NCBI GenBank assembly: GCA_026988515.1
Contig: JALSLA010000018.1
Span: 1-62,342 of the forward strand
Origin: Helicobacteraceae bacterium
Lineage (GTDB): Bacteria; Campylobacterota; Campylobacteria; Campylobacterales; Sulfurimonadaceae
Length of the DNA stretch: 62,342 nt
Reading direction: 5' to 3'
Both the position numbers and the translations under genes were made by a program. Position 1 is the first letter of the stretch, and each line of letters opens with the position of its first letter. Below, piece after piece: positions 1 through 62,342 of the stretch. The notes below the pieces were generated by a model that searched no databases, was not told the origin of the DNA, and worked only from the letters and a program-made list of their open reading frames with translations.

Positions 1-95
1 CTCTTGCTTTGATTCCCATATTCTATCACTTTGTTTTTTTAGAAGCTAAAGCAATTATCGTTCTTATTTTAATCCTCTGTTTTTAGTGGATTGGG

Positions 96-122
96 GTGTT
101 TTAAAACACTTTCTTTTTATTC
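96..122 (+). terminator. Possible hairpin with T-rich tail in the leader before rpmJ
   Basis: The 286 bases before rpmJ hold no gene I can support. They are T-rich, and infA, the usual upstream neighbour of rpmJ, is not present here. Within them a 14-base palindrome (GTGTTTTAAAACAC, 96-109) is followed by a T-rich run, which resembles an intrinsic terminator for something transcribed from outside the window. The stem is AT-rich with no unpaired loop, so this is a weak call. Confidence 0.3.
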
Positions 123-286
123 TTAAACTTGTTTTAACTATTTTTTTTGTAGCATACGCGTCCGCATTAGTGTCTTTGGACATTTGTTTGAATATTTGTA
201 CATGTTTTAGCAAATATATACAAGTATTGGTTGTGCTCGAGCAACCTACAACGATACGGTGCAGATTATATGAAACGGAGTGTACA

Positions 287-400
287 ATGAAAGTACGAGC
301 TTCAGTAAAAAAGATGTGTGACGACTGCAAAGTTGTTAAACGTAAGGGGATTGTCAGAATTATCTGCAAAAATCCCAAACATAAACAGAGACAAGGATAA
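287..400 (+). CDS. rpmJ: 50S ribosomal protein L36
   Basis: A 37-residue protein of the large ribosomal subunit. It carries the zinc-ribbon ligands C11, C14, C27 and H32, so it is the zinc-binding form. The length is exactly that of the family. The start is fixed by the conserved [11 protein letters not shown] opening and by a GGAG ribosome-binding site 7 bases upstream; the reading frame stays open further upstream, but that part is not L36-like. It is the first gene of a run rpmJ-rpsM-rpsK-rpsD-rpoA-rplQ and ends 2 bases before rpsM. Confidence 0.95.
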
Positions 401-402
401 GA

Positions 403-765
403 ATGGCACGTATAGCCGGTGTAGACTTACCTAAGAAAAAGCGCGTAGAATATGGTTTGACCTATGTTTACGGAATTGGTCTTCATGCCTCCCGTCAGAT
501 TCTTGATGCGACAGGTATTGATTATAACAAACGTGTTCATGAATTAAGCGGTGAAGATGTTGCAAAAATTACTGCTGAGATTCGTGAATCTCATATGGTA
601 GAGGGTGACTTGCGTAAAAAAGTCGCTATGGATATTAAAGCACTAATGGATATTGGCTCATATCGCGGTCTTCGTCACCGTCGCGGTCTTCCATGTCGTG
701 GACAAAAAACTAAGACAAATGCGCGTACTCGCAAGGGTAAACGTAAAACTGTCGGCGCAGCATAA
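403..765 (+). CDS. rpsM: 30S ribosomal protein S13
   Basis: 120 residues, the usual size. S13 sits in the head of the small subunit and contacts P-site tRNA and the large subunit. The N-terminal helix-two-turn-helix region ([20 protein letters not shown]) and the basic C-terminal tail ([18 protein letters not shown] and onward) are both present. It follows rpmJ by 2 bases and is followed by rpsK after 11, so it belongs to the alpha operon type of cluster. Confidence 0.97.
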
Positions 766-776
766 GGAAATAGAGT

Positions 777-1169
777 ATGGCAAAAAGAAAAGCAACTCGT
801 AAAAAAGTCGTTAAAAAAAATATTGCTCGCGGTATTGTGCATATTGCAGCATCGTTTAATAACACGCTTGTAACCATTACAGACGAGATGGGGAATATGA
901 TCTGTTGGAGTTCAGCCGGCAGCCTCGGTTTCAAAGGTTCTAAGAAATCAACACCGTTTGCAGCGCAAGCAGCTGTAGAAGCAGCGATTGAAAAGGCTCA
1001 GGTTCACGGAATCAAAGAGCTCGGTATTAAAGTTCAAGGCCCCGGAAGTGGACGCGAAACAGCGGTAAAAGCTGTTGGTGCCATTGAAGGCATTCGTGTG
1101 ACATTTATGAAAGATGTTACACCACTACCGCACAACGGTTGTCGCGCACCTAAGCGCCGTAGAGTTTAA
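777..1169 (+). CDS. rpsK: 30S ribosomal protein S11
   Basis: 130 residues with a lysine-rich N-terminus and the conserved C-terminal block ending [13 protein letters not shown]11 forms part of the platform of the small subunit, near the mRNA exit. The segment [12 protein letters not shown] is the typical core of the family. It lies between rpsM and rpsD with short spacers, and a GGAAATAGAGT stretch before the ATG provides the ribosome-binding site. Confidence 0.97.
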
Positions 1170-1180
1170 GGAGATTACTG

Positions 1181-1807
1181 ATGGCAAGATACAGAGGTCC
1201 AGTAGAAAAAATCGAAAGAAGATTCGGTGTAAGCCTTAACTTAAAAGGTGAGCGTCGTTTAGCAGGAAAATCTGCGTTGGAAAAACGTCCTTACGGTCCC
1301 GGGCAGCACGGTCAGCGTCGTAAAAAAGTTTCAGAATACGGTCTGCAGCTTAATGAAAAGCAAAAAGCAAAATTCATGTATGGTATTTCTGAAAAGCAGA
1401 TGCGCGCACTCTTTAAAGAAGGAAAGCGTCGTGACGGCAATACCGGTTTTAATCTGATTACATTGATCGAGCAACGCTTGGACAACGTGGTTTATCGTAT
1501 GGGATTTGCTTCAACGCGTCGTTTTGCACGTCAACTGGTTAATCACGGTCATGTATTGGTTGATGGAAAAAAAGTAGATATTGCTTCGTACCGTGTGAAA
1601 CCGGGACAAAAAATAGAGATTGCACAGAAGAGTAAAAAAAATGTCCAAGTATTGCGTGCTATTGAGTTGACAAACCAAACAGGTTTAGCGCCGTGGGTGG
1701 ATATTGATGCTGAAAAAGTATTTGGTATTTTTACCCGTTTACCTGAACGTGAAGAGATTGTGATTCCCGTTGAAGAACGTCTAATCGTTGAGCTTTACTC
1801 GAAATAA
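1181..1807 (+). CDS. rpsD: 30S ribosomal protein S4
   Basis: 208 residues, a primary rRNA-binding protein that nucleates assembly of the small-subunit body. The N-terminal part lacks the cysteine knuckle, so this is the zinc-free form. An S4 RNA-binding domain spans roughly residues 98-160 ([20 protein letters not shown] and the [19 protein letters not shown] stretch). In many bacteria S4 represses its own operon by binding the leader mRNA; I did not identify such a leader here. rpoA follows after 19 bases. Confidence 0.97.
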
Positions 1808-1826
1808 TCATACAAAGGGCGTATTA

Positions 1827-2816
1827 ATGAATAAGATTAAAACTTCTCCACTTCTACCTCAGGAATTTGTTGTTGAGCAAATTTCTGAGAATGAAGCAAA
1901 CATAATAGCTTATCCATTTGAAACGGGTTTTGCGGTATCACTGGCTCACCCGCTTCGCCGTTTTTTATTGAGCAGCTCCGTAGGATTTGCCCCTATTGCA
2001 ATTAAAATTGAAGGCGCCAAGCACGAGTTTGACTCGGTACGCGGTATGCTTGAAGACATTTCAGATTTTATTATTAACTTAAAAGGCATTCGTTTTAAGC
2101 TAAATGACGATGCCACTGAAGCGCGAATATCGTATAGCTTCAACGGTCCGTGTGAGATTAAAGGCAGCGATCTTAATAATGATGATGTTGAGATTGTAAC
2201 TCCCGAAGCATTTTTGGCAACACTCAATGAAGATGCTACGCTAAATTTTGAGATTATTATCAATAAAGGTATCGGATATGTACCAAGTGAAGATATTCGC
2301 GATGATATAGAAGAAGGCTTTATTGCGTTGGATGCATTCTTTACGCCGGTGCGTAATGTAACGTATGAAATTGATAATGTGCTGGTTGAAGACAATCCGA
2401 ATTTTGAGAAGGTCATTATTAAAATTGTAACTGATGGGCAAATTTCACCATTGGATGCATTTCGAAATTCTCTTGAAGTTATGTATGGTCAGTTGGCTGT
2501 TTTCAACAGTGAAATCAATATTCAAGCACCGAGTATGGTGGAGCGTGTTGAAGAATCTGCTGAATTAAAACAGCTCTTGACAAGTATTGATGAATTAGGA
2601 CTGAGTGCACGCAGCTTTAACTGTTTGGATCGATCCAATATTAAAGTTGTCGGTGAAATTACATTAATGAGTCAAAATGATCTGAAAAATGTGAAAAACT
2701 TAGGAAAAAAATCTTTTGATGAAATTGTTGAGAAACTTGAAGAGTTTGGCTTTGCGGTCGGATCTGACCTGTCAGATGATTTAGTAAGTGCTTTCAAAAA
2801 GAAATTAGAAGAGTAA
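1827..2816 (+). CDS. rpoA: DNA-directed RNA polymerase subunit alpha
   Basis: 329 residues. The N-terminal domain (about 1-230) dimerises and assembles beta and beta-prime; [16 protein letters not shown] is the conserved alpha motif. The C-terminal domain (about 250-329) has the helix-hairpin-helix region ([26 protein letters not shown]) that binds UP elements and activators. I chose ATG 1827 because homologues open with [11 protein letters not shown]-like residues. The reading frame is open 13 codons further up, but that part overlaps the end of rpsD. Confidence 0.96.
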
Positions 2817-2829
2817 AAGAGGAAATATT

Positions 2830-3180
2830 ATGAGACATCGTCATGGTTATCGTAAGTTAAGTCGTACCAGTGCCCATCGCGCCGCACTGCTGAAGAACTT
2901 AACTATTGCGTTGATTGAAAATGGAAAAATTGAGACTACTGTGCCAAAAGCCAAAGAGCTACGCTCTTATGCTGAAAAGCTAATTACTATAGCACGTACC
3001 GGTGAAGCGAATGCGCATCGGACAATATTTGCAGCACTTCAAAGTAAAGAAGCCACCAAAAAACTCATCAACGAGATTGCACCGGAGTATAAGGAGCGTA
3101 ACGGCGGTTATACTCGCATTACACGGACTCGTATTCGTCGTGGTGATGCTACGACAATGGCATTTATTGAGTTGGTATAA
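2830..3180 (+). CDS. rplQ: 50S ribosomal protein L17
   Basis: 116 residues, starting [20 protein letters not shown], the near-invariant opening of bacterial L17, and ending with the [17 protein letters not shown] block. L17 lines the outer rim of the peptide exit tunnel. It follows rpoA by 13 bases after a GAGGAAATATT ribosome-binding site and is the last gene of the cluster; a good terminator lies just downstream. Confidence 0.97.
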
Positions 3181-3185
3181 CGTTT

Positions 3186-3215
3186 AAAGACAAAAGGGTG
3201 CCTTTTGTCTTTTTG
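3186..3215 (+). terminator. Intrinsic terminator after rplQ
   Basis: AGACAAAAGG (3188-3197) pairs perfectly with CCTTTTGTCT (3201-3210) across a three-base loop. Flanking AAA/TTT extend the stem and a run of T follows. It sits 5 bases after the rplQ stop and would end the rpmJ-rplQ transcript. Confidence 0.85.
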
Positions 3216-3291
3216 TATCGTGTTGAAGCACGATACATCTTCTTTATGACTACTTTTTCATGTCATTATTATTCTAAGGATTGATATATCA

Positions 3292-4503
3292 ATGGAATTT
3301 GGATTTGGAACATACAGAGTAGTAGATCAAAATCTTGAACATATCCAAGCATTACGACTGGCGATTGAATCGGGTGTTCGTGTTATTGATACGTCATCGA
3401 ATTATATGGACGGAGCATCAGAGCGTGCTATTGCCAAGGTTCTCTCATCATTAGATACGGCGTATCCAGTTGAAATTATCAGTAAGTTTGGCTATATTCA
3501 AGGAACGCTCCTTGAGAAGATTAAAGCCAATAATCCTTTTGACGAGGTGGTAAAATACAGTGACACCTGTTATCACTGTATCGATGCGGCATTTATGCGT
3601 ACACAGTTGAGTGAATCACTGCAACGACTCGGGCAAGATTCGTTGGAGTGCTATCTGCTTCATAATCCTGAATATTACATGTACGATGCACTCAACAACG
3701 GTACTGCTGTAGAAGTTGCTCGTGACACGATGTTACAACGTATTTATACAGTTTTTATAGCATTGGAGCAGGAGGTGCAGCAGGGGCGTATTAAACATTA
3801 CGGTATCAGCTCGAACAGTTTTGCCAAAGCATCAAACGAACCGGACTTCCTTCCGTATGAAGATTTGGTTGTTTTAGCACGTAATGCAGCTGATGAGGCT
3901 GGGAACAGCCAGCACCACTTTAATACAATTGAGTTACCAATAAATCTTTTGGAATACGAAGGCCTTAAATGTGCTGCCTGGGCAAAACAAGAGGGGCTGC
4001 GTGTTATTGCCAACAGAGTGCTTAATGCGCAACTGGATGGTATGATGTTTCGTCTTGCCGATTATGATGAGCCGAGCGACTATGATTTTCATTTGAATAC
4101 GGTTTTGGAGCTATGTGAGCATGACAGTTTACAACCCATTTACAATATTATTGAACAATTGGATCGAAACCGCCATCAATTTATGTGGGTGGGGGAGTAT
4201 GATGCGTTTTTGTACACTCAGGTGATTCCGCATATTCATAAAAGTATGGCTGCTCTGGAACCTGATGATCAGACGGTACTCATAGAGCGTGTCACTCTTT
4301 TTTTAGAGCAGTTGAAAAAAATGGTAGCATATGAGTGTTCTCAAAAAACGCGCCAACACCTTCAAAAGAGATGCGGTTTGTCAGACAAGCGTCTGCAAGA
4401 ATGCGCTATTGACTTTTTAAGAAAGAGCCAAAAAGTCGATGTAGTATTAGTAGGAATGCGAAAACCTAGTTATGTCGCTGATATTACAGCAATAAATTTA
4501 TAA
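3292..4503 (+). CDS. Aldo/keto reductase family protein
   Basis: 403 residues. Aldo/keto reductases use NADPH to reduce carbonyls in the cytosol. The N-terminal part fits the TIM-barrel: FGFGTYRV at the first strand and a complete tetrad D33, Y38 (VIDTSSNY), K65 (ISKFG) and H124 (YLLHNPE). A family-like GISSNS segment lies near residue 167. Most members have 280-350 residues; the extra length is in a C-terminal part (roughly 270-370) that does not resemble the barrel, before a last helix ending VVLVGMRKPSYV, which does. It stands alone between two operons. The substrate cannot be told. Confidence 0.85.
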   Translation: MEFGFGTYRVVDQNLEHIQALRLAIESGVRVIDTSSNYMDGASERAIAKVLSSLDTAYPVEIISKFGYIQGTLLEKIKANNPFDEVVKYSDTCYHCIDAAFMRTQLSESLQRLGQDSLECYLLHNPEYYMYDALNNGTAVEVARDTMLQRIYTVFIALEQEVQQGRIKHYGISSNSFAKASNEPDFLPYEDLVVLARNAADEAGNSQHHFNTIELPINLLEYEGLKCAAWAKQEGLRVIANRVLNAQLDGMMFRLADYDEPSDYDFHLNTVLELCEHDSLQPIYNIIEQLDRNRHQFMWVGEYDAFLYTQVIPHIHKSMAALEPDDQTVLIERVTLFLEQLKKMVAYECSQKTRQHLQKRCGLSDKRLQECAIDFLRKSQKVDVVLVGMRKPSYVADITAINL

Positions 4504-4558
4504 CAAGTTAAGTAGAATTATTCTATTTTATGTTATATATTTCAAGTAAGGTTTACAA

Positions 4559-4834
4559 ATGATTCCTTTTACCGATGAAGAGCTAATGGATCCTGTGAGT
4601 AACGTTATTGACAAGTTACGCCCTTCCTTGGCTCTGGATGGGGGAGATATTGATTTTCTCTCTGTGAAAAATGGTGTGGTGTATGTCCAACTTAAAGGAG
4701 CTTGTATCGGTTGTTCCAGCAGTGGCACCACCTTAAAATACGGAGTTGAACGACAACTCCGTATGGATATTCATCCGGAACTTACGGTGATTAATGTACC
4801 GCAGGGGATGGAGAATCAATTAGAAAATTTATAG
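4559..4834 (+). CDS. NifU-like (NFU domain) Fe-S cluster scaffold or carrier
   Basis: 91 residues forming a single NFU domain, the C-terminal module of NifU. The conserved C49-x2-C52 in LKGACIGCSSSGTTLK binds a labile [4Fe-4S] cluster for delivery to apo-proteins. RPSLALDGGDIDF is the usual N-terminal signature. A pair of molecules probably shares one cluster. It precedes a TPR-like gene and murE by short gaps. Nearby Fe-S proteins (mutY, the 7974 gene) are possible clients, but that is inference. Confidence 0.9.
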   Translation: MIPFTDEELMDPVSNVIDKLRPSLALDGGDIDFLSVKNGVVYVQLKGACIGCSSSGTTLKYGVERQLRMDIHPELTVINVPQGMENQLENL

Positions 4835-4853
4835 ATTAAAATGGAGGCAAGTT

Positions 4854-5447
4854 ATGAAAACAATTAACAAATATAAGACTCTTGCCATAGCAAATGAAAG
4901 CTTTTCAAAAGCAGAATATGAAAATGCGTTACGTAATTATGCTTTGGTACTTAAAGATTATCCGAATACCAAAGAGGCTTATAATGGTGCTATTCTCTCT
5001 GAAATGGCTATGAGCGGTGAAGATGGTGCAGAAGCACTGTTTGATTACTATGTGATCTTGCAAGAAGATAATAAAGAAGAAGCAGATATTATTATCTCTG
5101 AAATTCTTGAAAGCATGGACGGCACTCTGGATCAGTTGGGACAGTTGATTGCTGAACCGTTGAAACAGCGTTTGGAGTTTGAAGACGGTATTTTGTATCA
5201 TGAATTCAAAGCCCTGGTGGAGAAAGAGGGTGATTTTAAACGCATCTTTGAAAACATTATGTTTTCTACGCGCGTTATTATTAGCGAAAAAGAGGATTTT
5301 ATTGATTTTTTAGAAAATTTAGTCACCTATGATTTTAAGGAAATGGCCTTGGCGTATCTAGAGAGTGCGTTAGCGGTATATCCCAATAATGACGACTTAC
5401 GCTCGCTAGTGAAAAAACTGGCACAAGGCAGTGTGGGTGAAAATTGA
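4854..5447 (+). CDS. TPR-like conserved protein upstream of murE
   Basis: 197 residues, acidic, all-helical by composition. The first 60 residues read as a tetratricopeptide-type pair (ANESFSKAEYENALRNYALVLKDYPNTKEAYNGAILSEMA, given here only as a pattern of A/Y/L spacing). The end (AYLESALAVYPNNDDLRSLVKKLAQ) is another. There is no signal peptide or membrane segment. A good GGAGGCAAG ribosome-binding site precedes the ATG. The gene overlaps murE by 11-17 bases, so the two are probably translationally coupled. I do not recognise a function; a scaffold role is likely from the repeats. Confidence 0.75.
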   Translation: MKTINKYKTLAIANESFSKAEYENALRNYALVLKDYPNTKEAYNGAILSEMAMSGEDGAEALFDYYVILQEDNKEEADIIISEILESMDGTLDQLGQLIAEPLKQRLEFEDGILYHEFKALVEKEGDFKRIFENIMFSTRVIISEKEDFIDFLENLVTYDFKEMALAYLESALAVYPNNDDLRSLVKKLAQGSVGEN

Positions 5448-6735
5448 ATTACCCGATCAGAAGTTTCGTTACGTAACCGAGAATTCCAAAGAGTGTGATC
5501 ATGAAACGGCGTTTGTGCTCACGGCACAAAATGCCAAATATTTAGATGATGCGAAAGCACATCATCCACACTCTATTGTTAAAGCCGAGATGTTGACCTC
5601 AGTGTTTGGACTGGAGCAGATTAAAATTATTGGTATTACCGGGACCAACGGAAAAACCAGTACGGCAAGTGCTATCTACTCCATGTTGCTCGATCTGGGT
5701 TATAAAGCGGCCATGCAAGGGACACGCGGTTTTTTTATGAATGATGAAGTGATTGAAGGAAAGACACTCACGACCCCTTCGGTGCTAAATACCTATCGAC
5801 ATATTTATCAGGCTGTTGCTAGCGGATGCGACTATTTCATTATGGAAGTCAGTTCGCATGCTATTGCACAAAAGCGTATTGAAGGGATCTCTTTCGCACT
5901 GAAAGTTTTGACAAATATTACGCAGGATCATCTGGATTATCACAAAGACTTAGAGAGTTACATTGCGGTAAAGAACAGCTTTTTTCAAGATGAAGGACTG
6001 AAGCTGATCAATAAAGATGAGCCCAAAGCCGCATTTAATATAAACAATACCTATACGTATGGGATTGAGAATCCGGCATCATATAAAATTATGGCCTATA
6101 CACTCAATAATGGCATTAGCGCTATTTTACAGCATTTTAACGAGGTAGGACCTGTCCACTCACCATTGTACGGATTCTTTAACCTGTATAACATTGTTGC
6201 AGCTGTGGGAGCGGTACATCTGTTAAGCAAGCGTCCCTTGGAAGAAGTGTGCGAGGTAGTCGAAAATTTTGCCGGGGTGAGCGGTCGCATGGAAGTAGTA
6301 AGTAAAGAGCCACCGGTGTTGGTTGATTTTGCCCATACGCCCGACGGCATGCAACAGGTACTCAATTCGCTCAAAGAGAAAGATCTGTTGGTGGTATTTG
6401 GCGCCGGAGGCGATCGGGACCGATCGAAACGCCCTCTGATGGGGCGTATTGCCGCGACGTTGGCAAAACGTGTTTATATCACCAGTGATAATCCCAGAAC
6501 AGAAGATCCCGATAGTATCGTCGCTGAGATTTTACAAGGTATTGACGATCACAGTAGCGTATATGTCGATGTGAATCGTCGTGCAGCTATTGCCAAAGCT
6601 TTAGAAGAGCAGCGCGAGGGCGAGGTGGTTGTTATTTTGGGTAAGGGAGATGAGACCTACCAGATTATTTACGATCAAAAGCTTCCTTTCGATGACAGAG
6701 AGGTTGTTCGAGAATTAATGAATATAAGGAGATGA
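5437..6735 (+). CDS. murE: UDP-N-acetylmuramoyl-L-alanyl-D-glutamate--2,6-diaminopimelate ligase
   Basis: About 432 residues. MurE adds the third amino acid to the peptidoglycan precursor stem in the cytosol. The ATP-binding loop GTNGKTS lies near 69-75 and the substrate-selecting DNPR motif near 351-354; DNPR is the signature for meso-diaminopimelate rather than lysine. The protein is shorter than the E. coli enzyme, mainly at the N-terminus, as in other Campylobacterota. The start is uncertain: GTG 5437 has an AAGG 8 bases upstream and gives MKIELPDQ, while GTG 5431 is in the same frame. It overlaps the preceding gene. Confidence 0.93.
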   Translation: MKIELPDQKFRYVTENSKECDHETAFVLTAQNAKYLDDAKAHHPHSIVKAEMLTSVFGLEQIKIIGITGTNGKTSTASAIYSMLLDLGYKAAMQGTRGFFMNDEVIEGKTLTTPSVLNTYRHIYQAVASGCDYFIMEVSSHAIAQKRIEGISFALKVLTNITQDHLDYHKDLESYIAVKNSFFQDEGLKLINKDEPKAAFNINNTYTYGIENPASYKIMAYTLNNGISAILQHFNEVGPVHSPLYGFFNLYNIVAAVGAVHLLSKRPLEEVCEVVENFAGVSGRMEVVSKEPPVLVDFAHTPDGMQQVLNSLKEKDLLVVFGAGGDRDRSKRPLMGRIAATLAKRVYITSDNPRTEDPDSIVAEILQGIDDHSSVYVDVNRRAAIAKALEEQREGEVVVILGKGDETYQIIYDQKLPFDDREVVRELMNIRR

Positions 6736-6736
6736 T

Positions 6737-6901
6737 ATGGCAGACGTACCTGAAGATGTAGGGTGTAACAATCAAGAGTGCATGAAAAAAAATGAGTGTC
6801 AACGTAATCTGATTGCCAAAGAGGGGCGTGCAAGAGAGGTTAAAACATTTAGCGGTACGCCGCAAAAAGGGTGTGGTAAATTTCTACCCATCAATGCATA
6901 A
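6737..6901 (+). CDS. Small Cys-rich protein between murE and mutY
   Basis: A 54-residue frame that begins ATGGCAGACGTACC immediately after murE, with an AAGGAG ribosome-binding site 6 bases before its ATG. The product has five cysteines: three in CNNQECMKKNEC, a later GCGK, and a basic middle. Spaced cysteines of this kind suggest metal or Fe-S binding, but I do not recognise the family. Its last 8 bases overlap the ATG chosen for mutY, which points to coupled translation. The well-placed ribosome-binding site, tight packing and residue pattern make it a credible gene. Confidence 0.7.
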   Translation: MADVPEDVGCNNQECMKKNECQRNLIAKEGRAREVKTFSGTPQKGCGKFLPINA

Positions 6902-7853
6902 ATCCATCCATGCAAATCTCATAAAATGGTACCAACAGCACGGCCGTCATAATCTTCCGTGGCGGCATAGCCGGGATGCATATGTCATTTGGATCAGTGA
7001 GATTATGTTGCAGCAGACTCAGGTGGCAACGGTACTTGAACGCTTTTATTTTCCGTTTTTACAACGATTTCCTACATTGTATGAGCTGAGTGTCGCCACG
7101 GAAGACGAGGTGCTTAAGCAATGGGAGGGCTTGGGCTATTATACCCGCGCGCGTAATCTTCATAAAACGGCACAACTGGTAGAAGACACGTTGCCGCAGA
7201 GTGTGCATGAACTCATACGGTTACCCGGTATCGGTAAAAGCACTGCGCATGCTATTGCCGCCTTTGCCTACCGTACGCCCGTGCCTATTTTGGATGCGAA
7301 TGTAAAGCGAATTTTGTATCGGTTTTTCGGAAAAAAACAGGCAACCGATAAAGAGTTGTGGGAGTTGGCATACCGACTTTTTGATGCGGAACACCCTTTT
7401 GAATACAATCAGGCAATGATGGATCTGGGTTCTTTGATCTGTCGTTCCAAAGAGACTCGGTGCATACACTGTCCTTTCAAGACGGAATGCAGTGCGGCAC
7501 AGCAGGGTATACCATTGGCCTTTCCTGAAAAAAAAGCAGTAAAATCCGTGCCGATCCGGCACAAAGATATTGTAGTTTTTACATGTAAAAACCGTTATGC
7601 CCTGAAACAGCGAACCGGTCGGTTTTTAAACGGATTGTGGGGATTTGCCGAGTATGAAAAAAATGAATACCCTCTAGAAAACTCCATGCGAAAGCTCGGT
7701 AGTATTGTGCAAAAATATTCGCATTTTCATCTTCATGCCGATATCTTTATATCTCATGCGTATGTCGAAGAATATCGGTACTTGAGTGTGACAGAAATTT
7801 ATAAACTGCCTTTAAGCAAAGCAGATGTTAAAATTTTAAAGATGCTGAATTGA
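6894..7853 (+). CDS. mutY: A/G-specific adenine DNA glycosylase
   Basis: 319 residues. MutY removes adenine mispaired with 8-oxoguanine. Seen here: E36 in SEIMLQQTQV, the helix-hairpin-helix LPGIGKSTA (about 110-118) with catalytic D134 (ILDANVKR), and the [4Fe-4S] ligands C183-x6-C190-x2-C193-x5-C199. The C-terminal NUDIX-like domain that reads 8-oxoG is short but present. I chose ATG 6894 (MHKSIHANLIKWYQ); longer in-frame starts would run through the preceding small gene. A 16-base palindrome TTTTTACATGTAAAAA lies inside the gene at 7576-7591. Confidence 0.94.
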   Translation: MHKSIHANLIKWYQQHGRHNLPWRHSRDAYVIWISEIMLQQTQVATVLERFYFPFLQRFPTLYELSVATEDEVLKQWEGLGYYTRARNLHKTAQLVEDTLPQSVHELIRLPGIGKSTAHAIAAFAYRTPVPILDANVKRILYRFFGKKQATDKELWELAYRLFDAEHPFEYNQAMMDLGSLICRSKETRCIHCPFKTECSAAQQGIPLAFPEKKAVKSVPIRHKDIVVFTCKNRYALKQRTGRFLNGLWGFAEYEKNEYPLENSMRKLGSIVQKYSHFHLHADIFISHAYVEEYRYLSVTEIYKLPLSKADVKILKMLN

Positions 7854-7901
7854 TCTCCAGCACGCTCTGTTGGCTTAAAAATATAATCTACTTTGAAATA
7901 A

Positions 7902-7931
7902 AGACTATATTAGTCTGAATTTTGATATAAT
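7902..7931 (+). promoter_or_regulatory. Promoter -10 with adjacent palindromic operator-like site
   Basis: AGACTA-TAT-TAGTCT (7902-7916) is a perfect inverted repeat. Ten bases later comes TATAAT (7926-7931), a consensus -10, 43 bases before the ATG of the [2Fe-2S] protein. A repeat in the -35 region is where a dimeric regulator could bind. No regulator can be named from the sequence. Confidence 0.5.
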
Positions 7932-7973
7932 CTCGCAAAAAATTTCATTCTGGTGAAATCATGGAGAAGAATT

Positions 7974-8348
7974 ATGGGTGTACCTCAACCAGCGTTTTAT
8001 ATTTTCAAATGTGAGCAATCCAATCCCCCGGGGATGCCGAAACCCTCATGTGTGAATCCGCAAACACAAGACCTTTTTCAACATTTAGCACAAATTTTGA
8101 TGCAAAAAGGTATAATCGGAACAGTGCAACCGATTCGTACCTCATGTATGAATCGTTGTAATGTGGGACCAATTATGTTGGTTGAGCCGGGACATGTGAT
8201 GTATGCACAGCTTGACAAAGAGAAAATCTCACGTATTATCGATGAGCATATTATCGGTGGCAACGTGGTAGAAGAGTATGTTATCGACAGCGAATTATGG
8301 GATGATGCTATTTCGCCTGAAGCGATGATGAAACAGATGGGAAGATAA
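7974..8348 (+). CDS. Thioredoxin-fold [2Fe-2S] ferredoxin-like protein
   Basis: 124 residues. Four cysteines, C13, C26, C58 and C62, match the spacing of thioredoxin-like [2Fe-2S] ferredoxins related to the NuoE/HoxE family (FKCEQSNPPG..PSC and SCMNRCNVGPIMLV). Such proteins carry electrons in the cytosol. ATG 7974 follows GGAGAAGAATT; an in-frame ATG 7 codons earlier lies before that ribosome-binding site. It is the first gene of a tight run with panD and a YbaB protein (6-base and 1-base spacing). The partner oxidoreductase is not in the window. Confidence 0.85.
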   Translation: MGVPQPAFYIFKCEQSNPPGMPKPSCVNPQTQDLFQHLAQILMQKGIIGTVQPIRTSCMNRCNVGPIMLVEPGHVMYAQLDKEKISRIIDEHIIGGNVVEEYVIDSELWDDAISPEAMMKQMGR

Positions 8349-8354
8349 AGAGTT

Positions 8355-8720
8355 ATGACAATCGAAATGCTTTACAGCAAAATTCACCGTGCAACGGTAA
8401 CCGATGCAAATCTGAATTATGTTGGTTCTATTACTATTGATGAAGAGCTTTTAGAAGCGTCTAAAATGCGTGTGGGACAGAAAGTAGAAATTTTAAACAT
8501 TAATAACGGTGAGCGATTCTCTACCTATATTATTTTAGGGGAACGCGGCAAACGTGATATTTGTCTTAATGGTGCTGCAGCACGTAAGGTTCATGTAGGT
8601 GATAAAGTTATTATCGTGGCGTATGCAACCTATGATGAACGGGAGCTGGAGCAGTATAAACCCAAGGTGGTCATTGTTGATGACAATAACGACATTGTTG
8701 ACGAACTTGAAGTGATCTGA
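8355..8720 (+). CDS. panD: Aspartate 1-decarboxylase proenzyme
   Basis: 121 residues. PanD makes beta-alanine for pantothenate from L-aspartate. The self-cleavage site G24-S25 (YVGSITID) gives the pyruvoyl cofactor; K9 ([10 protein letters not shown]) and the [16 protein letters not shown] stretch are conserved. The stop codon overlaps the ATG of the next gene (TGATG). The enzyme that uses its product, PanC, is coded about 32 kb away at 40934. Confidence 0.96.
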
Positions 8721-9031
8721 TGTTCGGTAATTTGGGGGATATGGGCAAAATGTTGGAGTCGCTCCAAGAGTCTGCCCAAAAAATGGAAGCAGATCTTGCG
8801 TCCAAGGAGTTTACCGTTAAAACGGGCGGCGGTATGGTTACCGTGACTATTAACGGTAAAGGCGAAGTATTGGATGTTGAGATTGACGAAAGCCTTTTAG
8901 AAGACAAATCTTCATTACAAATTCTGTTAATTGCTGCGATTAATGATGCCAATAAAATGGTTGAAGACAACAAGAAAAACAGTGCAATGGGGGCACTTGG
9001 CGGTATGAACCCTTTTACCCAGCAGTCTTAA
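8720..9031 (+). CDS. YbaB/EbfC family nucleoid-associated protein
   Basis: 103 residues, a small dimeric DNA-binding protein of the YbaB family. The core MVTVTINGKGEVLDVEIDESLL is the family signature, after an N-terminal helix rich in Q, E and A; a methionine- and glycine-rich tail closes it. Family members bind DNA as a tweezer-like dimer and act as nucleoid proteins. It is coupled to panD by a TGATG overlap. In many bacteria the gene accompanies dnaX and recR; here it does not. Confidence 0.9.
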   Translation: MFGNLGDMGKMLESLQESAQKMEADLASKEFTVKTGGGMVTVTINGKGEVLDVEIDESLLEDKSSLQILLIAAINDANKMVEDNKKNSAMGALGGMNPFTQQS

Positions 9032-9086
9032 GACTGTTTTGTCGTATTTCCATGACACTTTTTATATCTTTTTATAAAAATAATGC

Positions 9087-9092
9087 TAGAAT
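9087..9092 (+). promoter_or_regulatory. Possible extended -10 (TGCTAGAAT) before the polyprenyl synthase
   Basis: TAGAAT preceded by TGC, 18 bases before the ATG of the next gene, in an AT-rich spacer with no Shine-Dalgarno sequence. If used, the mRNA leader would be only about 10-12 bases. Confidence 0.35.
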
Positions 9093-9110
9093 TTCATCAA
9101 AAAACAAGTC

Positions 9111-9968
9111 ATGGCAGCAATGGAACAGTTTGAACAGTTTTTAAAGAGACATCTTCCTGAAATTGAGAGTTTTCACCCGCATTACGAAACAGCATTACAG
9201 AGTATGCTTTTAGCCGGCGGAAAGCGGTTTCGTCCGGCACTGCTGTTGAGTGTTGTGCGCGCTTATAACACCTTGCTTGTTCCTAATGCCTACCATGCCG
9301 CATATGCCGTTGAGCTGCTCCATACGTATTCACTGATTCACGACGACCTGCCGGTGATGGATAATGCCGGTTTACGTCGTGGGCAACCGACACTGCATGT
9401 GCAGTACAATGATGTCACGGCGGTACTGGTCGGAGATGCCTTGAATACGTATGCGTTTGAGGTACTCTCCCAAGCACCTTTTAGTGATCGTATTCGTGTC
9501 AAACTTATTCGTGAACTGGCACATAACGGCGGACTTCACGGTATGGTTCTGGGTCAAATTATGGATTGTCATTTTGAAAATCAGCCCCTCTCCCTGAAAG
9601 AGATTAAACTGCTGCACATTAATAAAACCGGCAAACTCATTGCCGCATCCCTTAAGATGGGTGCCATCATTGTCGGTGAAGAGATACTGGCAGAAGCACT
9701 CTATGAGTTTGGCGTAAAACTGGGGCTCCTCTTTCAGGTACAAGACGACATTTTAGATGTAACGCAAAGTACCCAAGAGGCAGGAAAGCCGACGAATAAT
9801 GACAGCGACAAGAACAGTTTTGTTACACTATTGGGGCTTCGTGAAGCGTTGCATAAAGCAGATACGCTTGCCGCAGAACTTTTTAAAATGATGCAAACGT
9901 TTGAAGCACCGTTACAGCAAGAGCTTGATGGGTTGTTAACACACTATATCAATAGACACAAGGATTAG
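9111..9968 (+). CDS. ispA: Polyprenyl (farnesyl/geranylgeranyl) diphosphate synthase
   Basis: 285 residues. It condenses isopentenyl diphosphate with allylic diphosphates in the cytosol, feeding undecaprenyl and quinone chains. The first Asp-rich motif is DDLPVMD (78-84, after H77), and the second is DDILD (212-216). GGKRFRPAL and LHNGGLHGMVLGQ-like segments are family features. Product length cannot be fixed; a farnesyl-type enzyme fits the size and context. It is 3 bases before the transketolase gene and probably co-transcribed. Confidence 0.9.
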   Translation: MAAMEQFEQFLKRHLPEIESFHPHYETALQSMLLAGGKRFRPALLLSVVRAYNTLLVPNAYHAAYAVELLHTYSLIHDDLPVMDNAGLRRGQPTLHVQYNDVTAVLVGDALNTYAFEVLSQAPFSDRIRVKLIRELAHNGGLHGMVLGQIMDCHFENQPLSLKEIKLLHINKTGKLIAASLKMGAIIVGEEILAEALYEFGVKLGLLFQVQDDILDVTQSTQEAGKPTNNDSDKNSFVTLLGLREALHKADTLAAELFKMMQTFEAPLQQELDGLLTHYINRHKD

Positions 9969-9971
9969 TAA

Positions 9972-11891
9972 ATGGGTAATGAAATGCGCCAAAAAATGGC
10001 AGATACAATACGATTTCTCGCAGCAGATATGGTTCAAGCAGCCGCATCAGGGCATCCGGGTGCTCCAATGGGATTGGCAGATATTGCCGTTATTTTAAGC
10101 GAACATTTACGACATAATCCGAAGCACTCTTCATGGCTTAATCGTGACCGTTTGGTATTTTCCGGCGGTCATGCGACCGGACTTATCTATGCGCTTTACT
10201 ATCTTTGGGGGTACGGTTTGGAGCTAGAAGATCTCAAAGCGTTTCGTCAGTTAGATTCTAAAACTCCCGGACATCCGGAGTACGGGCATACCAACGGGGT
10301 GGAAATAACAACCGGACCTCTGGGACAGGGGGTGGCGAACGGGGTTGGTTTTGCAATGGCGGCAAAATTTATTGCCGCACAGGTAAATACACCGACGGCG
10401 CCCGTCATTGACCATAAAGTATATGTGTTATGCGGTGATGGAGATCTCGAAGAGGGTATTAGTTATGAAGCGTGTTCTATTGCCGGTCATCATAAACTCG
10501 ACAACCTTATTCTTATTTACGATTCCAACCGCATTACCATTGAGGGCTCTACGGATTTAAGCATATCCGAAGATATACGTGGTCGTTTTATTGCGCAGGA
10601 GTGGGAGGTTATTGAAACTGACGGTCACGATTACGATGCCATTGACGCTGCCTTTTGTAAAGCCAAACAGGCAACAAAACCCGTTCTTATTATTGCACAT
10701 ACAACCATTGCCAAAGGGGCCGGATCGCTGGAAGGTTCGGCGCACTCTCACGGCGCACCGCTGGGTGAAGCGGTGATAGCCCAGGCAAAAAAAGCGGCAG
10801 GATTTGATCCGGAAAAAACGTTTTATGTCAGTGACGATGTACTTGCACGTTTTCGTTGTGCTATTGAACAGGGCGATTTGTATGAGAGGGAGTGGAAACA
10901 CTCGCTCAAAACATTGCCGTTGGCAGAACAGAATGAGGCGCTCGATGCGCTTCTTCATCCTGACATGTCACGTATTGCATGGCCGCTGTTTGATACTGCT
11001 GATGCCACACGTAGCACTAACGGCAAAGTGATGAATGCCATTGCCCGTGCATTACCCGGATTTTTAGGAGGTTCTGCCGATTTAAGTCCGTCGAACAAGA
11101 CCCATTTAGAAGATATGGGGACATTTCCCAAGGGTCGAAATATTCACTTTGGGATTCGTGAACATGCAATGGCATCCATAACCAATGCGATGGCACTTTA
11201 TGGCCCGCTTCTGCCTTTTAGCGCTACCTTTTTTGTCTTTAGCGATTATATGAAACCTGCAGTGCGTATTGCAGCGCTTAGCGGGATTCAGCAGTTTTTT
11301 ATCTGGACGCATGACAGTATCGGTGTCGGTGAAGACGGTCCGACACATCAGCCCATTGAACAGCTAAGCCAGTTTCGCGCTCTGCCGAATTTTTACGTAT
11401 GGCGTCCTGCAGACGGTAATGAGAATGTTGCCGCATGGCAAAAAGCGCTTGAGATGAAACGCTCACCCTCGGCTTTTGTTGCATCGCGTCAGAGTTTGCC
11501 GCTGTTACCCAAAGCGGTGAGAGGGAGTGCACTGCAAGGGGGTTACTTGATTAGCGAAGATGAGAATGCTGTTATAACGCTGATGGCATCAGGTTCTGAG
11601 GTCAGCTTGGCATTGGAGACAAGAACACTTTTAGAGGCGAAGGGCGTTGCAGTCAATGTTGCAAGTATTCCGTGTTTTGATCTCTTTGTCGAGCAGGATC
11701 AAGGCTATATTGATACGATCATTCTGCCTCATATTAAAGCAGTGGCTATTGAAGCGGCACGCGGTATGGAGTGGTACAAACTTGCCGATGAGGTTGTTGC
11801 CATGGAACATTTCGGTGCATCGGCACCGGCTAAGGAACTCTTTGAAAAATTTGGCTTTACTCCGGAATGTATTGCTGAACGTATAAGCTAA
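9972..11891 (+). CDS. tkt: Transketolase
   Basis: 639 residues, slightly shorter than the usual 660. It moves two-carbon units between sugar phosphates in the pentose phosphate or Calvin cycle. Evidence: SGHPGAPMGLAD at 26-37, GLGQG-type PLGQGVANGVG near 116, the thiamine diphosphate motif beginning GDGDLEEG at 155, and the pyrimidine domain with GEDGPTHQPIEQL. It is complete, with no frameshift. The gene follows the polyprenyl synthase after 3 bases, and its own ATG is preceded by a weak AGGATTAG site. Confidence 0.96.
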   Translation: MGNEMRQKMADTIRFLAADMVQAAASGHPGAPMGLADIAVILSEHLRHNPKHSSWLNRDRLVFSGGHATGLIYALYYLWGYGLELEDLKAFRQLDSKTPGHPEYGHTNGVEITTGPLGQGVANGVGFAMAAKFIAAQVNTPTAPVIDHKVYVLCGDGDLEEGISYEACSIAGHHKLDNLILIYDSNRITIEGSTDLSISEDIRGRFIAQEWEVIETDGHDYDAIDAAFCKAKQATKPVLIIAHTTIAKGAGSLEGSAHSHGAPLGEAVIAQAKKAAGFDPEKTFYVSDDVLARFRCAIEQGDLYEREWKHSLKTLPLAEQNEALDALLHPDMSRIAWPLFDTADATRSTNGKVMNAIARALPGFLGGSADLSPSNKTHLEDMGTFPKGRNIHFGIREHAMASITNAMALYGPLLPFSATFFVFSDYMKPAVRIAALSGIQQFFIWTHDSIGVGEDGPTHQPIEQLSQFRALPNFYVWRPADGNENVAAWQKALEMKRSPSAFVASRQSLPLLPKAVRGSALQGGYLISEDENAVITLMASGSEVSLALETRTLLEAKGVAVNVASIPCFDLFVEQDQGYIDTIILPHIKAVAIEAARGMEWYKLADEVVAMEHFGASAPAKELFEKFGFTPECIAERIS

Positions 11892-11962
11892 AGTGTGCTG
11901 AGGCGCCTTCGCCGCTTGAGAGAGGTTCTTTTTACATGTAAATAGCGTTATCTCTGTTTATT

Positions 11963-11971
11963 TGCTATAAT
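11963..11971 (+). promoter_or_regulatory. Extended -10 promoter (TGCTATAAT) abutting the lipoprotein start
   Basis: A perfect TATAAT at 11966-11971 with the extended TG dinucleotide. Transcription would begin near 11978, which is the ATG of the next gene. Twenty-odd bases upstream lies TTTACATGTAAA (11931-11942). Confidence 0.55.
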
Positions 11972-11977
11972 ATGTTC

Positions 11978-13825
11978 ATGAAAGTTAAATTATACACAAC
12001 GCTTTTTGTACTGCTCATGATAGCTTTTATTGGATGCGGTACAACAGGAAGCGACAATGAAACGCATAATGTCTCTGTCTACTCTATTGCACCGGTGTTG
12101 CGAGCAGTGGTTAAAGATGCAAGCGGACAGCTTGCCATTCAAAAAGATATGCATCAAAATCTCTATACCTTTTCTCAAAAAATCGTTTGGCCGGTTAGTG
12201 CAACAACTGATGGTAAAGAGAGTTATATTGATGTCGATTTTGACGGGAAGAAAAGCGGCTCTGATATTGCTTTGACAACGACACTCTACTCCAACTCATC
12301 GAGTGTCAGTGAAGTGACAACGGCATTATTGCGATCGGCAAATATTCAGGCGACGACACTTGAGTTTAATCGAACGCAGTACAATACAGTACTGCAAGAG
12401 ATGGTACATCGTTATTCTCTGCCCTCAAACTATATTCTTAATGCAACACCCCTGACCTCTTCGAAAAAACGTCTCGCAATGCTTAATGATGCACTGTTTC
12501 AAGCACGTCAACGCACAGATTACAATGCAAGTAATTTGACGGAGGTAGATGTTTATTTTAATATTGCAGAGACCTTTTACAACCGTTATTTGGATGCCAT
12601 GAATGCACGTGATGCGGCACAATATTATGAATCGTTTGTGGTATTGGAGCGCATTGATGCCAAGCAGCTGCAGCCTCTTTCCGATAAGCTAACGCCAACA
12701 ATTCCTCCGTATCTCAATCGTGACTATAATGCCAGTATTATTCATCGTGAAACATTGAATCTACTCTCAACATCGTACAACAGTACCAAAAATCTGGCAT
12801 ATTGGGATATTGCGTATGATGCGGAGTCTTCACGTGCATATGTAGCAGCAGGTAATGACGGGTTTGATCTGATCGATACGAGTATGCCGACGCGACGACT
12901 GGGAAATTATGAGCAAAATATCAGTGGATTTGGTATGGGCATTACCTACTTTGATCATTTTGACAACCGTTGTATTGCAGTAGCTTCTTTGGAAAATGAG
13001 GTGCTATTTTACAGAGCACCCTATTATGATATTGATGACATTGCCTACAGTAGTCGTTTTAGTTCGGGGGTGGCAGGTGCAAAAGCGTATGATGTTCTGT
13101 ATGCCAGCACCAATGCGAAAAACAATAAATTGCTGCTTGTTGCCGGAGGTATTGCGGGGCTTCAGGTCGTCGATGTCAGTCACTTCACATGTCAGGATCT
13201 TGAAGACCTAAACCGCTCCAATGTGTTGGGCAGCGCTTCCATCGGTGTGGAAACGTATGGCGTTGCCATCTCAAACAACCGTAAAATTATCTATATGGCT
13301 GATGGAAGCGGCGGCGTAAAGTCGGTTGATATTTCAGGATCAGCACCACAGCTTCTTGATACAATTGCATTGAAACACGGCACTAAAGCGTATAAGATCC
13401 ATTTGGCACCCAACAGCAGCGAGCTCTATGTTTCTACGGATACCGGAGTAGAGATCTTTAGCAGCGATGATACCGGTGCGCTGGCTTACCGGGGCCATTA
13501 TGCAACTGAAGGAAGCCGCGCCAATGCTTTGGGGGAGACCGTGAAAGTTGACCGATCACGTAATGCCAAAGCACTTGTTGTTGCTGATGTTACGGGTGGT
13601 CTGAAGATTTTAGATATTCGTGATAGCCGTTATCCGACCTTGTGCGGTGCAGCGTATTTTAAATCAGGTGATATTGCCCAGCGTAGTGCCGTACGTGATG
13701 TTAAACTTGATGAGCGAGATGATGGCACACATACCCTTTTGATTGCTAACGATGCAAACGGCTTAATTACAATTGATGATGCACGAACACTGCTGTTTGA
13801 ACACTGCAAAGGATTACTGGATTGA
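11978..13825 (+). CDS. Lipoprotein with beta-propeller-like (LVIVD-type) repeats
   Basis: 615 residues. A signal peptide ends in a lipobox (FIGC, Cys at about 20), so it is anchored in a membrane. Residues about 280-600 hold repeats of the form Y-V-A-x-G-x-x-G-F-D-L-I-D (also LLVAGGIAGLQVVDVS, IYMADGSGGVKSVDIS, ALVVADVTGGLKILDI and LLIANDANGLITIDD). These resemble LVIVD repeats that fold as a beta-propeller. The N-terminal half is unassigned. Start: ATG 11978, because the promoter would leave ATG 11972 outside the transcript. The end overlaps the next gene by 4 bases. Ligand or partner unknown. Confidence 0.8.
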   Translation: MKVKLYTTLFVLLMIAFIGCGTTGSDNETHNVSVYSIAPVLRAVVKDASGQLAIQKDMHQNLYTFSQKIVWPVSATTDGKESYIDVDFDGKKSGSDIALTTTLYSNSSSVSEVTTALLRSANIQATTLEFNRTQYNTVLQEMVHRYSLPSNYILNATPLTSSKKRLAMLNDALFQARQRTDYNASNLTEVDVYFNIAETFYNRYLDAMNARDAAQYYESFVVLERIDAKQLQPLSDKLTPTIPPYLNRDYNASIIHRETLNLLSTSYNSTKNLAYWDIAYDAESSRAYVAAGNDGFDLIDTSMPTRRLGNYEQNISGFGMGITYFDHFDNRCIAVASLENEVLFYRAPYYDIDDIAYSSRFSSGVAGAKAYDVLYASTNAKNNKLLLVAGGIAGLQVVDVSHFTCQDLEDLNRSNVLGSASIGVETYGVAISNNRKIIYMADGSGGVKSVDISGSAPQLLDTIALKHGTKAYKIHLAPNSSELYVSTDTGVEIFSSDDTGALAYRGHYATEGSRANALGETVKVDRSRNAKALVVADVTGGLKILDIRDSRYPTLCGAAYFKSGDIAQRSAVRDVKLDERDDGTHTLLIANDANGLITIDDARTLLFEHCKGLLD

Positions 13826-14580
13826 AAGATTCACCGGAATATTTGAAAAAAAAAGCGTTTATAGAGCGTTTAATGACCTTTTACGGCAGACATGTCGTTT
13901 TAGAGTTATTAGGCGATCCCAACATCACGATTCATAAAGTACATTTAAGTCGTTCCAACAAGGCCGAAGGCGTTATTGCAACGATTCTCGAGCGCGCTCG
14001 AGAACGTGAGGTGGACGTATGTTATTATGACAAAGCGGCTCTTTCACGTATCTCAAAAAATGCCAAACATGACCAGGGAGTCGCCGTTGATGTCCTATCG
14101 GAACGCTATTTACATGTAAATTCTATTCCGCAATATTATAGTGAAGGGTATCGTCTTTTGGCCCTTGACGGAATTCATAATCCGCAAAATCTCGGTATGA
14201 TTATCCGCTCGGCTGCTGCCGGTAATATTGACGGGATTATTCTGCCTAAGCATAACAGTACAAAAATTTCGCCTTTGGTGATGAAGGCGAGTGCGGGAAC
14301 GTTGTTTAAAATGGAAATTTTTTATTGCGATACTTTAGTACCGACACTTGCATCTCTTGGCGTTGAAGCAGAGATCTTTGCCTTAAGTTCGCATGCAGTG
14401 AAGCACTTGGAGGCAGTGACGTTGCCGAAGAAATCTATTTTTGTTTTGGGCAATGAGAGCGAAGGGGTGAGTGCTGAAGTGCTTTCATGTTGTAACCACA
14501 CGATTGCCATTCCTATGAACCGTGGCGTTGAGTCCCTTAATGTCGCCGTAACGGCTGCGCTTATTGCATTCAAGCCGTAG
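13822..14580 (+). CDS. SpoU/TrmH family RNA 2'-O-methyltransferase
   Basis: 252 residues. An N-terminal substrate-binding part (GRHVVLELLGDP) precedes a SPOUT domain with its three motifs: LDGIHNPQNLGMIIRSA, FVLGNESEGVS, and IPMNRGVESLNVAVTAA. The enzyme transfers methyl from S-adenosylmethionine to a ribose 2'-OH in rRNA or tRNA; the layout fits RlmB (23S G2251), but I cannot exclude another target. The TTG start overlaps the stop codon of the lipoprotein gene (ATTGA), so it is probably translated by coupling. It carries a 14-base ATTTACATGTAAAT palindrome read as LHVN. Confidence 0.88.
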   Translation: MKDSPEYLKKKAFIERLMTFYGRHVVLELLGDPNITIHKVHLSRSNKAEGVIATILERAREREVDVCYYDKAALSRISKNAKHDQGVAVDVLSERYLHVNSIPQYYSEGYRLLALDGIHNPQNLGMIIRSAAAGNIDGIILPKHNSTKISPLVMKASAGTLFKMEIFYCDTLVPTLASLGVEAEIFALSSHAVKHLEAVTLPKKSIFVLGNESEGVSAEVLSCCNHTIAIPMNRGVESLNVAVTAALIAFKP

Positions 14581-14582
14581 TG

Positions 14583-14906
14583 TTATGCGTAGAGTAACGC
14601 ATAAGGTCGTGTTAGCGTCTGAATCATAGCATCGACACTCATGTAACGGCTTTGACGCAGATGTTCGTTGCCTTCAAAAAAGATGAGTACGGTGGGAATA
14701 CTAAACACATGAAAGGCCGCAGCAATTTCGGCTTCACCGGAGGTATCAATGCTCAGTATGCGCATCTTTGGGAAGTGTTCTGTTACGGCATCAAAAAGCT
14801 TGGGACGAAGCGCATGACAGACATGGCAGGAGGGTGCGCTGAAATAGAGCATGAGGGCGCGCTCCGTTTTTACGATTTGGATAATATCACTTACTGACGC
14901 AGGCAT
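14583..14906 (-). CDS. Thioredoxin-family protein
   Basis: 107 residues, a single thioredoxin fold. The redox site is C27-H-V-C30 (SAPSCHVCHALRP) instead of the standard CGPC, and the cis-proline is in FSIPTVLIF. It has no signal peptide, so it is cytosolic. ATG 14906 follows AAGGGGAACC, a clear ribosome-binding site; longer in-frame starts pass through that site. It converges on the methyltransferase gene with a 2-base gap and is divergent from modA. The C-H-V-C site suggests a specialised reductant or sensor; the substrate is unknown. Confidence 0.85.
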   Translation of the reverse strand: MPASVSDIIQIVKTERALMLYFSAPSCHVCHALRPKLFDAVTEHFPKMRILSIDTSGEAEIAAAFHVFSIPTVLIFFEGNEHLRQSRYMSVDAMIQTLTRPYALLYA

Positions 14907-14982
14907 GGTTCCCCTTTTACTGTGGCGTAAACACGGTATCATAACACCAAAGACATACCCGTGTCAACAGCGGTTTTTGTAG

Positions 14983-15011
14983 CGTTATATATTAAGAAAC
15001 ATCACGTTATA
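14983..15011 (+). promoter_or_regulatory. Direct CGTTATA repeats upstream of modA
   Basis: CGTTATA occurs at 14983-14989 and again at 15005-15011, 22 bases apart (about two helical turns), 65-93 bases before modA. CGTTATAT half-sites recall the ModE operator of E. coli, where they are inverted. Here the two best copies are direct, so this is a weak candidate for molybdate control. Confidence 0.3.
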
Positions 15012-15075
15012 CTGCTACGTCTATTTCATATGAAAACAGACGATAGAGTGCCAGAAAACGACTAAAGGGAGGGGG

Positions 15076-15822
15076 ATGAAAATACATGTAATACTGATAT
15101 TATGGCTAAGCACACTACTCATGGCAGAACGTATTCATGTAGCGGTCGCCGCCAATGTCAGCTATGCCATGGATGCATTGCAACACGCATTTTATACAGA
15201 ACATCCCCATATTGACATCAGAGTTGTTTTAGGGAGCACCGGAAAACTAACGGCGCAGATTCAACACGGTGCGCCGTATGATATTTTCATGGCGGCAAAC
15301 ATGCGCTACCCGCAGAGACTTCATGCATTAGGACTTAGTGTCGAAGCACCACAGGTTTATGCCAAAGGGTCATTATCGTATTTTACGACACAAGAGCATA
15401 ATATTACCGAAGGGATGGCGCTGTTGGCGCGTAAAGAGATTCGTACCATTGCTATTGCCAATCCTAAAACGGCACCTTATGGTGCTGCTTCAATGCAGGC
15501 ATTGCGATCTGCTCATATTTATAATGCGGTGAAACATAAGCTGGTTTTTGGTGAATCGATAGCACAGACGCTGGCGTATGTACTGCATGCTGCGGATATC
15601 GGACTTATCGCCACATCGGCACGCTACAGCCCTAAAATGAAACTGTTTCGTCACGGTCTCTACTGGAGTGAAGTTGATCCTGCCCTCTATACGCCTATAG
15701 AACAAGGTATCGTACTGCTTAAACGAGCAGAAAATTCTCAGGCAGCACATGATTTTTATACCTTTATGTTGAGTAAAAAAGCACAAAACATTTTAAAAAA
15801 ATTCGGATATGCGGTGCCATGA
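15076..15822 (+). CDS. modA: Molybdate ABC transporter, periplasmic binding protein
   Basis: 248 residues with a signal peptide of about 17 residues (MKIHVILILWLSTLLMA). The mature protein opens IHVAVAANVSYAMDAL, and LGSTGKLTAQIQHGAPYDIFMAAN is the oxyanion-binding signature of ModA/WtpA-type proteins. It captures molybdate or tungstate and delivers it to ModB. First gene of an operon in which every gene overlaps the next by a few bases (modA, di-Mop protein, modB, modC). GGGAGGGGG gives a strong ribosome-binding site. Confidence 0.94.
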   Translation: MKIHVILILWLSTLLMAERIHVAVAANVSYAMDALQHAFYTEHPHIDIRVVLGSTGKLTAQIQHGAPYDIFMAANMRYPQRLHALGLSVEAPQVYAKGSLSYFTTQEHNITEGMALLARKEIRTIAIANPKTAPYGAASMQALRSAHIYNAVKHKLVFGESIAQTLAYVLHAADIGLIATSARYSPKMKLFRHGLYWSEVDPALYTPIEQGIVLLKRAENSQAAHDFYTFMLSKKAQNILKKFGYAVP

Positions 15823-16205
15823 ATACGTTAGAAGCAACAGTAACGTCTATAGAACAGTTTGAGATGCTGCATGTTTTACAGTGTCGGGTAGGTGAGCAAA
15901 ACATCGCGATGTTGACGTTACAGATTGACACGGCGATTAAAGTAGGCAGTCGGGTATGTCTTAGTGTCAAATCGACAGATATTATGATCACAACAACACG
16001 CAATGTTTTGGTAAGTACAGCCAACCGGTTGCAGGCTCGAATCACAACAATTGATCACGGTATTCTTGTAAGCAGCGTACGCCTTGATATGGACGGTATA
16101 ATTTTGCAGAGCATTATGACACGGCATGCCTTACAGGAGTTGGCGCTGTCGGTAGGAGATTGGGTAGTGGTACTGATTAAAGAGAGTGATGTGTCATTGT
16201 GTTAG
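15819..16205 (+). CDS. Di-Mop (two TOBE modules) molybdate-binding protein
   Basis: 128 residues made of two similar halves: about 3-58 ([21 protein letters not shown] to [10 protein letters not shown]) and about 68-126 ([19 protein letters not shown] to [10 protein letters not shown]). Each has the N-V-x-x-I start and the G-x-x-V-x-x-x-(V/I)-K-x-(S/T)-D-(V/I) end of a Mop/TOBE domain, which binds molybdate. It resembles the C-terminal half of ModE without the helix-turn-helix, so it cannot bind DNA the way ModE does. It may store or buffer molybdate. It sits between modA and modB with 4- and 7-base overlaps. Confidence 0.8.
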
Positions 16206-16900
16206 AGCTGCTAAAAACAATTGAGTGGACCCCGTTTATACTCTCTTTTGAACTTGCTGCCGTTACAACGGTGATTCTTTTTACAATCAGTGTGCCGTTG
16301 GCATGGTATCTCTCTGAGACCAAGGCAAGAATAAAGCCGTTTATCGAAGCACTGACGGCCCTTCCAATTGTGTTGCCTCCTTCAGTGTTGGGATTTTACA
16401 TGTTGGTGTTACTCGCTCCTTCGTCTGTTGTGGGAAGAGCCGTTCACGACCTTTTTGATGTGCAACTGCTTTTTAGTTTTAGCGGATTGGTTGTAGCGAG
16501 TTGTTTTTATTCACTGCCTTTTATGGTGCAGCCGCTACAAAGTGGATTTGAGTCACTCGACAGGCGGATGTTGGAAGCTTCCTATGTTGCAGGAAAGAGC
16601 AGATGGACAACGGTCTTTAGGGTGGCACTGCCCAATATGAAACCGGCACTGATGACGGCAATTATTATTACGTTTGCACATACGGTAGGAGAATTTGGTG
16701 TTGTATTGATGGTCGGCGGCAGTATTGTCGGTGAGACGAAAGTGGCATCAGTAGCCATTTATGAGATGGTAGAAGTGATGGATTATGCCGCAGCCCATCT
16801 TTATGCGGCAATTATGATTGGCATGAGTTTTGCGGTACTGTTGGGTGTTTATACCTTTAACTATCGACAGCGTTATAAGCGTGGAGGACTCTATTTATGA
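16199..16900 (+). CDS. modB: Molybdate ABC transporter permease
   Basis: 233 residues with five or so membrane segments (first about 12-33). The EAA loop that docks on ModC is present around residue 122 ([20 protein letters not shown]). [16 protein letters not shown] is the ModB family signature. It forms the inner-membrane channel as a dimer. The GTG start overlaps the end of the di-Mop gene. The 3' end overlaps modC by 4 bases. Confidence 0.95.
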
Positions 16901-17745
16901 TTCGCATTGATATTACCAAAGCACTGCTTGGCAGTGAGGGTCTGATGGAATTGTCGGTGTCGCTTGCTATAAAAGAGGGGAGTTTTGTGGCGCTGACAGG
17001 ATCTAGTGGCAGTGGTAAAACGACACTGTTGCGTATTTTGGCGGGACTGGAGTCGGCGGAAGGCACGATTTGCATCGGTGAAGAGAGATGGCTTGATGCA
17101 GCTAAGAGCATTGCACCGCAGGAGCGCCGTATCGGTTTTGTTTTTCAGGAATATGCGCTCTTTGGCAATATGACGATTGAGGAGAATTTACTGTTTGTTG
17201 CTAACGATAAAGCACTGGCGGCACATCTGCTTGACATAACAGAGCTGTATGCACTCAAAACACGTCGCCCCTCCAGTTTGAGCGGTGGACAACAGCAACG
17301 TGTAGCACTTTGTCGTGCCTTGATGAATCGACCCAAGCTACTTCTAATGGATGAGCCGCTCTCCGCACTCGATGGTTCCATGCGGTATAAATTGCAACAA
17401 GAAATAATATTGCTACATCGAGAATTTCAGACTACGACTGTTATGGTGAGTCATGATCCCAGTGAAATTTACCGTTTGGCGTCACGTGTCGTGGTACTGG
17501 AATCGGGGCATATTGTGCATGACGGTACTCCTAAAACGGTCTTGTTACAGACATCAGGTTCACAAAAGTTTGCGTTTGAAGGAGAACTCTTAGAGATACA
17601 GAGAGTCGATGTTATTGCCATTGCCGTTGTGGCTATCGGACAGCAGTTGGTTGAAGTGGTGTTGTCAGAACAGGAGGCAGAAGGTCTCAATGTGGGCGAT
17701 CGCATTCAAGTGAGTACGAAAGCATTCGCTCCTGTGATTGGCTGA
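16897..17745 (+). CDS. modC: Molybdate ABC transporter ATP-binding protein
   Basis: 282 residues. Walker A GSSGSGKT (35-42), signature LSGGQ (128-132), Walker B LLLMDEP (148-154) and a switch His in MVSHDP. The C-terminal 55 residues ([17 protein letters not shown] to [16 protein letters not shown]) look like one TOBE module, shorter than in E. coli ModC. It energises import through ModB. Its stop codon is directly adjacent to the stop of the convergent yaaA gene, so no terminator fits between them. Confidence 0.94.
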
Positions 17746-18492
17746 TTAGTCGGCTACAATATCATAAACAATTTCGGTGTGAATCCCTTGGCGCAGTATC
17801 TCAGTGACGACAAGATTTGCAATATCCATTTTCATAAACGCTTCAATGGTTTGAATCTGATGTTGTGCCAATGAGCGCAACACAATACCTCGGTATGCTT
17901 TGGCCCAATGGCTCACTACTTTGCCGTTTTTGACGAATTTAAGGGTTGTATAGGGCGATGTTGGTTTGTAAAATTTCGTGTAAAATCCGGCACGTAAATC
18001 GAGATAATGTTCTGTCTCAAGCAGGGTGGTGAGCGCACTGCTAAAATGCTCGTTGTAGAAGTGTTCAGGGGCTAATGTTCCAATTTTCTCACCCTGTTTG
18101 AGTTTGTAGTCGGGTAAGCCGATATCACCGGCTCGAAGCGGACCGAAAAGGTTGGAGAAGATAATGACATGATGATCAATATAGGCCTGTTCGTGTTGCG
18201 AGAGATGCGCATATTGTAAATAGTCATATGCCACTCCGTTATAGCGCTCGATGACCTTCATGGTAGGTTGCGTAAAAATGTTGTGACGATAATACGCAAC
18301 AATAGACTCTTTTTTGGTACCCAAAAGCTTTTTAAGCGCCTCGGTAGAAGCGTTTGAAATATAATCATTGTAGGCATTTAAAACCGCTAATCGATGATCA
18401 AACAGTTCGGGAAACAGATAGTTTGTTTTTGCAATGGGTATGTTTGTTCCTGCACCGTTTTTTGCCTCACTTGGGGAGAAAAGTATGGTCAT
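17746..18492 (-). CDS. yaaA: YaaA / UPF0246 family peroxide-stress protein
   Basis: 248 residues. The opening MTILFSPSEAKN and the segments YNGVAYDYL and FSNLFGPLRAGDIGLPDYKLK are characteristic of the UPF0246/YaaA family. In E. coli YaaA limits free iron during peroxide stress, and family members have a helix-hairpin-helix-like DNA-binding cavity. The AAAGGAATTAACC ribosome-binding site supports the start. It has its own upstream region facing the cytochrome gene, and it converges directly with modC. Confidence 0.88.
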   Translation of the reverse strand: MTILFSPSEAKNGAGTNIPIAKTNYLFPELFDHRLAVLNAYNDYISNASTEALKKLLGTKKESIVAYYRHNIFTQPTMKVIERYNGVAYDYLQYAHLSQHEQAYIDHHVIIFSNLFGPLRAGDIGLPDYKLKQGEKIGTLAPEHFYNEHFSSALTTLLETEHYLDLRAGFYTKFYKPTSPYTTLKFVKNGKVVSHWAKAYRGIVLRSLAQHQIQTIEAFMKMDIANLVVTEILRQGIHTEIVYDIVAD

Positions 18493-18592
18493 GGTTAATT
18501 CCTTTATGATGTTTTATCTATTTTAATGGTGCAAAGGGTTTAGAAATAAAAATAATGTACGATATACTATTTTAATATAACAACTTTTAGTG

Positions 18593-18598
18593 TATAAT
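18593..18598 (+). promoter_or_regulatory. Putative -10 (TATAAT) for the cytochrome/cyclase pair
   Basis: A perfect TATAAT in a very AT-rich 223-base spacer between yaaA and the cytochrome gene, giving a leader of about 110 bases. A short hairpin (GTTGT-CAAA-ACAAC, 18678-18691) lies in that leader. I see no clear -35 and no gene in this spacer. Confidence 0.4.
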
Positions 18599-18715
18599 AT
18601 TCTTATTTGACTAAATAAAGATATATCGAAATCATATATTTAAATTGTTAGTATAGTGAATAATGATAAATAATAGGGTTGTCAAAACAACTCAAAATAA
18701 TCTAGGATGTAAGTT

Positions 18716-19336
18716 ATGTATGGCCGTTACAGTGAACGATCATGGTTACCCAGAGTCATAGCTTTAGTAGTGATAATACTGTTTCAAGCAAGTGGTGATG
18801 AGCGTGTTCAAGAGGAGTGTAATGCTACAATGCCTCCGATTCCTCTTGAGTTTGCTATGGGAACGGAAGCATACAATAAAGCCATGGACTCCGGTCAATA
18901 CCGATATGTCGGTAATACCAAGTGCCGATTGTGTCATCGCAAATTTTTTATCGGAAGAAAAAAAGACCCTCACGATTATGCTATGAAACGGCTTGAAGCG
19001 GGACAATATGAAGACAACCCCCGTTGTCTGATGTGTCATACTACAGGATATGGTATGCCGACAGGTTTTGTGAATCGAGAGCGTACTCCTCGGTTGGCCA
19101 ATGTCCAGTGTGAAGGGTGTCACGGACCGGGAAATGTTCATATTAAGCTGGCAAAACAAAAAAAGCCCGCAGGAGGATTGTTAGCAGGTGAAGACCGTCC
19201 CGATCGGCTGAGAAAAATGTGTCAAAGCTGTCATACGGAGCGCTGGAACCGTTCTTATCATGATTTAGACAAAGCATATGCGAAATATCGTAATCCGAAT
19301 CCTAATGCACGAAAGCATGTAAAGGAAAGCAAGTAA
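18716..19336 (+). CDS. Tetrahaem cytochrome c family protein
   Basis: 206 residues. An N-terminal hydrophobic segment (about 11-26) serves as signal or anchor, so the haems are periplasmic. Four CxxCH sites: C70-H74, C104-H108, C132-H136 and C169-H173. The third reads CEGCHGPG, as in cytochromes of the c554-like family. It carries electrons or senses redox state in the periplasm. AGGATG 8 bases before ATG supports the start. Three bases separate it from a membrane diguanylate cyclase, so the two are likely one operon and possibly one device. Confidence 0.88.
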   Translation: MYGRYSERSWLPRVIALVVIILFQASGDERVQEECNATMPPIPLEFAMGTEAYNKAMDSGQYRYVGNTKCRLCHRKFFIGRKKDPHDYAMKRLEAGQYEDNPRCLMCHTTGYGMPTGFVNRERTPRLANVQCEGCHGPGNVHIKLAKQKKPAGGLLAGEDRPDRLRKMCQSCHTERWNRSYHDLDKAYAKYRNPNPNARKHVKESK

Positions 19337-19339
19337 ATT

Positions 19340-20872
19340 ATGTTAAAACTTAAATATAATACTCCTGTATTATTGTTCATTCTGGTATTGAGTATCTCAT
19401 ACCTCTCTTTTTTTAATTATGAATCACAGAAAAAATTGCTTTTAACCCAAATGAAAAGTGATGCGGGCGATATAGTCAACTCGATTACGGCCGCGATGAT
19501 ACGCTTTCAAGATATTAAATCGACAATGAATCTACAAAAGCTTGTCAATGATGTTTCATTCGGATTAGAGATTTTTGAATTTCGTTATCTGGAACCTGAC
19601 GGTATTATTCGAAACTCCATGTTTAAAGAGGAGATAGGCAATATTTATACCAGTGAAAGCTTTAAACAGACTATGCAAGGAGAGAAGGAGCTTAAAGAAT
19701 TTTTCTTTGAAACACGTGATTATGTCGATGTTATGGCAATTTATTATCCGATATACCGTAACCAATCTTTGATTGGCATGATTGACCTTGCCGTTGATAT
19801 CTCCGAGTATAAAGAGATTGTAGGATCTCAAGAAAATTTTGCCCTTTTACGTCGTCAGGTTGACATTATGAACTTGCTCAAAGCTATTGAAGGTTCCATT
19901 GCCAACAGTTTGGAAGTCTTTGAAAAAACTGATGTCGACAAGTTTTTACATGCCTATGTGCATTCTGCAGAAAATATTGTGCAAATATCGTTAATTGATG
20001 CAAACAATACCGTGCGCATTAGCAGTCATACCGAGATGATCGGTAAAAAACTGAATATGCAAGAGCTCCCTCCGCCGGAACTGGTAAATATTGACGATCG
20101 TCTTATTTATCGAACGGTAGTGAAAAGCGGCTTGGTCGATCAAAGCAAAGACACGCAACTCATGCTGCTCATTGATGCAACACCGTATGCTCAAAATGAA
20201 CAGCAACTTTTACAAACGGCATTTGTCACCAGTGCAATTGCACTGATTTTTGCCTTGATTATTGCCCGGGCAATTTACTATTCGGCACTGGAACATTCGC
20301 GTAGCGAGAAGGAACGTTTGGAGCGATTGGTTAAAGAGCGGACCCATGAAATTGAAGTATTGAGCAAGACAGATGCATTAACCGGTTTATGGAATCGGGG
20401 GTACCTTGAAGAGATGCTGGAGATGGAGTTTAAACGTGCAAGACGTTATGGCCACGACATCTCCATGATGATTATCGATTTGGATTTCTTTAAACGCATT
20501 AACGATACCTACGGACATATGGCGGGCGATGAAGTGTTACGTCACATTAGCAGCCGCATTAGTGACTGCGTGCGTGAAACAGATTTTGTCGGACGTTACG
20601 GCGGTGAGGAGATTGTGGTGATTCTTCCGGAAACATCACTCGATGCCGCACAAAAAATTGCCGAAGGTATTCGCGAAACCATTGCACAAAAACCGGTAAT
20701 ATTTGAAAACTATGTTATAGAAGTAACAACAAGTATCGGTATGAGTCATCTTCGTCCGGAGCATATGGACTACCTAACCGTTTTTGCCGAAGCCGATAAA
20801 GCACTCTATTTTGCTAAAGAACAGGGGCGAAATCGCGTGGTTGTGTTCGATTCTACCATTGAAATAGGATAG
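19340..20872 (+). CDS. Membrane-bound diguanylate cyclase (GGDEF) with periplasmic sensor domain
   Basis: 510 residues. One membrane helix at about 9-25 and another at about 292-310 enclose a 265-residue periplasmic part that reads as a double CACHE-like sensor (MAIYYPIYRNQSLIGMIDLAVDIS is the first module's end). A coiled coil (320-342) leads to a GGDEF domain: DALTGLWNR, catalytic GGEEI at 421-425, and the inhibitory I-site RETD at 412-415. It should make cyclic di-GMP and be product-inhibited. It follows a tetrahaem cytochrome gene after 3 bases. Confidence 0.93.
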   Translation: MLKLKYNTPVLLFILVLSISYLSFFNYESQKKLLLTQMKSDAGDIVNSITAAMIRFQDIKSTMNLQKLVNDVSFGLEIFEFRYLEPDGIIRNSMFKEEIGNIYTSESFKQTMQGEKELKEFFFETRDYVDVMAIYYPIYRNQSLIGMIDLAVDISEYKEIVGSQENFALLRRQVDIMNLLKAIEGSIANSLEVFEKTDVDKFLHAYVHSAENIVQISLIDANNTVRISSHTEMIGKKLNMQELPPPELVNIDDRLIYRTVVKSGLVDQSKDTQLMLLIDATPYAQNEQQLLQTAFVTSAIALIFALIIARAIYYSALEHSRSEKERLERLVKERTHEIEVLSKTDALTGLWNRGYLEEMLEMEFKRARRYGHDISMMIIDLDFFKRINDTYGHMAGDEVLRHISSRISDCVRETDFVGRYGGEEIVVILPETSLDAAQKIAEGIRETIAQKPVIFENYVIEVTTSIGMSHLRPEHMDYLTVFAEADKALYFAKEQGRNRVVVFDSTIEIG

Positions 20873-20928
20873 TCCTCCAATTGATCCGCGAAAAGTTCAA
20901 CGGAAAACTTGTTTTTTCATGAAAATGC

Positions 20929-20957
20929 TTGACATTGACATAAAAAGCGTCTATAAT
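20929..20957 (+). promoter_or_regulatory. Consensus sigma-70 promoter of the tRNA cluster
   Basis: TTGACA (20929-20934), 17 bases, TATAAT (20952-20957): both hexamers and the spacing are perfect. A second TTGACA follows immediately (20935-20940). Transcription would start about 10 bases before the first tRNA. Confidence 0.9.
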
Positions 20958-20974
20958 TCTGGCTCAATTTCGAT

Positions 20975-21051
20975 GCCGACATAGCTCAGTTGGCTAGAGC
21001 AGCTGATTTGTAATCAGCAGGCCCGGGGTTCAAATCCTCGTGTCGGCACCA
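20975..21051 (+). tRNA. tRNA-Thr (anticodon TGT), CCA encoded
   Basis: GCCGACA pairs with TGTCGGC, the D-arm has GCTCAGTTGGCTAGAGC, the anticodon stem GCTGA/TCAGC holds loop TTTGTAA with anticodon TGT, and the T-arm is GGGGTTCAAATCCTC. CCA is encoded. First gene behind the strong promoter. Confidence 0.96.
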
Positions 21052-21100
21052 TTGAAATTGGGTATTAGAAACAGTGTTAGACCAGATATATTTTACATGT

Positions 21101-21185
21101 GGTGAGATAGTCAAGTGGCCAACGACGGCAGACTGTAAATCTGCTCCCTATGGGTTCGCAGGTTCGACTCCTGCTCTCACCACCA
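21101..21185 (+). tRNA. tRNA-Tyr (anticodon GTA), CCA encoded
   Basis: GGTGAGA pairs with TCTCACC. The anticodon stem GCAGA/TCTGC encloses the loop with anticodon GTA, and a long variable arm (about CTCCCTATGGGTTCG) identifies class II tRNA-Tyr. Encoded CCA. TTTTACATGT, a half copy of the abundant palindrome, abuts its 5' end. Confidence 0.95.
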
Positions 21186-21196
21186 TCAATGAAGAC

Positions 21197-21273
21197 GCGG
21201 GTGTAGCTCAGTTGGCTAGAGCGTCAGCCTTCCAAGCTGAGGGTCGAGGGTTCGAGTCCCTTCACCCGCTCCA
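21197..21273 (+). tRNA. tRNA-Gly (anticodon TCC), CCA encoded
   Basis: GCGGGTG pairs with CACCCGC. Anticodon stem TCAGC/GCTGA, loop CTTCCAA, anticodon TCC. Discriminator base T, usual for glycine, and encoded CCA. Confidence 0.95.
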
Positions 21274-21384
21274 TTGAATCAATCTATTTCTGGAAGCTGA
21301 AGTACAATAATTGACTTCATAACTTCTTTAAATCAAATAGAGAGTTTATCACTTCACTAGTATCATAGATAATTATTGATGTTG

Positions 21385-21554
<170 letters not shown>

Positions 21555-21557
<3 letters not shown>

Positions 21558-21563
21558 TATAAT
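21555..21563 (+). promoter_or_regulatory. Extended -10 promoter (TGGTATAAT) of tuf
   Basis: TATAAT at 21558-21563 with an upstream TG at the extended -10 position, 37 bases before the tuf ATG. It allows tuf to be transcribed separately from the tRNA promoter. Confidence 0.65.
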
Positions 21564-21599
21564 TCCATTTCATTAAAAATAAGAGTCAGAGGAGACTAC

Positions 21600-22799
21600 A
21601 TGGCAAAAGAAAAATTTGAACGTAATAAACCGCATGTTAACATCGGTACTATTGGTCACGTTGACCACGGTAAAACCACATTAACAGCGGCTATTACAGC
21701 AGTACTGGCAGTAACAAATGATGCAGAGCTTATGGATTATGATCAAATTGATAATGCTCCGGAAGAGCGCGAGCGTGGAATTACGATTGCGACATCTCAC
21801 GTAGAGTATGAGACCGATAAGCGTCACTATGCTCATGTTGACTGTCCCGGTCACGCGGATTATGTTAAAAACATGATTACGGGTGCTGCTCAAATGGACG
21901 GAGCTATTTTAGTTGTTTCTGCAGCAGATGGCCCAATGCCACAAACTCGTGAACATATTCTTCTTTCTAAGCAGGTAGGGGTTCCTTATATTGTTGTTTT
22001 TATGAACAAAGAAGATATGGTTGACGATGAAGAACTTCTTGAGCTTGTAGAGATGGAAATTCGTGAACTCCTTGATCAGTATGAATTCCCGGGTGATGAT
22101 ACTCCGATTGTAGCGGGTTCTGCTTTGAAGGCTCTTGAAGAGGCTAAAACTGGTTCATTGGGTGAATGGTCCGATAAAATCATTAAGCTTATGGCTGAAG
22201 TAGATGCATATATTCCTGAGCCAGAACGTGAAACCGACAAAGATTTTTTAATGCCGGTAGAAGATGTGTTTTCAATCTCCGGTCGTGGTACGGTTGTAAC
22301 AGGTCGTATTGAACGCGGTACCATTAAAGTAGGTGAGTCTGTTGAAATTGTGGGTATTAAAGATACACAATCTACTACAGTAACCGGTGTTGAGATGTTC
22401 CGTAAAGAGATGGAGCAGGGTGAAGCAGGTGATAACTGTGGTATCCTTATTCGCGGTATCGATAAAAATCAAGTCGAGCGTGGTCAAGTGCTTTGTAAAC
22501 CGGGATCTATTACTCCACATACTAAATTTGAAGCTGAGATCTATGTTTTAAGTAAAGAAGAGGGTGGACGTCACACGCCATTCTTTACAAATTATCGTCC
22601 ACAGTTTTATGTGCGTACGACAGATGTTACCGGTGCTATTACGCTACCTGAAGGTACGGAGATGGTTATGCCGGGTGATAACGTTAAGATCACTGCTGAG
22701 CTTATTGCACCGATTGCTATGGAAGAGGGAACGCGTTTCGCTATCCGTGAAGGTGGTCGTACTGTCGGCGCCGGTGTTGTTGCTAAAATTATTGCGTAA
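21600..22799 (+). CDS. tuf: Elongation factor Tu
   Basis: 399 residues, a full-length EF-Tu that carries aminoacyl-tRNA to the ribosome. G1 loop GHVDHGKT (19-26), [26 protein letters not shown] around G3, and NKEDM (an NKxD motif). The [23 protein letters not shown] segment is the form found in Campylobacterota. It is read from its own extended -10 promoter, after GAGGAGACTAC as ribosome-binding site. Rpm33 follows. Confidence 0.97.
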
Positions 22800-22836
22800 T
22801 CGGTTTACCGATACGCAAATCATAGGATAATATAAA

Positions 22837-22989
22837 ATGCGTGAAAATATTCACTTAGCGTGTGAGAAGTGTACACGTCGTAACTATCATACAACGAAAA
22901 ACAAAAAGACCCACACTGAAAAATTTTCAGTGACTAAATACTGTAAATGGTGCCGTGAGCACACCGTACATAAAGAGGCAAAACTGTAA
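22837..22989 (+). CDS. rpmG: 50S ribosomal protein L33
   Basis: 50 residues. Two cysteine pairs, C-E-K-C and C-K-W-C, make this the zinc-binding form. MRENIHLACEKC and YHTTKNKK are family signatures. The ATG lies 37 bases after tuf with a weak AGGATAATATAAA upstream. This short gene sits where it does in most bacteria, between tuf and the secE-nusG region. The 178 bases that follow, up to tRNA-Trp, hold a hairpin (GTAGTGA/TCACTAC) and a start-less open frame but no gene I can support. Confidence 0.95.
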   Translation: MRENIHLACEKCTRRNYHTTKNKKTHTEKFSVTKYCKWCREHTVHKEAKL

Positions 22990-23167
22990 AAGTTTACCTT
23001 GTCATTGAGTTAGACGGTAGTGAAAGCTATGTCACTACTTACACAGATACGATGCCTATTTTGAAAGCGTATTGGAGTGATTGATGCTTTTAAAGCAACA
23101 GCGTTTCTTTCGTACGCTAGAGAGATGTCATCGTTAGTGTAGTCATTGCAGTGCAGTGATGTTTTAT

Positions 23168-23243
23168 AGGCGTATAGCTCCAATGGTAGAGCACCGGATT
23201 CCAAATCCGGGTGTTGGGAGTTCGAGTCTCTCTACGCCTGCCA
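23168..23243 (+). tRNA. tRNA-Trp (anticodon CCA), CCA tail encoded
   Basis: AGGCGTA pairs with TACGCCT. Anticodon stem CCGGA/TCCGG, loop TTCCAAA, anticodon CCA. Discriminator G and encoded CCA. It lies between rpmG and secE, its usual place. Confidence 0.96.
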
Positions 23244-23308
23244 TCTCATTTTCGATGAGTAGAGCTTTTGAGCTGTAGTTATCGAAAATGCTAATTAGGA
23301 CAGAACAT

Positions 23309-23491
23309 ATGAATGGTATTACAACAGCATTTAAAAATGCAAAATTAGAGTTAGCAAAAGTAATTTTTCCGACCAAAACACAGGTGCGTCAAGCTTTTAT
23401 TGCCGTATTTGTTGTAGTGACATTTGTGGCAATTTTTTTAGCACTCGTTGACTTGATGATGTCATCGGCCATGTCCGCAATTTTAGGTTAG
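23309..23491 (+). CDS. secE: Preprotein translocase subunit SecE
   Basis: 60 residues with one membrane helix (about 29-50). AKLELAKVIFPTKTQVRQA is the amphipathic helix typical of short SecE. It clamps SecY in the Sec channel. I chose ATG 23309 (MNGITTAFKNAK); an in-frame ATG 7 codons upstream is less likely. It precedes nusG by 10 bases, the standard order. Confidence 0.94.
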   Translation: MNGITTAFKNAKLELAKVIFPTKTQVRQAFIAVFVVVTFVAIFLALVDLMMSSAMSAILG

Positions 23492-23501
23492 GAGTAGAAT
23501 C

Positions 23502-24029
23502 ATGGCTCATGAGTGGTACTCTATTCAGACGTATGGCAGTGATCGAAAAGTTAAAGAAGCAATTCTTAATCTGATTGAAGAATATTCGCTGCAAGATAAA
23601 ATTGTTGAAGTTGTGGTGCCGACAGAAGACGTTATTGAAGTCAAAGAGGGCAAGAAAAAGATTTCCGAGCGTTCATTATATTCGGGTTATGTTTTCGCTA
23701 AGATTGACTTAGACACGAATATTCAGCATATGATCCAAGGAATTCCCAAAGTGTCGGGTTTTATCGGAGAGTCCAATCGACCCACACCGCTAGCGGCGCA
23801 TGATGTCGAAGTTATATTGGATCGGGTTCAGAATCGTGCGGCACCCAAACCCAAAGTCTTTTTCGATACCGGAGAGACTGTACGTATTATTGACGGACCG
23901 TTTGCAAACTTTACGGGAACGGTGGATGAATATGATTTGGAGCATGGAACATTAAAGCTTAATGTATTGATCTTTGGTCGCAGCACACCGGTAGATATCT
24001 CATATACACAAGTAGAAAAAATAATTTAA
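23502..24029 (+). CDS. nusG: Transcription termination/antitermination protein NusG
   Basis: 175 residues. N-terminal NGN domain ([19 protein letters not shown]) binds RNA polymerase, and a C-terminal KOW domain ([22 protein letters not shown]) contacts Rho or ribosomal S10. Complete. A TAGGAGTAGAATC ribosome-binding site precedes ATG. It is followed by rplK. Confidence 0.97.
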
Positions 24030-24052
24030 TCTCAATAAAGAAAGGAAGCACA

Positions 24053-24478
24053 ATGGCAAAAAAAGTTATGGATTATATCAAACTGCAGATTGAAGCAGGT
24101 AAAGCCAATCCGGCACCACCGGTTGGTCCGGCGTTGGGACAACGCGGTGTAAACATCATGGAGTTCTGTAAAGCATTCAATGAAAAAACAAAAGACAAGA
24201 TGGGGTTTAAAGTTCCGGTGGTCATTACCGTATATGCTGACCGCAGTTTTTCTTTTATTACGAAACAGCCGCCGGCATCAGCACTGTTGATGAAAGCAGC
24301 AGGTCTTAAAAAAGGAACTGACAACCCTTTAAAAAACAAAGTCGGTACGATTACCAAAGCACAGCTTATGGAAGTTGTGAAAGCTAAAATTGAAGATCTC
24401 AATACAGATAATGACGAGATGGCTGCAAATATTCTGGCAGGTTCTGCACGTTCAATGGGCATAGAGATCGTAGATTAA
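24053..24478 (+). CDS. rplK: 50S ribosomal protein L11
   Basis: 141 residues, the canonical size. The N-terminal proline-rich [31 protein letters not shown] region and the C-terminal rRNA-binding end ([13 protein letters not shown]) are intact. L11 shapes the GTPase-associated centre where EF-Tu and EF-G act. AAAGGAAGCACA is the ribosome-binding site. Confidence 0.97.
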
Positions 24479-24551
24479 TGACTATAGAGTATCTTCGACC
24501 GCAAAGATATAAAAAAACTGCGGCACTGATAACATACAGGAGACTAAAGTA

Positions 24552-25247
24552 ATGGCAAGTAAACGCTATAAACAATTAATTGAAAAAATTGATACCACTA
24601 AAAACTATACTACTGCAGAGGCTGCTGAAGTTGTAAAAACCCTGAAGTCTGCAAAATTTGATGAAACGGTTGAGATTGCAATGAATCTTAACGTCGATCC
24701 GCGTCATGCCGATCAAATGGTCCGTGGTGCTATTGTGCTTCCCCATGGTACCGGAAAAACAGTTCGTGTCGCAGTATTTGCAAAGGGTGCCAAAGCTGAT
24801 GAAGCGAAAGCTGCCGGTGCGGATATTGTCGGTACCGATGATCTTGTGGAACAGATTCAAGAAGGAAATTTTGACTTTGATGTAGTAGTTGCTGCACCGG
24901 ACTGTATGGGTTTGGTCGGAAAGATCGGTCGTATTTTAGGACCAAAAGGATTGATGCCAAATCCTAAAACCGGAACAGTTACTCCTGACGTAGCGACTGC
25001 CGTCAAAAATGTTAAAGGCGGTCAAGTTACGTTTAGAGTAGATAAAAAAGGCAATATTCATGCCGGAATCGGTAAAGCAAGTTTTGATGCAGAGAAAATA
25101 AATGACAATATTGTTGCATTTGTTGCCGCCATCAATAAGCAAAAACCGGCTTCTGCAAAAGGGCGTTATATTAAAAATGCTGCATTGTCACTAACCATGA
25201 GTCCTGCAGTGAAGTTTGATTTAACAGAATTAGCAGATATTAAATAG
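24552..25247 (+). CDS. rplA: 50S ribosomal protein L1
   Basis: 231 residues. [31 protein letters not shown] and the [14 protein letters not shown] signature identify L1, the mobile stalk protein at the E site. In E. coli L1 represses its own mRNA at rplK; whether that holds here cannot be seen. The 73-base gap after rplK has no gene. A hairpin built from two TACATGTA copies follows within 2 bases of the stop. Confidence 0.97.
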
Positions 25248-25248
25248 C

Positions 25249-25290
25249 AAATTTACATGTAGGTTTTACTTACATGTAAATTTAAATTTT
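25249..25290 (+). terminator. Hairpin between rplA and rplJ made of two TACATGTA copies
   Basis: AAATTTACATGTA (25249-25261) and TACATGTAAATTT (25271-25283) form a perfect 13-base stem with a 9-base loop, followed by AAATTTT. It could act as a weak terminator or attenuator that sets the ratio of rplKA to rplJL. The stem is AT-rich. Confidence 0.55.
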
Positions 25291-25349
25291 TATGGTGTTA
25301 TTTTAGGATGATACGGTAAAGATTTTACGTTGCTAAAATCTGAATTTTA

Positions 25350-25431
25350 TGGACTAAAGAGAGTTAGGGGCAATCGCGTAAACGGAGAATTCCGCCCTTC
25401 TTGAAGTTATAAAGTCTGGAGAGGAGAACGA
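25350..25431 (+). promoter_or_regulatory. Likely ribosomal protein L10 leader
   Basis: The stretch before rplJ holds paired elements (GGGG..CCGCCC and GGAGAATTCC) in a 5' leader where bacteria commonly have the L10(L12)4-binding RNA that represses rplJL. Assignment is by position and general structure; a covariance-model search would decide. Confidence 0.45.
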
Positions 25432-25917
25432 ATGACAAAGTTACGAAAAGCAGAAATTATTGACGAACTGACCAATGAATTTCAAAGCTCTAGCTGCGTT
25501 GTAATGTGTGATTATCGTGGATTGTCATGTGGTGAACTTGAAGAGTTACGTCACATTGCACGCGAAAAAGATGCCAAAGTACAGGTAGTTAAAAATACTT
25601 TAGCAACATTAGCACTTAAAAATGCTGATATGACCGGTATTGAAATTACGGATACAAATATTTTCATTTGGGGTCACGACTCAATTTCAGCAGCAAAAAC
25701 TGTTTCTGAGTTTGCTAAGAAAAACAGTAAACTCGTGATTCGAACGGCTTACATTGACGGTGAAGCAAGTGATGCCGCAAAAGTTGAAGCGTTTGCAAAA
25801 CTTCCGGGTCGCGAAGAGCTGCTTGGTATGTTGGCTGCTACATGGATGGCACCGGTGCAAAACTTTACTATTGGATTGAACGCACTTAAAGAAAAATTAG
25901 AAGCAGAAGCTTCCTAA
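25432..25917 (+). CDS. rplJ: 50S ribosomal protein L10
   Basis: 161 residues. L10 anchors L7/L12 dimers to the ribosome. The N-terminal KAEIIDELTNEFQSSSCVVMCDYRGL and KVVKNTL-like (VQVVKNTLATLAL) segments are typical; the C-terminal helix (TIGLNALKEKLEAE) is where L12 dimers attach. GGAGAGGAGAACGA gives a strong ribosome-binding site. rplL follows after 29 bases. Confidence 0.97.
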   Translation: MTKLRKAEIIDELTNEFQSSSCVVMCDYRGLSCGELEELRHIAREKDAKVQVVKNTLATLALKNADMTGIEITDTNIFIWGHDSISAAKTVSEFAKKNSKLVIRTAYIDGEASDAAKVEAFAKLPGREELLGMLAATWMAPVQNFTIGLNALKEKLEAEAS

Positions 25918-25946
25918 ACTATAAATAACAACGAAAAGGATTACAT

Positions 25947-26321
25947 ATGGCTGTAACAAAAGAAGATGTATTAGAGTATATTTCAAGCTTGTCGGTTTTA
26001 GAGCTTTCAGAGCTTGTTAAAGAGTTTGAAGAAAAATTTGGAGTATCAGCACAACCGGTTGCGGTAGCAGGTGTTGCCGGCGGTGATGCCGGTGGTTCTG
26101 CTGAAGAGAAGACCGAATTTGACGTTATTCTTACGGGTGCCGGTGAGAAAAAAATCAATGCTATTAAAGCAGTACGTGCACTGACAGGTCTTGGTCTTAA
26201 AGAGGCAAAAGAAGCTGTTGAAAATGTTCCTGCAACTATTAAGGAAGGTGTCTCTAAAGAAGATGCCGAAGCTGCAAAAACAGCACTTGAAGAAGCAGGT
26301 GCGTCAGTCGAAGTTAAATAA
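25947..26321 (+). CDS. rplL: 50S ribosomal protein L7/L12
   Basis: 124 residues. N-terminal dimerisation helices, an alanine/glycine-rich hinge around 33-50 ([15 protein letters not shown]), and the C-terminal factor-binding domain ([24 protein letters not shown]). It recruits EF-Tu and EF-G. A strong inverted repeat in the 192-base spacer to rpoB may set the drop in expression between ribosomal and polymerase genes. Confidence 0.97.
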
Positions 26322-26375
26322 TTTCGACGCTAAGAGCGACGTAAGATGTTCTTACCGTCGCCTTCCGTTATTTTT

Positions 26376-26421
26376 GGGTACTTTCATGAGTTGGTGTCAG
26401 CATCAGTTTATGAAAGTACCC
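26376..26421 (+). promoter_or_regulatory. Stem-loop in the rplL-rpoB spacer (attenuator or processing site)
   Basis: GGGTACTTTCAT (26376-26387) and ATGAAAGTACCC (26410-26421) form a perfect 12-base stem with a 22-base loop. No T run follows, so it is not a simple intrinsic terminator. E. coli has an attenuator and an RNase III site in the same spacer; this element is in the equivalent place. Confidence 0.65.
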
Positions 26422-26456
26422 TTATGTCGTTATAGACTCAAGGACGCTTGAGCTAA

Positions 26457-35169
<8,713 letters not shown>

Positions 35170-35183
35170 ATTACATGTAAAAA

Positions 35184-35212
35184 GTGAGTGATGCATAACG
35201 ACGCACACTCAC
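35184..35212 (+). terminator. Hairpin after rpoC without T run
   Basis: GTGAGTG-A-TGC pairs with GCA-CACTCAC around an 8-base loop. No T run follows. It lies in the 191-base spacer between rpoC and rpsL, just after a TTACATGTAA copy (35171-35180). It could slow polymerase or protect the 3' end. Confidence 0.4.
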
Positions 35213-35284
35213 ATACCGAAATGACCTCTCTGCTCAAACTATTAATGTTTCCTTAAAATAAGCTGCTTTTTATCTTTTTTTTAC

Positions 35285-35290
35285 TATAAT
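35285..35290 (+). promoter_or_regulatory. Probable -10 (TATAAT) of the rpsL-rpsG-fusA operon
   Basis: A perfect TATAAT after a T-rich stretch, the form of promoter common in Campylobacterota, 70 bases before the rpsL ATG. No clear -35 is visible. Confidence 0.55.
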
Positions 35291-35360
35291 TGCGCGTTTA
35301 ATAGTCCATTGTTTTAGCGGCTATCATTCTACTGGAAAAAATTTATAAAGGAATTCAAGT

Positions 35361-35735
35361 ATGCCTACAATCAATCAATTGATTCGTAAAGAGCGTAAAA
35401 AAGTGGTGAAAAAATCGAAATCACCTGCGCTTGTTAACTGCCCACAACGTCGTGGTGTTTGTACTCGTGTGTACACAACAACACCTAAAAAACCCAACTC
35501 GGCTCTCCGTAAAGTTGCTAAAGTTCGTTTGACATCAGGTTTTGAAGTTATCTCCTATATCGGTGGTGAAGGGCACAACCTTCAGGAGCACTCCATTGTT
35601 CTGGTCCGTGGCGGTCGTATTAAAGATCTACCGGGTGTGAAGTATCATATTGTTCGTGGTGCGCTCGATACTGCCGGTGTTGCAAATCGTATGGTAGCAC
35701 GTTCTAAATACGGAACAAAAAAGCCTAAAAAATAG
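35361..35735 (+). CDS. rpsL: 30S ribosomal protein S12
   Basis: 124 residues, starting [15 protein letters not shown]12 monitors codon-anticodon pairing in the A site. The lysine positions linked to streptomycin response are wild type ([11 protein letters not shown] and [15 protein letters not shown]). GGAATTCAAGT is the ribosome-binding site. First gene of rpsL-rpsG-fusA. Confidence 0.97.
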
Positions 35736-35788
35736 AGAATGAATAGTACAGAAGTCATTGAGACTTTTGAGTAAATTATTATAATTGA

Positions 35789-36271
<483 letters not shown>

Positions 36272-36283
36272 TTAGGAAATATT

Positions 36284-38374
36284 ATGGCAAGAACGCATAA
36301 ATTAGAAGATGTAAGAAACATTGGTATCGCTGCACACATTGATGCAGGTAAAACAACAACAACGGAGCGAATTTTATTCTATACGGGTGTTGAGCATAAA
36401 ATTGGTGAGGTTCATGACGGTGCAGCGACTATGGACTGGATGGAACAGGAGCAAGAGCGCGGTATTACCATTACGTCTGCGGCAACTACCTGTGAGTGGG
36501 CCGGTAAGCAGATCAATATTATTGATACTCCGGGTCACGTGGACTTTACGATTGAAGTAGAGCGTTCCATGCGTGTCCTTGACGGTGCCGTCTCGGTGTT
36601 TTGTGCCGTCGGTGGCGTGCAGCCGCAATCGGAGACAGTATGGCGTCAGCGTAACCGTTATGGTGTTCCTTCTATTGTTTTTGTCAATAAAATGGATCGT
36701 ACCGGTGCTGATTTTTACGAAGTCGAAAATCAGATTCGTGATCGTTTAAAAGGAAATCCTCTTCCTATTCAACTGCCTATCGGTGCAGAAGAGAATTTTC
36801 AGGGCGTGATTGATCTGGTGAAAATGAAAGCGATTGTGTGGGATCAGGATGCGGCAATGGGTTCAAATTACCACGTTGAAGAGATTCCGTCAGACCTTCA
36901 GGAGAAAGCAGAAGAGTATCGTGAAAAGATGATTGAAGAGATCTCTTCTGTTGACGGTAATGAGGCATTAATGGAAAAATTCTTGGAAGGTGAAGAGCTT
37001 TCCGAAGAGGAGATTGTTGCGGGTATTAAAGCGGCAACCATTGGCATGCACATTGTTCCGATGACTTGCGGCACGGCGTTTAAAAACAAGGGGGTTCAGA
37101 CACTTTTGGATGCCGTTGTTGCCTATATGCCGGCACCGACGGAGTGTGCCAATATTCGCGGTACGAAGATGGACGACGAGACCAAAGAGGTGGTGGTAGA
37201 ATCTACCGATGAGGGTCCGTTTGCCTCATTGGCATTTAAAATTATGACCGATCCGTTTGTCGGTCAATTGACGTTTATTCGTGTCTATCGCGGTAAACTT
37301 GATTCGGGATCGTATGTTCATAACTCAACAAAAGATAAAAAAGAGCGTATCGGTCGTATTATGAAAATGCATGCAATTAAGCGTGAAGAGGTTAAAACTA
37401 TCTATGCCGGTGAGATCGGTGCCGTGGTCGGTCTTAAAAATACGACAACAGGAGATACACTGTGTGACAGTTCTGATTTGGTAGTTCTTGAACGCATGGA
37501 TTTCCCGGATCCGGTTATTTCGGTTGCTGTAGAGCCAAAAACCAAAGCCGATCAGGAAAAGATGGGTATTGCCCTTGGAAAGCTTGCTGCAGAAGATCCG
37601 TCATTTCGTGTACATACTGACGAAGAGACGGGTCAGACCATTATTTCGGGAATGGGTGAACTGCACCTTGAGATCTTGGTTGATCGTATGTTCCGTGAGT
37701 TTAAAGTTGAAGCAGAAGTGGGCGCACCTCAGGTTTCATACCGCGAAACCATCAAAAAAGAGGTTTCCAAAGAGTACAAATATGCAAAACAATCGGGTGG
37801 TCGCGGACAGTTTGGTCATGTATTCTTGACCATTAAACCGGGTGATGCGGGCACGGGCTTTGTGTTCCATAACAACATTAAAGGCGGGGTAATTCCTAAA
37901 GAGTTTATTCCTGCGGTTGAAAAAGGGTGTGCAGAAGCCATGCAAACCGGTGTTTTAGCAGGCTATCCGATTGAAGATATTGACGTGACGCTTTATGACG
38001 GTTCATTTCATGATGTTGACTCAAATGAAATGGCGTTTAAATTAGCGGCATCTATGGGATTTAAAGCAGGTTGTCGTGAAGCTGATCCGGCAATTTTGGA
38101 GCCACTTATGAAAGTTGAGGTTGAAGTTCCTGAAGAGTACATGGGTGATGTTATCGGTGACTTGAACCGTCGACGGGGTCAGGTGAACTCTATGAGTGAT
38201 CGTTCCGGTAATAAAATTGTTGATGCTTTCGTACCGCTTGCCGAGATGTTCGGTTACTCAACCGATCTTCGCTCTGCAACACAGGGGCGTGCTACGTACT
38301 CAATGGAATTTGACCATTACGAAGAGGTACCGCGTAACGTTGCTGAAGAGATAATTAAGAAGCGTAACGGCTAA
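36284..38374 (+). CDS. fusA: Elongation factor G
   Basis: 696 residues. EF-G drives translocation of tRNA and mRNA using GTP. G1 [14 protein letters not shown] (about 17-30), G3 [10 protein letters not shown]4 NKMDR. Full length, with domains II-V after about residue 290 (SGRGQFGHV-like [16 protein letters not shown] in domain IV). It ends the rpsL operon and is followed by a strong hairpin. Confidence 0.97.
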
Positions 38375-38376
38375 TG

Positions 38377-38400
38377 TATTCTCCCCTTGAGGGGAGAATA
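38377..38400 (+). terminator. Hairpin after fusA
   Basis: TATTCTCCCC (38377-38386) and GGGGAGAATA (38391-38400) form a perfect 10-base stem with a TTGA loop, 3 bases after the fusA stop. The bases downstream are AT-rich (TAATTTATAT) rather than a pure T run. It probably ends the operon. Confidence 0.75.
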
Positions 38401-38432
38401 TAATTTATATGTAAATTTCTTCTGTAGACTTT

Positions 38433-38660
38433 CTAATTTTTCTTAAAAATCTTCATAACCAAGCTACCGATAATACGGATCACTAGAATGGCTATATAAG
38501 CTATTGTCGTATACAAAAAAGGGTGTGCAAAATTCGCACGACTCTGCATAATGTCAAAACGTGCCAACGGATTGCTTAGTATATCGGGGTGCATAGCGAG
38601 TGTAAGTATTATCAATAACATACCGTAAATAATAAATTCTGTTTTAATTCGAGCTATCAT
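38433..38660 (-). CDS. Small membrane protein of unknown function
   Basis: 75 residues with two hydrophobic helices (about 8-22 and 50-70) and a basic C-terminus (KIFKKN). It starts with ATG after the end of the transferase gene, 15 bases downstream of it on the same strand, and so is probably co-transcribed. I do not recognise the family. The pattern of two helices with short polar ends suits an inner-membrane protein. Confidence 0.6.
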   Translation of the reverse strand: MIARIKTEFIIYGMLLIILTLAMHPDILSNPLARFDIMQSRANFAHPFLYTTIAYIAILVIRIIGSLVMKIFKKN

Positions 38661-38675
38661 AGGCGGATTGTACCA

Positions 38676-39404
38676 TTATGTATCTAACAGAACCCATAAA
38701 GGATGATTGTACTCTGAAGGTCTGCCTTGCAGTGTTAAGTAGGGTTTATAGCGGTTTTTGTAGTTAAGACTTTGACACGCTTCGACATAGTAACCCAGAT
38801 AGATCCAAGAGAGTTGACGCTCTTGAGCCAGTTCAAGTTGTTTTAAGATGGTATAGGTACCCAGGGAGTATGAGGTATAGTCGGGATCATAATAGAAGTA
38901 GATAGATGAAATGCCTTCAGGGAGAATATCGATCAAATCAACGCCAATGAGTTTTGTATTGTCATAGTAAAGTATTTCATATCCAAAATCATTGTAGCCG
39001 TGAACAAAAGAGGCGTAGTAGCCGTTGGCACTGACACCATGATTTTCCCATTGACGTTTCTGCTCCATATAGTCATGATATTTTTTAAACAGTTGAAGAT
39101 GTTCTTGGGTCATGGACGGGGTTTGCATACGGGAACTAAAGTGTGCCGCTTTTTTTAAGATACGGCGCTGAGATTTTGTAAAACTGAAGTTGGCAACATC
39201 AATTTTAATGCTTTCACAGGCACTGCATTCCTGACAGATAGGGCGAAAAAACATATTACCAAAACGTCGCCAGCCACGCTCTATGAGAGCAGCACACTGT
39301 TCCGTGGAGCACTGCTCAATAATTTTGTAGTGGGTTGTCTGGGACTGGTTGGGGAGATAGGCACACATCTCATCGAGTGCGCACTCTTTTAACAGACTGT
39401 TCAT
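38676..39404 (-). CDS. bpt: Aspartate/glutamate leucyl(arginyl)-tRNA-protein transferase
   Basis: 242 residues. The family attaches leucine (Bpt) or arginine (Ate) from tRNA to the N-terminus of acidic proteins, marking them for ClpAP-type breakdown by the N-degron route. RWRRFGNMFFRPICQECSACESIKID-like and FTKSQRRILKK segments, and the C-terminal GYYVEACQSLNYKNRYKPYL, are typical. The cysteine motif CQECSAC is conserved. Whether it uses Leu or Arg cannot be read from the sequence; bacterial members of this size are usually Bpt. Confidence 0.9.
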   Translation of the reverse strand: MNSLLKECALDEMCAYLPNQSQTTHYKIIEQCSTEQCAALIERGWRRFGNMFFRPICQECSACESIKIDVANFSFTKSQRRILKKAAHFSSRMQTPSMTQEHLQLFKKYHDYMEQKRQWENHGVSANGYYASFVHGYNDFGYEILYYDNTKLIGVDLIDILPEGISSIYFYYDPDYTSYSLGTYTILKQLELAQERQLSWIYLGYYVEACQSLNYKNRYKPYLTLQGRPSEYNHPLWVLLDT

Positions 39405-39453
39405 AGGGTGAATTATGGCATAATTATGGTTAGAATAATGTTTAGGTTTTAAG

Positions 39454-39786
39454 ATGAAAGCATGGTTTTATGAGAATTACATTGCAGTAATGCGATTGAT
39501 CGGCACATTGTTACTGCTTGGCGGCGCGGCACTCTTTTTTTGGGGTAATACTACCAATGCAACCGTGAGTAGCGAAGTACAACGTGCCGCTGAACGGGTG
39601 GCACGCATGGAGGCACGTCTGCAGGATAGCGCACATGTGCCATCCGTGCCTAAGGTTGATTATGCCAAAGCCTATAGTGAACATACGAAGACGCAAACAC
39701 GCCTGATGCTAATACTGATGATACTTTTAGGTGCTTTTTTTGTAGCCTACAGCTTTGTCACAAAGAGACGCAGCCCCGACGATTAG
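39454..39786 (+). CDS. Two-helix membrane protein of unknown function
   Basis: 110 residues. Hydrophobic segments at about 12-30 and 84-101 flank a 50-residue polar part rich in A, R and E ([20 protein letters not shown]), likely a short coiled coil in the periplasm. I do not recognise a family. It is divergent from the transferase gene and its stop overlaps the stop of prfB on the other strand. The start follows a modest TAAG stretch. Confidence 0.6.
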
Positions 39787-40892
39787 CTTCGGCTTTGAGC
39801 AATCAACACTCCCTCAATGAGTTGGTCGATATCACCGTCTAAAATAGCGTTGACATTAGAGAGTGGGATATTTGAACGCGTATCTTTAACCTGCTGATAA
39901 GGCTGCATGACATAAGAGCGGATTTGATGTCCCCAGCCGATATCACTCTTTTCAATACCGGCTTCTTCCGCTTTCTGCTCTTCAAGTCGTAACTCATAGA
40001 GACGGGACTTTAACATTTTCATGGCAGTGGCTTTGTTTTTATGCTGAGAGCGGTCGTTTTGGCACTGAACGACAATGCCGGTTTCAATATGGGTAATACG
40101 GATGGCGGATTCGGTTTTGTTAACATGCTGTCCTCCCGCACCTGAAGCGCGGTAGGTGTCAATGCGAATATCTTTGTCTTCAATGACAATATCAATGTCA
40201 TCATCGACTTCGGGAGAGACCATGACCGAAGTAAAGGAAGTATGGCGTTTGGCATTCGAATCGAACGGGCTGATGCGTACGAGACGGTGAATGCCGTTTT
40301 CAACTTTTAAATAGCCGTAGACGTTGTCGCCCTTAATAAGAATACTCGCATCTTTAATGCCCGCCTCGTCACCGCTTTGATAGTCGAGTGTTTCCACATG
40401 AAAATCGTGGCGTTCTGCCCACCGTTTATACATGCGCAGCAGCATCAGTGCCCAATCTTGACTCTCAGTACCTCCAGCACCGGGATGGATAGAGACAATA
40501 GCATTCTTGCTGTCGTTCTCGCCGCTAAGTAAGACGGCAATTTCCATACTCTCAACAAGACTTTCTAACGTTTTGGCATCATCAAACAGTGATGCAATGG
40601 TCTCTTCGTCATGCTCCTCTTGGGCCATCATGTAAAATTCTTCAGCTTCTAAAAGAGCATTGGCGGTACGGTGGTACTTGTCGAGTTTACGCTCAAGCTG
40701 TGTTTTCTCTTTTTGAATCGCTGCGGCGTATGCGGCATCATTCCAAAAATTCTGATCGTTTTCTAAGGTTTCAATGTCACTCAGACGTGCTGTGAGGGCT
40801 TCGGGTTGAATGACTCCGGTGATATTTTCCATTTTGTTGGTTAATGTCTTTAAGAGCTCGGAATATTCATAATGGTCCACAATTGTCTCCAA
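39783..40892 (-). CDS. prfB: Peptide chain release factor 2
   Basis: 369 residues. RF2 releases peptides at UGA and UAA. The codon-reading SPF is at 208-210 (VRISPFD) and the catalytic GGQ at 253-255 ([10 protein letters not shown]). The frame is continuous, so there is no programmed +1 frameshift as in E. coli and many other bacteria. The autoregulatory loop is therefore absent. It is divergent from panC, and the two promoters overlap. Confidence 0.96.
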
Positions 40893-40898
40893 ATAATA

Positions 40899-40914
40899 TA
40901 TAATAGCGATTATA
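40899..40914. promoter_or_regulatory. Overlapping face-to-face -10 elements of panC and prfB
   Basis: TATAAT-AGCG-ATTATA is a palindrome that contains a consensus -10 on each strand. The plus copy (40899-40904) is 29 bases before panC; the minus copy (40914-40909) is 17 before prfB. The two polymerases could not bind at the same time. Confidence 0.55.
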
Positions 40915-40933
40915 TTCTATAGAGGCTTAAAAT

Positions 40934-41755
40934 ATGAAAGTTTTTCGTGACCCTATCGCCCTGCAGCAGGAGCTTCGGGGTTTACAAGGAAGTATTGGGT
41001 TTGTCCCGACTATGGGGGCACTGCATTTAGGACATCGCACCCTGATAGAGGAGGCGCGAGGGGGCAATGATATTGTGGTTGTTTCAATCTTTGTGAATCC
41101 GACGCAGTTTTTAGAAGGAGAAGATTTACAGAGCTATCCTCGTAAAGAAGAGGCGGACCGGCGTATTTGCGAATTAAGCGGTGTCGATTATCTTTTTTAC
41201 CCAAATGCGGAAGTCATGTACGGGCATGATGAGATGTATATAGCTGCACCGGATGTACGTGCTTATGTGCTTGAAGGGTTGTCACGTCCGGGACACTTTG
41301 ACGGGGTATTGACTGTTGTGCTTAAACTCTTTCACATTGTCAGGCCTACGCATGCCTACTTTGGTAAAAAAGATGCGCAACAGTTGGCACTTATTGAGCA
41401 GATGGTAGAGAACTTTTTTTTACATGTACGTATTGTCCCGGTCGATACCGTTCGTGAAAGCGACGGACTGGCTCTAAGCAGCCGCAATGTTTACTTAAGC
41501 AGCGAGGAACGTCAGGAGGCGCTTAAAATTTCATATGCCCTTAAATGTGCAACGAAAATGATAGCAAAATCGGTATTGAATACGGCAACAATTACACAAG
41601 AGATGGAGCATGTTTTGGTACCGCTGGATGTGGAGTATATTGCTTTTGTCAACAGAGATTTTCACCATATTGAGCAGGTTGAACTTGGTAATACTGTTAT
41701 TTTAATTGCTGCTCGCGTCGGTACGACACGGCTTATCGATAATTTATTCGTGTAA
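40934..41755 (+). CDS. panC: Pantothenate synthetase
   Basis: 273 residues. It joins pantoate and beta-alanine using [20 protein letters not shown] (25-41) holds the nucleotide-binding Hx[20 protein letters not shown] and [11 protein letters not shown] are family motifs. Full length. panD, which supplies beta-alanine, is at 8355. An internal TTTTTACATGTA copy is read as LHVR. Confidence 0.96.
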
Positions 41756-41805
41756 TGCACTATAAAAATATGTAGAATCACCGATATTTCGTAAACTACA
41801 ACAAA

Positions 41806-42915
41806 GTGAAGAGAATGTTGAAAATCAATGGGTTACATGTAATTTTATTGTGGTTGGCGATGACCCTTGCCCTTCAGGCAAGTACGAATGATGTCCGTAC
41901 GCTGGTGTGGTCACAACTGAGTGCGCAACAGAAGCAGTACGATTGGGTTGAACTCAAGAACAATGAACGTTTGAGTGGGTATTTTACCTACTATTACAAT
42001 GATATTGTGACGTTCAAAAGCAAAAAACTCGGATTGCTCAAGCTTAAAATCCGAGATATTCGACAGTTTGTATCGAGCCGACCGGCGAGTTTTAATATTG
42101 AAAATCTTGCCGTTTTGTACGGGAAGTTTATTTTTCAAAATGAGAAAATGACCATTTATACGCATGAAGGCAATATCACCATCGGTTACGATCAGATTGT
42201 TTCCATTTATCACGGAGAGGCTAAAGAGAGCAACTACTGGAATATTAAAATCGGTTTCAATACCAATATACGCGGCGGTAACAGCAAACAGTTTGATTAC
42301 GGTGCGAGTGTTGATATGACGCGGCGGACGGCAAAATCACGTTTTTTATTGAACTATATCGGTAATATTGCCAATGTCAGTGATGCGAAAACTTCTGAAA
42401 GCCATAGCGCTACCAGCTCGTTTGACTACTTTAAAACTCGTCACTTCTTTTTACGACCGTTAAGTTTTAGTTTTTATCGAGACCCGTTTCAAAATATCAG
42501 TTCGCGACTGAGTTACGGTGTGGGTGCGGGGTATGATATTATTCGTAATGCGATCACGACATGGAGTATTACCGGAGGCCCGGGGTATCAATATACGCGA
42601 TTTACGACATCTTTAGAGGATGAGAGTGACTATGATGAGACCTTCTCGCTCATTCTTGATACTCTCTATACGACCCGCTTGATTCATAATATCGGTTTCA
42701 CGTTCGGTTACAAACTCTCTTTTCTCGACCAGGAATCAGGAAGTTATACGCACCATATGATAACCAAGTTTGTCAATGCCATTAACAAAAATTTTGATAT
42801 CGGTGTATCGTTGGTGTGGGATCGCATCGAGAGCCCTTCGGCCGATTCGGACGGAGTGGTGCCCAATAAAGATGATTACCGTATGATGCTGAGCATCGGG
42901 TATAAGTATAACTGA
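41806..42915 (+). CDS. DUF481-type outer-membrane protein
   Basis: About 369 residues with a signal peptide (LHVILLWLAMTLALQAS, ending near 27). The first 110 mature residues contain a beta domain with DWVELKNNERLSGYF; the rest (NIKIGFNTNIRGGNSKQFDYGASVDM to the final MMLSIGYKYN) alternates in beta-barrel fashion and ends in an aromatic-rich strand. DUF481 proteins (YdiY-like) sit in the outer membrane; function unknown. Start is GTG 41806 or ATG 41815. It converges with the PBP gene, with a 3-base gap. Confidence 0.78.
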   Translation: MKRMLKINGLHVILLWLAMTLALQASTNDVRTLVWSQLSAQQKQYDWVELKNNERLSGYFTYYYNDIVTFKSKKLGLLKLKIRDIRQFVSSRPASFNIENLAVLYGKFIFQNEKMTIYTHEGNITIGYDQIVSIYHGEAKESNYWNIKIGFNTNIRGGNSKQFDYGASVDMTRRTAKSRFLLNYIGNIANVSDAKTSESHSATSSFDYFKTRHFFLRPLSFSFYRDPFQNISSRLSYGVGAGYDIIRNAITTWSITGGPGYQYTRFTTSLEDESDYDETFSLILDTLYTTRLIHNIGFTFGYKLSFLDQESGSYTHHMITKFVNAINKNFDIGVSLVWDRIESPSADSDGVVPNKDDYRMMLSIGYKYN

Positions 42916-42918
42916 CAA

Positions 42919-44697
42919 TTACTCATTATTGTTATGACGGTCATGTGTTTTTTTAGGAATCAGATACTCTTCATTGATCATGGTATCGATAATTTTTTTA
43001 AAAGTCGGTACGGCAGTCTGTGAGGCAAAATAGACTTTTTTGGGGTCAAAGACGGTAACACCGATTGTATAACGATGATCTTCATCGTTGGCAAAACCGA
43101 TAAATGAGGTGTTGTAACGATTAATATAGCGTCCGCCTTTGGCGATGTGTGCGGTTCCTGTTTTTCCGCCGATTTCAAGCCCGGGAGTGATGGTTTTTTT
43201 ACCGGTTCCTTCATTAACGGTTTTAATGAGAATTTTTTTCATTATGTGAGCCGTTGAGGTAGAAATAACCAGTCGCTCTTCATCATTTTCAATGGGAATA
43301 ATCGTGCCAAGCTCATCAATGAGTGCTTCGGCAACACGGGGTGAGACTTCAATACCGTTGTTGTTAAAGGCATTGTAAGCCTTTACAAGTTGCATAAGAT
43401 TGGCACGCATACCGTAGCCGTATGCCGCAGTGGCTTTGTATATAGAGGCATCAAGCTGTTTCATGGAAGGGATGGATCCTTTTTTCTCGTAAGGCAAGTC
43501 AATACCGCTTTTTTGCGTTAGGCCAAAAGCAACCAAGCCGTCATGAAACTCAAAGCCTTTGAGTTTTTGTGCCAATTTGGCAATACCGATATTGGAGGAG
43601 TGTACAATGATGTTTTCGGCACTGAGCCAGTCATATTTGTGTTCATCGGTAATGACTTTGCGTCCGAGTTTATAGCGCCCGTTATGGCAAAAAACGAGAT
43701 CATAAGGGTTGATGCGCTGCAGTTCGAGCAAGAGTGAGAGCGTAATGGGCTTTAAGACCGATCCCGGTTCAAAACTGTATTCAATGGGATTGGTATTTAA
43801 TGACGGGTAATCACGCTTTCGGATGGCTTTGGGGTAGAACTGGTTGGAGCTTGCCAACGAGATGATTTTACCGCTGTCGCTTTGCATGACTACGGCAATA
43901 ATCTCTTGCGCATCGAGTGTTTTTCGCATCTGTTTGAGCACGCGTTCAATACGTACTTGCAATGTAAGCGGAATATTCAGTTTTACATCAAGACCGTCAA
44001 TTTCACGCTTGGTAAAACTTTTTTTATTAAGAATCATATAGCCGTTGACATCCCGCGGGGCTCTTTGTGAGCCGTTTTGAATGGGGTTGAGCTCTTCTTC
44101 ATACTGCTTTTCAAGACCTTTAATGCCGTGAATTCGAGTATAGCCTTCAACCTCCATTTTTCGGGGATAACCAATGAGAGGGGTGAGAACCTTACCGTAG
44201 GGATATTCACGGGTCTCTCCGCTTTCAATAATATTGAGTCCGTGCAAAATGGTACGTCCCTCACTGTTTTCATATTCAACAAAGACCCTAAGACGGCGCA
44301 GCTCAAAGGCAAGCGTTTTCAAATATTGTGCACTTTTAGGATCAATCAGATAACTGAGGACAACTGTCCCTTTGCGAGAGTTGAGTTTTTTGCGAATACT
44401 TTCTTGCGGGACACCGCTGTAGATACTAAAGAGCTGTATAAACAACTCTTTTTTGTTGGGATCAATATTTCGAGTATTGACGGTGGCTTTGTAGAGCTTT
44501 CGTGTTGTAGCAATGTGAAAACCGTCTTGTGAAATAATATTGCCGCGTTGCGCTTTGGTTGATTCCGATGTGTATTTCGAAGGCAGGTGCCGATCCCGAA
44601 CGGCGGTATAGAACATGACACTTAAAAAGATGATAAAACCGATAATAATTAAAAGAAATAAGGTAACGATTTTTTTGGATCGGTTTGTATTAATCAT
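42919..44697 (-). CDS. ftsI: Division penicillin-binding protein (class B transpeptidase)
   Basis: 592 residues. One N-terminal membrane helix (about 10-30), a pedestal domain (about 45-240), and a transpeptidase domain: S313-x-x-K316 (EPGSVLKP), SSN at 367-369 and KTG at 512-514. It crosslinks peptidoglycan at the septum. Synteny with ftsW and flgBC-fliE matches the Helicobacter locus where this gene is called pbp2/ftsI. A role in elongation cannot be excluded from sequence alone. Confidence 0.9.
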   Translation of the reverse strand: MINTNRSKKIVTLFLLIIIGFIIFLSVMFYTAVRDRHLPSKYTSESTKAQRGNIISQDGFHIATTRKLYKATVNTRNIDPNKKELFIQLFSIYSGVPQESIRKKLNSRKGTVVLSYLIDPKSAQYLKTLAFELRRLRVFVEYENSEGRTILHGLNIIESGETREYPYGKVLTPLIGYPRKMEVEGYTRIHGIKGLEKQYEEELNPIQNGSQRAPRDVNGYMILNKKSFTKREIDGLDVKLNIPLTLQVRIERVLKQMRKTLDAQEIIAVVMQSDSGKIISLASSNQFYPKAIRKRDYPSLNTNPIEYSFEPGSVLKPITLSLLLELQRINPYDLVFCHNGRYKLGRKVITDEHKYDWLSAENIIVHSSNIGIAKLAQKLKGFEFHDGLVAFGLTQKSGIDLPYEKKGSIPSMKQLDASIYKATAAYGYGMRANLMQLVKAYNAFNNNGIEVSPRVAEALIDELGTIIPIENDEERLVISTSTAHIMKKILIKTVNEGTGKKTITPGLEIGGKTGTAHIAKGGRYINRYNTSFIGFANDEDHRYTIGVTVFDPKKVYFASQTAVPTFKKIIDTMINEEYLIPKKTHDRHNNNE

Positions 44698-44773
44698 TCG
44701 TACTCTTAAGTGAAAAAATGTGACAGGATTGTACCCAGAGTTAGGTTATACGAACGTTAGGGCACGCAACTTT

Positions 44774-45079
44774 TTAGAGCTGTGTTCGTGTAATCTCTTT
44801 ATAGGCGCTAAGTGCTTTGTTGCGTACTTCGAGCATTAGCTTCATGCTGGTTTCGGCTTTGCTGATGGAAAGGGCAGCTTGATGCAGGTCTTTAACCTGT
44901 CCGGTTGCCATATCTGCCATAGATTTTTCAGCACTTTTTTGTGCGGCATTGACATCTTCTATGGCGCTTTTAAGCTGATCGGCAAAGTTGACATCAGCAG
45001 TTTTTTTTGGTGATGCCGAGACCCCTTTTTGAAGGAGTTCGGCAGTTGAAAGCGATGCAATATTATTAATATTTGCCAT
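44774..45079 (-). CDS. fliE: Flagellar hook-basal body protein FliE
   Basis: 101 residues. FliE joins the MS ring to the rod. The C-terminal LHQAALSISKAETSMKLMLEVRNKALSAYKEI is the family signature. Third gene of flgB-flgC-fliE, 15 bases after flgC. It has its own ribosome-binding site (GGAGTTATTGC). Confidence 0.95.
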   Translation of the reverse strand: MANINNIASLSTAELLQKGVSASPKKTADVNFADQLKSAIEDVNAAQKSAEKSMADMATGQVKDLHQAALSISKAETSMKLMLEVRNKALSAYKEITRTQL

Positions 45080-45094
45080 GCAATAACTCCTCTA

Positions 45095-45586
45095 CTATTG
45101 TAACAGCGTCAAGGCGCTGTTTGCCATGTTTTTGGCACTTTCAAATGCCGCAACGTTTGCTTGGTATGAGCGGGTTGCTTCCACTAAATCGGCCATTTCG
45201 ACAACCGGATTAATATTGGGGTACGCCACATATCCCGAGGCATCGGCATCGGGGTGTGACGGCTCATATTTCATTTTGGGTTGACGATCGTCTTGGACAA
45301 TTTTGTCAACAATGACACTCATTATAGCAGGATTTACACTGTTATTGAAGTCTCCTTCGCGCAGGGGATCACTGTAGCCAAGAGATTGCGTTGTTTCATT
45401 TAAGGCGCGGTTGAGCAGCGTATCGAAATTTTGTGCTTTAAAAACCACCTCTTTGCGACGGTAGGGACCGCCTTCATCCGTACGGGTTGTGTGGGCATTG
45501 GCAATATTGGCGCTAATGGTGTTAACACGGACACGTTGTGCCGAGAGCCCGTAACCGCTGATATCAAAACTGTTTAAAAAAGCCAT
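45095..45586 (-). CDS. flgC: Flagellar basal-body rod protein FlgC
   Basis: 163 residues. A proximal rod subunit. The N-terminal FDISGYGLSAQRVRVNTISANIANAHTTRT and the C-terminal NPVVEMADLVEATRSYQANVAAFESAKNM helices, which pair in the rod, are both present. It lies 9 bases after flgB. It has no signal peptide, as it is exported by the flagellar type III system. Confidence 0.96.
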   Translation of the reverse strand: MAFLNSFDISGYGLSAQRVRVNTISANIANAHTTRTDEGGPYRRKEVVFKAQNFDTLLNRALNETTQSLGYSDPLREGDFNNSVNPAIMSVIVDKIVQDDRQPKMKYEPSHPDADASGYVAYPNINPVVEMADLVEATRSYQANVAAFESAKNMANSALTLLQ

Positions 45587-45595
45587 GGTAATTTC

Positions 45596-46024
45596 CTAAA
45601 GTTTTTGTGATGCTTCAATAACACTTTTAAAAGTAGCCCCGCTCTTTTTAATGGAGGCTATGAGTGCATTAAACATGACTGAGTTTTTCGACATTTCAGA
45701 CGTTTCAACATCGAGATCGACACTGTTGCCGTCATTGCGTGCCATATGACCGTCACGAAAAAAGAGTGTCGCCGTGCCGGAGTGGGTTGCTCGTGGTGTA
45801 TGCAGATGCGAAGCATCGGTGGTTGCCAGTTCAAGTGTTTTCTCTTTGGCGGCAAACATGGCCGCTTTTTTCTCGGCGAGCATGTGTTCAAAGTCAATGT
45901 CACGAGGACGGTAAAAGGGCGTGTCGGCATTGGCAATGTTTGAGGCAATTAGATCTTGACGCTGTGCACGATAGTTCAGCGCTTCTTTCATCAACTCATG
46001 TGCTTGCGAAATAACAATGCCCAT
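45596..46024 (-). CDS. flgB: Flagellar basal-body rod protein FlgB
   Basis: 142 residues. Proximal rod subunit with N-terminal LMKEALNYRAQRQDLIASNIANADTPFYRPRDIDFE and a C-terminal helix (NSVMFNALIASIKKSGATFKSVIEA). First gene of flgB-flgC-fliE. AAGGAGAATGC gives a strong ribosome-binding site. A sigma-54-type promoter lies 38-53 bases before the ATG. Confidence 0.96.
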   Translation of the reverse strand: MGIVISQAHELMKEALNYRAQRQDLIASNIANADTPFYRPRDIDFEHMLAEKKAAMFAAKEKTLELATTDASHLHTPRATHSGTATLFFRDGHMARNDGNSVDLDVETSEMSKNSVMFNALIASIKKSGATFKSVIEASQKL

Positions 46025-46061
46025 TGCATTCTCCTTGAAATTTACATGTTAATGTAATACA

Positions 46062-46077
46062 AGCATATTTTGTTCCA
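46062..46077 (-). promoter_or_regulatory. Sigma-54 type promoter of flgB-flgC-fliE
   Basis: Read on the minus strand: TGGAAC-AAAAT-ATGCT. The GG (-24) and GC (-12) are 12 bases apart, as sigma-54 requires. The predicted start leaves a leader of about 27 bases before flgB. Class 2 rod genes are sigma-54 dependent in Campylobacter and Helicobacter, which fits. Confidence 0.7.
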
Positions 46078-46093
46078 TAAATTTACATGTAGA

Positions 46094-46348
46094 TTACTGT
46101 TTGGGCATAAGATTAATCTGTTGCCCGTTTTCGGTATGCAGTATGGCAGAGAGAATTTCACCATCGTCATCTAATGTGATGACATAGGTATCATTGCAGG
46201 TACGGTAAATTTCAAGATGTTTACCGGTTTTGACAATATGGGGTTTACAGTCTCTGTCTTCTATGTAACGGTCTACCCGCTCTATGGTGTTGTTTTTAGC
46301 GTAGAGAGCACTTAAAAGAAGGCAAGTTAAAAAAATGAGTGGTTTCAT
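46094..46348 (-). CDS. Small secreted protein of unknown function
   Basis: 84 residues with a signal peptide (MKPLIFLTCLLLSALYA). The mature part of about 67 residues has two cysteines (DCKPH, TCNDT) that could form a disulphide, and reads as a small beta domain. ATG 46348 follows GGAG by 6 bases, which decides against an upstream TTG. It lies upstream of the flgB promoter on the same strand and downstream of nothing in the window. I do not recognise a family. Confidence 0.65.
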   Translation of the reverse strand: MKPLIFLTCLLLSALYAKNNTIERVDRYIEDRDCKPHIVKTGKHLEIYRTCNDTYVITLDDDGEILSAILHTENGQQINLMPKQ

Positions 46349-46438
46349 AAATGACTCCAAAAGATTGTTGGAAACGATTATATCACAGAGCTTTAAACAA
46401 AAAAAGGTACAATTCCATTAAAAAACAGTGGCAGGGCA

Positions 46439-47605
46439 ATGGCTGACAAACGACTTTTTATAATCACATCGTTTCTTATTACCATCGGGATTGTATTTAG
46501 CTATTCGCTTTCATCGTACATTGTGTTGCATTTTGATTACAATCCGTACCATTTTCTTGTGCGACAAAGTATTTTTGGTTTTATTGCTATTGTGCTGATG
46601 TGGTCTATTGCTCAACTCGACCCTGAAGTATGGCTGCATCGTATTGGATTGACACTCTTTTTGGGAGGTCTCGGTGCCATGATTATTATGCCGTTTTTGC
46701 CTGCCAGTTTGGTCAGCGAGGTCGGCGGAGCATCCCGTTGGATCAAATTATTTGGGTTTTCACTGGCACCGGTAGAGTTTTTTAAAGTAGGATTTGTCTA
46801 TTTTTTGGCATGGAGCTTTTCTCGAAAACTTGGGCATCAGAGTAACATGACCCTATTTGGAGAGTTTAAACGTTTTGCCCCGTATGCTTTTGTTTTTGTA
46901 TTGGTCATGTTTCTAATTGCCATTATTCAAAAAGATTTGGGGCAGGTTGTCGTACTTGCGATGACTCTGCTGTTTATGCTCTTTTTAGCCGGCAGCAGTT
47001 TTAAGTTTTTTTTGGTACTCATTAGTATGGCACTGCTCTCGTTTGTCTTTTTTATTATGACGGCGGAACACCGAATATTACGGATACGCTCATGGTGGTC
47101 ACAGGCTCAAGACACCATACTCACCATCTTTCCCGAATCTATTGCGTCATCACTGCGTGTGGAATCATTCGAAGAGCCCTATCAGATCGGGCATTCACTA
47201 AATGCTATTAATAATGGAGGCATTTTTGGGGTAGGTTTGGGGAACGGTACCTTTAAGTTGGGATTTTTAAGTGAGATTCATACCGATTTTGTACTAGCCG
47301 GCATTGCCGAAGAGTTCGGCTTTTTGGGTGTTATATTGGTAACACTACTGTTCATGTGGATGATTAAGCGGATTTTTACCGTTGCCAATCGGGCGCCTAA
47401 AAGCGTCTATTTTCTCTTTAGTATCGGTGTGGCACTGTTACTCTCGTTTGCCTTTTTAATTAATGCGTACGGTATTAGCGGGCTGACTCCGGTTAAAGGA
47501 ATTTCGGTACCTTTTTTAAGTTATGGAGGTTCTGCTATGTTGGCAGCTGCTATAGGTGTGGGCATGGTGTTGATGATTTCAAAAACCTTAAAGGAAGAAG
47601 CATGA
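46439..47605 (+). CDS. ftsW: Cell division glycosyltransferase FtsW
   Basis: 388 residues, about ten membrane segments. FtsW polymerises lipid II at the septum with its partner PBP, which is coded nearby on the other strand. The QKDLGQVVVLAMTLL and GHSLNAINNGGIFGVGLGNGTFKLGFLSEIHTDFVLAGIAEEFG segments carry the SEDS signature including the conserved catalytic Asp region. Its end overlaps murG by 4 bases (ATGA). A RodA function is less likely given the synteny. Confidence 0.93.
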   Translation: MADKRLFIITSFLITIGIVFSYSLSSYIVLHFDYNPYHFLVRQSIFGFIAIVLMWSIAQLDPEVWLHRIGLTLFLGGLGAMIIMPFLPASLVSEVGGASRWIKLFGFSLAPVEFFKVGFVYFLAWSFSRKLGHQSNMTLFGEFKRFAPYAFVFVLVMFLIAIIQKDLGQVVVLAMTLLFMLFLAGSSFKFFLVLISMALLSFVFFIMTAEHRILRIRSWWSQAQDTILTIFPESIASSLRVESFEEPYQIGHSLNAINNGGIFGVGLGNGTFKLGFLSEIHTDFVLAGIAEEFGFLGVILVTLLFMWMIKRIFTVANRAPKSVYFLFSIGVALLLSFAFLINAYGISGLTPVKGISVPFLSYGGSAMLAAAIGVGMVLMISKTLKEEA

Positions 47606-48621
47606 GAGTGGTAGTAACCGGCGGCGGGACCGGAGGGCATTTGAGTATTGCTTCAGCACTGTTGCAGGTTTTGAAAGAACGCGGTGATGAGGTCATCTAT
47701 ATTGGCTCTACATCAGGGCAGGATCAACAATGGTTTGCCGATGAGAGCGCATTGAAAAGTGCTCATTTTTTAGCGACTAGTGGCGTAGTTAACAAAAAGG
47801 GTCTGCAAAAAGCAGTATCGCTGTTTCATATTTTTAAAGCATTTCTAGCGTCGCGCACTATTATTGGATCGGCATCCGTTGATGCGGTCATTAGTGTCGG
47901 AGGTTTTTCGGCAGCACCGGCATCCTTGGCGGCACTTAGTCTGAAAATCCCCCTGTTTATTCATGAGCAAAACGCTGTGATGGGTAAACTTAATGCACTG
48001 CTTAAACCCTATGCCGCCGCTTTTTTTAGCTCGTATGACGCTCATTCCGCAGTGAAAGCGTATCCGGTGAACCAACAACTTTTTCAAACGGCCCGTGTCC
48101 GAGAAGCGAAACGTACAATTATCTTTTTAGGAGGATCACAAGGCGCAGAGTTTATTAATAATTTGGCACTTGCGATGGCGCCACAACTACTGGAACGCGG
48201 CATGCATATCATACATCAAGCCGGTGAGCGAGATTATGAGCGTCTCAAAGCGGCGTATGCCGCCCAACAGTTACATGTAGAACTTTACGGCTTTACCCGA
48301 GAGTTGCCGAAGTTGCTACAACAGAGTGATTTGGCGGTCTCACGTGCGGGAGCGAGTACCTTATGGGAGTTGTGTGCTAACGGTTTGCCGACGTTTTACA
48401 TTCCGTATCCTTACGCCGCAGGAGATCATCAGTATTATAATGCGCAATTTCTGGTTGAACGAAAGTTGGCGTGGTGCCAACGTCAATGTAATACTACCCC
48501 TGAAGCTGTTATGGCAATTTTAGATGAAGATATTGCAGCGATGAGCAAAGGGTTAATCGCTTTAGGTGAACCTGATGCGAGTGCAAAAATTATTAAACAC
48601 ATAGAAGGAATAATACAATGA
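47602..48621 (+). CDS. murG: UDP-GlcNAc:lipid I N-acetylglucosaminyltransferase
   Basis: 339 residues. MurG makes lipid II at the inner face of the membrane. N-terminal GGGTGGHLSIA, HEQNAVMGKLN, the LGGSQGAEFIN loop and SRAGASTLWELCANGLPTFYIPYPYAAGDHQ form the two-domain GT-B site. Overlaps ftsW and the DedA gene by 4 bases each. A GTTACATGTAG copy inside it is read as LHVE. Confidence 0.96.
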   Translation: MRVVVTGGGTGGHLSIASALLQVLKERGDEVIYIGSTSGQDQQWFADESALKSAHFLATSGVVNKKGLQKAVSLFHIFKAFLASRTIIGSASVDAVISVGGFSAAPASLAALSLKIPLFIHEQNAVMGKLNALLKPYAAAFFSSYDAHSAVKAYPVNQQLFQTARVREAKRTIIFLGGSQGAEFINNLALAMAPQLLERGMHIIHQAGERDYERLKAAYAAQQLHVELYGFTRELPKLLQQSDLAVSRAGASTLWELCANGLPTFYIPYPYAAGDHQYYNAQFLVERKLAWCQRQCNTTPEAVMAILDEDIAAMSKGLIALGEPDASAKIIKHIEGIIQ

Positions 48622-49226
48622 TAGCAGAGATGGCGCAGTGGATGGTCGATACTATTTTTCAATTTGGATATTTAGGTATTTTTGTCTTAATGGCGGTAGA
48701 GAGTTCGTTTATTCCTTTTCCCAGTGAGATCGTACTGATTCCCGCGGGATATTTGGCGAGCAAAGGAGAGATGCATTTAGCCGTGATTTTTCTTATGGCT
48801 CTTTTGGGCTCCTTGGTGGGTGCGTTTATTAACTATTTCGGTGCCATGCTTATTGGTAGAAAAGTGCTGGAAACATACGGTAAATATCTGTTTATTAAAC
48901 CGACGGCCCTTGATAAAATGGATCGCTATTTTGAAAAACACGGCCATATTTCCACTTTTACGGGTCGATTGATTCCGGGTATTCGTCAGCTTATCTCTAT
49001 TCCGGCAGGTATCGCTAAAATGGATCTTAAAGTATTTACGTTCTACACATCACTCGGAGCAGGTTTGTGGGCGGCTATTTTAATTGTTTTGGGGTATCTC
49101 ATCGGTGATAACGAGACACTCATTAAAACCTACCTGACACAAATTACCATTGTCGCAGTTATCGGTGTCATTGCGCTGCTTTCCATCTACTTTTATATGC
49201 AAAAAAAGCGCGCTTCAAAGGAGTAA
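48618..49226 (+). CDS. DedA family membrane protein
   Basis: 202 residues with about five hydrophobic segments. ESSFIPFPSEIVLIPAGYLASKG and the FTGRLIPGIRQLISIPAGIAKM motif are the DedA signatures; the Arg residues in the latter are needed in characterised members, which help flip undecaprenyl phosphate or phospholipid. Coupled to murG by a 4-base overlap, which fits a role in recycling the lipid carrier. It converges with nusA, with a 6-base gap. Confidence 0.9.
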   Translation: MIAEMAQWMVDTIFQFGYLGIFVLMAVESSFIPFPSEIVLIPAGYLASKGEMHLAVIFLMALLGSLVGAFINYFGAMLIGRKVLETYGKYLFIKPTALDKMDRYFEKHGHISTFTGRLIPGIRQLISIPAGIAKMDLKVFTFYTSLGAGLWAAILIVLGYLIGDNETLIKTYLTQITIVAVIGVIALLSIYFYMQKKRASKE

Positions 49227-49232
49227 AAAAGA

Positions 49233-50360
49233 CTACTTAAAGAGTGCTTCGAGAGACTCGACTCCCTCTTTTTTCTCTTCACTGCGGTTAGCGTTTTCAC
49301 CGTCAAGTTCAACCAGTTCGATGTTCATGCTTGTGAGCATTGAAGCAAGGCGAATGTTAATACCGCTACGCCCGATAGCTTTCGATTTCTGGTCGCTTGG
49401 AAGGGTGACAATGGCTTTTTGCGTTTCGTCGTCTTCATTGCCTTCAATGACTACCGAACTGATGATTGCAGGGCTCATAACGCGAGCAATAAAGAGTTCG
49501 GGAATGGTGGTGTATTCGATACAGTCAATATTTTCACCACATAGCTCTTCGCTGACAGCATTGATACGTACGCCTTTGACACCGACGGTTGCTCCGACAG
49601 GATCGACTTGCGGATGGGTGGAGAGCAGCGCAATTTTAGCACGTTCTCCCGGAATACGGGCACTCTTTTCAATGATGACCATACCGTCTTTGATTTCAGG
49701 AACTTCTAAACGTAACAGCTCTTCCAGAAATTTTGGAGAGGTACGGGAGAGTTCAATGCTAATGCCGTTGGTATTGTCAATATTGACACGACGTACTACA
49801 GCTTGAAGGACATCACCGACGTGAAAGATCTCCCCTTTAATACGGCTTTTCATCGGCAACACTGCACGAATCTCATCCATTTCAATAAAAGTGTTTTGTT
49901 CATTGTCAACATGGACCACACGACCCGAAACAATGCTGCCGACCTGACTTTTATATTTGTTGTAGAGTTCATCTTCGACCAGACGTTGGATATGAAACTC
50001 AATTTCACGGTGCAGCGAGCTGGCCGCGGTGCGTCCGTAATCTTCGAGGTTATGGTCAATTTGTAGTTGATCGCCGACTTCAACATCGTCGTCCATCGCT
50101 TTGGCGTCACTTAATGAAATGTATTTGTTGGACTCTTCTTCATCACTTAAAAGGGCATCATCGTCGTTAACAACGGTAATGGACTGAAACAGCGTGAGTG
50201 ACTTGGTTTCGGGGTCAATTTCAGCTTCATAATAGAGCTCGGGGTCAATACAACGTTTGGCGGTTTGAATAAAAGCACGCTTTAATGCTTCCGAGACGCT
50301 TTCAGGCCGTAGCCCTTTTTCATGGGCTATTGCATCGACGATATCTAAAATTTTTTCCAT
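49233..50360 (-). CDS. nusA: Transcription termination/antitermination factor NusA
   Basis: 375 residues. N-terminal polymerase-binding domain (MEKILDIVDAIAHEKGLRPE), an S1 domain (about 130-200, VGSIVSGRVVHVDNEQNTFIEM), then two KH domains (about 230-345) including the VGVKGVRINAVSEEL and IGRSGINIRLASML loops. It lacks the C-terminal acidic repeats of E. coli NusA, as is usual in this phylum. It acts in pausing, termination and antitermination. Confidence 0.95.
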   Translation of the reverse strand: MEKILDIVDAIAHEKGLRPESVSEALKRAFIQTAKRCIDPELYYEAEIDPETKSLTLFQSITVVNDDDALLSDEEESNKYISLSDAKAMDDDVEVGDQLQIDHNLEDYGRTAASSLHREIEFHIQRLVEDELYNKYKSQVGSIVSGRVVHVDNEQNTFIEMDEIRAVLPMKSRIKGEIFHVGDVLQAVVRRVNIDNTNGISIELSRTSPKFLEELLRLEVPEIKDGMVIIEKSARIPGERAKIALLSTHPQVDPVGATVGVKGVRINAVSEELCGENIDCIEYTTIPELFIARVMSPAIISSVVIEGNEDDETQKAIVTLPSDQKSKAIGRSGINIRLASMLTSMNIELVELDGENANRSEEKKEGVESLEALFK

Positions 50361-50522
50361 AATAATCCCTGCGTATTAATTTCAAAATGTTCATAAAAAG
50401 TAAATGTTATCTGGAATGCCGATTTATGAAGAGAATAATTATACACTAAAAATGCTTAATAAGATATTTACCCAAAGAGAGATATAATGCAAAAAATTTG
50501 ATAGATATACAAAGGAGCATGT

Positions 50523-50768
50523 ATGGAGTTGAAAATAGCACGTACAGAAGAGAAAGAGAAGCCTAAAAAGATTGACTTAAAAAAAATTGAAGAGACTATC
50601 AGCAAAGAGGAGTTGGCAATTTTTTATTTTGATCGTGATAATTCCCATAAAGATCTGCTCGCACTGCAAGATCATATTGAAAGCAGCGGTAAAAGCTTTT
50701 ATATGCGTGAAGTCAAATACGGTCTGTTGGAAAATGAGTATATGTACGAAGTGCATATTATCAAATAG
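50523..50768 (+). CDS. HP0268-like small protein (nicking endonuclease family)
   Basis: 81 residues. I recognise it as a relative of Helicobacter pylori HP0268: both share a central IFYF-type strand, a HKDLL helix start (NSHKDLLAL), then EVKYG and a C-terminal YEVHIIK. HP0268 has been described as a small nicking endonuclease with an Smr-like fold, and like this gene it precedes miaB. AAAGGAGCATGT is the ribosome-binding site and GATATAAT upstream is a likely -10. miaB follows after 8 bases. Confidence 0.78.
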
Positions 50769-50776
50769 AGCAGTTG

Positions 50777-52081
50777 ATGGCAAAAAAACTATTTATTGAG
50801 ACGCTTGGGTGTGCTATGAACGTTCGGGATTCGGAACATATGATTGCCGAACTCAATCAAAAAGAAGATTACGAGTTGACAACGCAGGCTCGTGAAGCAG
50901 ATCTGATTGTGATTAATACCTGTTCGGTGAGAGAAAAGCCGGTGCATAAACTTTTTTCAGAACTCGGTGTTTTTAACAAATTGAAAAAAGAGTCTGCAAA
51001 AATCGGTGTAACCGGATGTACGGCATCGCATTTGGGTGAGGAGATCATCAAACGGGCACCTTATGTTAATTTTGTACTGGGCGCACGAAATGTCTCCAAA
51101 ATTACCGATGTACTGCATCGGGACAAGGCGGTCGAAACGGAGATTAACTACGATGAATCGGAATTTGCGTTTAAAGATTTCCGTACCAGTCCCTATAAAT
51201 CATTCATTAACATCTCTATTGGCTGTGACAAGCAGTGTACCTTTTGTATTGTACCGCATACACGCGGTGAGGAGATATCGATACCTTCCAATCTCATTGT
51301 AGATGAGGCACGTCGCAGTGTTGCGCGCGGTGCGCGTGAAATTTTTTTGCTGGGGCAGAATGTCAACAATTACGGCAGGCGTTTCAGCGGTGATCACAAA
51401 ACGATGAATTTTACGCAACTGCTTCGCGAAGTCAGTGCTGTTGAGGGGTTGGAGCGTATCCGGTTTACATCGCCGCACCCGCTGCACATGGATGATGCGT
51501 TTATTGAAGAGTTCGCCGCAAATCCCAAAATCTGTAAAAGTATGCACGTGCCGCTTCAAAGCGGTTCTACGGCTATTTTGCAGAAGATGAAGCGAGGTTA
51601 CAGCAAAGAGTGGTTTTTAAATCGTATTGAGACATTGCGCTCTCTTGCTCCCCACACATTTATAAGTACCGATATTATCGTTGCATTTCCCGGTGAGTGT
51701 GATGCCGATTTTCAGGAGACCATGGAGGTGGTAGAAGAGGTCAAATTTGATCAGATTTTTAGCTTTAAGTACTCGCCGCGTCCGCATACTGAAGCCGAGC
51801 ATTTTACCGATGTGGTAGATAGTGCCGTGGCATCGGAGCGTTTAACGCATCTTCAAAAAGTTCAAGATGCTATTTTAGACGAGAAGAGCCGGCACTATGT
51901 CGGGCAGCGTCACCGTGTCTATTTTGAAGAGTTGCGTCAAGACGGCTACATTGCCGGACGCAGTCACAACAACCTTGCCATCCGTGTTAAAGGAGGGGAA
52001 GAGTTGTTAGGCACATTTGCCGAGGTAGAAATTACGCAGAGTGCCCGACTCTCACAAATAGGAGCGATTGTTGTCGCTTAA
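50777..52081 (+). CDS. miaB: tRNA-2-methylthio-N6-dimethylallyladenosine synthase
   Basis: 434 residues. A radical-SAM methylthiotransferase that adds a methylthio group at tRNA A37. N-terminal cluster cysteines at about C12, C49 and C81; radical-SAM cluster C150-x3-C154-x2-C157 (CDKQCTFC). A TRAM domain closes it ([15 protein letters not shown] onward). I chose ATG 50777; a TTG codon directly before it is in frame. Its relative rimO is at 56968. Confidence 0.95.
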
Positions 52082-52697
52082 AAAGAAACTCTTTCGTGCC
52101 ATGGCTATGGCAACCCTTCCCTTGCTTGCCAGTTGGTATATGCGGCTCATTTATGCGAGCAGCACAAAAATTTTTCATCTGCCCAAACAGTTACCGGACG
52201 AACCCATTATTTTTGCATTTTGGCACGGTGATCTCTTGATGCAGCCGTTACTGTACCCCAAAGTGCGCACGAATCCCCGCGGTAAAGTGATGATCAGTAA
52301 CCATTTTGACGGTCAACTGTTGGCCAAAACCGTACGCTATTTTGGTTTTGAACCGCTTTTTTCAGAAAAAAAACAGCCGACAAAGCTTCTCTTTCGTGCG
52401 TTACGTTCTATTAAAGAGGGATATGATGTCGGTATTACGCCTGATGGTCCACGAGGCCCCCGATACCAGGCATCTGACGGTATTGTACTGCTGGCGCAGA
52501 AAATGAAAGCGCCCATTGTATTTTTTCATTGTGTTCCGAGTAAATACCGGCAACTTAAAAGTTGGGATCAATTTGTTATTCCTAAAATGTTCGGAACCTT
52601 GGAGTTTTTTGTTTCAGAGCCTGTTCGCATTGATACCTTGAGTTTTGAAGAGGCATCACAAAAGATAAAAAAAGGGTTGATGCAACATGCGATTTAG
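52071..52697 (+). CDS. DUF374 family lysophospholipid acyltransferase-like protein
   Basis: 208 residues. [14 protein letters not shown]-like ([11 protein letters not shown]) and [23 protein letters not shown] are the DUF374 signatures; the family is related to acyltransferases of lipid metabolism and the HGDL resembles an H-x4-D site. A hydrophobic N-terminus suggests membrane association. The start is TTG 52071 (6 bases after GGAG) or TTG 52068; it overlaps the end of miaB. Substrate unknown. Confidence 0.8.
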
Positions 52698-53139
52698 TTC
52701 TCTTTGGCTTGGCATCAGCGTTTTTTTAATGGCCTCTATGGCGCTCTATTTTATGTTAAACCCTTCATACGAACGCTCTTTAGAGGCAAAGTTTCATTTT
52801 GCTATGGGAGATTACAAGAAGGCACAACAGCTGGCGACAGAAGCTTTTGAGCTCAATTCGTATAACCGAATGGCAGCGACCATTATGACGCAAAGTCAGG
52901 TTGCCATGAAGTTTGTCAACTACAACAAGCAGGCTAAAGATTATATGAAGCGTATTTCAAAGCTTGCCGAGGGAGATGTTATCAAGGAGTCCGATCGTGC
53001 GAAAATTCGTACCATGTGTATTATTATGATTGATGAATATGTTAAAATTTCACCTTCCGTAGTGATTGATACGGCACTGGTTGAGACATCCAGACACTAT
53101 TATGAGAAATTTGTAGCCCTCTATGAAAAAGTCACTTGA
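52687..53139 (+). CDS. Membrane-anchored TPR-like protein
   Basis: 150 residues. One N-terminal membrane helix (about 5-24) and then an all-helical periplasmic or cytosolic part whose first 40 residues (LEAKFHFAMGDYKKAQQLATEAFELNSYNRMAATI) look like a tetratricopeptide repeat. It overlaps the acyltransferase gene by 11 bases and the recombinase gene by 17. I do not recognise the family. Tight packing and codon use like its neighbours make it a real gene. Confidence 0.7.
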   Translation: MRFSSLWLGISVFLMASMALYFMLNPSYERSLEAKFHFAMGDYKKAQQLATEAFELNSYNRMAATIMTQSQVAMKFVNYNKQAKDYMKRISKLAEGDVIKESDRAKIRTMCIIMIDEYVKISPSVVIDTALVETSRHYYEKFVALYEKVT

Positions 53140-53968
53140 AGCGTATAAGGTCGATTTTTTTGACTATCTGAAGCAGTTTCGAGGCTATTCGGAATTAACG
53201 GTCAAGACCTATAATGATGTCTTTAAAGAGGCGTTTGCCATGATAGAGCAAGAGGTCCGCTCCAATGAGACGGTGCTCAATATTATGGCATATCGTATGA
53301 AAATAGCGTCACAACAATCCAAAACCATTGCCAAAAAAATCAGTGCATTGCGTTCGTTTTGCGACTATCTCAACCATGTGGGTGAGCCGGTATCGCTGCA
53401 AGGCGATGAGAGTATTAAAGTGGCTCAAACCTTGCCAAAACCTATAGCGCATGAACATATTATGCATGCCGTAACCCATTGTGAACTGTTCGATAAATGC
53501 GTTATCCTCACCCTGTATTTATTGGGGTTGCGCATTTCAGAACTGGCGTCCTTACGGCTTGAAGATATAGGTCACGAAACGGTGCGCATTGAGGGTAAAG
53601 GAAAGCGAACGCGCGAAATACCACTGCCACCGTCATTGAAGATATTGCTGGATCATTATCGAAAAATTGAGACACCTTCTACGTATCTTTTTGAGAAAGA
53701 TGGTGAAAAATTAAGGATAAGTAGTTTAAGATATATCGTAACAAAATCGTTTAAAACGATTGGTATGAAAGTAACGCCGCATCAACTGCGCCACTCGTAT
53801 GCTACTATCTTGCTCAATAATAGTGCGCGTATTGCTGATGTTAGTGAGCTTTTGGGGCATGCTTCGATGGTGAGTACGCAGATTTATACCAAGCTTGCCA
53901 ATGCGACAAAGCTAGAACAATATATCAAAGCACACCCGCTTTGCAGGGAGATCGATGGGACTCATTAG
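53123..53968 (+). CDS. Tyrosine recombinase of the Xer type
   Basis: 281 residues. N-terminal SAM-like DNA-binding domain (about 1-95) and a catalytic domain with R137 (LRISELASLRLED), K159/K161 (GKGKRTREIPLP), H220-x-x-R223 (PHQLRHSYATILL), H246 (GHASMVSTQ) and Y255. All six catalytic positions are present. Size and context (no integron, no prophage) suggest chromosome-dimer resolution, in a phylum that often has one Xer protein (XerH). XerH itself is usually about 350 residues, so I leave the symbol open. I found no dif site. Confidence 0.85.
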   Translation: MKKSLEAYKVDFFDYLKQFRGYSELTVKTYNDVFKEAFAMIEQEVRSNETVLNIMAYRMKIASQQSKTIAKKISALRSFCDYLNHVGEPVSLQGDESIKVAQTLPKPIAHEHIMHAVTHCELFDKCVILTLYLLGLRISELASLRLEDIGHETVRIEGKGKRTREIPLPPSLKILLDHYRKIETPSTYLFEKDGEKLRISSLRYIVTKSFKTIGMKVTPHQLRHSYATILLNNSARIADVSELLGHASMVSTQIYTKLANATKLEQYIKAHPLCREIDGTH

Positions 53969-54980
53969 AGTGTTTGAACGCTTATATGTCAAAGTGTATG
54001 TCGTTATTGTTGTTCTCAAAGAGAAGGTTGATGTGAGCATGATGACGGTGCACGGTGATGACTCAAAGGTAAGTCGGGTAGAGTTTGAATCATCACAGAT
54101 AACTACAGAACTGTATGAATATGTACACGAGGCGATTGCGGAGACACCGTTTTATTATATTAGTGTATTGAACAATGGAATGCATCAAGGGGCTATTCCG
54201 ACATGTCATCGTCAAGAAGCATCACAATATGCAGACATTTCACTTTCAAAAACCTTATGTATTCGCGGTAGTTATATGCTCTACAGTTCAAAATATGAAC
54301 TCGATTTAATTGAAGCGATGTTTCAACAGTTCGGTGTGGATTTTATTTTCTCGCCTTTTACGCTTCTTGAGCGGCTCTATAGCGATAAAATAGCGAGTAA
54401 AGCACAACTTTATGTTTTACTGTATGATGAATATTCAGCAATGATGATTTTTCAACAAAACGCCTTGCTCTTTGCCTCCTTTGAGCATGTTGACGGTGGC
54501 GTAACCGACACAGCGTTCGATGACAAAGAAGAAGAAGCCGTTGTGTTTGACCTTGACGAGGAGCACGATGAAGACGGAATAAGTATTGATGATCTTGATG
54601 CTTTAGATGATCTTTGCGACCTTGAAGATCTTGATGCCATTCATGAACTGGATGATTTTACCGACGAGACGCCGGATTTTTCTTTATCTGACGATACCCA
54701 AACAGATGATATGCAGGTTATTGAGCCCTCCATGGAGGATTTTGGTATGAGTTATCAGCATTTTCTTGTTATTCAGCGATGTCTCGAGCGATATTACAAC
54801 AGTGATACGTATCGCAGTGAGTTTATAGAAAATATCTACATTGCCGACGCTAACGATTCAAGCGATGATTTAAAACGTTATTTGGAAGAAGAGCTTTTTT
54901 TAAATGTCGTCATTCGTAAAGTGAATATGGGCGATGAGCTGTTGGCCTTGAGCATGGAAGAGGTGCAGCATGCGTTATAG
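53955..54980 (+). CDS. PilM-like candidate, first gene of a Pil-like triad
   Basis: 341 residues, acidic. It overlaps the recombinase gene by 14 bases and starts after GGGAG. No signal peptide, so cytosolic. Residues about 90-190 (KTLCIRGSYMLYSSKYELDLIEAMFQQFGVDFIFSPFTLL) alternate as in an actin-like fold; a long Asp/Glu-rich linker (about 190-260: FDLDEEHDEDGISIDDLDALDDL) is unusual. The C-terminal part (ERYYNSDTYRSEFIENIYIADANDS) resembles the end of PilM. The assignment rests on neighbours and layout; no motif proves it. Confidence 0.5.
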   Translation: MGLIRVFERLYVKVYVVIVVLKEKVDVSMMTVHGDDSKVSRVEFESSQITTELYEYVHEAIAETPFYYISVLNNGMHQGAIPTCHRQEASQYADISLSKTLCIRGSYMLYSSKYELDLIEAMFQQFGVDFIFSPFTLLERLYSDKIASKAQLYVLLYDEYSAMMIFQQNALLFASFEHVDGGVTDTAFDDKEEEAVVFDLDEEHDEDGISIDDLDALDDLCDLEDLDAIHELDDFTDETPDFSLSDDTQTDDMQVIEPSMEDFGMSYQHFLVIQRCLERYYNSDTYRSEFIENIYIADANDSSDDLKRYLEEELFLNVVIRKVNMGDELLALSMEEVQHAL

Positions 54981-55482
54981 TTTTATTGCGCCGCGTCCCA
55001 AAAAGATTGTGACCCCCGAACTGAAACTGGTCTTTTTCTTTTTTGGGATGACACTCTTTATTTTATTTGCCACGTACGGTTTTTTGCTCTACAAGAGCCA
55101 CCGGTTTTCTCAAGAGGTTATTGGCATGAATCAGCGTATTGCCGATACCAATAAAAGTATTGTGATGATGCAAAAAGAGATTGCCATGATCAAAAAAAGT
55201 GCGGCACACTTTCAAAAAGTGGCCACCTCCAATACCGTATTGAAAGACAGTATTAAAAATCTTTTCGATTTGGTTCCCGAACGTATTACCCTCTCTAAAG
55301 CGGTTTTGGAAAAAGATGCGTTGATTCTTTACGGTATTACCCCAAATAAAGAGGTCTATGAATTTTTGCTTCAGGCACCGTTACGCTCGATTTTTCATAA
55401 AACGTACAGTGACTTCTACCCGCTGGAAAACGGGTGGTACCGTTTTGTATCAACCAACTATCTTGACGAGGAGGCACTATGA
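54970..55482 (+). CDS. PilN-like candidate membrane protein
   Basis: 170 residues. A short cytosolic start (MRYSFIAPRPKKIVTPELK) leads to one membrane helix (about 19-40), a coiled coil (about 45-85: FSQEVIGMNQRIADTNKSIVMMQKEIAMIKK, as heptads), and a small alpha/beta domain. This layout is that of PilN/GspL-type proteins. It overlaps the previous gene by 11 bases and the next by 4. Function is inferred from the layout only. Confidence 0.5.
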   Translation: MRYSFIAPRPKKIVTPELKLVFFFFGMTLFILFATYGFLLYKSHRFSQEVIGMNQRIADTNKSIVMMQKEIAMIKKSAAHFQKVATSNTVLKDSIKNLFDLVPERITLSKAVLEKDALILYGITPNKEVYEFLLQAPLRSIFHKTYSDFYPLENGWYRFVSTNYLDEEAL

Positions 55483-56006
55483 CATTGAGTATTTCACGAC
55501 AAAATATCTATCTGCTTGTTCTCTCGGTAGTACTCTTGGTGTTTGTATTGCTGTTTGCTTTTTTTGCATTGATTCCTGAGGGAAAAAATTATCGTATGGA
55601 ACGTCTGGAGATGAAAAAATATGAGGCAAACGAGGCGCAGTATCATCAATGGCATGATGAGGTGTTAGAAGAGTTGCAAACATTACAGTCGCACAATAAA
55701 CATATTATTGCCGCGTATGACAATATTTTTGATGCAGAACGTTTTGTCAAAATGAACAGTATGTATTTTGAGAGTCTGCAACTGCAAAAAATTACTACGA
55801 AAGAAGATAAAGAAGGGTTTAGTGTGTATGAGGTCAACGCCACCTCAAAAATTGATTCACCGAGTAGTTTTTATGCATTTTTAGAGGGAATTAATAAAAG
55901 CGACTGGATTATCAATGTGAACTTTCCGATCCGTTTCGAACGTGAAGGCAGCGTAATACGATCGACCTTTACGTTAAATATTTACACCAATTTACATGAG
56001 AAGTGA
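55479..56006 (+). CDS. PilO-like candidate membrane protein
   Basis: 175 residues. Membrane helix at about 9-33, then a coiled coil (about 40-75) and a periplasmic alpha/beta domain (ESLQLQKITTKEDKEGFSVYEVNATSKIDSPSSFYAFLEGINK) ending IRFEREGSVIRSTFTLNIYTNL, the strand pattern expected of PilO. It overlaps the previous gene (ATGA). Its 3' end overlaps tilS on the other strand by 15 bases. Together the three genes look like a PilM-N-O set. Confidence 0.5.
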   Translation: MTLSISRQNIYLLVLSVVLLVFVLLFAFFALIPEGKNYRMERLEMKKYEANEAQYHQWHDEVLEELQTLQSHNKHIIAAYDNIFDAERFVKMNSMYFESLQLQKITTKEDKEGFSVYEVNATSKIDSPSSFYAFLEGINKSDWIINVNFPIRFEREGSVIRSTFTLNIYTNLHEK

Positions 56007-56990
56007 ACAGGTACACGCAAAACTTTCGGCATCACTGTAGAGATAGCCGCGTAATTTGGGTTCGATATGAAGACGGCGACACTGCTCTTTAAACGATTTG
56101 CTCATTACCGTGGTAATGTAAGGCGCAACAAAACAGTATTGATCGCCTATGGTGACAACATAGTTTCTGGAAACTACCAGTGTGTTCAGCGACTTTAAAA
56201 GATTTTTTTCGTTGCTTGACATGACGCAGCCGCGCATTTTAAGTAAGGTGTCAATGGCAATGAGCGTAGAGCGTCGGTTAGGTGGCAGCTTAAAATAACT
56301 CAACTGATTTACATGGAAAAAGTCACTTTTATGAACAAGAGCGGCAATATCCTCTTCTAAATATTCAAAACTCTTGGCAATACCGTTAGCATGATTCTGC
56401 AGCAGCGGTGTAGCGTAGTGTTTGCGGACAAAGTTGCGTTCAAATGTCGTGTCGTGATTGCTCTCATCAATAAAATGTTCAATGTTATGGTGCTTCAGGT
56501 ACTGTGTAATTGTGTCGGAATTTACATGTAAAAGCGGTCGAAGCAGTGTGTAATGCTCACGAGGTTCAATCTGCTCCATACCGATGAGCTCATAGAGTCC
56601 GGCACCTTTGCACAATTGCATAAGCAGCCACTCTAAGCGGTCATTGAGTTGATGCGCAGTAATCAGATTGTCATAGCCGTGCTGCAGTATTGTTTCATGA
56701 AAAAAAGCGTAGCGAAGTGTTCGGGCCTGATGTTCCAAATCGGAAGCTTTCAAGGTAACCTGTTTGCTAAAACAGTACTTATGATGTTGTGCCGCAAGCA
56801 TGTGAGCATGGGTCTCTTCGGCATCACTTTGGCGGCGTGTATTGTAATTGACATGAATAATGTCAAACTCAATACGGAGCTGTAGCAGCAGGTGAAAGAG
56901 GGCACTCGAATCGCTGCCGCTTGAGAAGGCTAAAAGGTTTTTTTTATTCTGTAGCGCGGTGAGCGTTTCAGGCTGTAGTGACACAAGCAA
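55992..56990 (-). CDS. tilS: tRNA(Ile)-lysidine synthase
   Basis: About 332 residues. TilS adds lysine to C34 of tRNA-Ile2 using ATP. The P-loop SSGSDSSAL lies at about 23-31, and the ITAHQLNDRLEWLLMQLCKGAGLYELIGM segment is family-typical. The start is TTG 56990 or GTG 56984, inside the end of rimO; GGAG lies 9 bases before the TTG. The frame is open another 34 codons upstream, but that part has no family similarity. Internal TTTACATGTAAA read as LHVN. Confidence 0.9.
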   Translation of the reverse strand: MLVSLQPETLTALQNKKNLLAFSSGSDSSALFHLLLQLRIEFDIIHVNYNTRRQSDAEETHAHMLAAQHHKYCFSKQVTLKASDLEHQARTLRYAFFHETILQHGYDNLITAHQLNDRLEWLLMQLCKGAGLYELIGMEQIEPREHYTLLRPLLHVNSDTITQYLKHHNIEHFIDESNHDTTFERNFVRKHYATPLLQNHANGIAKSFEYLEEDIAALVHKSDFFHVNQLSYFKLPPNRRSTLIAIDTLLKMRGCVMSSNEKNLLKSLNTLVVSRNYVVTIGDQYCFVAPYITTVMSKSFKEQCRRLHIEPKLRGYLYSDAESFACTCSLLM

Positions 56991-58281
56991 GCGGTGTATC
57001 TCCGACCATATCGGTAATGCGGGCAAGATAGACGGTGCCATACTCAAGCGGTCTGTCGAGCTCATGCTCATTGACGTAAATTTCACCATCAATTTCGGGT
57101 GCCCAGTTTAGGGCGCGGGCACTCAGCAGATACTCATGTTCTTCACTTGGACCGTCGATGACAAGTTCGATCTCTTCTCCAATGAGGGCCTGCAGACTGT
57201 TGTGCGTCACCTCTGCCGCAATATCGCCTAATATCTGTGCCCGCTGTGCAATGGTTTGGGTATCAATTTTATGGTCCATTGCATAAGCAGGAGTGCTCTC
57301 TTCATCGGAGTAGCTAAAGACATTGATGCGGTCAAACCCGAATGTTGCGGCAGTATCGCACATCTGTTCAAACATTGCCGCACTTTCGTGCGGATGACCG
57401 ACAATAAAGCTGGTGCGTACAAAGCTCTTCGGCAGAGCACGCATCTGCCGAAGCAGCGCAAAGGTCGGTTCGGCTCCAAAACCTCGTTTCATAAGGCGCA
57501 GCATGGTATTGTCACTGTGCTGGATGGGCATGTCGAAATAGTTGTGAAACACGGTAGAAGCGCCGATGGTATCAATGAGTTCTGTCGTGGTTGTTGAGGG
57601 GTAGAGGTAGAGAATGCGCGCACTTTTTACCCCTTCAATGCGTTCTACACGTTGAATAAGACGGATGAGCCCGTCGGTAATATTGCAATCACGTAGATAG
57701 GAACTGGAGTCTTGAGAGACAAAGCTAAAGTCATAGTAGCCTTTTGTAACAAGGGCTTCGATTTCAGAAACAACAGAGTCCAAACTGCGTGAGTGAAGCA
57801 CTCCTTTAAATGAGGGAATAGCACAAAAACTACACTGTTGATTGCACCCTTCGGAGAGTTTAACATAAGCATGATACGTTGAGCCCGTCACTACCCGTTC
57901 TTCGCCGTCAATCAGGTAGACATTGTCACTAAAACGGCTCTGTTTTTTGGCTAAGAGCTCATCGATCTTGTCGTAATCGCCTACGCCTGTAAAGATATCT
58001 ACTTCCGGAAGCTCTTGAGAAAGTTGTTCTCTATAGCGCTCTGAGAGGCAGCCTGCCATGACCAGAATCGATGCGTCTTTGCGCTGTTCGTGCAGATTGA
58101 GCACTGTATTGAGCGACTCCTCTTTAGCCGCGTCAATAAAACCGCAGGTATTGACGATGATCACATCGGCATCGGAAGCATCGGCAGTCATCTCATAGCA
58201 TTGCAATCGTCCCATCATCACTTCGGTATCGACCAGATTTTTAGTACACCCCAATGAGACAATATGTACTGTATTACGCAT
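56968..58281 (-). CDS. rimO: Ribosomal protein S12 methylthiotransferase RimO
   Basis: 437 residues. A radical-SAM enzyme that methylthiolates Asp of ribosomal protein S12 (made by rpsL at 35361). N-terminal cluster cysteines C12, C46 and C78, and radical-SAM C146-x3-C150-x2-C153 (CNQQCSFC). IPSFKGVLHSR after it is the RimO hallmark that separates it from MiaB. A TRAM domain ends it (IGEEIELVIDGPSEE onward). Its 3' end overlaps the tilS start. Confidence 0.95.
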   Translation of the reverse strand: MRNTVHIVSLGCTKNLVDTEVMMGRLQCYEMTADASDADVIIVNTCGFIDAAKEESLNTVLNLHEQRKDASILVMAGCLSERYREQLSQELPEVDIFTGVGDYDKIDELLAKKQSRFSDNVYLIDGEERVVTGSTYHAYVKLSEGCNQQCSFCAIPSFKGVLHSRSLDSVVSEIEALVTKGYYDFSFVSQDSSSYLRDCNITDGLIRLIQRVERIEGVKSARILYLYPSTTTTELIDTIGASTVFHNYFDMPIQHSDNTMLRLMKRGFGAEPTFALLRQMRALPKSFVRTSFIVGHPHESAAMFEQMCDTAATFGFDRINVFSYSDEESTPAYAMDHKIDTQTIAQRAQILGDIAAEVTHNSLQALIGEEIELVIDGPSEEHEYLLSARALNWAPEIDGEIYVNEHELDRPLEYGTVYLARITDMVGDTPLACVTTA

Positions 58282-58334
58282 GATATTCCTTGTTTTAATG
58301 GTGACATTATAGCGTATGCGTTATGCTTGCGTTC

Positions 58335-59519
58335 ATGAAAAAAATATTTGATGTCCTTATCTTGGGTGCCGGAGCCAGCGGACTGATGTGTGCTGCGACA
58401 CTGCGTCAAAACAGCAGTTTGCGTATCGGTGTTATTGAGGGAAATGCTACGGCCGGAAAAAAGCTTGAGATATCGGGCGGCGGTAAATGTAACATTACAA
58501 ACATTACTGTAACACCGGAACACTTTGCGGCAGAACCCACTTTTGTCAGCGATGTGTTGGAGCGCTTCGGGAAAGAGGATCTGTTAAATTTTTTACATGT
58601 AAATGCCATCACGTTAGAGTTGCGTAAAGGACGTTACTACTTTTGTCGGCACAGTGCCAAAGAGATTACGGCGCTGTTGCTAAGAGATGCTCAAGGTGTC
58701 GATTTTTATTACGGGCATCAGATTGAATCGGCAGCGTATGAGTCAGGCTATTACCGTGTTACTACCGATCAGGGTCTGTTTAGCACAAGGCATCTGGTGA
58801 TTGCAACGGGTGGGGCGAGCTATCGGCAGATTGGTGCTAGCGATATCGGACTGCGGCTGGCAGAAGGGTTTCAAATGCGCTATACCCCTTTTATGCCGGC
58901 ACTTGTAGGGTTAAGCTTGCAAAAAGAGCAGTTTTGGATGAAAACGTTAAGCGGTATCAGTTGTGCCGTACGTATTCGTGTCGGCAATAAAACGCTTGAA
59001 GAGGAGATGCTTTTTACACACAGGGGCATTAGCGGACCGGCGGTGTTAAGTGCATCACTCTACTGGAAAAAAGGGGAGATCTGTATCAACTTTTTACCCC
59101 ATGACGCGTTACATGTATTTTTAGACTCTAAAAAGTTACTCTCAACAGCACTGCCGCTTTCTAAACGTTTTATGAAAGCGTTTTTAGAACATATCGGCTT
59201 AGAAGACAAGCCGTGCAACCGCTTGAGTGTATCGGAACGAAGCATCTTGAAGTGTTTGCAATCGTACTGCTTTGCACCGGCGGGAAACTTTGGATTTTCT
59301 AAAGCCGAAGTCAGTAGAGGCGGGATCTCTTTGGATGAACTCGATGCCGCAACATTGATGAGCCGACGGCATCCCAAGCTCTATTGTATCGGTGAAGTCG
59401 TTGATGTTACCGGAGAGCTGGGCGGTTACAACTTCCAGTGGGCTTTTAGTTCTGCTGTGGTGTGCGCCCGGCATATTGACGCAATGTCGAGTGTTTCGTA
59501 TAAAAAAAGTAAACATTAA
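58335..59519 (+). CDS. HI0933-family (BaiN-like) flavoprotein
   Basis: 394 residues from ATG 58335 (MKKIFDVLILGAGASG). FAD-binding Rossmann loop LGAGASGLMCAA, then the family signature GKKLEISGGGKCNITN. The C-terminal YNFQWAFSSAVVCARHI closes the FAD site and PKLYCIGEVVDVTGELGGYN is conserved. Members such as YhiN and BaiN are NAD(P)-linked oxidoreductases with poorly known substrates. An in-frame ATG four codons upstream is possible. Two TACATGTA copies lie inside (LHVN, LHVF). Confidence 0.88.
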   Translation: MKKIFDVLILGAGASGLMCAATLRQNSSLRIGVIEGNATAGKKLEISGGGKCNITNITVTPEHFAAEPTFVSDVLERFGKEDLLNFLHVNAITLELRKGRYYFCRHSAKEITALLLRDAQGVDFYYGHQIESAAYESGYYRVTTDQGLFSTRHLVIATGGASYRQIGASDIGLRLAEGFQMRYTPFMPALVGLSLQKEQFWMKTLSGISCAVRIRVGNKTLEEEMLFTHRGISGPAVLSASLYWKKGEICINFLPHDALHVFLDSKKLLSTALPLSKRFMKAFLEHIGLEDKPCNRLSVSERSILKCLQSYCFAPAGNFGFSKAEVSRGGISLDELDAATLMSRRHPKLYCIGEVVDVTGELGGYNFQWAFSSAVVCARHIDAMSSVSYKKSKH

Positions 59520-59691
59520 GGCATGTTGCGATAAAATTGCGAGCTTTTATTCGGATGATTCCGGCTAAAACTAAACAAGTACCTGCCGTAACGTCGGTGT
59601 AGTCTCTTTGAAAAAATAGGGAAGGCTATGGGGCAGTACTGAAGCAAACTGACACTATTTCGGCAACAAATGCCTTTAAAAGGACCTATTG

Positions 59692-60504
59692 ATGGTAACT
59701 ATGAAAGATCTCTTGGAGTGTGGTGTACACTTCGGTCACCAAACGCGTCGTTGGAATCCGAAAATGAAAAAGTATATTTTCGGTGTTCGTAAAAATATCT
59801 ATATTATTGATTTGCAAAAGACATTGCGCTATTTTCGCAATACCTACCAAATTGTACTTGATGCTGCGGCAGAAGGGCAAACCATTCTTTTCGTCGGTAC
59901 GAAAAAACAAGCGCGTGCATCGGTAAAAGATGCCGCCGTTAGCTGCGGTATGCCCTATATTGACAACCGTTGGCTGGGGGGCATGTTAACAAACTTTCCG
60001 ACCATTCAAAAATCAATGCGAAAGCTTGAGATTATTGAAAATATGCAAGAGAGTGGTCAGATTGATCTGTTAACCAAAAAAGAGGCACTCATGATGAGTC
60101 GTCAAAAAGAGAAGCTTAACGCCTATTTCGGCGGGATTCGCAATATGAAAAAATTACCGGATATGCTTTTTGTTATTGATGCCGTGAAAGAGCATATTGC
60201 CGTAAACGAAGCACGCTGTTTAGGTATTCCCGTAGTAGCGCCGTTAGATACCAACTGTGATCCGGATCTCATTACCTACCCCATTCCGGGAAATGACGAT
60301 GCCATTCGTTCCATTCAGCTGTTCTGTCGTGAAATGGCAGAGGCGATCAATGAAGGAAAAGCCCTTCGTGACGGTGGTTCCGAAGCAGTTCAAAGCGAAG
60401 GCGACGAGCTAACCGAAGCGGTAGAGACAACAAAAGAAGAGGTTGCCGCTGCGTCTGAAGAGGCTCCTGAAGCAGACAAAGTAGTAACGACAGAGGAAGC
60501 ATAA
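59692..60504 (+). CDS. rpsB: 30S ribosomal protein S2
   Basis: 270 residues. [23 protein letters not shown] opens it, and [19 protein letters not shown] closes the core. The last 45 residues are an acidic tail (Glu- and Ala-rich) longer than in E. coli. ATG 59692 follows AAAAGGACC by 7 bases; the TTG before it is in frame but less likely. The order rpsB-tsf, 2 bases apart, is the standard one. Confidence 0.96.
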
Positions 60505-60506
60505 TC

Positions 60507-61571
60507 ATGGCAGTAACAGCAGCAGATGTAAAAAAATTGCGTCAGGCGACGGATGCGCCAATGATGGATTGTAAAAAAGCGTTGACAGAATGCGAGAATG
60601 ATTTCGACAAAGCCGTAGAGTGGTTACGTGAACGCGGTGTTTCCAAGTCAGCCAAAAAAGCCGATCGTGTTGCGGCCGAAGGTTCTATCGGCCTGAAAAT
60701 TTCAGCCGATAATCGTCGTGCCGTATTGGTTGAAGTGAACTCTGAAACCGATTTTGTAGCGCAAAACGACGGTTTTAAAGATCTGGTTTCCAAAACCGTA
60801 ACGCAAGCATTTGAGACCGGATCTGAAACGACGGAGGCATTGCGCGAAACCGAACTTGAAGGCAAAGCATTCAGTGCCTACTTTGATGAAACGGTAGCAA
60901 AAATCGGTGAAAAAATCGAAGTGCGTCGCATTGCTGCACTAAGCGGTAATGAACATACTATAGTAAACGGTTACGTACACTCCAATACCCGCATAGGCGT
61001 TATTGTTGCCATTGAATGTGATTCGGCAAAGACGGCCGAAGCGATGATTCCGGTTGCCAAACAGGTTGCGATGCATGCGTCGGCTATGAAACCGACAACA
61101 TTGAGTTACAAAGATTTTGACCCTTCTTATGTTGAAGAAGAGACCAAAGGACGTATTGAGGCAATTAAAACGGAAAACGAAGAGCGCGCTCGTCTTAAAA
61201 AACCGCTCATTAATGTACCTCAGTATATTTCACGATGTCAGTTGAGCGATGCGGTATTGGCAGAAGCAGAAGCAAACATTAAAGCGACCCTGAAAGAGCA
61301 AGGCAAACCTGAGAAAATCTGGGATAAAATTGTTCCGGGACAGCTGGCGCGCTTTATTGCGGACAATACGACGCTCGACAAAGAGCAGGCGCTGCTCGAT
61401 CAAGACTATGTACTCGATGACAAAATGACAGTGGCACAAGCTGTTGCCGCAGCGGGAAAAGCTGCCGGCGGTACGGCCGAAGTAGTTGCTTTTGTTCGAC
61501 TTGAAGTGGGCGAAGGTATTGAGAAAAAAGCCGATGATTTTGCTGCGGAAGTAGCGGCACAGATGGCATAA
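60507..61571 (+). CDS. tsf: Elongation factor Ts
   Basis: 354 residues. EF-Ts regenerates EF-Tu (tuf at 21600). N-terminal UBA-like domain ([18 protein letters not shown]), the core [13 protein letters not shown] (EF-Tu contact), and two dimerisation-type repeats in the middle. The C-terminus ([17 protein letters not shown]) matches the family. It is at the long end of the usual range, as in Helicobacter. A terminator follows. Confidence 0.96.
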
Positions 61572-61578
61572 CACTTCT

Positions 61579-61613
61579 TTTCATGCACCGTTTTTAAGTG
61601 CATGAAATATTTT
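61579..61613 (+). terminator. Intrinsic terminator after tsf
   Basis: TTTCATGCAC (61579-61588) pairs with GTGCATGAAA (61598-61607) around a 9-base loop, followed by TATTTT. It lies 8 bases after the tsf stop and would end the rpsB-tsf transcript. Confidence 0.8.
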
Positions 61614-61735
61614 CTACCTTCTCCCTTCTCTTAAATATAATAACTTTATATTATATTGAAAACTTTATTTAACTGACAATCTAATCAAGATATACTATTA
61701 CATTATTGAATACTTCATACCCATAAAGGAGTGTT

Positions 61736-62281
61736 ATGAAAACGTTTATTTCAGTACTGTTGATTGTAACAGTAATGACAGGATGCAGCGCAATGTATGC
61801 CCCTAAAGCATCTGAACCCGAAGTAGCAAAAGTAGTTTTGACCCACAAGTTTCAGTTTCACAATGCCACCGTGAATCTTAGTGAGCTCATTGATGCCGAT
61901 GGTGCCTACCACACACAAAACGAACTGCAAACAATGCTAAATGACAAACTGAGAAAGCTTTTAGAAGCAAAGGATCTACTCACCGAAGACAGCCGAGCCA
62001 ATACGTTGGAAATACATGTAAATTACGAGCGGAGATTTGTAGGTGACAAAACCCCGATTCCGTCCAGTGCCTTGGCATATCCCGCGTATGCGTATACCAT
62101 TGATATTACAGATCATGGCAAACGGCTTACCGGTATGAAACAGGAGAAAAAACAGTTTAAAGGCGGATTGGCAATGAGTAAACAGGTCGTTACCAAATCA
62201 CTGAATGACAAACGGTATGAACAAACGTTCATAAATGCAGTAGCCAAAGATATTTTTAAAAGCATTGAGTCCTTGCGCTAG
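61736..62281 (+). CDS. Small lipoprotein of unknown function
   Basis: 181 residues. Signal peptide with lipobox (VMTGC, Cys at 17). The mature part is an alpha/beta domain (VNLSELIDADGAYHTQ, TLEIHVNYERRFVGD, YTIDITDHGKRL) of a kind seen in several outer-membrane lipoproteins. AAAGGAGTGTT supports the start. It stands apart from tsf behind a terminator and a 150-base AT-rich spacer. I do not recognise a family. It ends 61 bases before the window edge. Confidence 0.7.
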   Translation: MKTFISVLLIVTVMTGCSAMYAPKASEPEVAKVVLTHKFQFHNATVNLSELIDADGAYHTQNELQTMLNDKLRKLLEAKDLLTEDSRANTLEIHVNYERRFVGDKTPIPSSALAYPAYAYTIDITDHGKRLTGMKQEKKQFKGGLAMSKQVVTKSLNDKRYEQTFINAVAKDIFKSIESLR

Positions 62282-62342
62282 CAGGCCTATTCCTGTACTG
62301 AAGGATTAAGTGGGGCTTTATTGTTTAGTCTTTTAGGGGCAT

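Follow-up and report, generated by a model that had tools for sequence, protein, structure and literature searches.

The 62,342-nucleotide stretch of Helicobacteraceae DNA analysed here (the window) carries a gene for a tetrahaem c-type cytochrome directly ahead of one for a membrane diguanylate cyclase with a tandem Cache-like sensor, and functional coupling of the two products is well supported by their co-occurrence across genomes, their adjacency in relatives, and a spacing that leaves no room for a promoter between them. Together, the cytochrome and the sensor look like a dedicated receptor whose output can be swapped, as judged from this co-occurrence, the conserved haem sites and motifs, the two output types, and the variety of genomic neighbourhoods in which the genes reside. 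Our preferred reading, to which we assign a probability of roughly 0.58, is that the two genes encode one two-piece receptor, with the cytochrome as its periplasmic input and haem redox state or electron flux as its signal. The pair has the following features (window coordinates; residue numbers are those of the respective protein):

18716–19336, plus strand: tetrahaem c-type cytochrome, 206 aa, presumed periplasmic
18923–18937, plus strand: haem site 1, CRLCH (residues 70–74), within the signature CRLCHRxFFxGRKxDxH
18971–18973, plus strand: His86, invariant, aligned with His27 of cytochrome c554 (1bvb alignment, counted by eye)
19025–19039, plus strand: haem site 2, CLMCH (residues 104–108), aligned with c554 CVGCH (counted by eye)
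19109–19123, plus strand: haem site 3, CEGCH (residues 132–136)
19139–19141, plus strand: His142, invariant, probable distal haem ligand
19220–19234, plus strand: haem site 4, CQSCH (residues 169–173)
19321–19329, plus strand: Shine-Dalgarno-like AAAGGAAAG, within the last codons of the cytochrome and ahead of the cyclase ATG (by eye)
19340–20872, plus strand: membrane receptor, 510 aa, tandem Cache-like sensor plus diguanylate cyclase output
19535–19798, plus strand: Cache-like core 1 (residues 66–153), predicted from the model, most conserved part of the sensor
19934–20176, plus strand: Cache-like core 2 (residues 199–279), predicted from the model
20366–20836, plus strand: GGDEF domain (E = 9.3e-50)
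20573–20584, plus strand: RETD inhibitory site (RxxD), five residues before the GGDEF motif
20600–20614, plus strand: GGEEI active-site motif

An earlier note on this DNA, made from the sequence alone, had described a four-haem protein ending 3 bases before a membrane cyclase with an intact GGEEI motif, an I-site, and a large periplasmic sensor, and each part of this description holds. The cytochrome has four CXXCH motifs, its stop codon ends at 19336, and the cyclase ATG begins at 19340 on the same strand; the 3-bp spacing leaves no room for a separate cyclase promoter, and a plus-strand promoter scan from 18708 to 20929 returned zero promoter-like sites. The cyclase retains the string RETD-FVGRY-GGEEI intact, and its periplasmic portion is predicted to contain two Cache-type cores. 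Upstream of the pair are modABC-like genes (named by eye, except for the binding protein) and yaaA; downstream are tRNAs and tuf. A perfect sigma-70 consensus promoter (TTGACA-17-TATAAT, 12/12) sits at 20929–20957, just beyond the cyclase and ahead of the tRNA–tuf genes.

The cytochrome belongs to the Cytochrome_C554 superfamily (PF13435; E = 1.7e-13, 51.8 bits against a cut-off of 20.8) and matches a profile of cytochrome c554 (1bvb) at E = 1.2e-11. It resembles the c554 of Nitrosomonas, which takes electrons from hydroxylamine oxidoreductase, in being a tetrahaem member of this family. It is nevertheless no true c554/CycA, since it scores 33.7 bits on NF043010 against an equivalog cut-off of 400, nor is it a UshA-like (seleno)protein of the NF041198 type (UshA_like_PCGU): that match (E = 4.3e-22) reaches 78.4 bits against a cut-off of 275 and is confined to the C-terminal cytochrome part of the model, positions 396 to 511 of 519. 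The signal sequence, at about residues 1 to 28, was judged by eye rather than with a predictor.

In an alignment of 52 family cytochromes (45 paired-side rows, 5 solitary, and 2 first-of-tandem copies), all four CXXCH motifs, His86, and His142 are kept in every row. Tyr188 and Tyr191 are also invariant, and position 182 is His in just 20 of the 52. Because His86 and His142 are the sole invariant histidines beyond those of the four CXXCH motifs, His-His ligation is probable for two haems, and the other two probably do not have a conserved distal histidine. We took this haem geometry from the sequence, the predicted structure of the cytochrome being moderate (pLDDT 71.5), haem-free, and too weak for placing ligands; a search of solved structures with this model gave zero matches at E ≤ 0.001. 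Paired, solitary, and first-of-tandem cytochromes differ little in the same alignment; most of the differences lie in the first-of-tandem copies, and the comparison does not delineate a clear interface.

The two haems without a conserved distal histidine (52/52) are the starting point of the main rival explanation, namely, that the pair senses a gas or another small ligand: one or two haems that have no distal ligand from the protein would bind NO (or O2, CO, or sulfide), and the Cache sensor would read the ligated cytochrome. Haem 2 aligns with the CVGCH haem of c554, which we take to be five-coordinate, with an open position. In one gammaproteobacterial genome (G745; locus L198, 5904–8535), downstream of the pair come a regulator of the CRP/FNR type and two genes, one with a c-haem and one resembling a haem-copper oxidase, that appear norCB-like by eye, although these neighbours occur in that one genome and a family scan of the two genes gave weak oxidase matches or none. 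A published family of c-haem Cache domains has, in fusion with signalling modules, the properties of an NO sensor (PMC12889525). Four haems, however, exceed what a gas sensor would need, and the cytochrome model, haem-free as it is, is too weak to place a ligand; we consider gas sensing an unlikely account of the pair.

The receptor itself has the active-site motif and RxxD I-site by which active diguanylate cyclases are recognized, and on sequence grounds it is predicted to be one; among the cyclases checked, RxxD is present in 38 of 38, as is GGEE[FILM]. In the predicted structure of its sensor (pLDDT 82.1), a long helix is followed by core 1, a helix, core 2, and a last helix with TM2, which by this model would make it a double Cache receptor: two PAS-like cores set between two transmembrane helices, with a long N-terminal helix. 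Among solved folds, tandem Cache domains and WalK come closest, with a comparison to the PscC tandem Cache giving Z = 11.8 and an rmsd of 2.3 over 102 aligned residues; Foldseek TM-scores are low, mostly 0.2 to 0.3, and the mutual arrangement of the two cores is therefore uncertain. Of the sequence profiles, dCache_1 (PF02743) matches 17 of 42 sensors at E ≤ 0.01 (three scores fall at 16.9 to 25.1 bits against a cut-off of 45), and Cache_WalK weakly matches residues 65 to 149 of the cyclase. The cyclase contains no CXXCH and thus is not of the sCache_heme type. Conservation is higher in core 1 than in core 2 (mean 0.67 versus 0.46, with 29 versus 6 columns at 90%), which makes core 1 the likelier site of docking or signal reception. 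As a further indication of contact, we considered correlated evolutionary distances between the cytochrome and the sensor (r = 0.88; partial correlation 0.51 given GGDEF) but set them aside, as the cytochrome correlates almost equally with the GGDEF domain (0.84).

Genome searches show the two genes to go together. Among 397 Campylobacteria genomes (one search per protein, with residues 1 to 327 of the receptor as the sensor query), the cytochrome occurs in 10 and the sensor in the same 10, neither being found alone. These carriers span five genera in three families, a spread on which, together with the loci beyond the phylum, we rejected the notion that the pair is specific to one genus. Across the Campylobacterota loci that we read out (the 10 carriers plus G001 and G002, the closest relatives of the window's genome, in which the pair is syntenic), the gene order is the same in 12 of 12, with spacings of −14 to +14 bp; in G003, the cyclase is cut by the contig end beside tuf, which leaves its upstream neighbour out of view. 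Of 321 Gammaproteobacteria, 5 carry the sensor, and a family-level cytochrome (E ≤ 5.2e-87) is confined to these 5; the cytochrome matches in a further 33 genomes (38 in all) reach 5e-27 at best and for the most part fall in open frames of about 440 aa. Likewise, 2 of the 77 Nitrospinota carry the sensor, both of them together with a family cytochrome (best E = 6e-88 and 6e-87), while the remaining 60 of the 62 genomes with matches score 2.8e-28 or weaker. In total, 17 of 795 genomes have both genes and none has one alone, with the cytochrome counted at family-level scores and the score line drawn after the gap was seen. Several of the gammaproteobacterial and both of the Nitrospinota carriers were first reached via the cytochrome, and the sensor-first searches were run against the bias of this cytochrome-first start. 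The earlier note had named rare adjacency in relatives as the outcome that would undo the pairing; instead, the genes are adjacent, and in the same order, in 10 of 10 Campylobacteria carriers and adjacent in 5 of 5 gammaproteobacterial ones.

A scan of named genomes with the cytochrome alignment kept 80 loci, 50 of which (L060 to L109; about 44 to 85% identity), set off from the rest by a clear gap, constitute the family. The remaining 30 (L110 to L139; ≤41% identity) were left out of the family counts and have no sensor match among the two neighbours on each side. Within the family, 39 cytochromes adjoin a sensor-cyclase (38 by script, among them L092, truncated where its contig stops, and L088 by visual reading), 4 belong to loci with a kinase-type sensor, 1 lies at a contig edge (L089), and 6 are solitary. 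The earlier note had the pair itself right but missed its range beyond the Campylobacterota, its histidine-kinase outputs, and the solitary cytochromes. Its interpretation, that the sensor reads the redox state of the cytochrome or a ligand bound to it and turns this into c-di-GMP, is partly supported.

In the four kinase-type loci, which are from Nitrospinota and, in one case, Nitrospirota, the sensor is joined to histidine-kinase modules in place of GGDEF. Residues 5 to about 327 of the window's receptor share 38 to 39% identity with the N-termini of the four complete kinases (E = 1e-67 to 1e-70), and a fifth kinase, cut by a contig end, is 40% identical over 262 residues. The output modules consist of HisKA-HATPase with or without REC, or of Hpt-HATPase. 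These sensors lie 0.5 kb (L098), 1.9 kb (L104), 2.5 kb (L094), and 5.9 kb (L093) downstream of the cytochrome, and the accompanying cytochromes group in a single clade (support 100/99). In three Nitrospinota loci (L094, 6624–7781; L104, 6539–7708; L195, 2576–3757), a gene for a five-haem C554-like protein immediately follows that of the tetrahaem cytochrome and precedes that of the sensor kinase, and L104 also has a fragment of a class III nucleotide cyclase domain (7776–8195) between the cytochromes and the kinase.

The cytochrome tracks the sensor through changes of output type, and the simplest explanation is that it is part of the input. The same observation bears on the explanation that the cytochrome is an ordinary electron carrier co-expressed with a regulator, being an output of the pathway or merely co-regulated, while the Cache sensor binds a small molecule on its own. 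Tandem Cache domains, which the sensor model resembles, usually do bind small ligands, and solitary copies of the cytochrome exist; yet plain co-regulation by c-di-GMP does not predict that the cytochrome stays with a sensor of kinase output, and a sensor without the cytochrome was found in 0 of 795 genomes. We regard the carrier explanation as improbable.

The solitary family cytochromes (L062, L066, L070, L101, L105, and L106) indicate that the protein can work apart from the tandem-Cache receptor. Four of these six share an accession prefix with a paired copy (L062 with L061, L066 with L060, L101 with L092, and L105 with L090), and L070 belongs to the genome with the contig-cut cyclase. L105, from a gammaproteobacterial bin, and L106, from a Desulfobulbaceae bin, have identical cytochrome scores and a similar next gene; one of the two contigs, apparently that of L106, is probably misbinned, and the two may be a single copy. 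The window's own genome, which encodes 21 GGDEF domains, also has a solitary paralogue (locus L025 on contig C24, 8776–9402, minus strand) that is 64% identical to the paired cytochrome and without a cyclase, flanked by genes that by eye resemble a signal-peptide-peptidase-like protease and a DNA adenine methylase. Such a solitary paralogue was found in four of four searched genomes of the genus. Two further loci (L100, 3904–5195, and L107, 4798–6334) have two tandem tetrahaem cytochromes ahead of the cyclase. In the first copies, which group in a clade of their own, the otherwise invariant residues K69, T124, and P125 are changed.

The 38 loci paired by script fall into at least 14 neighbourhood groups. 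Nine of the 38 share one neighbourhood, so there are fewer contexts than loci, and the figure of 14 is conservative in that general homology may have joined L095 with L067 and L076, and L100 and L107 with L060 and L061. On the strength of the 14 context groups, we rejected the possibility that the pair is an accident of synteny. Two contexts stand out. In one gammaproteobacterial lineage, represented by two genomes, the pair follows an electron conduit: in L086, the genes for a DmsE/MtrA decahaem protein and an MtrB/PioB porin run right up to the cytochrome, and in L198 (G745) the same order recurs as shorter, split open reading frames; no decahaem MtrA and MtrB porin genes lie beside the window's pair. 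In two Sulfurimonas loci, the neighbours are LapG/LapD-like: L067 has LapG and LapD upstream and a REC-GGDEF protein downstream, and L076 has look-alikes of these genes in the same order. In the window's own genome, one LapD/MoxY-type protein is encoded elsewhere.

These data would fit the following mechanism. The cytochrome would exchange electrons with periplasmic or outer-membrane carriers, such as the MtrA/MtrB conduit in the one gammaproteobacterial lineage, and would dock, probably at core 1, on the membrane protein's tandem-Cache sensor. The conformation of the sensor would be set by the redox state of the cytochrome's haems and, in this way, by electron flow to or from the outside; haem redox state or electron flux is the likeliest reading of the signal, although it is one that we infer. 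TM2 and the signalling helix would then relay the conformational signal to the output, which in the window would be c-di-GMP synthesis subject to product feedback at the I-site and, in the Nitrospinota and Nitrospirota, a histidine kinase. The c-di-GMP of Sulfurimonas-type bacteria probably acts on attachment control, for example, on LapD/LapG. The MtrAB and LapDG contexts, few as they are, suggest that the controlled behaviour is attachment where electrons can flow.

Receptors with a periplasmic partner are already known, and it is the version partnered by a cytochrome that we did not find in the literature searched. YfiR-YfiN is likewise a two-gene receptor consisting of a periplasmic regulator and a cyclase, and it shares the layout of the present pair; it differs in sensor type, YfiR not being a cytochrome. 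In the present pair, it is genetic linkage that points to control of the cyclase by its periplasmic partner. The nearest functional parallel in a review of c-di-GMP signalling (PMC8846402) is HmsC-HmsD of Yersinia pestis, in which a periplasmic partner acts with a membrane diguanylate cyclase that responds to periplasmic redox conditions. As described there, HmsC works through disulfides and abundance, with haem unmentioned, whereas the partner here is a haem protein; no word beginning with “cytochrome” occurs in the text of the review. In the sCache_heme family (DUF3365), c-haem takes part in periplasmic Cache-based signalling, but the haem lies inside the Cache domain (PMC12889525), whereas here the haems are on a separate protein. 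In Shewanella, genes for the conduit and outer-membrane cytochromes and the Cache chemoreceptor SO_2240 correlate with redox-guided accumulation around minerals; the output of this congregation is chemotaxis, and the available text reports no dedicated cytochrome-receptor gene pair (PMC5789149).

The docking of a multihaem cytochrome on a sensor kinase's periplasmic domain in TorC-TorS of Escherichia coli raises the possibility of a maturation check. The apocytochrome would bind the sensor and be released upon haem loading, so that the pair would report on haem supply or cytochrome c maturation. Apo-TorC does bind the periplasmic domain of TorS and block signalling, according to PMC8534201 and PMC11727998, yet holo-TorC is reported to have bound TorS about equally. 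TorC is, moreover, a NirT/NapC-type respiratory cytochrome whose apo form is the brake, without a conserved two-gene unit with a Cache receptor; it is the partner of a respiratory enzyme within an operon under TorS, and no such operon is conserved beside the pair. A maturation check is thus very improbable, and we retain the redox-sensing receptor as the preferred reading. The earlier note did not know of the cytochrome-cyclase pair as a described system; in agreement with this, we found neither a description of the pair nor any receptor with a dedicated multihaem cytochrome as its input in the literature searched, which took in few subscription papers.

Bacteria that live on minerals, on electrodes, or in sulfide-oxygen gradients must know whether electrons can flow. 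More tentatively, and at less than even odds, the pair may exemplify a general class of cytochrome-coupled receptors in which a dedicated tetrahaem protein would turn extracellular electron flow into a tandem-Cache conformation, with outputs swapped over evolution among cyclase, hybrid kinase, and Hpt-kinase, and by which chemolithotrophs would directly sense a solid or distant electron donor or acceptor in order to control attachment or gene expression. The compactness of the pair and the presence of its sensor on two output types make the input testable in isolation and graftable onto other outputs. If the redox reading is true, the pair would provide a defined molecular route from outside redox conditions to c-di-GMP and two-component circuits.
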